From Tricholomella constricta (lineage: Eukaryota > Basidiomycota > Agaricomycetes > Agaricales > Lyophyllaceae), in the NCBI GenBank assembly GCA_013368375.1, contig JAACJP010000042.1:1-64000 (forward strand): a DNA stretch of 64,000 nucleotides. The letters are read 5' to 3'. Position 1 is the stretch's first letter; each line of letters starts with the position of its first letter. The position numbers were made by a program, and so were the translations under genes. A model generated the notes under the pieces. It did no database searches, was not told the origin of the DNA, and saw nothing but the letters and a program-made list of their open reading frames with translations. Of the stretch, positions 1-64,000 are shown piece by piece.

Positions 1-100
1 GGGCGAGGCGACGGGCGCAGGCGACGGGCGACGGGCGACGGGCGACGGGCGACAGGCGACGGGCGACGGGCGACGGGCGACGGGCGACAGGCGACAGGTG
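1..100. repeat. 7-bp minisatellite (GACGGGC)n
   Basis: About a dozen head-to-tail copies of GACGGGC with a few GACAGGC variants. The array runs off the left edge of the window, so its full length is unknown. It contains no reading frame of interest. Confidence 0.9.
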
Positions 101-356
101 GCCAGTACTGAAAAAAAACTATCATCCAACATCCATACCAAGCCAGCAGCATAGTATATATGAATAGTATAGGTTAGAACAGGGAAAGGATGGGCAAATA
201 TTGCATTGATTGTCCATAAATTTATACTTCATAGTCCGCTGCCAAGTCACGTGATTAGTTACCTCCAGCAGCAGGCAACTTTACCCCCCCTTTCCTCCAC
301 AACGGGACCGCCAATTTCTTAGCTCTTTTGAGGGTTCACTAGTATCTATATAACCT
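101..356. other. AT-richer intergenic stretch
   Basis: No coding signal seen. It separates the minisatellite from the truncated end of the DIRS-like element. Base composition is more AT-rich than the neighbouring coding regions. Confidence 0.5.
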
Positions 357-851
357 CTATATTGCACCCCTAACTTCCCCAAAATTTTGATTTTTGTATA
401 TAAGAGTACTCTTATATTGGACGGTATAATGTGAGACGACAGTTTCAAGGTCGGAGGTGGTTAGTGCGCGCTTTCGAGAGGTAGGGACGGCGCGCAGGCG
501 TTCACAACCGGTGAGGGTACGGGAAACGAGGGCAGAGTTGCGGTGTTCACGGACATCGGGAAAGTACGCCTCCAATTGGTTACAGATGCCGGAGAGGTAG
601 GTTCCGACGGACCTGGGCTTGATGTGGTGGGACATGAATACGGTGAATAGGCTGAGGGTGTCGGCAGTTGGTTCGAGGGGAAGGTTATGAATGCGAACGA
701 ATTCGAGGTAAGAGTTGAGCGCGGAATTATAATTACGCTCCGTAGAGTTGTCAATGGCATGGCCGAGAGCGATGGCACGCTCGCGGAGAAGGCGATCGCG
801 TGTCCAGGGAGCCCGAACGGGCTGCCTGGAACGCGAGGGGATGATGTTCAT
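357..851 (-). pseudogene. Tyrosine recombinase, N-terminal fragment
   Basis: The 164-residue frame begins with the helical SAM-like core-binding domain of tyrosine recombinases (STERNYNSALNSYLEF near residue 36) and reaches the linker motif SRKRALTTSDLETV near residue 125. The catalytic domain (R...HxxR...Y) should follow but is absent: after about residue 140 the frame runs into unrelated AT-rich sequence and stops. The ATG at 851 overlaps the stop of the upstream RT frame as ATGA, so expression would need termination-reinitiation or a -1 slip on the preceding A6 run. In an intact element this protein would integrate the circular cDNA; here it cannot. Confidence 0.75.
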
Positions 852-3800
852 TTTTTGATCGCCCCCAACAACGCTAGTGGGGGGTTATAGTTTTGGTCAA
901 TCTGGAGATTGGGATGAAGGGAGGTGGCCTTGTGGAACTGCCGACGGGAGAGAGCGTCGGCAACGCAGTTCTGGTCACCGGGAACATGGAGGACACGCAG
1001 TTGGTGGTCCGAGTTGATGAGTACGTCTGCAGAGAACTTCAGGATTTCGTTGTACGGTGGCTCGCAACGAAAAGAGTTGAAGATTGCAACGGTGTTCGTG
1101 TTGTCAGTGCGGAGGGCAAGGTGCATGGGACGGTCGGCCCAGCGTGACGCCTTGTGAAGAGCACATGCGACACAGAACGCTTCGTAGAAGAAGATGAAGT
1201 CAGCAGGAACGTTGGGTGGGACAGGCGCGTAAAAGGCGGCATGTTGGTCAGGGAACCAGAAACCGATGCCGGTGAGGCAAGCATCGCAGAAACCGGTCAT
1301 GTGTGCGTCAGAAATGGGCCAGTCGATGGCGCGGAGGATATGGACGCCTGACGCACGAATGATGTGTTCGGAGGCCCACTCAAGGTCAGCACGGACGGCG
1401 GCGTTGACCCACAGGAGTTGTTGAGGCGCGGCCTTTCCCCTGATCTTTTGGTAGACATTGTTTAGGCACGGGCGAAGCAAGGGGAAGACATTGAAGCTCC
1501 AATTCAACCACCCTGCAAGTTGTTGCCAGATCTTGAGAGGGAAGCGAGCGCTCTTAGAGTTTTTGTAGGACGTGAACCTCTTGATTTGTTCGAGAAGGTC
1601 GAGACGAGCTTCGGACGGAAGGGTGCAGGTGAGCTGGGTGGCGTTGACCTCAATGCCGATGATGGTGAGGGGATTCCCGAAGATTTGCTTGCGTTCTTTG
1701 TGGGGGATCCCGAGCTCGTCCCACAACAAGAGGAGCTTGTATTGGTTTGTTGGCAAGAGCTTGTTGTAGGGAGGATAGAAGGTCATGTCCCCCTTCTTTC
1801 CCGGACCGAAGCAGTCATCGGAATACGATAGGAGAAGCTCGATGAGCTTGACGAAGCGCGCGATCCATATGACGAGCGCCATGAACGCGATCCAGAAATT
1901 ACCGGACGCGCGGCCGCCAAATGCGCCATTACGGTCCACCCGTCGTTCTCCATCGATGGTGTTGATTTGTTTAACTTGCCAATAGGGATGAACGGGGATG
2001 AGGCGGTATGCTTCCGATACGTCTGACTTGAAGAGCGTGAAGTCGACGTACGGAAGGGAGTTCTTGAGGAAGAGGAGCATATCCCCAAGGTGGCGCATGT
2101 TGTCGAGCGGATATCCGCGGGTGAGTTCATCCCGTGGAATCATGGAATTAAGGGAAAATTTTCCTGCCGATTGGTCGGTAACCAAGCGTAGCTCAGTAGA
2201 ACCCGATTTAGGCACGGCGTGAATGGGCATGCTGTACATGCCAGGAAGTAGGTTCTTGCCGAAAGGGGCAGAAAAACGACCTTTCGCAAACTCTTTGTCC
2301 GATTGATCACGGAGAAACTGCGCTTCGACTGGATCTTTCGGAGTAGGGAAAGACTCATCGTGGGTGTCAGGGTACGTTCCGTAATGTGTGTCTGCCCAGG
2401 GCCAAAACCCTTCGCGAAGTCCACGACAGACGGACGCAACAAAGGGTTGATTAGGGTGAGTGGTGAGGAGGCGCTCGAAGACGTCGACTTTAATAGGAGT
2501 GACGATGGCAAAGAGTGAGGGGTTCTCGGAAATAGTTTTCGACACGACAGGATTTGCTAGCTCTGACAACGGGGGCGAAGGTAAGGGAGTTGCCTTTTCA
2601 GTCCAGAGTGCAGCAGTCAGAGAAACACAATTGTCATTCCTCCATAGGTTGTAACGAAGAAATCTAGGATGTGCCCCGTGAATCATGTCCGCCTTTGACA
2701 CAGTCTCGTTGGCCGTGCGCGGAGCTCCCGCATGATTTGCAGGTGTGGATGTAGCGACAAGCGGTGGACGAGAAAGGACATGATCGACCGACGTCATTGA
2801 ATCGGTGACAAATGTCCGATTTGCTTCCGTTGTTCCTTCTTGCTCCGGACCGGCCACGCGAGCTTGATCCGGACGCGATCCCGCTCCCACTCCCCGACTC
2901 GACTCCGTCGGGGGCAATGATCGCAGAGTGGAATCTGGAGAAGAGGTGGAAATCGGTAAGAAGGTGGCGTTGGCCGCCCGCGACGAAGTTTCTGATGGCA
3001 ATGTCATACAGGATGATTTTTCGGTGCGAAGGGGGCTGCTTGGCTGAAAATTCGGATCGGATATACGAACCGTACTCCTTGAGCTCCTTTGCACGGTGGG
3101 GGAATGCGATAGCTGTGGCCTCCGATACGTCATCCCATGCGGTGGTCCAGTCACTCGAGGTTTGGATACGCTTTGACGGCTCTGGGTTGCTAAATCTGAT
3201 TTCAGTAGATCCCACGCGTCCAACGTCCTCTTTAGGAGGGAGAACGTGGTGGACTGAGCTGAAGACGGCGTCGAGGTTGACTGCTGTGCCGCGGAGGATA
3301 GCGTCCCATTCCCCAGGAGGGATTGTTGGTGGCGCGACTCCTGATATGGCGACCTGTCTTCGGACCCACGAGGGATCGCGTTCATAGGTGTAGAGGAGGT
3401 TCTGTGTCGCTTGACAGGACGCCCTTCCATCCTGTCGAGCAGCGATCGCTTCAGTGTGCCATGGGAGGTCTGCAGTGGTGAGTTTCCTGCGTTGCCCGCT
3501 GCTCCTGAAGTCCAAGTCATCCTCTCTTCCAGAACCGGCATCTGCATCGGACGAGGCGTCAGATCTCGCTCGTTTGGAACCGACCTTTGAGGCCAGTTGG
3601 GTGAGAGCGTTGTCATGGGCCGCGTCGGCAGTGTATTCGATTCGCGGAGGGGCATTTGCAACTGCGCGGTCAAGGCCGACTTGCGCTCTATCGCCACGGC
3701 GTTTCGCCGCGTCCGCGAGAATCTCGACTGAGTCAATGGTAGAGAGGAACTCGCTGAGGGCGAACTTCCGAGTTTCGGATGTCCCCCCGTGGATTGAGTT

Positions 3801-4273
3801 AACGAAGTCGTGTGCTTCGAAAACGGTGTTGGCCTTAGTGTTTTTTCCATCCCTGAACTCGGTGATGAGGGCGTCAAGTTTGTTCGCGATGGACGGTTCG
3901 AACTCAATCCGTCCCGCCAAGTATGAGACGCCGGGTCTGACATTCTCCCGAGTAGAGACGGTGGATCCTCCATTTCCACTGGGTTCAGTCTGGGACTGTT
4001 CGCTAGTGTTCGCATCACGTCTGGACTGATCAGCGGAGAGAGTTCCCGCATCGTGTCCGGGCTGGTTGACGGAGAAATTTCCTGCATAACTATCGGACAT
4101 AGGTTGAGACAAAGCGATGAATTGTTAAATTTGTATGCGACTGAAAACCCAAGGGCCCTGAATGGACTGTCCGGGGACAGTTGTGAGCGAATCCCTGAGG
4201 ATTGCAGTAGAAAAACTCGGGCTAACCTGGAAGAGGGGGACCGTTGTGGTGAGAATCCCTGGGGATGTCTCAC
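848..4273 (-). CDS. Reverse transcriptase-RNase H of DIRS-like element
   Basis: The frame is open from 4273 to 848, but only the part below about 2700 is convincing. There the RT has the conserved block RLVTDQSAGKFSLN, the catalytic YSDD (about 1814-1825) and FKSDVSEAYR. It is followed by RNase H with GFCDACLTGIGFWF, an RTDNTNT block and HVPGDQNCVADALSRR. These domains copy the element RNA into DNA and remove the template. The portion above 2700 is Ser/Pro/Thr-rich and overlaps gag in another phase, so it is probably non-coding overlap; the true RT start is not determined. RT lies one nucleotide out of phase with gag, while the downstream recombinase returns to the gag phase. Confidence 0.75.
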   Translation of the reverse strand: MRHPQGFSPQRSPSSRLARVFLLQSSGIRSQLSPDSPFRALGFSVAYKFNNSSLCLNLCPIVMQEISPSTSPDTMRELSPLISPDVMRTLANSPRLNPVEMEDPPSLLGRMSDPASHTWRDGLSSNRPSRTNLTPSSPSSGMEKTLRPTPFSKHTTSLTQSTGGHPKLGSSPSASSSLPLTQSRFSRTRRNAVAIERKSALTAQLQMPLRESNTLPTRPMTTLSPNWPQRSVPNERDLTPRPMQMPVLEERMTWTSGAAGNAGNSPLQTSHGTLKRSLLDRMEGRPVKRHRTSSTPMNAIPRGSEDRSPYQESRHQQSLLGNGTLSSAAQQSTSTPSSAQSTTFSLLKRTLDAWDLLKSDLATQSRQSVSKPRVTGPPHGMTYRRPQLSHSPTVQRSSRSTVRISDPNFQPSSPLRTEKSSCMTLPSETSSRAANATFLPISTSSPDSTLRSLPPTESSRGVGAGSRPDQARVAGPEQEGTTEANRTFVTDSMTSVDHVLSRPPLVATSTPANHAGAPRTANETVSKADMIHGAHPRFLRYNLWRNDNCVSLTAALWTEKATPLPSPPLSELANPVVSKTISENPSLFAIVTPIKVDVFERLLTTHPNQPFVASVCRGLREGFWPWADTHYGTYPDTHDESFPTPKDPVEAQFLRDQSDKEFAKGRFSAPFGKNLLPGMYSMPIHAVPKSGSTELRLVTDQSAGKFSLNSMIPRDELTRGYPLDNMRHLGDMLLFLKNSLPYVDFTLFKSDVSEAYRLIPVHPYWQVKQINTIDGERRVDRNGAFGGRASGNFWIAFMALVIWIARFVKLIELLLSYSDDCFGPGKKGDMTFYPPYNKLLPTNQYKLLLLWDELGIPHKERKQIFGNPLTIIGIEVNATQLTCTLPSEARLDLLEQIKRFTSYKNSKSARFPLKIWQQLAGWLNWSFNVFPLLRPCLNNVYQKIRGKAAPQQLLWVNAAVRADLEWASEHIIRASGVHILRAIDWPISDAHMTGFCDACLTGIGFWFPDQHAAFYAPVPPNVPADFIFFYEAFCVACALHKASRWADRPMHLALRTDNTNTVAIFNSFRCEPPYNEILKFSADVLINSDHQLRVLHVPGDQNCVADALSRRQFHKATSLHPNLQIDQNYNPPLALLGAIKK
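2664..4112 (-). CDS. Gag-like protein of DIRS-like element
   Basis: The 482-residue protein has a Ser/Thr/Gly-rich N-terminus, a helical middle and a basic Gly/Ser/Arg linker near residues 405-430. It ends in a cysteine-histidine cluster: CHRFNDVGRSCPFSSTACRYIH (CCCH-type spacing), followed by CKSCGSSAHGQRDC (CCHC knuckle). Such zinc knuckles bind the element RNA and package it. It is the first gene of the element, and its stop lies inside the upstream end of the RT frame. I prefer this phase over the overlapping one because of the zinc-binding pattern. Confidence 0.65.
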   Translation of the reverse strand: MSQPMSDSYAGNFSVNQPGHDAGTLSADQSRRDANTSEQSQTEPSGNGGSTVSTRENVRPGVSYLAGRIEFEPSIANKLDALITEFRDGKNTKANTVFEAHDFVNSIHGGTSETRKFALSEFLSTIDSVEILADAAKRRGDRAQVGLDRAVANAPPRIEYTADAAHDNALTQLASKVGSKRARSDASSDADAGSGREDDLDFRSSGQRRKLTTADLPWHTEAIAARQDGRASCQATQNLLYTYERDPSWVRRQVAISGVAPPTIPPGEWDAILRGTAVNLDAVFSSVHHVLPPKEDVGRVGSTEIRFSNPEPSKRIQTSSDWTTAWDDVSEATAIAFPHRAKELKEYGSYIRSEFSAKQPPSHRKIILYDIAIRNFVAGGQRHLLTDFHLFSRFHSAIIAPDGVESGSGSGIASGSSSRGRSGARRNNGSKSDICHRFNDVGRSCPFSSTACRYIHTCKSCGSSAHGQRDCVKGGHDSRGTS

Positions 4274-4597
4274 CGCGGTCGCCCCTACTTCAGCGAAGGT
4301 CAGACCCGAAATGCTTGGTCATGGTATAGACACCGATGACGGGTTGGCGCGGGACAGGCGAAGAAGGAGACGTGTTGTGTGCGTCTGAGAGTTGCGTGGT
4401 TGGTATTCATTGGTACACATTGTCACGGTCACTACTACGTTATGTCTCACCTACTTACTTACGCGTTATTTTACGATACACTTTTTCCTTAGTTCAATCA
4501 ACACATTCATAGCTGCTACGCTTTGTCCCTCGTCCTAAGTCTATTGTCTCAACCTTGACCGTAACAGTTTGATTGAACTACCTAAAACTACGCATCT
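4274..4597. other. Junction between DIRS-like and gypsy elements
   Basis: No gene. It should contain the gypsy 5' untranslated leader and possibly its 5' LTR remnant, in divergent orientation to the DIRS-like element. I could not find a primer-binding site or a matching LTR downstream, so neither element boundary can be placed exactly. Confidence 0.4.
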
Positions 4598-5755
4598 ATG
4601 TCTTCCTCTGCCGAAATTCCACCTCAGACACCCGTCGAATCCATCATCATACCTGAGACACCCCCCCCTGGCGTGGGTGTACAGGAACTCTGGCGAATCG
4701 TCCACGCTGTCGGCAAGTCTGTGTCCGAGGATACAGCCCAGCGCAAGTCAGACAACTCGGCCATCCTCGACGCTATCCGAGAACTCAAGAACCAACAAAA
4801 CTCCAACCACACTCCTGCTTCTTTCACCAGCTCTATGCCGCCCCTATCTTCCGACGTTTCAGCTCCTCTTCAAGTACCTACGGCCCCGGTTCAAGGCGCT
4901 GAGGGTTCAGGCGTTCCGAAGGTTCGAGAGCCGCGCATGTACGATGGTACTGTCGCACAGCTGAGTTCCTTCCTTCGCGAAATCAATAACGCCCTCCACC
5001 TTCAACGTCGTTCGCTCCCTACGGACTACGACAAGGTTCTCTACTTCAGCTTCTATCTCAAGGACGGATCCCCGGCATCGTGGTACGCTAGTATCGAGAA
5101 GACGCGCCCCGAACTCTTCCACGATTTTCGTGGATTTTACCAAGCGTTCGTGGAGCACTTCGATGATACAGATAAACATGCTACCGCCCTCGCCAAGGTC
5201 CGGAAGCTCAAACAAGAACCTGGATCTGCTGCCAACTATGCGTCTCGCTACCGCGAAATCATTGCCGATCTCAACTTCGACGAAGATTCCAAGATCGACA
5301 ATTTCTATCCTGGACTCAAAGAATCGGTCAAGGACGCCATGGTCATCCTCCCTCGTCCCAAGACTTTCGACGATTACGTGAAGACTATCATCTCTATTGA
5401 CAATAGGATTCATCGTCGTCAAACGGAACTCAAGGAACATCGTGGCAAATCATCCAGTTCGACAACTTCAACTCAGCCACGCCATCCTCCGGCACCTCCT
5501 CACCAGGCTCCACACGCTTCGTCGTCTTCGTCGTCTTCGGACGTCGTACCAATGGAAGTCGACAGTTTGCGTCGTGGAAAGGTTAACCCCACTGAACGTG
5601 AGCGCCGTCGCGCTAATAACCTCTGCTTTTATTGTGGTCAAGGTGCGCACTCTATTAATGACTGTCCAAATATGTCCGAGCGCGCCAAATGCGACATGAG
5701 GGCCAGACAAGCGAAGTCTGCGTCCAAGGCTGATCCCAAGTCGGGAAAAGCCTAA
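4598..5755 (+). CDS. gag: Gypsy Gag (capsid-nucleocapsid)
   Basis: The 385-residue protein has a retrotransposon capsid domain around residues 120-270 (WYASIEK, FYQAFVEHFDD, YASRYREIIADL) and a Ser-rich linker. A CCHC zinc knuckle, CFYCGQGAHSINDC, lies near residue 343; it binds RNA. The start is the ATG after an untranslated leader. The last codons carry the heptamer GGGAAAA, which is positioned to shift ribosomes into pol. Length and domain order are ordinary for chromovirus Gag. Confidence 0.9.
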   Translation: MSSSAEIPPQTPVESIIIPETPPPGVGVQELWRIVHAVGKSVSEDTAQRKSDNSAILDAIRELKNQQNSNHTPASFTSSMPPLSSDVSAPLQVPTAPVQGAEGSGVPKVREPRMYDGTVAQLSSFLREINNALHLQRRSLPTDYDKVLYFSFYLKDGSPASWYASIEKTRPELFHDFRGFYQAFVEHFDDTDKHATALAKVRKLKQEPGSAANYASRYREIIADLNFDEDSKIDNFYPGLKESVKDAMVILPRPKTFDDYVKTIISIDNRIHRRQTELKEHRGKSSSSTTSTQPRHPPAPPHQAPHASSSSSSSDVVPMEVDSLRRGKVNPTERERRRANNLCFYCGQGAHSINDCPNMSERAKCDMRARQAKSASKADPKSGKA

Positions 5756-8700
5756 CCGGTTCCCCTCACGAGGTCCAAGGGCTACCGGATAATGATGCTA
5801 GGACCCATCTGATCACTCCGGAGCCCGTCGTCCACTCTTCTCGGCTCGATAACGGGAAATGGACACGTGTTTCGTCATTCCATGCTCCTCGGTATAATTT
5901 TCCTCCCGATACGAACATTTCTTCGCCCGACCATTTCTTTATTTCTGTTTCTCTTCATTTTCCGAACCATAAGTCTGTCAAGACTTTCGCTCTCGTTGAC
6001 TCTGGTGCTTCGGCATCATGTATTTCGGACGTCTTTGCGAAGCGACATTCCTTGCCGCGACGCGTTAAAGACATACCTGTACCGATAATAGCGGTGGACA
6101 ATCGTCCTATCGCCTCTGGACTCGTCTCTTCTGATGTTGTTACGCAACTAACCGTGGATAAACACTCCGAGTGCATCGCATTAGGTGTTGTCGCTGTCCC
6201 ATTCCCTGTAATTCTAGGTCTCGATTGGCTTCGTCGCCACAACCCTCGAATCGATTGGTCGAATCCTGACCTTTCGCTCGACTGTTGCAATCTCACACCC
6301 ACGTATCCAATTACGGTTCCAGCTAAAGGCTTCGGTCTTAAGCCTCCAAGTTCTATGTCTACATCCATCCAAGCTTGTACCATTACCACGGCTGGCCTAG
6401 GCTTCGGTCTCGCTAGCGCTCCTATGTCTTCTACGCCAACACTTACACCGCCACCACGTCCCAAGACGCCTTCGGCACCACCGTATCTCAATTTTCTGGC
6501 TAAATGGACCGGCTACGGTCGCTCCTCTACAGATAATCCTTTGCCTACGCCCAAGCCGAACATTTCGGTCACCACGCCACAGCGTTTTCTCAAATACGCT
6601 AAACACGCTCCCGTTTCACTTTTCCGTTTTCACCCTACAGGTTCACCCGTCTATGTCGCGGCTACGTCGTCTGACTCTTCAAACGAAGTTGACGACCAAG
6701 TTCCGACTGCGCCACCACCCAACGACCAATACCAACACGTACCATCCAAGTATATGTCGTGGGCTGACACTGTCTTTTCTCCCACAGAAGTCAATCACCT
6801 TCCGCCCCATCGACCCTACGATATATCTATCGAACTCGACGAAGGGAAAACGCCTCCGTTCGGCTCGATTTATCGACTGAATCAGGAAGAGCAAAAGTAC
6901 CTTTCCGAATACCTCGATGATTATCTCAAGAAAGGGTTTATTAGGCGCTCGACTTCCTCTGCCGCCTCGCCAATCCTCTTTATTCGACGAAAAACCGGCG
7001 ATTTACGTCTTTGCGTGGACTATCGTGGTCTTAACGCGATTACGAAGAAGAACCGGTATCCTCTCCCCCACGTCGATGATCTCTTGGATCGGACGCAAGG
7101 ATGTAAACTCTTCACGGTCATTGACCTGAAGAACGCATTCAATCTAGTTCGCATTCGAGAAGGAGATGAATGGAAAACCGCCTTTCGGACACCACTAGGA
7201 CTCTATGAATATTTGGTTATGCCATTTGGTTTGACTAATGCTCCAGCGACTTTTCAGGCTTTTATTCAGGACACTCTCCGGGACTATATCGGCGTCTTCT
7301 GCGTCGTTTATCTCGACGATATTCTGATATTCTCTCGAAACCAAGAAGAACACGATCATCAAGTCAAATTGGTTTTGGATCGACTTCGACAAGCTCGTCT
7401 TTTTGCTAACGCGAAGAAGTGCGAGTTTGACAAGACCGAGGTCGAATACCTAGGCTTCCTCATCGGAGCTGACGGTATCAAGATGAATCCCAAAAAGCTC
7501 GCTACCATTGCCGAATGGCCTACTCCTCGAAACCGTCGTGATATTCAATCTTTCCTTGGTTTTACTAATTTTTACAGACGTTTCGTGGATCACTACGCCA
7601 AAATTGCCCTTCCTTTGAACAAGTTAACTCACAAAAATATTCCTTTCGACTTCACAGATTCCGCGCGTTCGTCTTTCGAACAACTTAAGCGCGCTTTTAC
7701 TTCGTACCCTGTTTTGCGCCATTTCGACCCCTCCAAACCCTCTACTCTTGCTACTGACGCTTCAGATTTCGCTCTTTCAGGTATTCTCCAGCAACCCGAC
7801 GAGAGTAATCGACTTCACCCCGTCGCCTACTACTCTCGAAAACTCTCGCCTGCCGAAATTAATTACGACATCCACGACAAGGAACTCCTTGCTATCGTCG
7901 ATTCATTTCGCGATATGCGTCCTTGGCTGATGGGTACCTCCGTCCCCATTTCGGTGGTTTGCGACCACAAAAATCTTGAGTATTTTATGTCTTCTCGTTT
8001 ACTTAATCGCCGCCAAGCTCGGTGGTCTATGTTTCTTTCCGAGTTCGATTTCTGTCTCGATTGGGCCCCAGGTACTCAAAACGTCGCCGACTCGCCATCT
8101 AGGCGCCCCGATTTCCTACCTCAAAAAGGGGATGACGTCCTGGAGGCTCAACGAAAGACAATTCTTACTTCGTCGCACACTAAACGCATTTTTCCTTCTT
8201 CCGAAACAGATTCGTCTACTTCGTCTTCAATTTCTGCCTTGACAACACTCGCCATCGACAATTCTGAACTCCTCAAGCGTTTTCGAACAGCGTTCCAAGA
8301 AGACTCCGAGTGGCGAGAAGCACTTCTTCATGGATCTACGGAATTCACGGCCCAAGATGACATGGTATTCCACAACGGTCGCGTCTTCGTACCAAAGTCC
8401 CTTCGTGCCGAGATACTCTATACTCGCCATGATTGTGTACTTGGTGGTCATCCTGGACGTACTCTGACCGTCAAGAATATTCTACGCGACTACTCTTGGC
8501 CGGGAATCTATACGTATGTCCGCCGCTACGTCTCAGCGTGCGATACGTGTAATCGTATCAAGATCCCTCGCCACAAGCCCTATGGTCTTCTACAACCGCT
8601 CGACATCCCTGAACGCCCATGGAAATCAATTTCTATGGATTTTATTGTTAAGCTTCCTAATTCTCATTCTTACGATTCAATTCTCGTCGTTTGTGATCGT

Positions 8701-10026
8701 CTAACGCGTGCAGCGCACTTCATTCCCTGTACAGAGTCGATGACCGCGTCGGATCTCGCGTGGTTATTCGTCGATCGCATATTTCGCTACCACGGTCTCC
8801 CAGATTCCATCATCTCGGATCGTGGCACCCTTTTCGTTTCTAACTTTTGGAAAGAACTTACTTCGCGTCTCGACATCGACGCTCGTTTCTCCACAGCCTA
8901 TCACCCACGCACGGATGGCCTCACAGAGCGTACTAATCAGACTCTTGAGGGCTATCTGCGCGCGTACTGCTCGTACCAGCAGGACGATTGGGTTGATTAC
9001 CTTCCCCTGGCAGAATTCGTTTTCAACAACTCCGAAAACTCGTCAACAAAACATTCGCCATTCTACGCCAACTATGGTTTCCATCCTACCTTCACTCCTA
9101 AACTTTCTGAAGTCTCTACCGTCCCTGCTGCTGACGATTTAGCTCTACGTTTAGATCAAATCCATTCCGAACTACGCGCCGAACTTCAGTATTCTCAAGA
9201 TCGTCAAAAGAGAATATTCGACACCAAGGTCTTACCCTCTCCATCCTATTCTCCCGACCAACTGGTATGGCTACTTCGCCGTAACATTCGAACGACTAGG
9301 CCGTCGCTCAAATTGGATCATCGACGCCTCGGCCCTTTCCCAGTCGTTCGTCGTATCGGCTTGCAGACGTATCAGCTACGCCTCCCATCCTATCTCTCTC
9401 GACTCCATCCCGTGTTCCACACCTCCCTATTAGAACCCTATCAAGACCCTTCAGAATTCCATCCCCACTCCTCTCCTCGACCCTTCCAACTCGCCGACTC
9501 TACCCCATCCATTTCCAACATCCTCGACTCTCGCAAAATCGGTCATCGTTATGAATACTTCGTCCACTGGCACTCCCTTCCCGACTCAGAAAATTCCTGG
9601 ATCGCCCTCTCCGACATCCCTACCACCGCCAACGAACTTATCGATCGTTTCCACCGTCGTCACCCCCGAGCCCCGAGGCCTCATCCTATTACGTTACAAC
9701 AACACTTTTCTCTTATTACTGACAATTTACCTACTAGTTCCACTCACGACGCCCAAGATGTTCCATCGACCGAACTTCCCCTCTCTACGTCCGAGTCTCC
9801 CGTGTCGCACTTCGACGTAACTGGTGTTACGCCAGGAGCCGTGTCAACCTCTACCGCAGAACACTTGTCAATGAATTTAACCAAGTTTCCAGGTCGGCGT
9901 GGGCTTCGGGGTTCAGTTGACGCTCCAATGCCAAACACTGTGGCATGGAGGGAAATTCTGAGTCAGCGAGGATACATTGGTATGTTGTATCTACTTGCGG
10001 TAGGGAGGCTATCTCTCAAGTGTTGA
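5734..10026 (+). CDS. pol: Gypsy Pol polyprotein with chromodomain
   Basis: Read in the -1 frame of gag, open from 5734. Protease has VDSGASASCISD at about 5995-6030. RT follows, with YLDD at 7309-7320. RNase H has TDASDFALSG near 7750. Integrase has an HHCC finger (H-D-C-V-L-G-G-H ... CDTC, 8428-8550) and DDE residues in SMDF (about 8635), SDRG (about 8815) and TDGLTERTNQ (about 8912). A chromodomain (YEYFVHWHSLPDSENSW) lies at about 9550-9600 and should bind modified histone tails to guide insertion into heterochromatin. The last ~55 codons, after about 9860, are not pol but read-through into the flanking duplicated block. Confidence 0.9.
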   Translation, partial: SQVGKSLTGSPHEVQGLPDNDARTHLITPEPVVHSSRLDNGKWTRVSSFHAPRYNFPPDTNISSPDHFFISVSLHFPNHKSVKTFALVDSGASASCISDVFAKRHSLPRRVKDIPVPIIAVDNRPIASGLVSSDVVTQLTVDKHSECIALGVVAVPFPVILGLDWLRRHNPRIDWSNPDLSLDCCNLTPTYPITVPAKGFGLKPPSSMSTSIQACTITTAGLGFGLASAPMSSTPTLTPPPRPKTPSAPPYLNFLAKWTGYGRSSTDNPLPTPKPNISVTTPQRFLKYAKHAPVSLFRFHPTGSPVYVAATSSDSSNEVDDQVPTAPPPNDQYQHVPSKYMSWADTVFSPTEVNHLPPHRPYDISIELDEGKTPPFGSIYRLNQEEQKYLSEYLDDYLKKGFIRRSTSSAASPILFIRRKTGDLRLCVDYRGLNAITKKNRYPLPHVDDLLDRTQGCKLFTVIDLKNAFNLVRIREGDEWKTAFRTPLGLYEYLVMPFGLTNAPATFQAFIQDTLRDYIGVFCVVYLDDILIFSRNQEEHDHQVKLVLDRLRQARLFANAKKCEFDKTEVEYLGFLIGADGIKMNPKKLATIAEWPTPRNRRDIQSFLGFTNFYRRFVDHYAKIALPLNKLTHKNIPFDFTDSARSSFEQLKRAFTSYPVLRHFDPSKPSTLATDASDFALSGILQQPDESNRLHPVAYYSRKLSPAEINYDIHDKELLAIVDSFRDMRPWLMGTSVPISVVCDHKNLEYFMSSRLLNRRQARWSMFLSEFDFCLDWAPGTQNVADSPSRRPDFLPQKGDDVLEAQRKTILTSSHTKRIFPSSETDSSTSSSISALTTLAIDNSELLKRFRTAFQEDSEWREALLHGSTEFTAQDDMVFHNGRVFVPKSLRAEILYTRHDCVLGGHPGRTLTVKNILRDYSWPGIYTYVRRYVSACDTCNRIKIPRHKPYGLLQPLDIPERPWKSISMDFIVKLPNSHSYDSILVVCDRLTRAAHFIPCTESMTASDLAWLFVDRIFRYHGLPDSIISDRGTLFVSNFWKELTSRLDIDARFSTAYHPRTDGLTERTNQTLEGYLRAYCSYQQDDWVDYLPLAEFVFNNSENSSTKHSPFYANYGFHPTFTPKLSEVSTVPAADDLALRLDQIHSELRAELQYSQDRQKRIFDTKVLPSPSYSPDQLVWLLRRNIRTTRPSLKLDHRRLGPFPVVRRIGLQTYQLRLPSYLSRLHPVFHTSLLEPYQDPSEFHPHSSPRPFQLADSTPSISNILDSRKIGHRYEYFVHWHSLPDSENSWIALSDIPTTANELIDRFHRRHPRAPRPHPITLQQHFSLITDNLPTSSTHDAQDVPSTELPLSTSESPVSHFDVTGVTPGAVSTSTAEHLSMNLTKFPGRRGLRGSVDAPMPNTVAWREILSQRGYIGMLYLLAVGRLSLKC
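5743..5788 (+). promoter_or_regulatory. Gag-pol -1 ribosomal frameshift signal
   Basis: G GGA AAA at 5743-5749, read in the gag phase, fits the X XXY YYZ slippery pattern and lies three bases before the gag stop (5753-5755). Slipping back one base gives GGG AAA AGC and enters the pol frame, which is open from 5734. Six bases downstream, CCGGT (5756-5760) can pair with ACCGG (5784-5788), with possible inner CCC/GGG pairing, giving a stimulatory hairpin at the usual spacing. The phases and heptamer are seen directly; the hairpin's effect is inferred. Confidence 0.7.
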
Positions 10027-10232
10027 CGTATCATCGCAAGGTCGCGGTATGTGCACTACACGCACTCTCAAATCATGGGAGGCTTACTGCAGTCCGGGGC
10101 ATTTCAGTACCAACCCTCTCTGAGAAAAGCCAAGAGAAAAGCGTCGAATTTTTGAAAAGGAAGTTGGAAAGCAGAGCGACAAAGACCAAGTCAACGGTGT
10201 GTGGGCCCTTTTCTTTTGTGATGCGGGTACTC
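9861..10232 (+). repeat. 5' edge of F-box/histidine-kinase duplication (copy 1)
   Basis: From CACTTGTCAATG onward the sequence matches, with substitutions and small indels, the minus-strand sequence ending near 59288. The match continues through the F-box gene, its downstream region and the histidine-kinase remnant. The outer edge coincides with the break in the gypsy element. Confidence 0.75.
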
Positions 10233-12041
10233 ATGCCGTTGCAGGGCGATAATCGCGAAGGCGGTGGACTCGATATCATTTTTAGCAAACTCCTGCGCAC
10301 TAACAACCGGTGCAACAGTGCGCAAGTCCGCTCCGTCAACACGATGATCGCCCAAAGGACGGACAACATCGAAGCCATCGACCATGACATCTGTAGCATC
10401 CAGTTCAAGATCAACGAGTTGATGAACTCGAGGAGAGACCTCATGGACGCGCGATTACAGGAAAAAAAGGAGATCGGCCGTTGCAAATACATCCTGTCGC
10501 CTCTACGCCTCCTTCCCCCCGAACTCCTGAAAGAGATATTCAAGTACACAGTGACGGTGTGCCGTCCATCTCACCGCTCAGGATCACCACTCGCTTTGGC
10601 GCATGTCTGCTCGGCCTGGCGAGATGCGGTGTTTGGTTGTTCTGATTTCTGGAATGAACTCAAGCTTTTGGTTGCGCCGCACACTAAAGCGTCGCCGGGT
10701 GTCTTCAGTGAACGTGTAGCATCGTGGTATGGCCACTCCAACAGCTCTCGTCCATTACGGCTCTCCGTATGGATTGAAGGCACACCCAAGGACCACATTG
10801 TTCTCGCTGACCTCTGGCAAAGCATCATTGCCTTTTCACCCCGCTTGGTCAAGCTCTCCCTCGATTTCATGTTCAAGAACTATGACGCCCTCATTCCCTT
10901 CCTCTGCCTCCCACCTGACAGCTTTCCCGCCCTCGAGTCCCTCCGCCTCCTTGCATACCATACATACCCGATCCCAGAAGCAGATGAGCCAAACGACACC
11001 ACCCTGCTCCCCCCAGCAACTGTCTTCGCTGCTGCCCCATGCCTCCGCACCCTCTACCTCTCCATCCCCTCCCACCTCCTCGCCGACCCCACAAACCTCC
11101 TCCCCTGGGAACAGCTCACCCACCTCGAAATCAATGACATCATCACCTTCAGCACCTTCACCCACATACTCTTCCAACGCACACTCCACCTCCAGACCGC
11201 AATCTTCGCATGCATCAGCAGCTATCCCGAGCGTTTCGCCCCGGCCCCTCCACCGCCAATGATCCCCTCTACCCCGCAGACGTTCCCACACCTCAAGCAC
11301 CTGCGCCTCTCCGTGATGTTCATTGACCCGTTCGTAGGTATGCCCACTATGGTGGATGTCGTACCGCTGCTGCGGGTCCCAAACTTGCAGACGCTCGAGG
11401 TCAGCTCCGAACATGGCATGTTCCCGGCGTATGCGCTGCTGCCCCACCTGGCAGGACCAGGCGGCACCACGGAATGGAGGGCACTGAGCCTGAGGGAGGT
11501 CGTGTTGTGTCATGTTGAGCTGGAAGTGGCAGAGCTCGTTGGGTTCTTGGAGCGGTGTACAGGGGTGGAGAAACTCGGCTTGTTCGTGCCGATCGTGTCG
11601 CCGAATGAGATTTTGAGGCAGATGAAAGAGATGGGGCTATTTTCGTGCTTGAGGGAGTTTCAGTTTGTGTTCTCGCTGCAAGACGCGGAGGGGGAAGATA
11701 TGCGAGGGGTGGGGAAAGACTTTGGGGCGCTTGTTGCGGAGTGGACGAAGTGTGGTGGGGGCCGGAGACTGCGGAAGGCGGCGCTGTATGTGCTTTCGCC
11801 TCGTGACAAGTCGGACAAGGAGGTTTTGAGAGCCATGGGTGAAGATGTGAGGGCTGCTACGTTGCTCGTTGATGCGGAACATGACGCGGGTGCGCACGGC
11901 GACGACAGAGTGAGCGCACGCACGGCCCGGGAATCGGGACTCAATTTGAAGGTGGAGGAGATGGGCTCCTTTAGCCAAGTCAGAACGATGTTTGGGCTCC
12001 AAAAGGACAACCACTACGATGAGGATAATTATTTATCGTAG
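10233..12041 (+). CDS. F-box protein with LRR-like tail (copy 1)
   Basis: From the ATG at 10233 the product is 602 residues; the frame is open upstream to 9945, but this ATG (MPLQGDN) is shared with the paralogue. A heptad-rich coiled segment (residues about 15-75) precedes an F-box (LSPLRLLPPELLKEIFKYTV ... LALAHVCSAWRDAV, residues about 88-135), which recruits Skp1 of SCF ubiquitin ligases. The rest has irregular leucine-rich strands (HLEINDI, HLKHLRLSVMF, LQTLEVSS) and would bind the target. This architecture is greatly expanded in agarics. No intron is needed. A close paralogue lies at 57137-58948 in opposite orientation. The target is unknown. Confidence 0.85.
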   Translation: MPLQGDNREGGGLDIIFSKLLRTNNRCNSAQVRSVNTMIAQRTDNIEAIDHDICSIQFKINELMNSRRDLMDARLQEKKEIGRCKYILSPLRLLPPELLKEIFKYTVTVCRPSHRSGSPLALAHVCSAWRDAVFGCSDFWNELKLLVAPHTKASPGVFSERVASWYGHSNSSRPLRLSVWIEGTPKDHIVLADLWQSIIAFSPRLVKLSLDFMFKNYDALIPFLCLPPDSFPALESLRLLAYHTYPIPEADEPNDTTLLPPATVFAAAPCLRTLYLSIPSHLLADPTNLLPWEQLTHLEINDIITFSTFTHILFQRTLHLQTAIFACISSYPERFAPAPPPPMIPSTPQTFPHLKHLRLSVMFIDPFVGMPTMVDVVPLLRVPNLQTLEVSSEHGMFPAYALLPHLAGPGGTTEWRALSLREVVLCHVELEVAELVGFLERCTGVEKLGLFVPIVSPNEILRQMKEMGLFSCLREFQFVFSLQDAEGEDMRGVGKDFGALVAEWTKCGGGRRLRKAALYVLSPRDKSDKEVLRAMGEDVRAATLLVDAEHDAGAHGDDRVSARTARESGLNLKVEEMGSFSQVRTMFGLQKDNHYDEDNYLS

Positions 12042-12539
12042 GCAGGACCCAAGATCCTTTCCATCCTCCCCGCCGTGAGCTTAAATACACCACCTCAAGC
12101 ATGATACAACATTATGGAGATCAGAGCGCGTTGGCGTTCAATGTCGGATACAAGAAAGAAACTAGCTGTAGACGTCGATGGGTCCAAAGGTCAGTGCAAG
12201 GTCAAGAGCACTGATACTGCGCAAACACGTCGAAGCTCTAGGGCCGGGAAATCCTATTGAGATGACGACTACTACTGATAGGTGGCCATAGGTGGACATG
12301 TTGTCCATGCCATTCAGACTCATTCAGATCAGGGAAGTTTCACGTGCCAGTGTGTTGAACAACAACGACGATGTACTTCTGCTCGCTCTTGACCACGATG
12401 AGCACAACCGATTGCGGCAGCTATGACACCTTGGAGGCGATTCTCAAAAACCTCAATGAGTTCATTACGCGGGTCCCGCAGAATGCAGTCCCGCTGCTCC
12501 ATGTAACGACACGGATTCGAGGTCCTCCTGCCAATTAAT
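12042..12539 (+). repeat. Duplicated F-box 3' flank (copy 1)
   Basis: No independent gene supported. The stretch matches the region about 57136-56590 on the other strand, including a conserved GTGTCATAGCTGCCGCAAT-like core near 12415, so it belongs to the same duplication. Confidence 0.6.
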
Positions 12540-12960
12540 CCCAACCCCAGATCATCGCACCTCCCCTCCTCGGCCTCCTTAGCCCAGCCCCTCCCTCCCC
12601 GCCCTCGCCTCTCCCCATTTTCGATTCCGAGCCTGACGAGATCAAATTGTTGCGCTCAAAGAAGGTCCAGGAGCCCACGCCCCTCTACGAGCAGGCCCAC
12701 GGGCTCCAGCTACTCTGGTCCAGGGCGTCGCCTACGCCTGCAATGTACCCGTGGCTACCTCAGCCAGAAGATTACGGTTCCTGTCTGCCCGTGTCGGGCG
12801 AGATGCTGAATCTTACGCGATTGACGATATAATTCAGCTCACGATTGTTGTGGCTCCAGAAGATCGCGCGCGAGGCTGGGACGGGAGGGAAACTGGGCGT
12901 GCAGGGAGTCTAAACAACTCCACCCAATGTCCATGCAACAACTCCGCGATATTTTGGCGA
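12540..12960 (+). pseudogene. Group III histidine kinase remnant, HAMP region (copy 1)
   Basis: Scattered plus-strand segments match the HAMP-repeat sensor of Nik1/Os-1 type fungal histidine kinases: DEIKLLRSKKVQE near 12640, LPVSGEMLNLTR near 12787, QLTIVV near 12835 and AREAGTGGKLGVQGV near 12870. They lie in different frames with stops between, so this is a decayed fragment. The parent protein senses osmotic stress upstream of the Hog1 pathway; this piece cannot. The same remnant follows the second F-box gene, at 56590-56440 and 41050-40700. Confidence 0.6.
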
Positions 12961-13900
12961 GTAAGTGGTTTTCACTCAACGGGTGTCGTTTATCTCCCTC
13001 ATTCCAACATTAGATCATGGACAGCGATCGCCGATTCTTCCAGCCCACAACGTTAATGTCCATCCCTGAAAAGCAACGGGGTTCCCCAATTGTCTTATTT
13101 GGGCACGCCGTACCCTAGACGAGAATGAAGCCGTGTGGAAAAAACACGACATCATCGCAATGCCCGTGCTCAAAGACGGGTTTGGATGCAGCAGCCCGGT
13201 TATGGTTACGACGGCCTTGTCAATACTGAACACTGCGGAAGCGGTTCGTCGCCTAGACACCGTGAGGCCTAACTATGGTTTCGGAAGGCGTGCCCAGATA
13301 CAGCCCGACGTCGATACACTAGTCCTTCACGGGTTGCATGGACCAACGCTCTTTTCGTGCGATGCCGTCGTGGGTGTCGAGTCTCATAAGTTGAAAGCCT
13401 TGCAGAATTACTTTCGTCACCTCCATCATCAATCCTGACTCGGAAGTAACATGCGTCTCGAAGCCGTGCGTAAGCTGACATTCAAGACGACAACAGCAAG
13501 CCCTTCTGAGCTGGTTGCATTAGCTCCTTCTGCGAAGTGGGTCACGGCTTTTCATCAAGGGATACGATGGACAAAAGAGAAAAACTTACCTCGAGGTCCC
13601 TGATTTACAGCTTCTGAAAGTCCGCCGAAATGTAATGCAGCCGATCGAAGTGGAGGACCTAGAGCATTATCAGCATTGCCCGAGAGTCGTCGTCTAGAAG
13701 AGGCGACGTATCAAGGATACTTGGGGGGGATTGTGTGATCCCGGGCGTCGCTCATGGCCGCAGCTGACGGTAAGTACCGAGCAATCAAGGTTTCTTTTCG
13801 TCGTGCTCGAGTTTCGACACGTTTGACCACGCTGATACGCGTAGCGTTCATGAGAGCGCCTTTCAAACAGCGACGCGGACCTAGGAGATGTTTGCTCCTA
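12927..13900 (+). pseudogene. Remnant of small unknown gene (copy 1)
   Basis: MSMQQLRDILA (12927-12960) is followed by a good intron (12961-13013, GTAAGT...TTAG), then a frame that stops near 13071. Further on, 13650-13700 and 13754-13850 (MAAADGKYRAIKV) match the second exon of the homologous gene at 40546-40215. About 640 bp lying between these parts (13020-13650) are absent from the other copy. I do not recognise the product. Copy 1 has several stops in the joined frame and looks non-functional, or it has introns I cannot resolve. Confidence 0.35.
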
Positions 13901-14123
13901 CCTGAATCGTTGGCCTTAGAGCCAGGCTCGAGCGGCTTCTGCCATCGGACGACGGAAGCTTCCTCGAGTTTTCCGATGCAGATGGCCCGTCTTCAGGACA
14001 ACACCGTATCATCGCAGTCCCGGAGAAGCTTCGAGACCGTTATATTCCCTGGAACGATCAGCACAAGTGTCTGACGGGTGAACGAAATCCTTCCATTGGG
14101 TAGATGGCAGATGTAGGGGTTTT

Positions 14124-14197
14124 CGGTGGAAGGGGTCCGTGTCGGGGGAAGGGGCCCGTGTCGGTGGAAGGGGCCCGTGTTGGTGGAAGGGGCCCGT
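14124..14197. repeat. 19-bp minisatellite
   Basis: Nearly four tandem copies of CGGTGGAAGGGGCCCGTGT with single-base variants. Confidence 0.85.
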
Positions 14198-14383
14198 CCA
14201 CTATGATGGAGAAAATGCGCCACGTCAATCGTCGATTCTAAAGTGATGAATGAAAGATGTCGATGAATGATGGAAGAGGCCAGACGTGACTCGGACTCGG
14301 GACACAGTGGCGTGTGTGTGTGTGCTTCTGTTCGCCTGCGACTCGGACTCACACCGCAAGTCGTGACGTCGGGCACATCATGC

Positions 14384-14718
14384 GTAGATCAAGACAATCA
14401 TAACACGCAAATGGTGGGTGGCCGTCGATCTGATAAACTCAGAATCAGGCCAGACCAGTCAAGAACGCCGACGCCACCCATCAACAGTTTTCGAACATGA
14501 CGGTGAGAATGGAAGAGAATGACAGTGACTCACACGCAGGTATGTACATAGATCAAGGCGATTATAACACGCAAACGATCACGGTGGTTGGCCATCGATC
14601 TGATGAACTCAGAATCAGGCCTGAACAGTCAAGACGCCGACGCCACGCATCGACAGCTCGAACATGACTGTGTGAGCAACTGGCGGAATGGAAGAGAATG
14701 ACAGTGACTCACACGTAG
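14384..14718. repeat. Tandem duplication of about 165 bp
   Basis: 14384-14539 and 14548-14718 share long blocks such as GATGAACTCAGAATCAGGC and GAATGACAGTGACTCACAC, with small indels. No coding meaning is apparent. Confidence 0.8.
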
Positions 14719-15837
14719 AATCGCCCATATGTGTGTTAAATTCTTCACGAACTAGGATCAACGCCATACGAGCTTAGTAGGCCTTCCTTCCCAGTTATAA
14801 GTACGTCGTCGCCGCGAGACAGACCGAATGCGCCGTGACCACGTCGGGAATCCAGAATTCAAAGCAGAAGGCATCGAATCATTATGCTTGGCCGTGACAG
14901 CAGCTCGCCAGCCGAAAAACAGCGGGCTGACAATTCAGATTCAGATCCGTGCTCAAGCTTCAAGCTTCAAGGACGAGTGACCTTGCGAAAAGGGCTGTAG
15001 GACTTGAATTGGATACCGCGTGTGATCCCGTGCTGACAGTTGCATGCACAGACGCCCCCAGGCTAACCTCGTGAGATGACGGCATGCGATTCAGAAGCCA
15101 GCCAGCCCGCTAGACCCGCATCTTTCAGCTATTTATCAAGGGAGGAGCGAGAAGCGAGGAACAGACATTCGGCCCCGGTTGCTGCTGCTGTTGTTCTCAT
15201 GTCACCAGATGTCAATCCACCGTGGAGATGAGATCCGAGTCAACAACACGTCTAAAATCGTCGTTTGTGTCCGCCTGCCATCACCAATTAATTCGTCAGT
15301 TTCCCTATCCATCCATCCATCCATCCATCCCTGATCTAATCCCAACATTCCGTGGCACTCCAATGTCATTTCAATTCATCTATCGCACCACCAATTATAT
15401 CAATAACCCGCAGGCACCTTTATTACCATTACTACCACTACTTCCAAAGACAAAAAAGTGTAAGAAAGAAAAACATATAAAGTGCATATGGACAGCTATT
15501 GTACAAAGCAGCAGAGATGGATCGGGGTCGGTCGGTCGATTGGGTGATTGGTTGCGCTCGCATGTGCGGTTGAAGGTATGTATGTATGTCGGTATGTAGG
15601 TATGCATGTAGTAGGTAGAGAGAGAGTCGATTAAAAAGGAATCGTCATTATAACGGAGAGAGAGAGAGTGTGTGTGTGTGAGAAGGGGCGGAGGACACAT
15701 GAAAAAAGCGGTGGTAGCGGCGTGAATGTATGCGCGAGGCGGGGGAGGTGACAAACGAGGCGGCGGCGGTGGAAAGGAGGGGGAATGCTATAAACACAGA
15801 ACACAGAAGAAAAAGAGCGAGAGGGGGATTCAAAGAA
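14719..15837. other. Intergenic, no gene seen
   Basis: Contains an (ATCC)6 microsatellite at 15307-15330 and short GT and GA runs near 15655-15680. No supported reading frame or RNA gene. Confidence 0.5.
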
Positions 15838-17854
15838 TATGATACAGCAAAGCGGCCCGCGCAGCGCGCCTCAGAACATGCGCACGGCGGCCGACGCGTA
15901 ATCGCACCACGCAAGCCGGACTCGGACCGGACCCGGACCAGCGAGCACCAACGTCATTCATCAACCCACCTCCCCCACGACTGCCACCGAGATCCCCAAC
16001 AAACGACATGCCAAGCAAGGTCCCGCCGGACCGGGAGCGGAGACCGAAGCCCGTAAAGCGTAAACCGTAGACCGTAGACCGTAGACGGAGACGGCGTCGC
16101 AGTTCGCATATCCGCCATTCGCAAATCGCAGTTCCTCACAAGGGGCACCTGAGCGAGGACGATCCGCACCCAAATCCGCACCCAAATCCCAAATCCCAAA
16201 TCCCAAATCCCAAATCCAACTCTAGATCCGCACCTCGCACCCCGCACCCGCGCTCCGTCATCACGATCGACAGACAGATGCACAGACCGTACTGGGCCCC
16301 CACATCGGTCGGTCCCCTAGGATTGGCATCGCGTCGCGGGGGGCATATACATCCTCAGATGTCGATGGCGAGATGGAGATAAGGAGGCGAGGCGAGGCGC
16401 AACTGGGCCTAGAGCAGGAGGCATGACCGAACATGGGGTATGGATGGGCATGGGCAAAGGCATCCAAGACGCGGGGCGGAACGGAACGCAAGATCGAGTC
16501 ATCAAAGACGCCAGAACTGGGAGAAAGAAAGGAAAGAAGGCAAGAAAAGAGAGATGTAAAAGCATAGACGGGCAGCGGGGGGCGGGTTGGGGTGGGGGTG
16601 TCGATTAGGGAATAAAGATGAAGATGAAGATGGAGATGGAGATGTAAATGATGATGGAACGATGACGATCTGAAGAGAAGCGATGACAATGACTATAACA
16701 ATGACTATGGTGAGATGACGATGGGATGATGATGATGGATGATCTGATGTAGAAGCGTGACGGAGTGAAAGATCAAGAGACTAGAAACAACAAGCAAAGC
16801 GAGTGCGAGGTGCGAGGATATCGATCAAGCGACGGAGACGGCGATGGGGATGAGGATGAGGACCGGGAGGAAGACGGTGGGAGTGTGTATGCGTGGGTTG
16901 CAGTAGACGTGAACGTGAACATGGACATGGACAAGGAGATGGACATGGCATGAACGTGGGCGGGGCGCCGATCTAACGGGGAAAGAAAAAGTCATGATGA
17001 TCAGCAAGCGGTTCCGCGTAACGCGAGAGAAAGAGAAAGAAGAAGGAAGAGCACCAACAACCACGAAAAAACCCTAACCGCAGACGCACGAACATCGACG
17101 AAAGCAAAACCGTGAATGATCAGAAGGAGAATACAAAGATGAACACACGTGCACCCGTCAAAAAAAAGAAGACAGATGTTGCAGATGGACGGATGGGATA
17201 GCGAGGCGAGGCGAATACATAGCATAGCATAGCATGGAAACACGGAGTGTGCGATCGTGATATACGTAGTGGCGTGTGATGACAGATGGTAGATGTAGAT
17301 GGAGATGTAGATGGCGACGTAGAAGTGTGCGTGTGCGAGTGCGAGTGCGAGTGCGTGCGAAGCGGGATTACGCTGGCGATGACGCAATGCGCAGTGGGGT
17401 CAAAGTGAGTGGAGGAGAAGATGTCGACGAATATCAAAAAGAAAAAGAATAAGAAAAAGAATGCGCAGACGAAAGGAAAAACGACGCTCGACATCGCACT
17501 CCCCGCCTTGCAATAATAATAGCGCAAATAACGAAAACTAAAAGGAAAGAGAAAGGAAAAGGAAAAAATCCAACGCAACTCACCAAATACAACAAAAAAG
17601 ACAAAAACCGGTACCTGAACCGAGAACATGCGCCCCATCCCCCCCTCCCTCTCACCCACCCTCCTCTCCTCTTCTACACCAAGCCTCACCCCGCCTCCCA
17701 GTCCCGCTCTGCCCCTCCACCCCGCTCTGCCCCTCCACCCCGCTCTGCCCCTCCACCCCACTCCACCCCATCACCCAAACTAAACCCAACAACAAGCCAC
17801 GAAACCACCACTGGGCGTGCAAGGAGCAAAGGAGGAAGGCGGGGACCACCACGG
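15838..17854. repeat. Downstream flank of G-alpha gene, duplicated at 37.5-39.7 kb
   Basis: Read on the minus strand, this flank matches plus-strand sequence at 37530-39420 over several blocks: the segment around 17458-17520 matches 37765-37830, around 16970-17030 matches 38180-38240, and around 15840-16010 matches 39280-39420. It is low-complexity and purine-rich (GATGGA, GAAGAT runs) and holds no convincing gene. It may include a long 3' UTR or a non-coding transcript, but nothing in the sequence proves that. Confidence 0.6.
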
Positions 17855-19513
17855 TCATAGGATCCCCGAGTCCTTGAGCGCATTCTGCAGTATCGTCTCC
17901 TTGACCGCAGCGAACACGAGCCTGATGTTCGTCGTGTCCGTTGCTTGTGTTAGACTGTGCCAGGCAAGGGCGTCAGCGGGGGCGCTTGGACTCAAGATAA
18001 AGGACAGGGGGCGAAAAGGGGGGGAGTGGGGAAGGAGCGGGGTGAGAAGCGAGGAAGAAGAAGGGACAAGGTGGAAGGTGCAAAGGGAAGGTGGAAAGAG
18101 AAGGGACAGGGACGTACTGCGGGTACACACTCAACCGCGCCCGGTTCGCCTGCATAAACTTCCACAGGATATATTTCGCAGCCTTGTTGATGTCCGTGCC
18201 GCCTGCGTATTCCGGGAAGTAGCGTTCGAGTGGGACCTAGGAAAGGGGGGCGGTCAGCCAAGGGCATGGAGGAGGAAGGGAGGGAGGGCGGACGGACCTT
18301 GGGCAGCTTATGCTTGAACACGTCGATTTTGTTGAGGAAGAGGATGATCGACGTCCTCAGGAACCATCGCGAGTTGATGACGCTCTCAAACAGGACAAGC
18401 GATTCCGCCATTCGATTCTGCAGCATCCCCTCATGTCAACGGACCGCGACTTTTTTTGGGGGGGAAGAGGGAGTTTTCACGCACCTGGGTCTTCTCCTCG
18501 AGCAGGACCTGGTCGTACTCGCTGAGGGCAGTGCAAAAAATGATGCTCGTGACGCTCTCGAAACAGTGTATCCACTTTTTCCGCTCCGACCGCTGTCCCC
18601 CGACGTCGAACATGTGTATTCTGGAAGGGGGGTCAGCTAGGCGCAAGGGGTTAAAGGGGAAGGGGACGTACGACAGTGTGCCCATAGTGAACCGCGTCTC
18701 GGTGATGCCCAAGCTCTTCTGTCGTGCCCTGAGCACGTCCGTCTCGTTCGGGAGGTACCCGGGCGTGCCTATACGCAGCACCTCACTGAAAAAACTATCG
18801 AGCAGAGCAATCGTCAGGCGCCCGTTCGGCAAACAAAAACAACAACAACAATAGAATAGACGCCGCGCCACGCCACGCCACAAAGGAAAACAAAAAGGGA
18901 TGAAGGAGAACTCACTAGCCCGCACTGTCCATGAGATAAAAATCGCTGGAATGCTCGTCCATGACCTTTGGTATGATGGGGTCTTTCCAGACCTGGTGTA
19001 TAGCGTCCGCGATCTCGGGGGAGAAGTAGGGATTGCTCATGGAGGAGCCCGGGGCGGCGTCGAGCTTGTAGTCGAGGATCTTTTCGGCCAGTACGCGGTT
19101 GCCGTATTCGACGCACTCGAGGCCGATCTTGCGCATGTAGACGACGACGGCCTGGGCAGAGTCCAGCACGTTCTTGTACACGACGGGCCGGTACTCGGCG
19201 AGCTCGGCGTTGGAGAAGCCGTCTTGGTGGATTATCTTCATTTGTTTGACGATGGTGCTTTTGCCTGATTCGCCGGAGCCTGTGGAGGTTGATGGGGTCA
19301 GTGGGAGATGTGAAAGGAAAGGAAAGGAAGGAAGGAAGGAAGGAAGGGTGGCATGAAAGGTGGAAGAGGACGGTACGCGCGGCTACGGTACACACCCAGC
19401 AGCAGAATCTTGCACTCTCTTTTGTACTTTTTGCTGTCTTCCTCGATCTGTTTGTCGATGAGGTCGGACTTTGCTTTACCAGCGCGATCAGCAGTGGATA
19501 CGCAGCCGCCCAT
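17855..19513 (-). CDS. Heterotrimeric G-protein alpha subunit
   Basis: Seven exons, all with GT-AG borders and consistent phase: 19513-19396, 19279-18916, 18794-18672, 18620-18485, 18417-18298, 18236-18118, 17954-17855; 359 residues, the usual size. MGGC at the N-terminus fits myristoylation and palmitoylation at the plasma membrane. GTP-binding boxes: GSGESGKST (P-loop), switch [15 protein letters not shown], switch [18 protein letters not shown], and TQAT in place of the usual TCAT. The catalytic switch arginine and glutamine are present. The C-terminus DSGIL lacks the cysteine modified by pertussis toxin. It couples receptors to downstream effectors; the exact G-alpha class is not assigned. 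A broken partial copy lies at 36778-37522. Confidence 0.93.
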
Positions 19514-19735
19514 GGTGGGAGAAGGGACGGGGGCGGAACGACGAGGGGCGGCGGGGATGAAGAAGTCGACGAGGAGGAGGAAGAGGAGGAGGAGGAGGGA
19601 GCACAAGATGATGGTTGGTGGTGGGACGACGACGCCGACGAACCCATGGGCCTGTAATTATTCCAAATGCGGTAACGTCACATGTACATAATCAAACTGG
19701 CCCGCCTCAGTTCGGCTGCCCCGACGACCCTCCTA

Positions 19736-21075
19736 TCTGTCCTGTCGCTTCACCCGTTTTAATTATTCAATTAAGGCTAGCATGGCGTTCTAACCTTTTT
19801 CTATAAGTGGTGGGTCTGGCCTCTCGCCTGTCGTTTCCGCTTCAGCACGCCATTGTCCGGGACGTCGGTCCTCCCTCCACCCGTTCGACTCCTCTCCCCA
19901 CCCAAATCGGACAAACCAGCGGTTGACGACTTACCGCAGTCTATCCCGGTGGACTTGAATGAAAAAAATTATCCGAAATGCCCAGCTGATGCTGTGTGAT
20001 CGATCTGCCAACCGCCAACGCCAACGCCAATGTCATCCATCTAATTGCACTGCACGACTTGCCACTTGGTCTACCCTGGCTTGCATGTGCGGCTGGCAAA
20101 CTCTGACATTGAAATGCGAGTTGCAAGGCGATCCGTTTCTCGAGCTTTTGCTATGCTAACAATCCTCAAGGCCTCATATCCTATCCCGAAGTCTGAGTCT
20201 CGACGTTCCATGAGCCGGAGCTGAGCCTCACATCACACTTTATCCACAGATGCCTGCCACATTACCATCTTTCGACTCGAAATCAACACTTGCACATCCC
20301 AACCGCCTCGACGCGAGATCTCGACGACATCTACAGCTTCTTGACTTGTTATCGTGTACTTGCGGTGCATCGCATCTGGCAACGTCATCCCAGGACTTCG
20401 GTACGCACTTCCCGCCATCCTCCCCACCCACCCACCTCATCGTCAACCTCCCTTTGCGTCCCCCGTCCCCGGTTACCCATCCCAGTCCCGGTCCCGGTCC
20501 CGGTTCCGGTTCCGGTTCAAATCCCACTTCCACTCCCTTCCCCGTTCCCCGTTCCCCGACCGTTCCACCCTCTCTCACGCACACGCACACACACCGGCTC
20601 GCCGATCCTGATACGGATCCTCTCCCCAGCACCTCCGATCCGCGATCCGCAACTCCGGGCCCACGGTGGATCCCTCATCAGGATCGCTATCAGCCCATAG
20701 AGCCGACAGCGTGTGGTGTGCGGGGCGCATGCTACCCTTTCCATACATGTGGGGGTGGCCGTGGAGACGTGCGTCGGCGTATGATTTCCTGAGCTCACTT
20801 CCGCCTTGCGTATTGCCTGGGTTCGTTCCTGGCTGTATGCATAATGTGTACTGTACAAGCAAAAAGCTGCAGCCAGCAGCATACCCAAATGTCTCGTCTG
20901 GAATCCTGGTCCGGTGTGGTCGAGAGCCGCTGCTCCTCATCGACATCTTCCGAGATCGACGACCGGCGCGCGGATTCCAACACCATCGAGTTCATCTCGC
21001 AATACGTCAGTACAAGGGCTTTCATGGAGGTCTTCTCCGACGCCAAGCGCGTACGGCGACTGCGTAATCCGTTGA
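19736..21075 (+). repeat. Dispersed repeat family, copy A
   Basis: Matches 28420-29520 and 30783-31780 in the same orientation. Shared landmarks include GTTTTAATTATT near the left edge, CTCGAGCTTTTGCTAT, GATGTCTGAGTCT-like blocks and GCGAGATCTCGACGACATC. It lies just upstream of the G-alpha gene's start. A short frame ending LRNPLMLQL near 21087 has a partial echo (FMDVFSDA) in copy C. I do not recognise a transposon protein, so its mode of spread is unknown. Confidence 0.65.
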
Positions 21076-21378
21076 TGCTGCAGCTTTGAGAATAGAGTAC
21101 AGACCGAAGATAGATATTTTACGACTATAAGATACTCCCCTGCGCATGACATGAATCCAGATCATGGCTCCCTTTCGATGAATATGCTCGATATAGTAGG
21201 AAGGCGTAATAATGCCTAAGCCCCGGTTAGACATTTAGCCTAATATGATAGCGGCAGTATGTCTTCTCTCACCTCATGGAAAGAGACCAGTCACTCTTCT
21301 CAACGAAAATAACATGGTAGATAAGTATAATGATAATTCCGAGAGCCAACTAAGAGACATGACAACAGGAAACCACTC

Positions 21379-23013
21379 TCAACCGTCCAAAGCATCCAAA
21401 CCTCGCTCGACGGCACCATCCCACTGTTGAGGGGGAACAACAGGACGTCCCTGTGCCTCCCAAACTCTGGCCAACCATCCAGCAGCATTACCCCATGGCG
21501 AATACCTCGTAGGAACACAGAGAATCGAAACTAAACACCCACTCGCCTCTGCTTCGTCTTGAAGAGCTCTGGCTGGACTCAGCTGCGTCTGCTTACCACC
21601 CGGCCCACCCCCCATCTTCTGTATTCCTTCCTCCCATCCCAGATTCCTAGCTACAGCAAGAGCGAGGTCCCTTTTTCGTATCTGGTTCTTGAGATCGAAG
21701 AAGAGCGTGTACCGGTCCGAGGAAGAGAGGGGTTTGAGCCGTCTTGCAGGACCGTAGGTGAGCATCCAGCAACGACCCGAAAAGTATTTCTCGCTTGGGA
21801 TTGTGGGTGGTGGGAAACGTAAGAGGGTGGCGGAGAGATCGAGGAGTTCTGATTCTTCTTCGTCTGAAAGCTTCTGGGTGGTATCGTGTTCTGGTATGAC
21901 CTGTAAGGGCGAAGAATCCGAATGCTGCTGGGGGGCTGAAGCTGAGCGAATAGATGTGTGATTACTGTTTGGGGACGGTGGGACACACTTGAGTTGGTGG
22001 AAGGGTGCTGAGGCTGATATTAGCGAGGCAAAAGGGAGGCGGTGAGGACCCTCTCTGCATGGAGTAAAAGTCACACTCGTGGTGTATTGTCGTTCCATTT
22101 CATCCCTGAACTTGTGTATCCAGTTGACGACCTCTTGGAGGCAGCGTTGCGGCTTCAGAATGACAGGGCGGACCGCCTTCTCGGTACCAAAGTCGTGCTC
22201 TTTTTGTGGGTGACTGAAACCCCTATTGTCCATCACACCAGGACAAGGCGGTCTGATGCTAAATTCCATCGCGTGTTCAGCAAGAAGGGCATTCGCGAAA
22301 AATCCACCTCGGGACTCGGCAGAATCAGACGCAATCATGGAATGGGCCTCTCCACCTGGTCCAGCAGCAGCTAAAAGTGTCCAGCACGAACTAGTCCAGC
22401 CTCCGGAATAGCAAGCAGTTATTATGACCAGCACGTCCCCTTTAGCGTTGCTCACACAATCCTCCAGCTCGTCCTTCCGAATCTCGCAATTCTTCAATTG
22501 TCCTTTGCCGCCAACCAACAAGGAATGGTCCAAGTTCTCACCATGTCCAACAAGTACTATCACCAGGGTTTCTCCAGCGGAGAGCTTTTCTGATTTCTTA
22601 GTGACTTCTATTAGGAACTTGACAGCGAGGGTGGTGGGTCCAACGGATAGGAGTCTCTCGAAAGGTGGCGGATCGAACACGATGTGGTCGCAGGCTGGAT
22701 CACCAAGTAGAAATGATCCTCTGTTCCGTCTGATTGAAGAACCGCATATCCACACGCTCATGTCATCACGAGCACCTATTAGTTGGCGAATAGCGACGAA
22801 ATCGATCGCCATCCAGTAGTCGTCTTGAGCAGTTGGGATGTCTTCTATATCGTAAGTCGCAAGCAAGCCACAGACGTGGATAGTGCGACGACGAAATATA
22901 GAGTTGATGATGCGAGACCCAGAAAGAAGGGAAGGTCTTGACGACGACATGGTGGAATGTAAGACGAAGGTGACCTCACGAGGATCGTGAATCGTGGGAT
23001 TTGTGGTTGACAC
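21379..23013 (-). CDS. Caspase-like (clan CD) peptidase-fold protein
   Basis: Single-exon 544-residue protein. The His box LVIVLVGHGENLDHSLLVGG (residues about 149-168) and the Cys box VLVIITACYSGGW (about 194-206) follow predicted hydrophobic strands, the spacing and layout of caspase/metacaspase/legumain-fold cysteine peptidases. The region after residue 300 is low in recognisable motifs, with an acidic DEEESELLDLS patch. Stand-alone caspase-like proteins are common in agarics and are mostly uncharacterised; cell-death or heterokaryon-recognition roles are only suggestions. The alternative ATG at 22950 (MSSSRPS) is possible. Fold call is moderately firm, substrate unknown. Confidence 0.7.
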   Translation of the reverse strand: MSTTNPTIHDPREVTFVLHSTMSSSRPSLLSGSRIINSIFRRRTIHVCGLLATYDIEDIPTAQDDYWMAIDFVAIRQLIGARDDMSVWICGSSIRRNRGSFLLGDPACDHIVFDPPPFERLLSVGPTTLAVKFLIEVTKKSEKLSAGETLVIVLVGHGENLDHSLLVGGKGQLKNCEIRKDELEDCVSNAKGDVLVIITACYSGGWTSSCWTLLAAAGPGGEAHSMIASDSAESRGGFFANALLAEHAMEFSIRPPCPGVMDNRGFSHPQKEHDFGTEKAVRPVILKPQRCLQEVVNWIHKFRDEMERQYTTSVTFTPCREGPHRLPFASLISASAPFHQLKCVPPSPNSNHTSIRSASAPQQHSDSSPLQVIPEHDTTQKLSDEEESELLDLSATLLRFPPPTIPSEKYFSGRCWMLTYGPARRLKPLSSSDRYTLFFDLKNQIRKRDLALAVARNLGWEEGIQKMGGGPGGKQTQLSPARALQDEAEASGCLVSILCVPTRYSPWGNAAGWLARVWEAQGRPVVPPQQWDGAVERGLDALDG

Positions 23014-23020
23014 TGTCTCA

Positions 23021-23731
23021 TCACCCTGACATCTCCTTTTTTAGATACATAGAGCTCATTCCATTTGACGGGCGCACAGGTATCAGAACTGGAATAATAA
23101 TTGACGAGCGCGTACTTGGCCTCTTCGATCCCGCGTGCAAGGAAAAGGCAGAGCTGCGTAGGGGAGACATCCCCACCCCCACTTCCATTCCTGTACCACG
23201 TATCAACTCGTTAGGCTCCGACCACCAACGCAGCAGGCGCAATACCACCATGCAGCCGCGGTATTCGACCACGTCCCAATGTGCAAGGCCTTGTGTTTCG
23301 TGGTCAGTCTGCAGCCTCATAACGTGTCAGGATGGGTGTACATCATCACGATTCCAATACGAAAAGAAAAGAGAATAAGAAAAGCTCACCTGCAGTCCCA
23401 CAAGCCTCTCCTCATCCATCAACCCTTCAAACCCAAGCCGAAACCCAGACTCACGCCCTAACACCGCACTACCTCCTTGGAAACAACAGTACGGCAATGC
23501 ACTATCGACGGGATCATTGAACGCTGGGTGCACGAGCGTGCTCGGGTGCGTCACAACCTCCACCTCCACCCCTCCCCATTCTCCTCCACTCCCCGTGCGC
23601 ATACCGGAGGCCCCGGTGCTGCCATCGCCACCATCCTCTCGCCTCGGCTTCGCGCGGAGCATGCACCACATCCCGGCACTCGCCGTGATCCACCGTGTCG
23701 GCGTCCCCGTAGTGGTCATCCAGCTCGTCAT
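23021..23731 (-). CDS. Unrecognised two-exon protein
   Basis: Exon 23731-23390 joins exon 23308-23021 in phase across an 81-bp GTGAGC...GCAG intron, giving 209 residues. The first exon is Gly/Glu-rich, then THPSTLVHPAFNDPVDSALP; the second has HWDVVEYRGCMVVLRLLRWW. No family is recognised. The intron with preserved phase is the main reason to call it. The start codon is uncertain, and it may be the 3' part of a gene that begins at 24325. Confidence 0.35.
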
Positions 23732-23941
23732 AGGTGAGCCCGAGCCCGGCCCGGCCAGGGCATGTGGTGGGGTGGTCTAAAGGGTGTGGAGGAAGACGCT
23801 GGGGTGTTCGTGTATAGATTCGCATTTGCGTCGCCGCCTTGACCGCCCTGGTCTTTGGACATTGCATCGTCGGAGTTTTATGCTCTCTCCCTCCCTCGGC
23901 CCCTTCGCATGCGTCTGCGCCTCCCACTGCCCCATGGAGAA

Positions 23942-24325
23942 TCACGTCTTCGTCTTCGCCTTCACCCGCACCCTCACCACCCTCACGCTCACTTCCTCAG
24001 CGTGAACATCCACCGCAGGCGAATTCACCACCAACGCCCCTCCCATCTCATCCACTACCTTAAAGCCTGCCCGCTCCAGCGCCCTCCGCACAACCATCAT
24101 TAGCTGCTGCCGCCGCCGCGCGTCCCTCTCCGTATCGACACCTAATCCGCGCACCAGAAGCCGTACACGCGCCGTCAGGAGTATCAGCACCTCCTTTGGC
24201 ATCGCAACGGCCGGGGCATGGGGCGACGCGGTTGGCGGCGGGGTTCGGCTCATTGCGGCTGCCAAAACCAAGATACTAAAAACAGAAAACTGGAACATAC
24301 ATTTTTTTTGAGACGGCGATGACAA
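23942..24325 (-). CDS. Unrecognised protein with N-terminal hydrophobic segment
   Basis: 127 residues. A hydrophobic stretch near the N-terminus (FQFSVFSILVLAAAM) could be a signal anchor. A helical, arginine-rich middle follows (DTERDARRRQQLMMVVRRAL), then a Val-rich end with alternating basic residues. It may form the 5' exon of the gene ending at 23021, with the donor near the end of this frame. Family unknown; could be spurious. Confidence 0.28.
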   Translation of the reverse strand: MSSPSQKKCMFQFSVFSILVLAAAMSRTPPPTASPHAPAVAMPKEVLILLTARVRLLVRGLGVDTERDARRRQQLMMVVRRALERAGFKVVDEMGGALVVNSPAVDVHAEEVSVRVVRVRVKAKTKT

Positions 24326-25599
24326 CTGATGCCGGTCCGGGGTTCGGTGACGAGCTGCCCTGCCAGGCTAAGGGTCTGGACAAAGGGCGAGCGGACCTAC
24401 GGCGATGTCGGGGGTGCTTTTGTGTGCTTGAAAGGATTGGATGTGCTTATGCGTGCAATCCAGTGTGCGGTCTCTAGGCTCTAGCGCAAGGAGTCGGATT
24501 GAGATGCGCACGACATGCATGCAGCAAGCCTAGCAGAAGCATATCAAGTTGAATCGCATCAAGGACCCAGAAGAACGCGAGACACTGAAAAGAAAGAGAA
24601 AGTCCATGCAATTGTGATGTACAACAGCACCAAACATCTTGCCAATCTGGATTCAGACCCCAAATCGTGAAGATAACCATGGAACGGACACAGGAAGCTG
24701 GACCCAGGAGATCGCATGCCGCGGCTACAATCTCAGTGTGTCCTCTTTCACGCGTGGGCAGAATAGCGCGTGCGTCTTTGGCCCCGCACTGACTCAATTC
24801 ACCCACAGGGCCGCGCCTCATACGCCTACATCCGCGTCTCCGTCTTCGCGAACAGCAACATTCTCTAAAGGGCGCGGATGCAGTGATATCCGCAGGTTCG
24901 ATGGGGCTTCCCTCCTCTTCCTCCCTTTCCTCTCCTTCATTGCCCTTGCAAGTTCTTCACACACCACCACCTTCAGCGCCACCACTAACCCACTAGATGA
25001 AAGCCCGCCACCTTCACCCACACCTACACCCCAACTAACGCAAACCAAACCAGCCCCTCTCCGTCCCTCTTGCCTTCGAATACCTCGCCCTTCGTCCGCG
25101 CCCAACGCACCCGGTCCCGCAGCGCAGTCAAACACCACCTCTTCAAGAGCCTCCTCTCCGCGCTCGCGCAGCCCGCGTACCGAGATCTCCGCGAGCGGCT
25201 GGGGGTGTGTGCAGGTTTCTGCGCTACGGCGCCCTGCCGGCACGGGTGAGGGCGAGTGCGAGTGCGAGTGCGAGTGCAGAGTCGGCGAGAAGGAACCCTA
25301 GTGGGGGTGGGTAGATGAGTACATACAGATACAGATATGTAAGGGGGCGCGGGGGACGCTCGAGGTGCGTTTGCCTTCCATTTCGTCTCTCTCTCTCTCT
25401 CCGCGTGTCCTCATACTGATATTGGATGGATAGGCCGACGCGAGGCACACCACACACCACACATGATGGGGCGACACCTTTCGAGACGCTCATCACGGCA
25501 GACGCAGCGACGGGGCTGCCCGTGCTCCCACACAGGCTTGCGCAGCTAAACCCTCGCAATTATTAGAGCAAAGCGTAGGCCTCCGCCCCATGGACTACG
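24326..25599. other. No confident gene
   Basis: Exon-like pieces on the plus strand are seen at about 24809-24869 (after a CACCCACAG acceptor, ending in a stop) and at about 25070-25245 (RSAVKHHLFKSLLSALAQPA...). I could not join them to anything recognisable. A GAGTGC hexamer run is at 25255-25276. Confidence 0.3.
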
Positions 25600-25840
25600 C
25601 CGATCCGTCGGCATGTCTGGCGCGCCGCAGCGTTGCTTTTCTTTGGCCCCGCAAAGGACGGCATGGAGTTGGTGCCGCGCAAGGAAAGCCCCGTCCCGCA
25701 GCGTGTCAGCATCACATGGCAATGCGAAGACGATAATTGGGGGAGCGGCGTGGGGGAAGGAGCCGGATTTCGGCGTATGGGGCAGAAGGGAAGGAGAAGG
25801 GCACCGGGAAAGAGACGATCAACGGTGCGTATCGATTAAA
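25600..25840 (+). pseudogene. C-terminal fragment of the 2OG oxygenase gene
   Basis: The translated piece LLFFGPAKDGMELVP...SPVPQRV lines up with VFFFAMPHDGLKLVP...SPVLQRV near the C-terminus of the intact oxygenase 2 kb downstream, in the same orientation. Frame and similarity fade on both sides. It is a broken tandem copy. Confidence 0.55.
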
Positions 25841-26404
25841 CAAATATTATCACTATAACTGACCTGAACTCCCGATGTAGGGCGATTGTTGTGTGCGCAA
25901 ATTGATTTTCACTGTGGAGAAGAATGTGGGGCCCATGGCGGATCGCTGCTGCCGGCTTGCAACATGATAGACGTGTACGCTGCATCCTTATAATACACGC
26001 CTTCCTTTACTGACAAAAATAACTCACAAAAGCTCCTTCGAGAAGTCACCTTCTATGTCATGTTGAAATTACGCAGCGCAAACGAACAAAAATGATACTC
26101 AAAGGCAGTTCGTTTTGCGTCGAATGTTCTCATCCTCGGCTATTCTCCATGTCGTTTGAGTGTTGCATCAACTATACGGCACCAGGTCATTAATCGTTTG
26201 GATATGTATAAACCATATTTTACCACTTTCGAAGCTGATCGTGCGAGAGGCTTCAAGGTCATCTGATAATGTCCCTGTGAACACCCTTCCCTTATGGCGA
26301 GTACGGCTCCAACGAAGGAACCTCAGCCTCAATGAGAGCATTTAAAGACTTCGGCCCACCTCCCTCCATCGACTAACTGACATCACTCCTGCTCTCGTCT
26401 GACG

Positions 26405-28161
26405 ATGCCCGCTACAGTTCTTCCAGAGACTCGCCGCCACATTCCGCCTCCGCCGACCAAGGAGAACCGTATGTCAATTGCAGCGTACCGCACTCACTTA
26501 CGACTGACTCTGTGTGCCCAGTGGACTTTGCAGACCTTGCCATCATCGACCTCGACAAGTACAAGACGGCTGAGGGACGAGCAGAACTCGTTCTCGATGT
26601 ACGCAATGCCATGTGCACCATCGGGTTTTTCTACGTCGTCAATCACGGATACACGCCAGAACAGGCACGTTTCCAACCCCATTCCATGCAGTCCCATCGA
26701 AGCGCACGGCTGACCTCGGAGGGGTCCCACAGACACGCCGCATCTTTGACATTGCCGAGATCCCGTCCGGCGCCAGCGACGACGAGAAGAAGAAATACGT
26801 CGCTAGGATAGAAGAGGACGGCAGCTACCAGGGATACAAACTGCGGCAGTATTGGGTGAGTGAGTCTCCTGCTCACCATTGACAAGACCAAGCATGATGA
26901 GATGCAAAACAAACGCTCAGCACATCAACGCGGGCGTGCGGGACCAAATCGAACATTACGACAGTGAGCACCAAGGCCGGAACCTGCCCAAACGTAACTC
27001 CCTCAATTCCTTTCCTCCTCCTCCACAGTCCACCCGGACGTGACGATGAAAGAACACCCAGAAGCGCTGCGCCCGTTCCTGCCTGAGATCAGTGATTTTG
27101 CACAGCACAACCAGATCAACGTCCTCTTCCCTCTTCTACGGTGCCTGCCCCACCACAGACCTTTTTATCGAGCGCTACCGTCATCTGATCCCCTTATTCC
27201 AGACTTCTGGCGCTTGGGCTTGAATTGCCCGAGGATACATTCGTCAAGCAGCATGCAATTGATTCCTCAATGGCCACAGGTAAGCACTATTCCATTCCTG
27301 CCCGGTATCAGATATTCCCCCGACAAGCACTTGATTATGGGAACCCTTCAGTTCGCTTCATGAAATAGTGAGCTTTTCTGTTCCCAGCATACGAGTGCAT
27401 GCATGGGTCAATGGTTTGAGACAATATTAATCATCATCATCATCATCATTATCAGCTACCCACGATCCATGGAAGAGGAGGGAAAGACCAACAACGTCTG
27501 GCTCAAAGGCCATACCGGTGGGTTGCCAAAGCCCTCTCCAGTGCCCCTTTTTTTTTACCTCTTCCAATCGAACCCCGCCATCGCCATCGCCATCGCCATC
27601 TCTCAGACATCGGCAGCCTGACTCTGCTCTGGAGCCAACCCATAGCAGGTCTCCAGATCCAATCACCAGACGGGAAATGGCGATGGGTCAAGCACATGGA
27701 CAACGCCCTCGTAAGCCAGCCAGCTCTCCTCGCTCCTCGTTCCTCACTGAACCTCCTTAACCCACGCGCCGCCGTGCCAGTGCACTAACCGCCCCTTATC
27801 TCGTCTCAAGGTCGTAAACGCCGGCTCAGCCCTCGAGTTCCTCTCAGGGTGCTTCTACAAGGGCACCATCCACCGCGTCGTCCAGCCCCCCCTCGACCAG
27901 CGCCGCTGGCTCCCCCGCCTGGGTGTCTTCTTCTTCGCCATGCCCCACGATGGCCTCAAGCTTGTCCCGCTCGCACACAGCCCTGTCCTGCAGCGCGTGG
28001 GGGTTGTGCGCAGGTGCGCCGACGATGCTGCCGCGCCAACTATGGGGGAGTGGAGGAGGGCGCTTACCAAGGCGTATGGGCAGACTACGCTCAAGCAGGG
28101 AAAGGAGGAGGGTGTGGAGGAGGAGCATATCAATGGCGTTGTGGTCCGCCATTATAACTAG
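26405..28161 (+). CDS. 2-oxoglutarate/Fe(II)-dependent oxygenase (IPNS-like)
   Basis: Ten exons give 364 residues: 26405-26468, 26522-26664, 26733-26855, 26921-26963, 27029-27140, 27203-27279, 27352-27367, 27456-27517, 27607-27710, 27811-28161. The N-terminal domain has NHGYTPEQ. The jelly-roll core has the metal triad HTD (after VWLKG) and the distal His in GTIHRVV; NAGSALEFLSGCFYKG is the family's conserved strand pair. Such enzymes use 2-oxoglutarate and O2 to oxidise small molecules. The substrate is not deducible and no biosynthetic cluster is visible. Exon 7 is only 16 nt, and intron 2 starts with GC rather than GT. A scrap of a second copy lies at 25600-25840. Confidence 0.88.
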
Positions 28162-28419
28162 TTATTACTGAGTCCTCGTGGTAGGGTGTGTTCTCCCCTG
28201 TAAGTAATACTTGTCTGATGTGTATTTTACAAGCCTCCACATTTTTGATGGAGGTACTTGCTTGTATACAAGGGTTTTTTCTGCTTATGGAACGCGAGGT
28301 CAGAGCTCGATGAACGTAAGGCACTCCAGGGCCAGTAAAAACGCGCATTTTAATCACGTGGCCAGCGACTCGCTTCGGATTCCCAGCCCTTCACCAGCCT
28401 TCAAAGCTTCACCCCCGCC

Positions 28420-30770
28420 ACCCGTTTTAATTATTTAATTAAGTCTAGGATGGTGCTCTAACCTTTTTCTATCACGCGAATCTAGATCTGGTCTGGCCTC
28501 TGGGCCCATTGCACGTCATTATCCGGGACGTCGGTCCTCCCACCTCCACTCGGCGTTCTCGAGCTTTTGCTATACATACTGACGATCTTCATATCCCGAT
28601 GTCTGAGTCTCAACGTTACACGAACCGAAAGTGAGCCTCACATCATATCATACCCTATCCACAGACTGTCACATTACCATCTTTCCACTCGAAATCAACA
28701 TCAAAACTCGAACCACGGTCCGCTTATCACTGGCACGGCACATCCCAACGGCCTCGACGCGAGATCTCGACGACATCTACAGCTCCTTGACTTGTCCTTG
28801 CGGTGCATCCGACGACATCATCCCAGGACCTCGGCAGGCGCGCCCGCCAGCCTCCCACCCACTTCCTTGCACGCACGCATTCGGCACACGGCACCCGAGC
28901 TCATCGTCAACCTCCCTTTGCATCCCATCCCGTTTCCCATCCCGGTCTTGGCCCCAGTTCCACTCCCGTTCCCCGTTCCCCGTTTCGCGTTTCCTGTTCC
29001 CCGACCGTTACACCCTCCCACACATGCAACACCGGCTCGACGATCCTGATACGCATCCTCTCGCCAGGACCTCCGACCTCCGACCCGCGATCCAATCCCG
29101 GACCCACGGTGGAACCCTCAACGGGATCGCTATCAGCCCTAGCCGACAGCCTGTGGAGGTGAGCAGCTTACCCAACATCTCTCGCGGGAGGGCAAGCGGT
29201 GCCACCTACATACAAAGTCGCCCGTTCCACGGGGGCCTGTAGACGTGCTTGCGCCGGCCCGTGATTTCCTAACCTTACTTCTGCCTGCGTATCGCGAGGT
29301 TTGTTCCTGGCTATATGCACTTATACCAGCGCTAAGGACTAAGCACCAGCACCCAGTACGAACACAAACACGAAAACGAACACATATACGCATACCCACC
29401 GTCTCGTCTGATCCCGGTCCAGATACGGCGAGCACCGTTGCTCCTCATCGACATCCTCCGAGATCGGCGACCCGCCATCGTTATTAATGTCGTTCCGTTG
29501 CAAGCACTCAGCACTCCGCTGCAGCCGCTCCCCAACCTGCGCTTCGCCGATTCGCGGCTCGGATATGGCTTCTCCCGCACCCAGCCGAGCTAGCGTTAAC
29601 GCACCTGACGTTCCCCGAAAACAGCATGTGCTGCACGGGAACGCCTCCTCCAGTTAGTGCCTTTCCCTTCTCCGATTCCCGTTATCGCCTTTCGAGGATC
29701 TACTTCTGCGTCTAGGTCTACGTCTACGTATATGCTCTCGTCTCACGCTGCCACATCATGATAACGCCTTCTCGGCAGCGTTGCGACACCATCATTCAAA
29801 CGAACCCTCGAGGTTTTGAAGTGATTCGTTTCTTTTGTTTTGGTTTTTCTCTTGTGCGCTTCCACGTTCTGTTATGCCGCCTTCGGTGATCCAACGTAGC
29901 GTCTAAACGTTCAAGGCTCGAAACGGGTTTAAGCGCGTGGATTTCGACCATCGAATTTGGGAGATTCGGCAGAATCAGCTTCTGTGCAGTTAGCGTCGGC
30001 GTTGTCGTTCCTGGCCCATCGCCCCCATGTTTCCATCCCGACCACGACGACGACGACTGAACGTCCTCCTATCTGTCTTCCCGCCTGCCTTCGTTGTAAC
30101 TGTCAAGCCGCCCCGCTTCCCGTTTAATTAAAATTCCAGGATCCGAGCTCTGTCCCAGCTAAACATGTGGCGTCCCTATTCTGTCCGGTGTCCCTGTCCG
30201 TCCGTTTCGATCAACGCGTAAGTATGTATATGTATTTCATTCATGACCCTCGGTCCTTGTGGCAGCCGGTTCGGACGCTCTTCGTTCCACTCTTCCTTCC
30301 TTCTCGCACTTGAAGCCCCCACCTTGAGTGTTTGGTCGATTTTTAAAGTAATACCAACCCTTGGTTCGCGCCGCCTATCGTTGCGGATTTGCAAAAAGAC
30401 GCCACCATCCCACCCTCACTTTTCTCGCCCGGTGGAAGTGTGCTTGGTTCAGGCCCGCCCGTCCGTGACGTTGCTGCTGCTCTACCCTGAGTCCAAGGGC
30501 CCACGCACTCGGCTGTCGATAGTCGACTCGTTACAACCTGGCACGCCGAGCCAGCCCCGTGTCCGTGTCCATTTCCGTGGCTGTGACTGCAGTGTCCCAT
30601 GTCGCCCAACGCCACTGGGCTGGCACCGAGTACATACAGCCTTTCGACCGACCGCCCCCCCCCCCCGAGCCCGATGATCGCTTTTCCATCTATCTATCCA
30701 ATCCACTTGCACTGCACGACTTGGTATGCTGACTTCGATATTCGGCTAGCAAGCTTTGATACTGAAAGTG
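28420..30770 (+). repeat. Duplicated unit 1 of a tandem pair
   Basis: Starts as dispersed-repeat copy B (28420-29520). The rest matches 32115-33260 of the next unit: GCCGATTCGCGGC and ATATGGCTTCTCC (29545), CTTTCGAGGATCTACTTCTGCG (29692) against 32285, and TGTCAAGCCGCC...CCCGTTTAA (30100) against 32684. No intact gene was found in it. Confidence 0.7.
30656..30668 (+). repeat. Poly(C) run
   Basis: An uninterrupted run of about a dozen C residues within the duplicated unit. Confidence 0.8.
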
Positions 30771-30782
30771 CGATCCATTAAC

Positions 30783-33270
30783 GCTCGAGCTTTTGATATG
30801 CTGACGATCTTCATATCCCGATGTCTGAGTCTCGACATTGCATGAGCCGCAGATGAGCCTCACTCACACCTTATTCGAAGACTGCCCCCTTCTCACATCC
30901 AACTTTGCCTTTTCTACTCACCCAAGGCCTTGAATCCGAATTTGAATTCGAACCCACGGTCCGGTTCTCACTGGCATGTCCCAACCGCCTCGCCGCGCGA
31001 GATTTCGGCGACATGTACAGCTGTGACTGGACCGCTTCTTGACTTGTTATCGTGTACTTGCGGTGCATTTGACGAAAACATCCCAGGTCTTGGATAAGCA
31101 CCTCACGCCATTTGCACGCCATGCACCATGCGCCGTTCTCATCCACCTACCTCCTGGCACGCACCCGGCACCCGAGCTCAGAGTTGACCTCCCTTTGCGT
31201 CTCCCGTTCCCCGTTACCCCCCGTCCCCCTTTACCCGTCCCCAGTCCCCCGTTACCCATCCCGGTCCCGGTTCAAATATCAGTTCCAGTCCCCCGTCCCC
31301 CGACCGAAAACTTCATTCTCTCTCACGCACGCACACCGGCTCGACGACTTCCGCGATCGCTGTCAGCCCTCTCCGACCTTTCTCTCTTTCGAGTGGCTCG
31401 TTTCACGGAGGCGCGGGGACCGTGCGGTGTGTCCTTGTACTTCTATGCAGCGCAGGCTGCACCTCCTCGCGGGACACTTATGTCTGCTTACACCTGCTTA
31501 TCTATCTCTTCGTGGCTATATGCACCCCATTTCTGAGATGGGCGAACCTGCGATGATATTGGTTTAGTTAAATGACGACCATCTACGTGAGCACTCAGCC
31601 TTCAGCACACCCACCCCACCCGCATCCCAACGCAAATCTCAACGAGACTGTTTGGCCCAACACGTACTTCCGGGCTTTTCCTTACGACTTTCATGGATGT
31701 CTTCTCCGACGCCGTGACCTTGAGCTTCCTCCAATTGCTGGACATCATATATCTGACCAGGTATGTTCCTTGGCTCTCGTTCCTTGATCGTTGCTTGGTC
31801 CCTCAATCTACTAGACTGGAACCTGGGGTCGTGGACCGTCCCGGAAAAGGACAGGGACGGGCGGGAGCGTCAATGGGCGTGAGTCAAGCCCATATTCCTT
31901 TTGGTGAGTTGCAGCAACTTGCATGGCGCGATCGAGAGCGATCTTCGTTGTCTTCGCCTCGCCGGCCCGGGACATGTCGGATGCATGTATTTGGTCTATC
32001 GAGTCAGTCGCCGCCCCGCCTTTCCCCACACGATAATTCATGTATGTCCTTCTTGAGTTTGCCCTCCTTTCCGCTTTGTCGAGGAGGCGCATCCGGATCA
32101 ACAAAAGAGACCACTGGAGACGCTGCGCCGATTCGCGGCGCGGATATGGCTTCTCCTCGGCTTCTCCCTCTACCAGCTGAGCTAGCGCCAACACACCTGA
32201 CGTTTCCCGAAAAAAAAAGCGTGAATGTGTGTGTGTGCACGTGCTGCATGTCCACATTTTTCCAATGTTTTCTCGATTGCCGGTTCCGGCTTTCGAGGAT
32301 ATACTTCTGCGTCTACGTCTACGTCTATGCTTTCGTCTCACGCTGCCACATCATGATAAAGCCTTCTCAGCAGTGTCGCGGTTCCGTCATTCAAACGAAA
32401 CCTTCGTCCGCGTTTAAGTCCACAGCGCGCTGGCAGGACTGGACTGATTCATATTTTTTCTTATGCGCTTCCAAGTACCTTTATGCCGCCTTCCGTGATC
32501 ATACGGAGTGTTCAACGTACGTTCACGGCTCGAAACGTTTAAGCGCGTGGATTATGCATTTGGGAGATCAGCTCGATTATCTTCTGTGCAGGTTCTCGTT
32601 CCTGGCGCAATGTCTGCCTCGCCTCCATGTTCCCATCCCGACGACGACATTCTCCTATCTGTCTTCCCGCCTGCCTTTGTAACTGTCAAGCCGCCCCCGC
32701 TTCCCGTTTAACTAAAATTTCAGGATCCGAGCAGCGTCCCAGCTAAACACGTGGCGTCTCAAACCTGTCCCTGTCCGGTGTCCCTGTCTGTTCGTTTCGA
32801 TCACGCGTATTTCATGATCTCCGTCTCTTGTGCAGCCGGTGACGCTCTTCGTTCCATTCTCTTCCTTGCATTTGATGTCACTTTGGGTTTGGTCGGTGTT
32901 GAAGTATGAAAAACTCCTTAGCCCCGCCGCCCATCGTTGCGAATTTCCAAAAACGCCACCATCCCCACCATCACTTTCCTCACCTGGTGGGAATTGGCTT
33001 GATTCAAACCGTCCATGACGTCGCTGCTCCACCCCAAATTCAAGGACCCACAAGTGCCAACATAGAACTCGGCTGTCGACTCGTGAGCGCGTGAGCCTCG
33101 AGCCATTACAACCTCAGACCTGGCACACCGAGCCAGCCCCCGTGCCCGTCACGGTACCCGTGTCCATGTCTGCAGTGTCCCATGTCGCCCAATGTCCAAC
33201 GTCACTCTGCACCCCGTCATGCGTCTCTGGGCTGGCACCAAGTACAGCCTTCCGACTGACATTCCCGATA
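30783..33270 (+). repeat. Duplicated unit 2 of the tandem pair
   Basis: Begins with dispersed-repeat copy C (CTCGAGCTTTTGATATGCTG...) and runs through the same order of blocks as unit 1, with many substitutions and indels. A GTGTGTGTGTG run at 32225 has been added. No intact gene seen. Confidence 0.7.
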
Positions 33271-33353
33271 CCGCCGAGCCCGAGTCCCTTCCTCCTCATA
33301 CATCGCTGCTCCGCCCCGAGTCCTCAAAAGGCCCATAAAGCCTACCCCCGATC

Positions 33354-34000
33354 CTCAAGCCTCGAGCCAACCCGGCAAGCCAAGCCAGCCTCGTGTCCGT
33401 GTCCGTGCCCGTGTCCGTGGCTGTGTATGCAGTGTTCCGTGTCGCCCAACGTCCAACGTCAGTCTCACCATCACCATGCACCCCAGGCTGGCGCCGAGTA
33501 CAGCTTTTCGACTGACACCCCCGAGCCCTATGATTGCTTTTCCCTGCCCTCCGTCCCCACCCAATTAAACGAAAATTACAAACAGGCTGCGACTTGCCGC
33601 ATTCCAATCTGCGTTCTGAGAGTTACCTATGTATCACTGTCTCTCGTGTCATCCAGACGCTGCGTGACCTGCCAATGCTATCCATCCATTGCCTGCACTG
33701 CACTGCACTGACAACTTGGACTTTGGCAAGACCCTCCACCACTGACTGAGCTTTTACACACCTGTCCACGAGGGCGAGTCACGAGCAGGCGATCTCTCTC
33801 TGCCACGGACGCTCTTACCGCGCTTGCCGAGCCCGCCATCATGAAGAATCCACATGCATGCATCCCGGAGTGTCGAGACGGCGATACTTCCAAGAACGCG
33901 TAGTATAGCCCTCGAACAGCATCTGAATCTCCTCACGCCATGCAACTCTGTCTTGGGCCGACTTTTTTTTCCACGCGAACTGTATGCGTTGGAGAAATAC
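33354..34000 (+). repeat. Segment duplicated at 62945-63480
   Basis: Shared blocks include CCGAGTACAGC, CATGAAGAATCC and TGTAACTCTGTCTTG-like ends, in the same order and orientation in both places. The first ~150 bp also match 33100-33260 and 30525-30650, so this part exists at least four times. No gene recognised. Confidence 0.65.
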
Positions 34001-34779
34001 ATGATAATATTGGGTCGAATGGATCTACACAAATGTTAAATGAACGATGAACGACGCACCGGGGACTCCAGCATCTCATCTGGCCAGTATTGGGTCAAAG
34101 GCAGTGGGATGAACTCGGTAAATATATGCGGCTGTGTGATGAGAGAAAAATCGTGGTGTCAATGTCAAAGCTAGAAGCACCGCGTGCTCGAGGAGGGTGG
34201 AGTGGGAACGGGGGCCGATGCAGAGAAATGGCTTGAAGTGGAGAACGTGTTTGACAAGGACGTAGCTGTGCAGTGTGGCCGCAATGTAATAAGACAGTGA
34301 GAAAAGAATGAAGCAAGAAATTGAAGGGCACGCACGCACTGAGGATAAGCATACGATGCATCGTCAACAGGTGTTGAAAGCAGCGAGGTAAAGGATATGA
34401 ACGGAATCAGCCACGTGCGGCAAACTTTCATCGCATGCACGCACGCACGCACGCGTCCTGCTGTCTCTTTCCTCTCCGCGCTCAGCCCATCCCTACACTT
34501 TCGCTTCCGTCCAATGACACGCGACGGCCTCCAAACCCGACCGACGAGACCCCAGCCCGATCCTCGATCCTCCCTCACCACATAACATCTCCGCCGACAG
34601 ATGGTACACATCATACATCACACTCACACCCACCTCTGCTATGCTATGCTATCTCTCTCCGTCCGGTCATGGACGCGAGTCCTGCGTTCCGTGTTATAGC
34701 CCTGGTCGGGATGGCACCCGGAGATGAAGGGTTCACGATGTCGGCGGCGGCGGCGGCGATGTTATAGGGAGAGAAGGAG
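34001..34779. other. Intergenic, no gene seen
   Basis: Contains a short (GCAC)n run at 34436-34452 and (GGC)n near 34745. No supported frame. Confidence 0.4.
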
Positions 34780-35580
34780 GGATGCGGAGCGGACGGGGTA
34801 GCGTAGCGTACATCGGAAATGAGAACAGAAATTCCGGCTGGTTCACGCCACGACAGCCCCCGCAGCTCGCAGCTCGAACATGCCCGGTCCAGGGAATGGT
34901 TGCCAACGGTCCAGAGCGCGGGCTCGTGTACCAGGACTGGCGCCTTCGTCGCACGGGTGGGGTCGAGTGCAAGGGCGAGGGCACGGGCGAGGGGCACTGG
35001 TGGAGGCAGGGGGTGGGGGAAGAGGTTTGTTTATTGCGGTGGAGGGCGTAATTGTGATGGTGGTGGAGGTGAGCGCAGGGACGAGGAGCAGTGGAGGCAG
35101 GATTTGTGTCGATGCCCGGGTGAGTGCGGAAGGACGTCCGTAGCGGAAGGGTTGGCCGCCTGGGCAGCGTTTAGACGTGTCAGTGAGCGGGTGGAGGAGC
35201 AGCGGACGGCATGTACGTACGTACCATGAGTGGTCTCGTTTCGCTGACTTATGCTGCCTCCTCGAATGCCCTCACCACGCAGTCTGCCCCTGAGGTGAGT
35301 GGTGCATGAGTTCAAGAAGAGGGAGAGGAGCGAAACGTACCAGCGATCCTTTGCAGCTTCACTCTATACACGCCCGTCTCGTGCAGCGCGAGGCATAGCA
35401 CATCCGCCGACACATCCTTCGATGCGCCCGCGACGGGCCGCGTGTTGTCCACCAAGTCGAAGACGACCTCGAGTCCGCGTGATCAACATGATTGTCTCTT
35501 CCAGTGTTGAGAATGGCGTCCAAGGGTGACTTTAGGGATAGCAGGACGACGTGCAGGGCGGCGGAGGTGTACAAATGCGT
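34780..35580. repeat. Segment duplicated at 62130-62900
   Basis: GGTCCAGAGCGCG, CAGGACTGGCGCC, GGCGAGGGGCAC and GGACGGCATGTA blocks recur in the same order and orientation at 62150-62510; the match then continues through short blocks. On the minus strand both copies keep pieces such as DCVVRxFEEAxYV, suggesting an underlying multi-exon gene that I cannot reconstruct. Confidence 0.6.
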
Positions 35581-36777
35581 GGCAGGTGTGCATGACAGGC
35601 GTCACTGGAGGCGCGGGCTGCTTGGCAAGGACCATGACATGTAGCGAGTGAGATGGAAGCGGGATGGGGCCGAGGGCGGCGGACGGGCAGACTGGCAGAC
35701 TGGCGGCGAGGAGGGAGGATTGCAAGTTGGCGATGCGCTGGTTGTACAGCCACTGATCATCGATCATCGATCAGGCCCGAATCAGGCAGTCCAATGACGT
35801 CCTTCCTGGTGGCCCACTGCAGCTGCGAACTACCTAGCAGCCTTGGACTCAGAAGCACCATGTCAATGGCGCATGGTACCGCCCTGGCAGGCAAGCCTGG
35901 CTGTTCGAGTGTCCTTCTCGGGTAGGATTAGCTGAAGGAGCGTGGCCGCTTTCGAGAGAGGACTCCGGGAGACGCTCAAGCTCAAGAGCCAAACAGCGTC
36001 CACGAGGTCAGTCATCAAATGGGCCCTGCTCGACATTTTTCCCTGCATACCTTTCCCCGTATCGACTCTTGCCCAGGTGCAATCATTCTCGCTTGCCCTC
36101 GTCCGGGGCGCCTCTCCTTCCGCTCTGCCTCTTCCAATGGACCGCATACTGCCCCCCACCCTGCACCTTGGCTGACTCAGTACGACTACCTCTCGTCACA
36201 AACTCTCATCACTCTCGAACCCTTCCGCTTGCACTCCCTCTCGCACAAGCCTTTTGCCCGAAAGAGTGCGCAAAAACATCATCAACATCGTCTGCGCTAT
36301 CGCAAACCAACATGGCGCGTGGACGACCAAGGCACGCCCTTCAGTCGCAGGCCTTCACCCCGAGCCGAGCACAGCGTCCGCACGAGGCTCTCGGCCGCAC
36401 TGTCTGCAGACCAAGGTCGTGCTTCAAGTGTTCCAAAAAGGTCTGCACGATCCTGACAGCATCGATGTATGTCCTCTGCTCAGCCTCTTTTTCTTCTGGT
36501 CACGGTTAACAGACACTAAAGAGCCCTGACACGCCTCGCTGCGGCCTCTGTTGCCTACCTCGAAGCCGCCGACGTGCCGCTCATGTACCCCATGCTGGAG
36601 ACCCTCCCTCCCCCCAAGGGACGTTCGCTCGCCTGTTCGCCCGTTCGTGGAGTTTGTACAAGGAGTTGGCGTACCACGAAGGGCGTTAATCCGTTCGGCA
36701 AATTGATGGGGCGCTGGACGCTGGAACCGAAAAGCAAGGGGGGAACAAGTCAAGTCACAACGTAGTGAGGGCAAACG
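35581..36777. other. No confident gene; possible exon fragments
   Basis: Plus-strand exon-like pieces occur at 36250-36420 (VRKNIINIVCAIANQHGAW) and 36530-36600 (RLAAASVAYLEAADVPLMYP). They look protein-derived but match no family I know and are not joined by a clear intron. They sit directly upstream of the G-alpha pseudogene. Confidence 0.3.
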
Positions 36778-37522
36778 ACTCGCACTGCCCTCATGATCAG
36801 CGAGTACGACCACCAGGTTTTGCTCGAGGAGAAGACTCAGGCGCGTTGCCGTGGCCGGTGTCCTTACCTGCTATGTCGCAGTCGTTGATATGGATGGACG
36901 GGGTGCAGAACACGAATGGCGGGAGGATCCCTTGTTTTGTTCGAGAGCGTCATCATCAACTCGCGATAGTTCCGGAGGTCGCAACAAGTACTAGTCGACG
37001 TGTTCAAGAATAAGCTGCCCATTGCAAGGTCCGTCTGCCCTCCCCTCCCTCCTCCCTGCCTTCCCGTGGTTTGTCGTAAAAGCTGACCGCCCGCCTCTGT
37101 CCATACAGATCCCGCTGGAGCGCTTCTTCCTGGAATACGGAATACGCAGGCACCATGGACATCAACAAAGGCTGCGAAGTATATTCTATTTCGCTGGAAG
37201 TTCATGCATGGCAAAACCAGGCGCAGTTGAGCGTGTGTGGGTACCCGCTGTACGTCCCCTCTTTCTACCTTCTCTCTTCCTCGCTTCTCCCTTTTCCCTT
37301 CTCCTTCCTCGCCCGTCCCCCCTCCCCCTTTTCCTCCATCTCGAGCCCAACCCCAAGCCCAAGCGCCCCGCTGACCCCTACACTTTCTCGCCCTACAGTC
37401 CAAGCCAAGCAACAGATACGCACACGACGAACACGAACATCAGGCTCGGGTTCGTCGCTTGTCAAGGAGACGATACGATACTCCAGAATGCGCTCAAGGT
37501 CAAGGATTCAGGGATCCTATGA
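36778..37522 (+). pseudogene. G-alpha 3'-half pseudogene
   Basis: Matches exons 4-7 of the intact G-alpha gene: SEYD...QVLLEEKTQ near 36800, the exon-5 region 36890-37028 with stops and indels, the exon-6 region 37108-37250, and the last exon ending NALKVKDSGIL at 37522. Intron positions are kept but frames are broken (for example TCG CGA TAG in exon 5). Exons 1-3 and the P-loop are absent. It cannot encode a GTPase. Confidence 0.85.
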
Positions 37523-38049
37523 CCGCGGTGGTCGTTCTCCTCGTCCCTCGTCCCTGTTTCCTTCGCACGCCCGCTCGTCGGGGTGGTTTTGTGGCTTGTG
37601 GTTGGATCTGTGGGTGACGGGGTGGGGTGTGGGGAAGGGGAAGGGCGAAGGGCGGGCTGGGGGCGGGAGAGGTGTAGGGGGGGGGGGAGGGGGCATGGTA
37701 CCGGGGTTTTTTTTTATTGGGTTGTATGGGGTGAGTTGCGTTGGGTTTCTTTCCTTTTCTGTTCTCTTTATTTATTACAAGGCGGGCGATGATGGACGTC
37801 GTTTTCCTTCCCCGTCTGCGCTTTCTTTCTCTTTCTCTTTCTCTTTCTCTTCTTCTTTTTCTTATTCCTATTCTTTTTCTTCTTTTTATCCGACATCTTC
37901 TCCTCCCACTTTGACGCACTGCCACTGCGCATTACTTCACGGTTTTTACTTACCTCGGTCGATATCGATGTTCGTGTGACTGTGACTGTGGTGTCGTCTG
38001 CTGTGTGTTGACGTTGATTCTTTTCATCGTTGTTCAAGTTGGGCGCCCC

Positions 38050-38164
38050 TTTCTCTTTCTCTTTTCTTTCTCTTTCTCTTTCTCTTTCTCTTTCTCTTTC
38101 TCTTTCTCTTTCTCTTTCTCTTTCTCTTTCTCTTTCTCTTTCTCTTTCTCTTTCTCTTTCTCTT
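38050..38164. repeat. (CTCTTT)n hexanucleotide array
   Basis: About 19 copies of CTCTTT, almost perfect. The equivalent place beside the intact G-alpha gene lacks this expansion. Confidence 0.95.
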
Positions 38165-38623
38165 GCTTTAGACGCGCACTTTGGTTACTCGGAACCGCTT
38201 GCTCATCATCACGACTTTCGTACCCCGTTAGATCGGCCCGCCCACGTCCATGTTCAGCGGAATCCACGCACCACCGATGCACCCACCCACCGACGTTAGA
38301 CGTCGTCCCCCTCCCTTCCCGGTCCCCGTCGCTTGTCCTTGCACTTGCTTCGCTTTGTTTTTAGCCTCTTGATCTTGATTTTCTTGCTCAGACGTCCGTC
38401 CGTCCGTCCATTTCAACGTTCAACATCTAATCCTCATCATCATCATCATCATCATCCATTTTCATGATCATTGTCATCGTTGTCACTTTATTATTTTCTT
38501 CCCTTTTACTCGTCATCGTTTGATCTCTTCTACATGTACTTATTAATCATCTTCATCTTCATGTCCATGCCTGATCGACACCTCACCCCGCCTCGCTGCC
38601 CATCTATAGTTCTATAGTTCTAC

Positions 38624-38626
<3 letters not shown>

Positions 38627-38663
<37 letters not shown>

Positions 38664-38704
38664 ACATCTTCCTTCCTTCCTTCCTTCCTTCCTTTCTTTC
38701 TTTC
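38627..38704. repeat. (TC)n and (CCTT)n microsatellites
   Basis: About 16 TC dinucleotides (38627-38659), followed after a short spacer by about eight CCTT/CTTT units (38668-38704). Confidence 0.95.
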
Positions 38705-39660
38705 AGTGCTGGCGTCTTTAATGACCTGATCTTCGCATTTCGTTTTCCTTTCGTAACTAACCGCTCGCTTTGAACGCCTTCGCTAGCCCAATGCCCAATG
38801 CCCAAGACCCAAAGCCCAATGCCCAAGTCGGTCGTGCCCCCTTCGAGTCTCGCCTCCCTGAATCCTGATCCCGGCCCAGTTGAACTCCGAGGCTCGACTG
38901 CACGCTGCCCCGCCTGGTCATTGCCATCGCCATCGCTTTGCCATTGTCTAGATATCTATACACTGTCCGGCGACGCCAATCCCAGGCCGATGTGGGCCCG
39001 TACGTCTGTCAATCGTGCGCGTGATGGGTGGTCCGAGTTGCGTTGGGAGCGCGGGTGCGGGTGCGGGTTCGGATGTAGAGTTGGAGTTGGATTTGGGTAC
39101 GGATCGTCGCTCACGTCCCCTTCACTGGACGAACTGCGAACTCTGAAATGTGGACTGTGAACTGCGACGCTACGGTCTACGCGCTTTGTTCTCCGCTCCA
39201 CCCCTTGGCATATCGTTTGTTGGTTTTGTGGAGGTTCGTGGTCTCGGCCGCAGTTGATGGGTGTTCATGGGGTGGGCTGAGGTGGGGGTGGGTTGATGAA
39301 TGACGTTGGCGTTCGCTGGCCCGGGTCCGGCTTGCGTGTTGCGTGTCGGTCGCCGTGTTCGTGTTCGTGTTCTGTGCTGAGGCGTGCTGCGCGGGCCGCT
39401 TGCTGTATTATTATCATACCTTCCGAATTCGCTCTCCGCTCCCCCCACCCCTTGGCATATCGTTTGTTGTGGAGGTTCGTGGTCTCGGCCGCAGTCGATG
39501 GGGTGCTCGTGGGGTGAGGTGGGGTGGGGTGAGTTGATGAATGACGTTGGCGTTCGCTGGTCCGGGTCCGGCTTGCGTGTTGCGTGTTCGGTCGCCGTGT
39601 TCGTGTTCTGTACTGAGGCATGTGGCGCGGGCCGCTTGCTGTATCATTATCATACCTTCT

Positions 39661-40214
39661 GGATTGGCCCTCCCTTCCACCGCTGCCGCCTCCACCTCCG
39701 CTTCGTCGTCACCCACCCACCTCGTCCAAACATCCACGCCGCCGCCGCTCTTGTTCATATGTTAAACCCCAAGTTCCTCTGGAGAAAGAACTGCATGTTC
39801 GCTTCGGGCAAATTTGGACACAGTCGAAGTCAAATGCAGGCAGTGACCCTTGATCATTGGAGGGGTTCGGATGTGTTCATACTGCGGTATTGCTCGGGGG
39901 AAGAGACTCGGGCCGCGATAGCTGTAAAACTTCGGAGATGGTGGTGATTGGTGGGTGGAAAAGGGCCCAGGGATCCTTCGTGTATCGTGTATCTTGGATC
40001 GAAGTTCCAGGTCAGGGGACACATGTATATCTATATCTCGATGGTGTCGGCCCTTGCCTTTGCAGCAGCGGCAGTGTGTACAACGCTTTGAGGCCCGTGC
40101 CTTGCAGTGGATTGTTCAGCTAGAGCCGTCTCTATACTCCCGCGTATATCGAACTTGGATTTCATGGTAGCATCCTGATTGAGGACTATTCTGAAGGAAC
40201 CACGCGGAGCCAAT
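39661..40214. other. Intergenic, no confident gene
   Basis: A minus-strand frame at 40213-40031 (FRIVLNQDATMKSKFDIRG...) looks protein-like and lies immediately downstream of the small unknown gene ending at 40215. It may be a further exon, but the junction is not clear. Confidence 0.3.
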
Positions 40215-40546
40215 TTACAGACCTCGATGAATGAGACGGCTCCTCAATGTGACCAGTACGTCGTCGTGAAGTCCAAGGCGTATCAGTGTATTTAAGCACG
40301 TCGAAACTCGAACATGACGAAAAGGAACCTTGATTGATGTGTCGTTATCGTCAGCTGCGGCCATGATCATACAGCCAAGTATTCTTGATATCTCGGCTCT
40401 TCCAGAGGACAACAGGCAATGCTTATATTGCTTCAGGTTCTCCACTCGCTGTCCATGATCTAATGTTGGAATGAGAAAGATAAACCACACCCCTTGAGTG
40501 CAAACCATTTACTCACCAAAATATTGCAGGGTTGTTGCACGGACAT
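40215..40546 (-). CDS. Small unknown protein (copy 2, rearranged)
   Basis: Exon 40546-40513 and exon 40459-40215 join in phase over a 53-bp GTAAAT...TTAG intron, giving 92 residues that start MSVQQPCNILVNHGQRVENL. The homologous intron is present in copy 1 at 12961-13013. Relative to copy 1, about 640 bp are missing inside exon 2, which leaves one continuous frame where copy 1 has stops. No domain recognised. It lies downstream of the histidine-kinase remnant, as in copy 1. Confidence 0.4.
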
Positions 40547-40699
40547 CGGGTGGAGTTGTTTAGACTACTGATTCTTGTCATATGTATCAAGTAAACAAGA
40601 CGCGAAAACTAAGACGGCTGATGGGTGGGGTGGGCTCGCTGTCGTGTTCACGGACAGCCTGGGGGGAGGGAGAAGGGAGGTCAAAGTCAGCACGGGGGA

Positions 40700-41050
40700 T
40701 CAAAAGCGAAAAGTGCAAAAAGTAGAGCATGAAGCCAAGCCGAGAGGACACGCACTAATCTCCTGCCTAACTCCCTGCACCTTCCCTAGCTTCCCCTCCA
40801 TCTCGTCTCGCGCGCGCGATCTTCTGGACCACGGACACAAAAATCGTGAGCTGGTCAGCCATGCCGTTAATCGTCCACGACATTCATCATCTCTCCCGAA
40901 ACTGGCATGCGTGATTTTCTTCGTTAGGTCCCCGCCGGCCATGGTCGCCGTCGCCACTGAGATTGTACGCACTTGCAGTGTCAACTGGGCACGCGTGTGC
41001 GTGTCAGTAGGTCACAGATCGAGGGGGTAGGCAAAGGGAAAGGTAACGCA
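40700..41050 (-). pseudogene. Histidine kinase HAMP remnant, distal part (copy 2)
   Basis: After an intron acceptor (CCCAG at about 40985) the minus strand reads LTLQVRTISVATATMAGGDLTKKIT, split here as LTLQVRTISVATATM and AGGDLTKKIT, a typical group III kinase HAMP unit. The next unit (VQKIAR...GKLGKVQGV) is reached only with frame changes. The intron donor half lies at 56449, on the far side of the LINE. No kinase or receiver domain is present, so it is a fragment. Confidence 0.65.
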
Positions 41051-43161
41051 AGATCAAGGATGCGTGGCGAGCTGGTAATGTTGCTGTTGCTCTCTTCCTC
41101 GACGTCCAGGGTGCTTTCCCTAACACAGTGAAAGAACGTCTCCTTCATAATATGAAGGAGCGAGGCGCGCCGTCGTGCTATGTCAAGCTCACCGAGCGGA
41201 TGCTCACTGGTCGCAAGATCCGCCTGAAATTTGATGACTTCACCTCTGATCCCACAGACATCGTCAATGGCACCACCCAGGGCTGCCCACTGTCAATGCT
41301 ATTCTATGCATTCTACAATGCACCGCTAATCCTGACCGCCCCCCCCAACAGCAAGGCCGAGACATCCATCGGCTTCGTCGATGATTCCATGTACCTTGCG
41401 GTAGCCAAAACGCTCCAGGGTGCTCACAAGATTATCGCTGACATGACAGAACGCCATGGGGGAGGATTCGACTGGTCCCAGTCCCACAACTCCCCCTTCG
41501 AGCTCTCGAAACTCGCGCTTATGAACTTCCCCCGCTCCCACCAAGATCCGATTCCCCCCGACCTCACCCTCACCCGCAAGAATGAAGATGGTTCCACGAC
41601 ACTCCAGACTGTCGAGACCGCACTGACGTACAAGTACCTAGGGGTCGTCTTCGACCCCAAGCTACGATGGTCTGCGCACTACCAGAAGGTAATCGCCAGC
41701 TCCACCTGGTGGTCCTTTCAGGTGGCCCGCCTTTCAAAGATCTCCGGGGGCATGCCCCCCCACCGAATACGCCAACTGTATAACACGGTGGCCGTCCCGG
41801 CCTTCCCCTATGCAGCTGATGTTTGGTACACAGGGATACAAGACTCGCCGAACAGCAAGAAACGAACTGGCTCTGTCGCAATCACCAAGAAACTCATCCC
41901 CGTCCAGAGGAGGGCCGCGCGACTCGTCACCGACTCCCTCAGCACGACAGCCGGTGACGTCCTTGATGCCCACACTAACCTCCTTCCTGTAGACCTACTA
42001 TATCACAAGATTCTCCAGCGCGCCGCTGTCCGCCTTGCCTCCCTTCCCCCTACCCACCCCCTGCACGGCCCCGTCCGTAAGGCCGCACGACGTCATGTGA
42101 AGCGACATCGGTCGCCTCTCCATAACCTCTTCTTCATCACTGGAGTCGACCCCACCCAGATCGAAACCGTGGCGCCCACAAGGCGCCGCCCCAACTACGC
42201 CCCTTCCTTTAGTACCCATATCAAAGGTAACAAAGAGAAAGCGCTGGTGGAAGCTAACCGCATCCATCGTTTAGCGCCCACGTCGGTCCACTGCGACGGT
42301 TCGGGATACGAAGGCGGCGTTGGCGCCTCGGCGGTCCTCTTTATCAACGGCGTCGAGAAGGCATCCCTCCGATACCACCTGGGTCCTATAACGAAACACA
42401 CTGTCTACGAAGCCGAAATCGTCGGCCTAACGTTAGGCCTACATCTGCTAACCTCCACCAGTCGCCAGCTCCACTCCATCACGGCCATTGGCAGTGACAG
42501 CCAAGCCACGATCCGAGCCCTGGGCAACCAGAAGCCCCACCCCGCCCACTACTTACTTGATCACGTTCACACAGCCGCGGAGAAACTCCACGTCAAGCAG
42601 GACCGCATCGCTCGTGCAGACGACCGACGCGCCGCGATACGTAGAGGTAACCCGTGGACTGACCGTACACGTAGAGTAATTGATCTCCAGATCCACTGGA
42701 CTCCCAGCCATGTCGACTTCGGACCCAATGAGCGGGCTGACGAACTCGCGAAGATCGCTGCGACGGGCGACTCAAGCCCCGCCCCCTCCCTCCCGGTTTA
42801 CCTCCGCCACAAGCCCCTCCCGGTCAGCATCCCCGCCATCCGCCAGGCGTACCTTTCGGTCCTGCAAACACGCTGGAAACGACGCTGGAAGAAGTCCCCA
42901 CGCTACCCGGCTATCCACGCCATCGACAAATCCCTCCCGTCTAAAAAATTCCTCAAACTCGTCGCGTCTCTCGACCGCCGTCGCTCCGCCACCATCGCGC
43001 AGCTCCGCACCGGCCACTCACCCCTCAACCAACACCTCTTCCGCATCCACAGGTCGGAGTCCCCCTCCTGCCCCCACTGCCAGGGTATCACCCCCGAAAC
43101 CGTGCGTCATTCAGGCAGTACTGTCTCTTCTCTGCAAAACCCAACTGCAAATATCAGTTGA
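41051..43161 (+). pseudogene. LINE reverse transcriptase-RNase H, 5' part
   Basis: Frame open from about 41060. RT: LFLDVQGAFPNTV (41090s), NGTTQGCPLSMLFYAFYNA, and the catalytic block IGFVDDSMYL (41370s). RNase H: HCDGSGYEGGVGASAV (D), YEAEIVGLTLGL (E), IGSDSQATIRAL (D) and HWTPSHVDFGPNERADELA. The C-terminal zinc motif starts as CPHCQGITPETVRH and is cut at 43111 by the transposon; the last ~16 codons are transposon sequence. The endonuclease and early RT are missing, so it was never autonomous at this site. Confidence 0.88.
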
Positions 43162-44031
43162 AGCGTTTTGCAAAACTGACTGATAGTTGCTGTCAGCGGC
43201 ATTTTGCAAAATGTTGCAGTTGCGTTTTGCAAAACGTTGCAGTCGTCGGTTAGGCATTTACACTCGGCCCGAGCATTTTGGTATTACCGGTTGCCTGAAA
43301 AGCGGCTTGCTCGTTGATCGCTGCTGCCGCCAGCCTCGCTACCCCTTCCAATGCCGTACTGCACGATGCCAAGAGTTCTTTGATTTGTACATGTGTCCTG
43401 ATCCCCGACATCAAATTTTGAGATCAATGTAGACGACGACGGCATCCCTTTGGTCACTGTCCTCCACAATGCCAAGGACTCTCCCTTTGTTTTCCCATTG
43501 TTATTTTTGTTTTTCCAAGTTTTTATTCAAGGCTGTTTGTTTTTTGTTGCGCGCGTCCGATTTTCATCATGGCACACAAGTCCACCCATTGCACTTCAAT
43601 ATTTCCCTTTTCCTGCTAGCTACCTGCCAACAATGTCTAAGTAATTTTTGGACTTCCGCAATAGAAATTTCAGAGGGTAAGCCTCGTTCGAGAAATGTTC
43701 GCGACTGTTCACAACTGTTCGCAACCGTTCGCAACCGTTCGTAACTGCTGTTCATAACTGTTCGCGACCGTTCGCGCATTAGTTACACTTGCCATCAAGT
43801 CCACTAAAATTAGCAGAGGGTAAACTATACAATTTTTTCAATCTACGTGTAGTAATTAGGCAAATGCGCAGGGTGAATGGGTAATCTATGTAGGTGTATG
43901 AAGTTGGCGAACGCGAGGGGAATAGTATACTATGCGATTCTTCTAGGCTATGTGTACTACATTCAATTTACTATTTCTTGTGCCTGCATTGAGCGCCGTC
44001 AACGTTGTAACATGCAGGAGGAAGTCAGCGC
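43112..44031. other. Left end of KDZ element (non-coding)
   Basis: Starts CAGGCAGTACTG. TTTTGCAAAA occurs at 43166-43175, 43202-43211 and 43225-43234, candidate transposase-binding sites. An 11-bp array (CTGTTCGCAAC and variants) lies at 43690-43775. No supported gene in the rest. Confidence 0.6.
43690..43775. repeat. 11-bp GTTCGCAAC-type array
   Basis: About seven imperfect tandem units such as TGTTCGCAACC, GTTCGCGACC and GTTCACAACT. Similar units recur singly near 46528 within the same transposon. Confidence 0.75.
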
Positions 44032-46429
44032 TTACGTTTTTGATTTATTTGGTGGAGGGGGGGTGCGGTCAGCTCGTGCTGGGGCCTGGATAGCTCGACG
44101 GGGACGGGAGGCTGGCGTGCTCTCCTGGATAGCCGCAGCTTTGCGTTTCGATCCGGCTCCTACTGGTGCTGCACTGTCTTGGGCGTTCGCAGCATTCTTT
44201 GCTGCGGCAGCCTGCTTCTTCTTCTCTAGAAGCGATTTTTTTCGGGCAATGGTCTCTGCCCGCTTCCTTGCCGCGGCCGCTCGCTTTTCATCGGTGTTAG
44301 AGGCCGCCCGACTTGCTACAGGGATTGTTCCGCTCAGGAGCTCCTCCGATGTTTGGTTCGCCGACCCAAGTACCGTATAATCAAGGTAGGGATGGGGGCA
44401 TGGGGCAGCAAGGAAGCATTCGGGGCTGGTAGCACCAAGGTAGCGGCTGCAGGAGATGGCTCAGTGCTGCTTGGGATTGGCGTAGGGGCATAGGGCCGCG
44501 GGGCTGGAGCCAGCGATTGCGTTGTTAAGGAAGGGGCCGCATCGTGGACAGGCTGCGGAGTGAGGGCAGGCCCGTGGGCAGCCGCAGGAGACGGCTCGGT
44601 GCTGCTTGGGACTGGCGTAGGAGCATAGGGCCGCGGGGCCGGGGCCAGGGATTGCGTTGAGGAGGCAGCAGCGTGGAAAGGCTGCGGAGTGAGGGCAGGC
44701 CCGTGGGCGGCCGCAGGAGGCGGCTCGGTGCTGCTTGGGATTGGCGTAGGAGCATGGGGCCGCGGGGCTGGGGCCAGGGATTGCGTTGAGGAGGCAGCAG
44801 CGTGGAAAGGCTGCGGAGTGAGGGCAGGCACATGAGAAAGCGGGCCTGGAGTTGGGATCGGCATCATTGATGAAAAGATGTCGGCTGCAGGAGGATATGG
44901 GGCTGGGGGCAGCCGTAAAGGTGAGGCTGATGGTGGGCTCGGTGCATACGCAGGAGACGCGGGGTGGGGAGAGTAGGAAGGCGACGGCTGCAGCAGAGCC
45001 GGGGTATAGGCAGTAGGGGCCAAGTTTGAGGGCTGCTGGGGAAGTGGAAAGATTGATGGGCTAGCTTCGCCAAAGAAGGCAGGGTAGGCAGGGTTCCAAA
45101 GTAGTTCGAGTAGGTCGGGGCGCACAGAGGAGGCATCTGCGGGAGGAAGGTGTGGCAACGGTGTAGAGGCAGGTGGACGTTCTGATGCCTCCCCAAAAAA
45201 AGCATCGAAGCCGTGGAGAGTGCTGCTAGAGCCGTCATACTTGCTGAGATCAAAGTTGTCCTCGAGACCCTCGCTGCCCTGCTTCTCGATGGTCTCGAGG
45301 GCATCCAAGTCCAATGTAGGTGAGGGTGGTGCGGTCGATGCTGCTTTCTTTTGAGCACGGGCCATCGACGCTGCATCCAACGCGCGAGTTGCCCGAACGC
45401 CCTGCGCTGTAAACACGATTGCAACACCATAATGATGACCTGATACATGACTAGACTTACGAAAAATACCCTTGACATGGCTGAGGAAAGGATTCTCGAC
45501 CTGCTCAATATACCCAGCATGGGCCTTCTGGAACGAGTTGCCAGCGAGGGAGGTTGGACCAAAGTACTGCCTGAAATACTCGGTCAGTTTGGCCGTTGCA
45601 CATTTCAGGAGTTGTTACTTACTCGACGCTCGAGATTTCGCCATTTGCGATTGGGGTCGGGCCTGCGGCTATGAGGTGGATGACCCATCCTGTCGCCTCG
45701 GCAGCCGCCTGAAGGAAATCGTTCACGACCGACGGAAACTGCTGGATGGCGCTGTTTGGCGTCAACAACAATTGCACACTGATGACCAAAACGAATACAC
45801 ACTAGTGATAATCCTCAGGTGAGCGTTCGTCCTCGTCCTCGGAGTCAGATTCATCATCAAGAGCAGCTTTCTTGGCCTGCTTCTGCATCTCTATGTACTC
45901 TGCCACCGCTTTCTTCACTTCAGCTGTCTCCTCTTGCCATAGTCTCTGGGGAACCTCCTTGACAAGACCGAGGCGCGTGCTTCGGTCGATCAGACCAGCT
46001 TTCTGGATGGCTTCCGCGATGGCAGCCCGAGTTTTATCTCTGTACAGACGCTGGTATGCATCCACGGCTCGCGGAATGCGCACAGATCTCGATTTTTGTT
46101 TTCGCTTGAACGCATCTTCGGCTGACGCGCTGCTTTTACTTCGTTTCGGAGGCTTCGCGTTCCAGGAAAACCACCTCTTTATTTGCTGGCAGAAACAGCG
46201 TGAGTTCTTCTGTATAATTTTTGCTGTTCGACTCACTGACATCTTTGCGGCTGTTGACCGTAATGACGCGACCCTTTTTGTCCAGGAGCTCCGGCCACTT
46301 CTGGAACCAGGCCTCAGCGACTTTGTTGTGAAACCGGTCCGTTGTTGCTTTTGCCTGGGCCTCGATAAATTCAGGTATGTAATCTTTGAGCCATGAAAAC
46401 TGCTCAGAGGTTGTCCATCGCTCGGGCAT
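44032..46429 (-). pseudogene. Cargo gene A: unknown, Pro-rich, one frameshift
   Basis: Exons 46429-46241, 46185-45803, 45751-45623, 45570-45461 and 45406-44032 join in phase; about 730 residues. The N-terminus is helical and Trp-rich (WTTSEQFSWLKDYIPEF, reminiscent of SANT/trihelix folds). A Lys-rich segment and FPSVVNDFLQAAAEATGW follow, then a long Pro/Ala region with three 43-residue repeats, and a basic C-terminus (RARKR-like, KKSLLEKKKQ). Near 44380 the phase changes without an intron, so the last ~115 codons are reached only by a frameshift: mutation, or an error in the sequence. Function unknown; basic ends suggest nucleic-acid binding (inference). Confidence 0.6.
44445..44830 (-). repeat. 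129-bp coding tandem repeat in gene A
   Basis: Three units of exactly 129 bp (43 codons, core ALTPQPFHAAASSTQSLAP) keep the reading frame. High identity between units points to recent slippage or unequal exchange. Confidence 0.85.
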
Positions 46430-46808
46430 GGTGAAGAAGGTAGGCAGGCAAAGGTCATTTCAATTTGAAAAGGTTTGTGCTCTTCTGCTCAATGCTTGGC
46501 CAAAATTATGTATATTAGTGCTGCTTGATCTGTTCGCGACCGTTTGCGACTAGTGCGCTCTAGTGCGTCACATTTGTCTGCGCTAATAACATGTAAATAT
46601 TTCTGATGCCTCGCCATACAGGATCGCCCGATCTCACCACTAGCGTGCCTCAAGATCACATGTGTTGTTCTCTTGGAACCTTCAGGTACGTTATCTATGC
46701 GATGCGACGTGTGTTAAGCGACAACAGATTGATGCCTTGTCTTTGCAGCACCATAAATTGACCCCCCATTTCAACCGATAGAAAAATCCCCCTCATCCTC
46801 CTTTCACA

Positions 46809-47634
46809 ATGTCAAGGAAACCTCTCCAGCCTCGCCCCCTTTCCATTGGCGATCGTGAGCCCTCTCGCGAGTTTCGTGACTCTCTGGCGCTTTGCATCGC
46901 CTCCCTCAACACGGTGCAGGTGGCGCTGACTACAGCACAGGCTGGTTCGTCATTTTTTGCATGCGTCATGCTGCGACTCATGCAGTCTCATCTTCTTGTA
47001 GCTCTTCAATGCATCGCCCCGACCCCAACGCGTAAGTTCTGATCTCCTCATCAACGAGCCCTATTGACCTTTTCAGATTCCCCACGTGTTTCCTCGCTGG
47101 AGTACCCACTTCCAAACACAGGCACTGATGATAAAGGTACGCCACCTGGCTGATAAGCGAAATTTGCATGATTGATCGCCCCCTGTATGATATACAGGCC
47201 CTCGTGCAACAAGTACACCACCCCGTAGCCCAGATGAGACATGCTCCGGCATGTCCGACGTCCTCACCGACTGGGAATCTCCGCTGAGCCGCCCATCCTC
47301 ACCAGCAGGTACGTGAACTGTGTTCTTACTGAAACTCTCAAACTAACACATCATTTATTTTGAAAGCCTCGCACAAATGGTATGCAATCATTATCGGTCG
47401 CAATCCCGGCGTGTTCCATGGACCGTAAGTCCTCTAGTTTCATCCTTTTGCAAGTCTGCTAATCTACGACTTATAAGGGATGGAGTCGCAGCCAACGTGA
47501 GCGGTATACCTGGCGGAAACCCTGCGCGCTTCGATACGGAACAGCAGGCGCGTGAGGCCTACCAGGCGGCATTGGAGCAGGGGCTGGTTCAGCGGGTTGC
47601 TGTAGTTACGACGCGCACTGTCCTCAGGAATTAA
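46809..47634 (+). CDS. Cargo gene: RNase H1 N-terminal (hybrid-binding) domain protein
   Basis: Six exons join in phase: 46809-46944, 47002-47031, 47077-47136, 47198-47308, 47367-47424, 47478-47634; 183 residues. The C-terminal ~65 residues (HKWYAIIIGRNPGVFHGP...AANVSGIPGG...RFDTEQQAREAYQAAL) are the RNase H1 N-terminal/caulimovirus-VI domain, which binds RNA:DNA hybrids. The N-terminal part is short, Pro/Ser-rich and has a helical start. There is no catalytic RNase H domain. Exon 2 is only 30 nt. Lying inside the transposon beside the TET/JBP gene, it may bring hybrid or target nucleic acid to the element's machinery (inference). Confidence 0.75.
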
Positions 47635-47776
47635 TGGATGTAGTTTATTCTTGTTGTGTTTGGTCGTTGTAAAAGTATTCCCCGTAAGTAAGAAGTATGG
47701 AGAGTTTCTCAACGTCATTGTCCGTATGTCCAGCGTCCACTGTAGAAAAGATTCTACTGTAATTAACGTAACACGA

Positions 47777-48850
47777 CTACCCTGCTTCCCCTAATACCAG
47801 ATTGAGAGGCCCCCCACTCACGAGGCTGCTCCGAAGCTCAAGTAAGGTGACCCCACGCACAACGATCTCAACGAGCTCTGCTTGGACGCGCCACATCTCC
47901 CGAATCTTCCACATCTCGTACGGCAACTGCCCCTCAATCTGTTTCAATTGAGCAAGCAGTTTCCGACCCTCCGCCGCATGCCCCCACACATCCATAACCC
48001 ACGAATCGAGAGAGCCAGAATTCTCGGCGTCCTTGTAGGTGGTCTCCAGTGAAGTCGTCCAATTTGAGATACCACAAAAGGCGCAACTCCAGGTCTGGAC
48101 GTCTCGTTGCATTTGTCGGAGGAGTTCATATTGCATTATATTGTTGGTAGGCGCGTCATCAGTAGAGATCGCATCCTGTTCTTGCGGCGCGTCAAATTGA
48201 CCGAACGAAATATTGAGTTTCGGAGGAACGGTGGACTGCTTCACCCCAGTTTTTGATGTGCGAGCAGCTGTGTTGCCATGATCATCGAAGTCAAAGTCGT
48301 CTTCGAAGCCGAAAAAAACTGGGTGCAGCACCAGAGAATTGTTTCCCGGAACCAGCGTGAGCTTTGTAGCTCGGCGTTCAGTGTCATCCTCAGAGTCGCT
48401 TTCTGTCAAAGAACTAGCCATAAGCATGGACGATGGTAGATCAATTTCAGTTATCGTTCAAGATGACAGGGATAAATTTACCTTTCTGCTTCCTGTCTGT
48501 GAAGGCCGTTAAATATCCTGCTGCGCGTTATAAAAGATAAGAAGATGGAGCATACTGTTGTTCCTCAGCTTGACGTTTTTTGATCAGTACAACTTGCGCA
48601 AGTTCTGCCTCTTTTCTGAGGCAAGATTGAGTCTACAAAGGAATACATTCATAATTGAAGAGGCGTACCTTCGTGCTCGGATTTTTGCCATGCGTATTCT
48701 GGCTGAGTCCTGACATTTTATCTTGTTTCTATACTAATGTCTTTACTTGTTCATCCTCGTAATTATAGAGATATAGAACTGACCTTCGATAATATCTCTG
48801 CGATTTGGTTTCGTCGTTCCCTGTGCCAGTATTCTGTTCATCATCCGACA
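47777..48850 (-). CDS. Cargo gene D: unknown, five exons
   Basis: Start ATG at 48850. Short first exons (about 48850-48783, 34 nt ending near 48672, and one near 48640-48566) and a 15-nt exon near 48495 lead in phase into the main exon from about 48421 to 47777; roughly 270 residues. The N-terminus is charged (DDEQNTGTGNDETKS). A Lys/Gln-rich helix (ELAQVVLIKKRQAEEQQ) and an acidic SDSEDDTE patch follow. The middle has WSCAFCGISNW, and the C-terminus is helical and leucine-rich. No family is recognised. Convergent with the hybrid-binding gene, 143 bp apart. Confidence 0.55.
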
Positions 48851-49743
48851 TGATTTATGAGGTTGAAGTAGGAAAGACAGAGCATATGAACACACCGATC
48901 ACTGTTTTGTTGCGCTGATGCCACCTTGTTAATGGATGATTTCTCTCCATTCATATAGGCTTATCTCTGCACCTCAAGCATGGTATTCCTACATTCTGTA
49001 GATGATGAAGGTCAATTATCCAGGTTTATAGACCTCCCCGGCTCCTCTGAGTCCTTCTGGAAGCGAAATACTCGCAGTTCTCGACCATGTTCGCAACACG
49101 TTCGGCACTTCTGGCTATGTTCGGCACCTTGGATCGCCACTTGCATCAAAACTGATCAGTGGGTGGTCCCGATTTGGCCTTGTTCAGGGCTGGTCTGGTG
49201 CACCTTAACCGCTCAATGCATGGGAAAATGGCACATTTTCGATTCCTCAACGCGACCGCCACCACGAAGTAGAACTCTGAGGTAAGTCCTACTCGCTCTC
49301 TTTATGCCCCTTTCTTTCTCTATGGATTTGGGAGGCTGCACGGCGAGCCTCACCCATGGGCACACGGCAGTCGTCCAGTCTCATGAGCTCTTTTTTTGGT
49401 TTTCTCGGGGGTGCTCTAACTTTTTCGTCAGATCATTTGCAGACGCAAGCCTTAGGCACATGGCAGGCTGCCTTGTTCACGTTTTATTCTGTGTACCTTT
49501 GCATATCGCCAGACTTCCCTTTTTTTCGGTGCTCAGAACTTAACTTCGACTTGCACAGGCCTGTCAAATCCGTCATTCGCGCCCACTTTCGCCATGGAAC
49601 GAAAGGTTCGTCGTTTGGTGGTGTATCTTGTCATATGTCCTCATTTGGATCAGACTCGTTCAGGCGCTTCGTTCTCCCTGTTTTCCTCGGCACTCATCGA
49701 CATCGAAACACCGCTTTGCATCCAGCCACTTCTGCACACGGCT
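48851..49743. other. Divergent intergenic region in the KDZ element
   Basis: Lies between unknown gene D (minus) and the TET/JBP gene (plus), so it should hold both promoters. No convincing exon was found. An ATG at 49594 in phase with the TET/JBP first exon would lengthen that protein by 50 residues. Confidence 0.4.
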
Positions 49744-51324
49744 ATGGCGACTGATTTTGAGATTCTAGGTAGCAGCAACGAAGGGCACGGGGCGGGATCG
49801 GGTGCTTCGCTGCAGCAGGCATCTATGCACCGGGCTGTGCGTCCCCTGCCGAAGCGGTGTCCCTTACCTGAGCCCCCACTCCCATGCAAGCCCTCTCCGA
49901 CACTGCCCTCGACGAGCCATGTGGCTGCCAAGCAAGCTGGTGTGGAGGGCTCTCGAAACAAAGCTCGCTCGAAGGCCCGACGCAGCGCCAAGCACCACGT
50001 CCGGGCGGCGTGCCCTTTACCTGCAGCTGGTTACCGCCCGCGCCATACGCCCACACTGAGGGCTGGCCTACCTTTCTTGCGGACGGCGCTTAGTTCTTCG
50101 CGCCTTCCAGCTGCGTCTGGGCGCTGGGTGGGAAGGCGCCAGGAAGCGATTAAGGACACGCCCTGGACGCTGGAAGAGCTTGCCGCAGAGGGTCTGGAGG
50201 TATTTCCCTGGGATGGCTGGTGCGGGCAAGCTTTTTAATTTTCATATTGACGGCTGACGTGTTCAAAGCACCCCGCATGCGATAACTGACGAAGACGGCC
50301 GCGCCATCGTTATCCTCGCTGGTGCCCCTAATGATCCGGCATGGGCCGAGGTGGCCTCGGCGGCAGAGAAGACGATGACCAGCGTGCGCCTTGAGGGAGA
50401 ACGCCTTGGTTCCTTCATGCTTAATCAGACGGACCATCGCCGGGGGCGGTTTATTGCTCTAGCTACGGGGGTATCGTATGGAGGAGGGCAGACGGTATGA
50501 TTGTTGTTTCTCCAACTGCTCGAGATACGTTAGCTCATGAGGTGCCGGCTGCTAGGAACCAGGAAATCTTGCGCATTCGGAGAAAAACATTGCGCTTCTC
50601 AAGCTGCTACGGGAGGACCCACACATTCAGCGGATCGCAGGGTTTCAGTCGAGTGAGCAATCCAATCATACTGACACGTAGGTGTCAAAAAATAAACATT
50701 TCACCCATTGCAGGTGCCTTCGCTTATTACGCCCCCAAGATGTACCGGCATTACGCTTCCAACCTGGAGGACCTATACCGGCACAATGAGCAGCGTAGTA
50801 CACACCTGGACAAAAAATTCCAAATAAATTTCACGGACAGCATCTTCCCAGCCGTAACCTTCAATCTGGGCCCGGAATCCGTCTCGCTTGACCACACTGA
50901 TTCTGGAAACGTTGCCTACGGAATGTGTGCCCTCACCTCAGGCGGCGCATTTGACCCGAAGAAAGGGGGCCACTTGATTCTGTTTGACCTGGGCCTTGTG
51001 ATCGAATTTCCTCCCGGCTCCACCATTCTGATCCCTTCTAGCATCCTCCGCCATGGCAACACTCCAATTCAAGAGGGAGAGCGCCGCGTTTCAATCAGCC
51101 AGTACTGTGCTGGAGGTCTCTTTCGCTGGGTCAAGTACGGATATCAGACCGCCGCCTCACTGGAAAAGAAGAAGGGAGGTGGGGCCATGAAACGTGAGCT
51201 TGACGGTGACGATGACAAGAGAACACTCGAAGCGCTGGGTCTATTTTCCAATATCCGGGATCTCGAGATCGATCGCCGCGTAGCGTTTGGGTTGCCCCTA
51301 CCTCCTGACCACGTAGCCAACTAA
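49744..51324 (+). CDS. TET/JBP-family 2OG/Fe(II) dioxygenase
   Basis: Four exons join in phase: 49744-50219, 50269-50494, 50556-50652, 50714-51324; 469 residues. N-terminal third basic and Pro/Arg-rich. The catalytic half has the markers of fungal TET/JBP proteins: EPGNLAHS, RIAGFQSSAFAYYAPKMY, the metal pair HTD in SLDHTDSGN, the distal His in PSSILRHGN, and the 2OG-binding Arg in RRVSISQYCAGGLFRW. Enzymes of this family oxidise methylated or other modified bases in nucleic acids. All catalytic residues are intact. It is transcribed in the same direction as, and 408 bp upstream of, the transposase. Target base is unknown; loosening host methylation of the element is a reasonable inference. 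The start at 49744 is a choice; 49594 is possible. Confidence 0.85.
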
Positions 51325-51732
51325 TTATCTTCGCATAATTTCATAAACTTCTTGTAGAACGTGCTCTCATTTGTTCCTCGCCGACAGATCTGAGAAAATA
51401 TCCAAACGCCTGCAGTATGCGCTGACCTCTGGATCCCGGGGCTGGAATCAGCGTGAGAGGTCAGCTCCATAGTCATGGTACGAGCTCCTCACATTTGAGT
51501 CAAGATAGAAGGCGCTGACCATCCAATTTACGATGTGCTGGGCATATCAAAATCCACATGGGCAATATGTGCATCGGTGTGTGCAAATCTGCCTATTTCA
51601 AATGGCGTTCCTGACTAGATTTCTTGTGTTTCGCTCTCCAAGGCCCACCCCAATGCAGTATGGATGCCTCTGTCAGTACGCTTCTACAACGCTCGTGATC
51701 CTTTGGTCTGACGCTCAGTATAGCGGCCTACA

Positions 51733-54700
51733 ATGTTGGAAAAGAGACGAAATAAGAAAAAGAATCCGAATCTGGTGCTTCGGGTGCATCCTTTGGCGGC
51801 TGAGAGTCATCGGCCGATCACCCCCCCCCCACCTGTCCATGTTCCTCTCACCCGGTACCATACTCTCCCAAGCGGAAACTTGGGTCATTCAACAAGCTAC
51901 CACCCTCTCATCGCATCCCCCAGCAAGGACTCGTGGTCCCCTTCGGGTCTCAACTCGCAGGCAGATGGCGAACTTCCTGACTTCGTGCTGGACAGTGTTG
52001 AGGGCTCCAACAGCGCCTCGTGGGTAGACCCAGCATACATGGAGCATCTCGAGGACACTGTTGTGGCGCCACGCACGCAGAGACGAGCAGTATGTGCTTT
52101 TCTCCTCTAGAAACTGCATCCTTGCTCACCGCCAGACCTTTCCTAGGATAACCCTCTGCTGTACTGGCTGCCCGATCGTGATACCTTTGTGGCTGAAGAT
52201 ATTCGATGGGATGGGCGCGGCGAGTACACCAATGAGCTCTGCCCAACGTGCAGCTTCTGTGCGCCTAAATACAGGTGCGAGGATTGCGAGGGTGGGCAAT
52301 TGCTGTGCCGTGAGTGCACGGTGGAGAGCCATCGGTTGAACAGCTTGCACCGAATCAAGGCAAGTATCTATGAAGCATGTTGAATGAGGTGCTGATGTGA
52401 CCAGTAGGCATGGACCGGCTCCTTCTTCGAAAAGGCATCCCTGAAATCACTTGGGCTTCGCATCCAGCTGGGCCATTGCGCCGGCGAATTGTGCTCTAAC
52501 CCAAAGCCCGCCTTCGCCGATGACTTTGTCGTGGTGCATGTCAACGGGATCCATGAGCTGGCTGTCGACTTCTGCGACTGTCAGACGGCTCAACTTCCTT
52601 TTGTGCAGTTGCTTCGTTATCGATGGTACCCGGCGACTGTTGCTCGCCCAAAATCTGCAGCAACTTTTTCCGTCCTCAAGCACTTCCATCTCCTGACCTT
52701 CGAATCAAAGGCGTCATGTTTTGAATTCTACCACGCGCTCTCACGCTTGACCGATAACATGGGACTAGAGAAGGTTAAGGTACGTGCTTATCATCTATCA
52801 GGAGATAAAAAAATGTTCGCGACCCTAACTTGGATGTAGGATCGCTACTCAGCCTTCATGCGTATGGTTCGCGAGTACCGCCACATCAAGATGCTGAAGC
52901 GCGCTGGACGAGGCCACGACCCAACCGGTGCTGCAGGTACGCTATCGGGAGAATGTGCTGTGTTGTGCCCTGCGTGTCCCCAGCCCGGCATGAACCTTCC
53001 GTTTGGATGGCAAGATGCCCCCCAAGAGAAACGGTATGCCCCCCAGTGGTTTTTTAGTGCCCCTCACTTTATCATGCTCGTTCCAGATGGCTGTATCGTT
53101 TATTTCTAGCAATAGATGCGAATTTTCGGTTGAAGCGAAAGCATGTTTCAAATGGCGTGGCTGATCCCGCCCTTGGGGATGGAATGTCGTATTTTGTGAA
53201 GCAACGGGAATATGTGCAGTTTCTCAATACGTTTGGCACACTGATCATTCAAGATGTCCGTCGATTTCATTCCCCATCTATTTCTTGACACTGACATTGA
53301 TTCTCTAGCCTTCGACGTGTGCTAACCATAAAGCTGTCGATGCAGAGCGCTCGACCAAGGGGCTAGCCTCGACTGGTGTAGGCACGATTGACTGTGCTCG
53401 ACACGATGTGAAGCGGCCAAAATCCGTCGGCGATCTTCAGCGTTCTGAGCGGTAAGTTATGTTTTGGTCTGCTTCGATTGGACCTGATTAAACACTGCTC
53501 CAGCTACGTGAACATGGATTACCTCTTTTGGTCAAGCCTCGAGGATAGTGAGCTCATCGAGCTCGTTGTCTCCTACGATATCGCTTGCCAATGGAGCATC
53601 AAGATCTGGGAGCGGCTCAAGAAATATCGCCGATGGACCCAATACAACGAAGACGGCCAGCGTGTTTTCGTTTTCCTTGTTCCCAAGTTCCATCTTCCTG
53701 TGCACATCATGGCATGCCAATCTGTCTTCTCCTTCAACTTCAATGCACACGTAGGACGCACCGACGGTGAGGCTCCCGAACGCGGTTGGTCACACATTAA
53801 CCCAACAGCGACGAGCACGCGAGAGATGGGCCCAGGATCTCGACAAGACACCTTAGATGATCATTTCGGCGACTGGAACTGGAAGAAAACAACTCTTATG
53901 GGTGCGTTAACCTCCGTGAAGTTGATTTGAGATGCTACTTACTTATCTTCGGGCTACAGGCTTATCTCTTCTTCGCAAAATAAAAACCGCTGTCGCTGAA
54001 CGCAGCGAACAGGTATTTCGTTACCATCAATTCGAAGCTGGCTTGGAAGAACCGCACCTGTCTCGCTGGAAGGCCGAACTCGCGCTCTGGCTGGAGGACC
54101 ATAGCAACCCAAATCCCTTTGAATCTCGCTACAAGGGTGAGTCCCGGCATAGCATCAGCTGGTATTTTTCCTCACTCGATGTCAGCTCTTTCACAGGACA
54201 GCGTCCGCCGTGAACTAGCCAAGCAAGATGCCGCCGATCTTGCCCAGGGCACTGCATATGTCCTCCATGAGACTGTCTCTGCCAGCCAACTCATGACGAT
54301 GGGCATAGATCTCGAGGAGCAGCAGTGAGTATTGCCCGTCATTTCACTAAGTTTTTGTTGCTGATTTTTCTTCATTCAGGCGGCGCCTGACCGTAGACGC
54401 TGCTGAGCTGGGCCCACACTCTACCGACATTCAGAACACCCGGATACAGGTTTGACGCAACATTCTGAAGCGCAAGATTGATGCATGGATTGATATTCAG
54501 CACCTGTACATTCCTTCACTTTCCATGGCCCGCTCCCAGGTCGCCGGTGAACAGGAGGACGATCCTGCCGAAAAAATCCCTCTCATGCTGCCATCAGCAT
54601 TGAAGTCTCCTCTGCCATGCGACATCCGGTTGCGTGAAATGGAATGGGTGCTCCGACAGTCGCAAGCCAACGACGCACTTGACGAACTTCGTGAGGGGCT

Positions 54701-55406
54701 ACGACTCCAGGCCTACCTTTACATTGACAAAGACCGGTTTCAGCGCGGGCAGTATCACAGCACAAGGTCTCGGGGAGTCATTCAGCGGGTCAAGGTGAAG
54801 ATTGATGCTGCAGCGCGCAAGTATCGGGTGGCACGGGGGGCTCTTTGTGAGCTGGCAGGCATCTTGGAGAAGGTGGGCTGGGGCATCTCCTACCCAGTCC
54901 TACATGATGCAGACATCAAGCAGCTTTCAGGGAACGGCGACGAGTCGGAGGGCCGTAGGACAGTATCCTGGATCTGGATTCGACTTGGCGATGGTTCACA
55001 GCTGGACCAGGAGGAAGGGCTACAGGACGGTAAGTTCCACATAATATCTCTTAATTTCCACAGCTGATGTATTCTAGCCCTGCGTATCGAGTGGTGCAAG
55101 AGCAAGGCGAGGTCGGATCGATGGTCAGAAGAGGTGGAACTGCTGCAGGAGGAAATGCGGCGGGTTCTCGAGTTTTTTGAGACCATGGCGGTCAAGTGGG
55201 AGCGGCGTCCGGCAGCATTGTCCTTCGTGGAAAGGGATAGTGCATCGCGCGAGGCGCTTCAGGCATATGCAGCACGTCAAACCTCTCAGTTCCGTGCAAT
55301 GCGGGACCATTGTCGTCATATGTGGCGTTTCGTGCCCCAGTACGTAGCTTTAGGCGGGGGTGTAGATGTAGTACCGCCGGAACTCAACACCGACGATGGT
55401 GAATAA
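51733..55406 (+). CDS. CxC2/KDZ transposase with one in-frame stop
   Basis: Exons: 51733-52089, 52147-52359, 52408-52779, 52840-53033, 53087-53255, 53309-53451, 53504-53901, 53960-54136, 54186-54324, 54380-55029, 55078-55406; all phases agree. The N-terminus is basic. The CxC2 cysteine cluster (CPTCSFC, YRCEDC, LLCREC, SHRLNSLHRI) precedes the KDZ catalytic domain with acidic residues in LAIDANFRLKRK (about 53105), SYDIACQW (about 53571) and DGEAPERGW (about 53764). It would cut and move the element. The intron at 52360 begins with GC. A TGA at 54453-54455 (V-stop-R-N-I-L) interrupts the C-terminal helical region; the frame is otherwise open for 300 more codons. The product would be truncated after the catalytic core unless read through. 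Confidence 0.9.
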
Positions 55407-55758
55407 TATTATTAATGGTTTTAATAAAGAAAATTCATATTTATTAAAGCGTGGCGTATGCCAAGTGAGATATGCCAAGTGAGAGCGCTCAGGTGCTCGC
55501 GCTCAGCGGGAGGCGGGAGGCGCTCAGCGGGAGGCGGGAGGCGCTCAGCGGGAGGCGGGAGGCGCATGGCGGGAGGCAGCAGAACACATGACGGGAGCGC
55601 GCACGGTAGCAGAGGCCAAATTAGACATCAATAGTGTTTTGCAAAATGACTGGAGTTTCAGTCGTTTTGCAAAGAGGAGGTGACAGCAGTTATCAGTTGT
55701 TTTGCAAAATGCCTTGACTGAAGTTTCAGTCATTCCTGCAAAATGGTGTCAGCATCAG
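55407..55758. other. Right end of KDZ element (non-coding)
   Basis: Contains a 21-bp array (GCGCTCAGCGGGAGGCGGGAG) x4 at 55499-55582 and TTTTGCAAAA at 55637-55646 and 55700-55709, with two shortened versions near 55664 and 55735. The terminal inverted repeat is weak at best (ends ...GTCAGCATCAG). Confidence 0.65.
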
Positions 55759-56025
55759 GTGCGTCATTTCCTACTGGTGTGCCCCCACTACCAGTACGAA
55801 CGTCACCACCATCTTCGACGTAACCTTAAACGCAAAGCTGAGTCCATTTCCTATCTCCTCTCGAGCCCCGGTGCCTTAAAACACCTCCTCAGGTTCACCC
55901 ACGCGACGAAACGCTTCAAGCCCGCCGCCGTCACTGCACGACAGCTAGCCGATGAACGTGCCCAAGCCAGAGCGAGCCAAACGCGGCACCCTCCCCGCCG
56001 CCCCGCCCCCACCCGCCCCGCCTGA
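55759..56025 (+). pseudogene. LINE ORF, C-terminal end
   Basis: Resumes the LINE frame at VRHFLLVCPHYQYERHHHL, completing the CCHC zinc motif begun at 43060-43090, then a basic tail to the stop. Followed by about 400 bp of LINE 3' UTR and the poly(A) tail. Confidence 0.88.
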
Positions 56026-56439
56026 CAGCATCCGAACCCACGCCATGTTCCCCTCTAAATTACCCCACACTTAATCCAGATCCATAACGGCACACGACAC
56101 CTCGACTCCCCGATAACCTTCACTTTAATACAGTTTCCTTTTCGGTCAGAGTGCACAGTCGTGCTGCTCGTTCCCCCCCCCCCTCCCGCTTTTGCGGGCC
56201 TTCGTTGCCGCCGAAACAGATCCGTTCTTTTTCTCGTTGTCTTTTCTACTCAGGGCTTACCAGGGGAGCGCTTCCTAAAACGGTGTCGGACACGCCGGCT
56301 CACTCTTTCTCCAATTGCTGGGGGGGTGTAGCATTAAACGTCTCTCGTAGATGCGTAAATACCTGTTTGTATGTACCGTGGACCATAGGCGCAATGCGCC
56401 TTGAACACGATAATATGATTCAAAAAAAAAAAAAAAAAA

Positions 56440-56590
56440 GGTAACGCACGTTGTGCGCCATGACATTGACGTTGTCCGTCAGGTCCTTCTGAGTCCCGTC
56501 TACATTCGTTACCCAGGCCTGTTCACAGAGCCGCCCCACCGTCTCCACCTCCCTTGCAACCTGCGTCTCGATCAAGGTCTGTGTGCTTAC
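56440..56590 (-). pseudogene. Histidine kinase HAMP remnant, proximal part (copy 2)
   Basis: The minus strand reads [40 protein letters not shown], a clear Nik1-type HAMP repeat, up to an intron donor GTGCGT at about 56449. The LINE inserted within the first bases of that intron; the acceptor half is at 41 kb. Lies directly downstream of F-box copy 2. Confidence 0.7.
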
Positions 56591-57136
56591 ACGGAGTGGT
56601 AGGATTGTATTCTGCGGTGCGGACCCGCGTCATGAGCTCATCGAGGCTTTTGGGAATCGTTTGCGCTGTCGAAATGTTTTCAGCATCGAAATCGTAGGTG
56701 TCATAGCTGCCGCAATCGGTTGTGCGCATCGTGGTCAAGAGCGAGCAGAAGTACATCGTTGTTGTTATTCAACATACTGGCACGTGGGACTTCCCTGATC
56801 TGAATGGGATGTCAATAATAGGGCAACATGGTCACCTATTTGTTGTCATATCAATAGGCGGTTCCAGGAGATGCTGGGCCTCGTCATCTGGTGCTTTCTA
56901 CAACACACGACACATTGAAAACAGAGCAATTTCCGGCCCTAGAGCTTGGACGTGCTTGCGCGCAGTATCAGTGCTCTTGGCCAATGACCTGTGAACCTGT
57001 CGATGTCTACAGCTAGTTTATTCCTTGTATCCGATGTTGACCGCCTACGCGTTCTGGTCTCCATAATGTTGTATCCTGCTTGAGGTGGTGTGTTTAAGTT
57101 CACGGCAGGGAGGACGGAAAGGATCTGGGGTCCTGC
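56591..57136. repeat. Duplicated F-box 3' flank (copy 2)
   Basis: Reverse-complement match to 12042-12540, including the block around GTCATAGCTGCCGCAATCG. No independent gene. Confidence 0.6.
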
Positions 57137-58948
57137 CTACGATAAATAATCATCCTCATCGTAGTGGCTGTTCTTTTGAAGCCCAAACATTGTTTGCACT
57201 TGGCTCAAGGAGTCCATCTCCTCCACCTTCACATTAAGCCTCGATTTCCGGGCCGTGCGTACGCTCACTCTGTCGTCGCCGTGCGCAGCCGCGCCATATT
57301 CCTCATCACCAAGCAAAGTAGCAGCCCTCACATCTTCACCCATGGCCCTCAAAACCTCCTTGTCCAGATTTTTCAAAAGCGAAAGCACATACAGCGCCAC
57401 CTTCCGCAGTCTCCGGCCTCCACCACACTTCGTCCACTCCGCAACAAGCGCCCCAAAGTCTTTCCCCACTCCTCGTACATCTTCCCCCTGCGCGTCTTGC
57501 AGCGAGAAAACAAACCTAAACTCCCTCAAGTGCGAAAACCGCACCATCTCCTTCATGCGCCTCAAAATCTCATTCGGCGACACGCTCTCCACGAACAAGC
57601 CGAGTTTTTCTACCGCCGTACACCGCTCCAAGAATCCAACGAGCTCTGCCACTTCCACCTCAACATGACACAGCACGACCTCCCTCAGGCTCAGTGCCCT
57701 CCATTCCGCGGTGCCGCCTGGTTCTGCCAGGTGGGGCAGCAGCGCATACACCGGGAACGTGCCATATTCGGAGCTGACCTCGAGCGTCTGCAAGTTTGGA
57801 ACCCGCAGCAGCGGTAAGACATTCACCATAGTGGGCGTAACTGCGAGCGGGTCAATGAACATCACGGAGAGGCGCAGGTGCTTGAGGTGTGGGAACGTCT
57901 GCGGGGTAGAGGGGATCATTGGCGGTGGAGGGGCCGGGGCGAAACGGTCGGGAAAGCTACTGATGCGTGCGAAGAGTGCGGTCTGGAGGTGGAGTGTGCG
58001 TTGAAAGAGTATGTGGGTGAAGGTGCTGAAGGTGATTCCATAATCGATTTCGAGGTGGGTGAGCTGTGCCCAGGGGAAGCGGAGGTTTGTGGGGTCGGCG
58101 AGGAGGTGGGAGGGGATGGAGAGGTAGAGGGTGCGGAGGCATGGGGCAGCAGCGAAGACAGTTGCTGGGGGGAGCAGGGTGGTGTCGTTTGGCTCATCTG
58201 CTTCTGGGATCGGGTATGTATGGTATGCAAGGAGGCGGAGGGACTCGAGGGCGGGAAAGCTGTCAGGTGGGAGGCAGAGGAAGGGAATGAGGGCGTCATA
58301 GTTCTTGAACATGAAATCGAGGGAGAGCTTGACCAAGCGGGGTGAAAAGGCAACGATGCTTTGCGAGAGGTCAGCGAGAACAATGTGGTCCTTGGGTGTG
58401 CCTGCAATCCATATGGAGAGCCGTAATGGATGGGAGCTGTTGGAGTGGCCATACCACGATGCTACACGTTCACTGAAGACACCCGGCGACGCTTTAGTGT
58501 GCGGCCCAACCAAAAGCTTCAGTTCATTCCAGAAATCAGAACAGCCAAACACCGCATCTCGCCAGGCAGAGCAGACATGCGCCAAAGCGAGTGGTGATTC
58601 TGAGCGGTGAGATGGACGGTACACCGTCACTGTGTACTTGAATATCTCTGTCAGGAGTTCGGGGGGAAGGAGGCGTAAAGGCGACAGGATGTATTTGCAA
58701 CGGCCGATCTCCTTTTTTTCCTGTAATCGCGCGTCCTTGAGGTCTTTCATCGAATTCATCAACTCGTTGATCTTGAACTGGATGCTACAGATGTCATGGT
58801 CGATGGCTTCGATGTTGTCCGTCCTTTGTGCGATCATCGTGTTGACGGAGCGGACTTGCGCACTGTTGCACTGGTTGTTAGTGCGCAGGAGTTGGCTAAA
58901 AATGATATCGAGTCTACGGTCTTCGCGATTATCGCCCTGCAGCGGCAT
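57137..58948 (-). CDS. F-box protein with LRR-like tail (copy 2)
   Basis: 603 residues from ATG 58948 (MPLQGDN); the frame is open upstream to 59128. F-box at residues about 88-135 (LSPLRLLPPELLTEIFKYTV ... LALAHVCSAWRDAVFGCSDF), then irregular leucine-rich strands. Nearly the same sequence as the gene at 10233-12041, with mostly conservative changes and no stop, so both copies may be active SCF substrate receptors. It lies in inverted orientation about 47 kb from copy 1. The target is unknown. Confidence 0.85.
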   Translation of the reverse strand: MPLQGDNREDRRLDIIFSQLLRTNNQCNSAQVRSVNTMIAQRTDNIEAIDHDICSIQFKINELMNSMKDLKDARLQEKKEIGRCKYILSPLRLLPPELLTEIFKYTVTVYRPSHRSESPLALAHVCSAWRDAVFGCSDFWNELKLLVGPHTKASPGVFSERVASWYGHSNSSHPLRLSIWIAGTPKDHIVLADLSQSIVAFSPRLVKLSLDFMFKNYDALIPFLCLPPDSFPALESLRLLAYHTYPIPEADEPNDTTLLPPATVFAAAPCLRTLYLSIPSHLLADPTNLRFPWAQLTHLEIDYGITFSTFTHILFQRTLHLQTALFARISSFPDRFAPAPPPPMIPSTPQTFPHLKHLRLSVMFIDPLAVTPTMVNVLPLLRVPNLQTLEVSSEYGTFPVYALLPHLAEPGGTAEWRALSLREVVLCHVEVEVAELVGFLERCTAVEKLGLFVESVSPNEILRRMKEMVRFSHLREFRFVFSLQDAQGEDVRGVGKDFGALVAEWTKCGGGRRLRKVALYVLSLLKNLDKEVLRAMGEDVRAATLLGDEEYGAAAHGDDRVSVRTARKSRLNVKVEEMDSLSQVQTMFGLQKNSHYDEDDYLS

Positions 58949-59288
58949 GAGTGTCCGCGTCACAGAAGAAAATGACCCACGCACCTTTGACCTGGTCTTC
59001 GTCGCTCTGCTTTCCAACTTCCTTTTCAAAAATTCGACGCTTTCCTCAGAGAGGGTTGGTACTGAAATGCGCAGTAAGCCTCCCACGGCCATGTTAATTT
59101 GAGAGTGCGTATAGTGCACATACCCCAACCTTGCGATGATACGTCAACACTTGAGATAACTTCCCTACCGCAAGTGGACACAACATACCAATGTATTCTT
59201 GCTGACTCAAAATTGCCCTCCATGCCACAGCTTTTGGCATTGGCCCACGCCGACCTTGAAAATTGGTTAAATCCATTGACAAGTGGTT
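58949..59288 (-). repeat. 5' edge of F-box duplication (copy 2)
   Basis: Matches 9861-10232 reversed, ending at CACTTGTCAATGG. Beyond it the two loci differ: gypsy sequence at copy 1, unrelated sequence here. Confidence 0.7.
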
Positions 59289-61176
59289 CTGTGATACTCT
59301 TACTTGGCAGCAGTCAACAGTTGATTTACAGGCGTAAGAACAGAGGTTTGGCATGGACGTGACCATCAATTCTCCGGCAGCTGATCCGCAGACCGGTCGG
59401 AACACTCCGCAAAGAATCTCTAGTCGTTTGCTTGAACGATCGCGGTCGCTCCTACTGGACAAATGCTTGACAAATACCGCTTTCCATTGACAGTGTGGTG
59501 GTGTCTGTGGTCGGTGTCATATAGATTCTTGTCATTCTCGGACTCGCAAGGGCTTTGATTAAACTTTGCGGAATACTCAGAGTGTATGAGAATCGAGACT
59601 AGTTTCTACCGCTGGATGAGGGTAACATATTACTCGTCTCCATATTTACTATAGCTCCCTGGGTTCGTTACAGATCTTAAAATCCCGAGGCGGCGAACAT
59701 TGGACGCTCAGTTCAGTGAAATCCTCATTAGACGCAGGTTCATTTCTGTTCCTCTAAGGCTCTCTTCGTTGATCTTGGACCTTTTTCGCGCGTCCTCTCA
59801 GCTCAGAGCGCTTTTTACTCTTACCACTGAATTTAAATAGATTCTTGCGCTGGAAGGACGGATTGAGGGCGCACGGGGGTGGAAGCAAGTTCACGGAGGC
59901 TTTACGAACCCCGGCGCACGGGCGTCCGCACCTGTCGTCGTCGATGGGTGTCGTGCGGGTGTCGGCGGCAGTGGGTGCTAGTGAATATTTTGGTGCAGCG
60001 GGAGCTGTGGCGATGAAGGCGACGGGTGTGTGCGTATGAGGCGGGTGTTGGATATAAAGGTTTTCACCTGCAGATTCGTGTGATCCGGGCCTTTTCTCTC
60101 TCTTCCTTGTGTATGTAGGTTTTCGCTGTACCATAACCCTACTGAGCTTTTTTTTTCCTGCACGTAACCGCGAAGTATGATTACATGGATGAAGGTGTTG
60201 TCGCGTATAAGATGTACGTACGTACAGGAGCTGATACGCAAGCAATGAAAAGGAAGCAGACGATAACGGGCCCGTGATAGTACTTTTCGCGACGTCCCAC
60301 AAGACGACACACCATGCTCTGAATAAATAGAACACGCCAACGTTCGGTCCATACAAGCATCCGTCAAATTGACTCGAGAGAACTCACCACAGGCGCTGTG
60401 CTAGGTGTGCTCCATATGCTCCCCAAAAAAAATACTGAACAACGATCGTGCAGGGTCCATCCTTTCTGCCCTCGATGAGTTTCGCATAATACGTAGTCAG
60501 TACTACGCCCATAATACCATATATGCCGACTTACCTCCTATGTAGTGTGACTGCCTGTAATTTAGAACTTTGCCTCTTCTATCCCCGCCGCGTGCGTCAT
60601 GCACACCCTTCTACCCGCTGAAATATAATGTATGTTGTAGAGTGAGAGCGAAATGCACGGACGGCGGCACTGTTCCGTGTGTTCGAAGGCTTTAATGAGA
60701 CGGAGAAGCAACTTGAAGTCGAATCAGACGGATGTAAGCGTCGAATGTGTCAATAAGAATCTTCAAAAATCCAATGAGATTTGGTTGAATAGATCACAGG
60801 AATAGAAGTGAACGCACCGAGGATCCCGTAAAATTCAGCGCCATCGCGCTGGAGTATATTGTGTTGCAGGCGGCGGGGTAGAATCCAGCGAATGTACCAC
60901 TGTGTAACGAAGGAAAGGCCGTTTTATCAGAGTTCATCGTGGATGAGAAAGAATTGAGCCCATCTTGAAAGAGCGTGCGCAGCGGCAATGCAGAAAGGTA
61001 AATTGAAAGTCGAAACAGGCGGATATACCGCCATCATGTCAAGAACTAGCTGTAGATATTCGATGGACCATTGTCTAGTGCTTACAGTGCATCTGGATGC
61101 ATTGCTCAGTCAGAGAGCGTGGAACGTGAAGGGTGTTCGGTGAGTAGTAGGTCGTGTCGCTACAGCTGTGGTAGAT
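59289..61176. other. No confident gene
   Basis: A 200-codon minus-strand frame (60356-59754) and short frames near 60800-60990 exist but lack family motifs, intron support or consistent composition. Nothing else is recognised. Confidence 0.4.
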
Positions 61177-61640
61177 TCACTTGAAGTGCGGGTCACTGGA
61201 GGGGCCTTTCGGGTCGTGGTGCTTTGGGGGTCGTATGTCAACGTACGCTTCCTTGATAAACGCCAGCCAGGCTCCGGAATACATAATGCCTGATAATGCT
61301 CTTCTGAACAGGCTCTCGGGGTATACAAACTTGGCATGGCGCTCGATATCCGTCATACGCTTAATAAAGTTTGACGGTGAGCTGAGGCCAGCCAAGCCTG
61401 GGATTAAGTGAAAGAAGCCGGGGTCCTTGCCGTGCAGTGACACGATGTGGTTTGCATGGCGGGGTGGTGGATGCCAACAAGCAAATCCTGAATCGCATCA
61501 GGACAGCCTCCAAGGCGCAATATTGCATCAAAAGCTCCAAGCCCCACCCCGTACTGACCTCCCCTGGGCAGCAGATCCACATTCGTTGCTTCATCGACTC
61601 CCCCGAGTTCGTGCAGCGGCTCCTCAACCACTTTCCCAAC
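61177..61640. other. Unresolved exon-like region, both strands open
   Basis: Minus 61443-61177 (LIPGLAGLSSPSNFIKRMTD...FIKEAYVDI) and plus 61437-61646 (ANKQILNRIRTASKAQYC...FIDSPEFVQRLLNHF) both look protein-like, and each faces another open frame. I cannot tell which strand is coding. Confidence 0.3.
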
Positions 61641-62129
61641 CTCTAACATCGGAATCACATGTCTGCGCCCTCCCCCTCCCTCGAACGGACGGATGGAAGA
61701 TGGATATGCGCACGTTGAGATGCCGGGCAGGGGGTGTTCGAGACGCAGAGCGTGGAGCATGTGGGACGCCCACCAAAGGTAGTGGTGATTGGATGAATGG
61801 AGGGAGTGAGGCCTCGGGCGCGGCACGGGCACGGGGAGGAGGCCAGCGCGGTGGTGCGGCGCGTGGACGTAGCCGGAGAGCCCAGACTGGATGCCTGGTA
61901 ACGCTAGCCGCGTGCGGGTCGAAGGAGCATGGGGATGGAGGGGAGTAAGACGGGGGATGGGTGCAGGTAGAGATGCAGGTGGAGGTAAGGTAGAGGTGGA
62001 GGCAGGAGTGGAGTGGGATGAGGGATAAGCAGGGAAGAACGTAGTGTTCCACAAAAAGGAAAAGAAACAAAGAAAGAGACAAAAGGCGAGAGTGACCGCG
62101 TCCCAACCCTATGCCCCACCCCTCGTCCG

Positions 62130-62900
62130 GCGCGCGGCTGCACATGGTCCAGAGCGCGAGTGCTGCACTAGGACTGGCGCCTCCGTCGCAGGGGTGGTGT
62201 CGAGTGTAAGCGTGCAAGGGCAAGCGCGCAGGCGAGGGGCAAGGGCACGGGCGAGGGGCACCGGTGGAGAGGGGACGGGGCTTGTTTATTGTAGCGGAGG
62301 GCGCGATCGTGATGGCGGTGGAGGTGGGCGCGGCAACAAAGAGCAATGGAGGTAGGATTTGAGTCGATGCTGGGGTGAGTGCGCGAAGGACGTCCGAGTA
62401 GCAGAAGGACTTGGCGGCGGGCGCAGGCTGGACGGCGTTTGGAGGCGTTGAAAACGATGCACTGGAGCTGTGAGGAGCAATGAGCGAGTAGAGGAGCGGA
62501 GGACGGCATGTATCTACCTTAAGTGGTCGCGTTTTGGTGACATATCCTGCCTCCTCGAACATCCTCACCACACAGTCTGCGTCGCAGTCGAAACGGTGAG
62601 TTGTGCATTGATTTGATAGAGAGAAGAGCAGTATATACCGGCGATCCTCTGCAGCGTCACGCTGTCTCAAGCGGCGCGAGATACAGCACATCCACCCGCA
62701 CATCCTCGGATGCCCGCGACGGGGCGCATTTTTTTCAGCGAGTCGAAGACGATCTTGAATGCCGCGTGATCGATATGATTGTCTCCTTCAGTGTCGAGAA
62801 TAGCGTGACTCCAAGCGTGGCTTGAGAGGGTCGCAGGACGGCCGGGCGGTGGAGACGGTGTGTGTGGCAGGTGTCGCTGGAGGGGCGGGCTTCTCGGCAA
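62130..62900. repeat. Second copy of segment 34780-35580
   Basis: Same order of blocks as 34900-35580 in the same orientation (see that entry). On the minus strand the piece DCVVRMFEEAGYVTKTRPLK is retained. Confidence 0.6.
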
Positions 62901-62944
62901 GGGCCATGACGGTGTGTGTGAGATAGAATCGAAGGGTTCAATGA

Positions 62945-63480
62945 TTAATCGAGCCTCAGGCCAACACGCCGAGCCAGCCCTGGCTGTGTATGTAGCGTCC
63001 CATGTCGCTCAACGTCCAACGTCATTCTGACCGTCATCATGCTCCTCTGGGTTAGCGCCGAGTACAGCCTTTCAACCGGCACTCCCAACAAATCCGAGCC
63101 CGAGCCCAAGCACGACGGCCCCTTCTCTGACTCATACTCCTCGCCGCCTTCCAAACCGCGTTCTGAACATACCTGTATTTCACTGCCTCTCGAGTCATCC
63201 TCCTGCTGTGTGGGTGATCTGCCATCGTTGGCTGCACTGCACTGACGACTTGAAGTGGGCGATGACGAGGTCCTCCTCCACCGTGACTGAGCCTTTGCTC
63301 ACCTATCCACGAGCGCGAGCATGAGCAGACCTTCTCTGAGCTTCTACCGCGCTTGCCGATTCCGCCGCCATGAAGAATCCCGATCGTCCCGCGAGTCGAG
63401 ACGGCAATACATCCCCGGAACGTGTATAACCTGCGAACAGCACCTCACCCCCCATGTAACTCTGTCTTGCTGACTTTTTC
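62945..63480 (+). repeat. Second copy of segment 33354-34000
   Basis: Direct match with substitutions and indels; includes the ~150-bp sub-block found four to five times in the window. No gene recognised. Confidence 0.65.
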
Positions 63481-64000
63481 CACACACGTCTAGAGGCTGC
63501 AATGCGCCCGCCGCAGAGCTTAAGGGTGTCGATGGCCCCGCTTTCAGTCCAGGCAGCTCCTTATACTCGGCGACAAAACCTGCAGCTGTGCACTGCGCTG
63601 CACGTTTCTGATAAACCCGATTAGAAACCGAAGCAGGAGCAGGAGAAAGACGTACACGGCCCCTCGATCTCCATGTGCTGTGCTTGCGATCCCGTTCATG
63701 TACACTGCCCAACAGGGATACCTTGAAACTCGGGTATGTCATGCCATCCCCTTCCCCTTCCCCTCCCAAGCTTCCTTCCATACATTCATTGTTCCAGCCT
63801 ATCATTTCGAGCTCTACATTGATTTGGACTGTCGAGACGATCTCCGATGGAATCGCCTACGGATTGCCACGCCGTTTAGCTGCAGATGTATTCGCCCGGC
63901 GAGCGACGTTGAATCCGATCCTTTGAAGAAGATCGTTGGAGAAGATCATGAGGGACCGTTGAATGCCGTGTAATCAGTGTATGACTGCTACTACCTTTTG
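63481..64000. other. No confident gene
   Basis: A plus-strand frame near 63800-63925 ends a possible exon that continues from before a CCAG acceptor, but the gene cannot be identified from what lies in the window. Confidence 0.3.

What the first reader, a model, noticed from the sequence alone, without database searches (positions are those of the whole stretch)
43112..55758. 12.6-kb KDZ transposon with a five-gene cargo including TET/JBP
The boundaries are fixed by a 10-bp direct repeat and by the interrupted LINE frame, so every gene between them travels as one unit: CxC2/KDZ transposase, TET/JBP oxygenase, RNA:DNA-hybrid-binding domain protein, and two unknown multi-exon genes. KDZ-TET linkage in fungi is established; a precisely bounded element with a hybrid-binding protein and two conserved-looking unknowns suggests a larger module for handling modified nucleic acid during transposition.
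Basis: partly seen in the sequence, partly recalled or inferred. Interest (0 to 1): 0.92.

Follow-up and report, generated by a model that had tools for sequence, protein, structure and literature searches.

The report
TET-carrying fungal Kyakuja transposon, five genes
This is a complete jumping gene of a known fungal family (Kyakuja) that carries a DNA-demethylation-type enzyme, and a survey of copies in the same genome shows that it also carries three little-known companion genes, one with an RNA:DNA-hybrid-binding domain, that have stayed together in the same order while the copies diverged.

Summary
It sits in a LINE whose other copies are uninterrupted there. Four other copies read at both ends also have CA..TG ends and their own 7-bp duplications. 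These are published hallmarks of TET+ Kyakuja (Kojima 2025), so the element type is known.

Not found in print: the extra genes are a fixed part of it. Gene A, a hybrid-binding-domain protein (HBD), gene B, TET and KDZ occur together in 11 of 13 loci with gene B, in the same order (one copy with an internal inversion); all five show dN/dS of 0.10-0.27. Ten further KDZ loci without a TET hit carry A, HBD, a gene B' and KDZ in the same layout. So HBD does not depend on TET, and the "modified-nucleic-acid module" reading is only partly right. I favour a four-gene core plus a TET anti-silencing add-on. Functions of A, B and HBD are inferred; this copy's transposase has a premature stop.

The parts
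43105..43111 (.). left target-site duplication CGTCATT
   Evidence: repeated at 55762-55768; single copy position in LINE paralogues
43112..55761 (+). complete Kyakuja element, 12,650 bp, 5'-CA..TG-3'
   Evidence: alignments of most relatives begin at 43112 (C41's begins at 43106) and end at 55761
43112..43260 (.). left terminal region with subterminal TTTTGCAAAA motifs
   Evidence: 3 TTTGCAAA in the first 300 bp, none in the middle of the element
44334..46429 (-). gene A: 5-exon model, 627 aa; conserved N-terminal ~270 aa without Pfam match, low-complexity C-terminus (frame may continue to 44032)
   Evidence: dN/dS 0.15 against the C5 copy
46809..47634 (+). HBD gene: 6-exon model, 183 aa, RNase H1 N-terminal (hybrid-binding) domain near the C-terminus
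   Evidence: PF01693 29.1 bits, cut-off 21; dN/dS 0.27
47777..48852 (-). gene B: ~279 aa, basic N-terminus (start and first exons revised by hand from Collybia nuda homologues) and conserved C-terminal domain
   Evidence: helices only in a low-confidence model of the C. nuda homologue P0002; dN/dS 0.23 for the earlier 258-aa model
49744..51324 (+). TET/JBP dioxygenase, 4-exon model, 469 aa, open frame; HTD, H and R invariant among 5 copies
   Evidence: dN/dS 0.16
51733..55407 (+). CxC2-KDZ transposase, 11-exon model; in-frame TGA at 54453-54455
   Evidence: dN/dS 0.10
55630..55761 (.). right terminal region with subterminal TTTTGCAAAA motifs, ends CATCAGGTG
55762..55768 (.). right target-site duplication CGTCATT
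41047..43104 (+). 5' part of the interrupted LINE frame (reverse transcriptase, weak Pfam match)
   Evidence: RVT_1 20.6 bits, below cut-off 29.6
55769..56440 (+). continuation of the LINE after the element
   Evidence: LINE copies align to about 55759-56440

Best explanation
A TET+ Kyakuja (KDZ) DNA transposon that inserted into a LINE, making a 7-bp duplication. Layout: <A HBD> <B TET> KDZ>, that is, two divergent gene pairs followed by the transposase. SHOWN by sequence: bounded element, five genes with a fixed order in this genome, purifying selection on all five, and related KDZ loci with A, HBD and a gene B' at the place of B but no TET hit. INFERRED: KDZ cuts and joins the CA..TG ends, guided by the subterminal TTTTGCAAAA motifs. 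A and B are accessory proteins of transposition (B has a basic N-terminus as in DNA-binding proteins). HBD binds RNA:DNA hybrids or duplex RNA made where the element is transcribed, keeping it active or assisting transposition. TET, an add-on lying between B and KDZ in one clade, oxidises 5-methylcytosine on the element so that it escapes silencing. This copy is probably no longer autonomous.
For: Ends and 7-bp duplications in 5 of 5 copies read at both ends (window, C5, C33, C14, C29). LINE copies without the element. Five-gene set in 11 of 13 B loci. dN/dS against the C5 copy: A 0.150, HBD 0.269, B 0.233, TET 0.160, KDZ 0.100, all bootstrap upper limits below 0.5. All five genes rank the copies alike in dN (C5 closest, then C33, then C14), as expected if they were inherited together. 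Four-gene loci without a TET hit, 10 of 10 B' loci. HBD of both clades passes the PF01693 cut-off. Motif confined to the ends.
Against: No function was tested. B and B' show no profile similarity (hhalign E 0.13), so their correspondence rests on position and orientation. A matched neither Pfam nor HMG boxes. The TET domain scores below its Pfam cut-off and found no solved TET structure by sequence. In the TET+ HBDs the tryptophan that I recall as contacting the DNA strand in human RNase H1 is not conserved; the two TET-less HBDs read have a tryptophan there. Some copies lack part of the set (C41, C50). One genome only.
Confidence: 0.7

Rival explanations
1. Passenger cargo: A, HBD, B and TET are captured host genes that ride along without serving the element.
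For: Captured genes are known in many DNA transposons (general knowledge); some copies lack part of the set (C41, C50).
Against: All five genes under purifying selection, same order in diverged subfamilies, and homologues of A, B and HBD lie mainly near KDZ hits.
Confidence: 0.07
2. R-loop-guided demethylation: HBD binds RNA:DNA hybrids over the element and brings TET to it, so the two act as one device.
For: HBD and TET occur together in 11 of 13 B loci. In mammals 5hmC made by TET favours R-loops (PMC8896830, abstract read), and R-loops are said to promote active demethylation by recruiting proteins (PMC13022674, start of abstract in the listing).
Against: HBD occurs in 10 of 10 B' loci, none with a TET hit, so its conserved role cannot be only to guide TET.
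Confidence: 0.2
3. HBD is a suppressor of RNA silencing that hides or sequesters the element's hybrids or double-stranded RNA, as a counterpart of the caulimovirus P6 protein, after which the domain family is named and which suppresses silencing.
For: Small PF01693 protein without a nuclease domain; P6 is described as a suppressor of RNA silencing (starts of abstracts of PMC3836500, PMC5734791 and PMC3469532 in the listing); independence from TET fits.
Against: No silencing data. Whether the PF01693 part of P6 is what suppresses silencing was not checked.
Confidence: 0.25
4. Separate transposons nested by chance, not one unit.
For: The region is rich in mobile DNA, and the C5 copy is interrupted by insertions.
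Against: Single pair of duplications around the whole, same content in independent insertions.
Confidence: 0.01

Closest known systems
TET+ Kyakuja transposons (Kyakuja-1_LB, Kyakuja-2_LB and others; Kojima 2025, PMC12730594)
   Same: KDZ transposase plus TET, 7-bp target duplications, 5'-CA..TG-3' ends, no terminal inverted repeats
   Different: the parts of that paper read (1-4 of 7, plus a term search) describe no HBD, A or B gene; 'hybrid', 'RNase H' and 'HMG' occur 0 times in its main text; its supplements were not read
KDZ elements of Iyer et al. 2014 (PNAS; not held, recalled)
   Same: TET linked to KDZ transposases with CxC cysteine clusters; the abstract, as I recall it, says that several such elements encode additional proteins including a divergent HMG domain
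   Different: gene A might be that protein, but the HMG test here was negative or too weak; I do not recall whether an RNase H1 N-terminal domain was reported there
Zisupton / Dileera and Cryptococcus KDZ1
   Same: KDZ transposase; KDZ1 is large (~11 kb)
   Different: 8-bp duplications (PMC12730594), and KDZ1 has 241-bp terminal inverted repeats (passages of PMC12810828)
RNase H1 / caulimovirus P6 N-terminal hybrid-binding domain (PF01693)
   Same: domain signature in HBD
   Different: no nuclease domain found; part of a DNA transposon

Membership tests
Kyakuja (TET+) | KDZ transposase domain | tested here: met
   PF18758 218.1 bits, CxC2 152.5 bits; Kyakuja was not separated from Zisupton or Dileera by a tree
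Kyakuja (TET+) | 7-bp target-site duplication | tested here: met
   5 of 5 copies read at both ends
Kyakuja (TET+) | 5'-CA..TG-3' termini without terminal inverted repeats | tested here: met
   CA and TG in the same five copies; in 3 copies tested, inverted similarity above shuffles exists but starts only about 20-33 bp inside the ends
Kyakuja (TET+) | encodes an AG-type TET/JBP dioxygenase | tested here: inconclusive
   Tet_JBP 26.3 bits below cut-off 34.9; HxD, H and R invariant in 5 copies; AG type not tested by a tree
HMG-box protein (gene A) | HMG fold | tested here: inconclusive
   no significant Pfam match, hhalign E 0.44 outside the region expected, single-sequence model of one exon pLDDT 60
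RNase H1 N-terminal hybrid-binding domain (HBD) | sequence signature over curated cut-off | tested here: met
   29.1 bits window; 39.3, 45.2 and 30.4 bits for L074, C17 and C14 (cut-off 21, with a few junction residues assumed)
RNase H1 N-terminal hybrid-binding domain (HBD) | binds RNA:DNA hybrids | not testable with these tools
   needs a binding assay; one contact residue (recalled) is changed in the TET+ clade

The most novel reading that the evidence does not exclude
Kyakuja elements are multi-gene elements with a fixed A-HBD-B-KDZ core, in which the hybrid-binding protein is the element's own RNA-level anti-silencing (or R-loop stabilising) factor, and one clade added a DNA-level anti-silencing enzyme (TET) beside it: a two-layer kit against RNA silencing and DNA methylation carried by a single DNA transposon.
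Probability: 0.25. Interest if true: 0.85.

Novelty: new variant of a known kind. Interest (0 to 1): 0.6.

Why it matters
In the literature I could read, TET-bearing Kyakuja elements are discussed as transposase plus TET. Here three further genes are shown to be kept by selection with the transposase, and HBD is present whether or not TET is. This separates two questions that were mixed (what the core needs, and what TET adds) and names a transposon-borne hybrid-binding-domain protein that can be tested directly for a role in R-loops, RNA silencing or transposition.

Tried and rejected
Public protein searches with gene A (alone and as a 4-sequence alignment): 7,995 candidates scored each time, none at E <= 0.001. 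Gene B: three homologues, all from Collybia nuda. The PF01693 profile on the whole genome was a poor tool: its 13 listed matches do not include the window's own gene, whose domain is split by an intron; HBD proteins were used instead. Structure models of A's second exon (pLDDT 60.4) and of the C. nuda B homologue P0002 (54.7) were too weak for a fold search, which was not run. HMG identity for A: not supported. Homology of B and B': not supported by hhalign. Nesting of separate elements: rejected. A as an ordinary host gene: 24 of 27 A loci lie within 30 kb of a KDZ hit (21 within 10 kb); exceptions are C41 (copy with A, HBD and B only), C8 (contig edge) and C58. One search adds A-like hits not in the 27: C22 twice and C6:1395894 lie near KDZ hits, C66:89083 and C64:107740 do not.

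Limits of the counts: loci for one search were typed by hand, merging neighbouring exon hits. KDZ loci (113) come from one search, which scored 150 of 177 candidates and cut its list. Dropped from the HBD list: one weak row, C59:77568 (E 0.003, 27% identity, stops inside). The nearest-KDZ column for C5:975139 names a neighbouring element, its own KDZ being about 27 kb away. dN/dS used only tblastn-aligned codons with local identity of at least 40%, which favours low values somewhat; B was measured on the first 258-aa model. The LINE test was given 21 of the loci fetched; other partial LINE hits were not given. Copies read at one end only (C10, C36, C41, C67 and others) are not in the 5 of 5.
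Full report
CHECK OF THE OBSERVATION. The interval was read directly. DNA searches of the window's own genome (44.1 Mb, 118 contigs, unnamed) gave two independent measures of the ends. LINE copies that lack the element align up to about 43109-43111 and resume at about 55758-55769, and diverged relatives of the element mostly align from 43112 (C41's from 43106) and up to 55761. The element is therefore 43112-55761, 12,650 bp, beginning CA and ending TG, with CGTCATT on both sides. Flanks joined with one duplication align without a gap to 10 of 11 distinct LINE copies (21 loci given); the C18 copy has a 9-base gap there. These are paralogous, not allelic, empty sites.

OTHER COPIES. Both ends could be read in four other copies: C5 (AACTCTA), C33:243822-256433 (GGGTCCG), C14:688360-700561 (CACTCCC) and C29:71050-83357 (GGATGTT); all have CA..TG ends and 7-bp duplications. 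Of nine copies of the C14 subfamily whose 3' sides were compared, eight (C14, C22, C27, C29, C50, C56, C59, C67) share the end CATCAGGTG and diverge right after it; the C5:822k copy lacks it in the stretch read. Over the last ~460 bp six are 99.1-99.8% identical to C14 and C67 is 93.7%, so I infer that this subfamily moved recently. TTTGCAAA occurs 3+3, 4+4 and 3+3 times in the terminal 300 bp of the window, C14 and C33 copies and never in their ~12-kb middles. Imperfect inverted similarity (1, 0 and 0 of 200 shuffles reach it) begins about 20-33 bp inside the ends, so there is no terminal inverted repeat in the strict sense.

GENES. Exon models were built by hand with GT/GC..AG introns. HBD (183 aa) and TET (469 aa) are open. 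The transposase frame has one in-frame TGA at 54453-54455; the KDZ and CxC2 domains lie before it, and five of five other copies examined are open there. B's N-terminus was revised after Collybia nuda homologues showed a basic stretch shared with the window. A has a conserved N-terminal region of about 270 aa and a low-complexity, proline- and alanine-rich C-terminus whose end is uncertain.

CO-OCCURRENCE. From coordinates in the same genome (tabulated in 75), A, HBD, B, TET and KDZ occur together in 11 of 13 B loci: window, C5:974-1004k, C33, C10, C27, C14, C29, C56, C59, C67, C5:822-846k. C10 carries an internal inversion of TET and the 5' part of KDZ; the spacing in C5, C59, C27 and C5:822-846k implies insertions. 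C41 (A, HBD, B) and C50 (B, TET, KDZ) are partial. Of the loci in these calls, 24 of 27 A, 12 of 13 B and 11 of 13 HBD lie within 30 kb of a KDZ hit, against about 14% expected for a random point. Of 23 TET hits, 15 lie within 30 kb of a KDZ hit; the six with the best Tet_JBP scores do not.

LOCI WITHOUT TET. L074 (C5:957-965.5k) holds a KDZ transposase with a divergent A (31% identity to the window's A), an HBD (39.3 bits) and, where B lies in the window, a gene B' with a basic N-terminus; this B' has an in-frame stop of its own. Searches with these proteins found ten B' loci (C5, C33:150-156k, C15, C16, C17, C21, C22 twice, C38, C43), and all ten also have A, HBD and KDZ hits in the same order and orientation, with no TET hit within 15 kb; in C21 KDZ lies about 8 kb further off. 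C58 has A and HBD but no listed KDZ. B and B' show no profile similarity. The termini of these loci were not read. The simplest reading is a core of A, HBD, a B-type gene and KDZ, into which TET was inserted beside the transposase in one clade; loss of TET in the other clade, and independent recruitment of B and B', are not excluded.

SELECTION. Window against the C5 copy (Nei-Gojobori, 300 bootstraps): A 0.150 (0.109-0.198), HBD 0.269 (0.138-0.487), B 0.233 (0.154-0.336), TET 0.160 (0.117-0.241), KDZ 0.100 (0.072-0.136). Synonymous sites are near saturation against C33 and C14, so those ratios are not used. In dN, all five genes rank C5, C33, C14 alike. Each of the five genes has therefore been kept as protein-coding in the element's lineage.

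MECHANISM. Cut and paste by KDZ and recognition of the subterminal motifs are inferred from family knowledge and anatomy. TET as an escape from methylation silencing is Kojima's proposal for such elements (PMC12730594, parts 1-4 of 7 read). For HBD two readings fit: an RNA-silencing suppressor or R-loop factor of the element, or a guide for TET. Its presence in loci without a TET hit argues against the second as the sole role. In the TET+ HBDs the position of the tryptophan that I recall as a DNA contact in human RNase H1 is not tryptophan, whereas two TET-less HBDs read (L074, C17) have it, so ligand preference may differ between the clades.

WHAT IS KNOWN. Of the Kyakuja hallmarks named by Kojima, the 7-bp duplication, CA..TG ends and lack of terminal inverted repeats are met and the AG type of TET was not settled, so I file the element as a member of that kind. 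Whether the companion genes are in print: the listings of five library searches (only the top rows of each are shown) and a term search in Kojima's main text showed no mention of a hybrid-binding protein in KDZ elements; no held paper has both 'Kyakuja' and 'hybrid-binding domain'. Passages only were seen of PMC7641404, PMC12810828, PMC8290104 and PMC7473861. Iyer et al. 2014 and all supplements could not be read, and Iyer's abstract (recalled) mentions additional proteins, including a divergent HMG domain. The claim of novelty is limited accordingly.

Noticed in passing
54453-54455: In-frame TGA in the transposase of this copy; five other copies examined are open there, so this copy is probably not autonomous.
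   Followed up: yes
G000:C5:1003188-1006439 (L062): A second Kyakuja 3' end lies just inside the 3' end of the C5 copy, in an element spanning about 36 kb.
   Followed up: partly
G000:C10:13680-26136 (L071): Copy with an internal inversion covering TET and the 5' part of the transposase.
   Followed up: partly
G000: C6:995k, C39, C17:814k, C10:65k, C61, C95: The six TET genes with the best Tet_JBP scores lie near no listed KDZ hit; they may belong to other transposons or to the host.
   Followed up: no
G000:C15:877289, C71:14028, C75:40277, C82:34386: Four PF01693 matches with equal scores and no A, B, B' or KDZ hit nearby: possibly another mobile family with a hybrid-binding domain.
   Followed up: no
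57137-59143, strand -: F-box-like protein (23.3 bits, cut-off 24.3) next to the interrupted LINE.
   Followed up: no
55500-55580: Short direct repeats (GGGAGGCGGGAGGCGCTCAGC) near the 3' end of the element.
   Followed up: no
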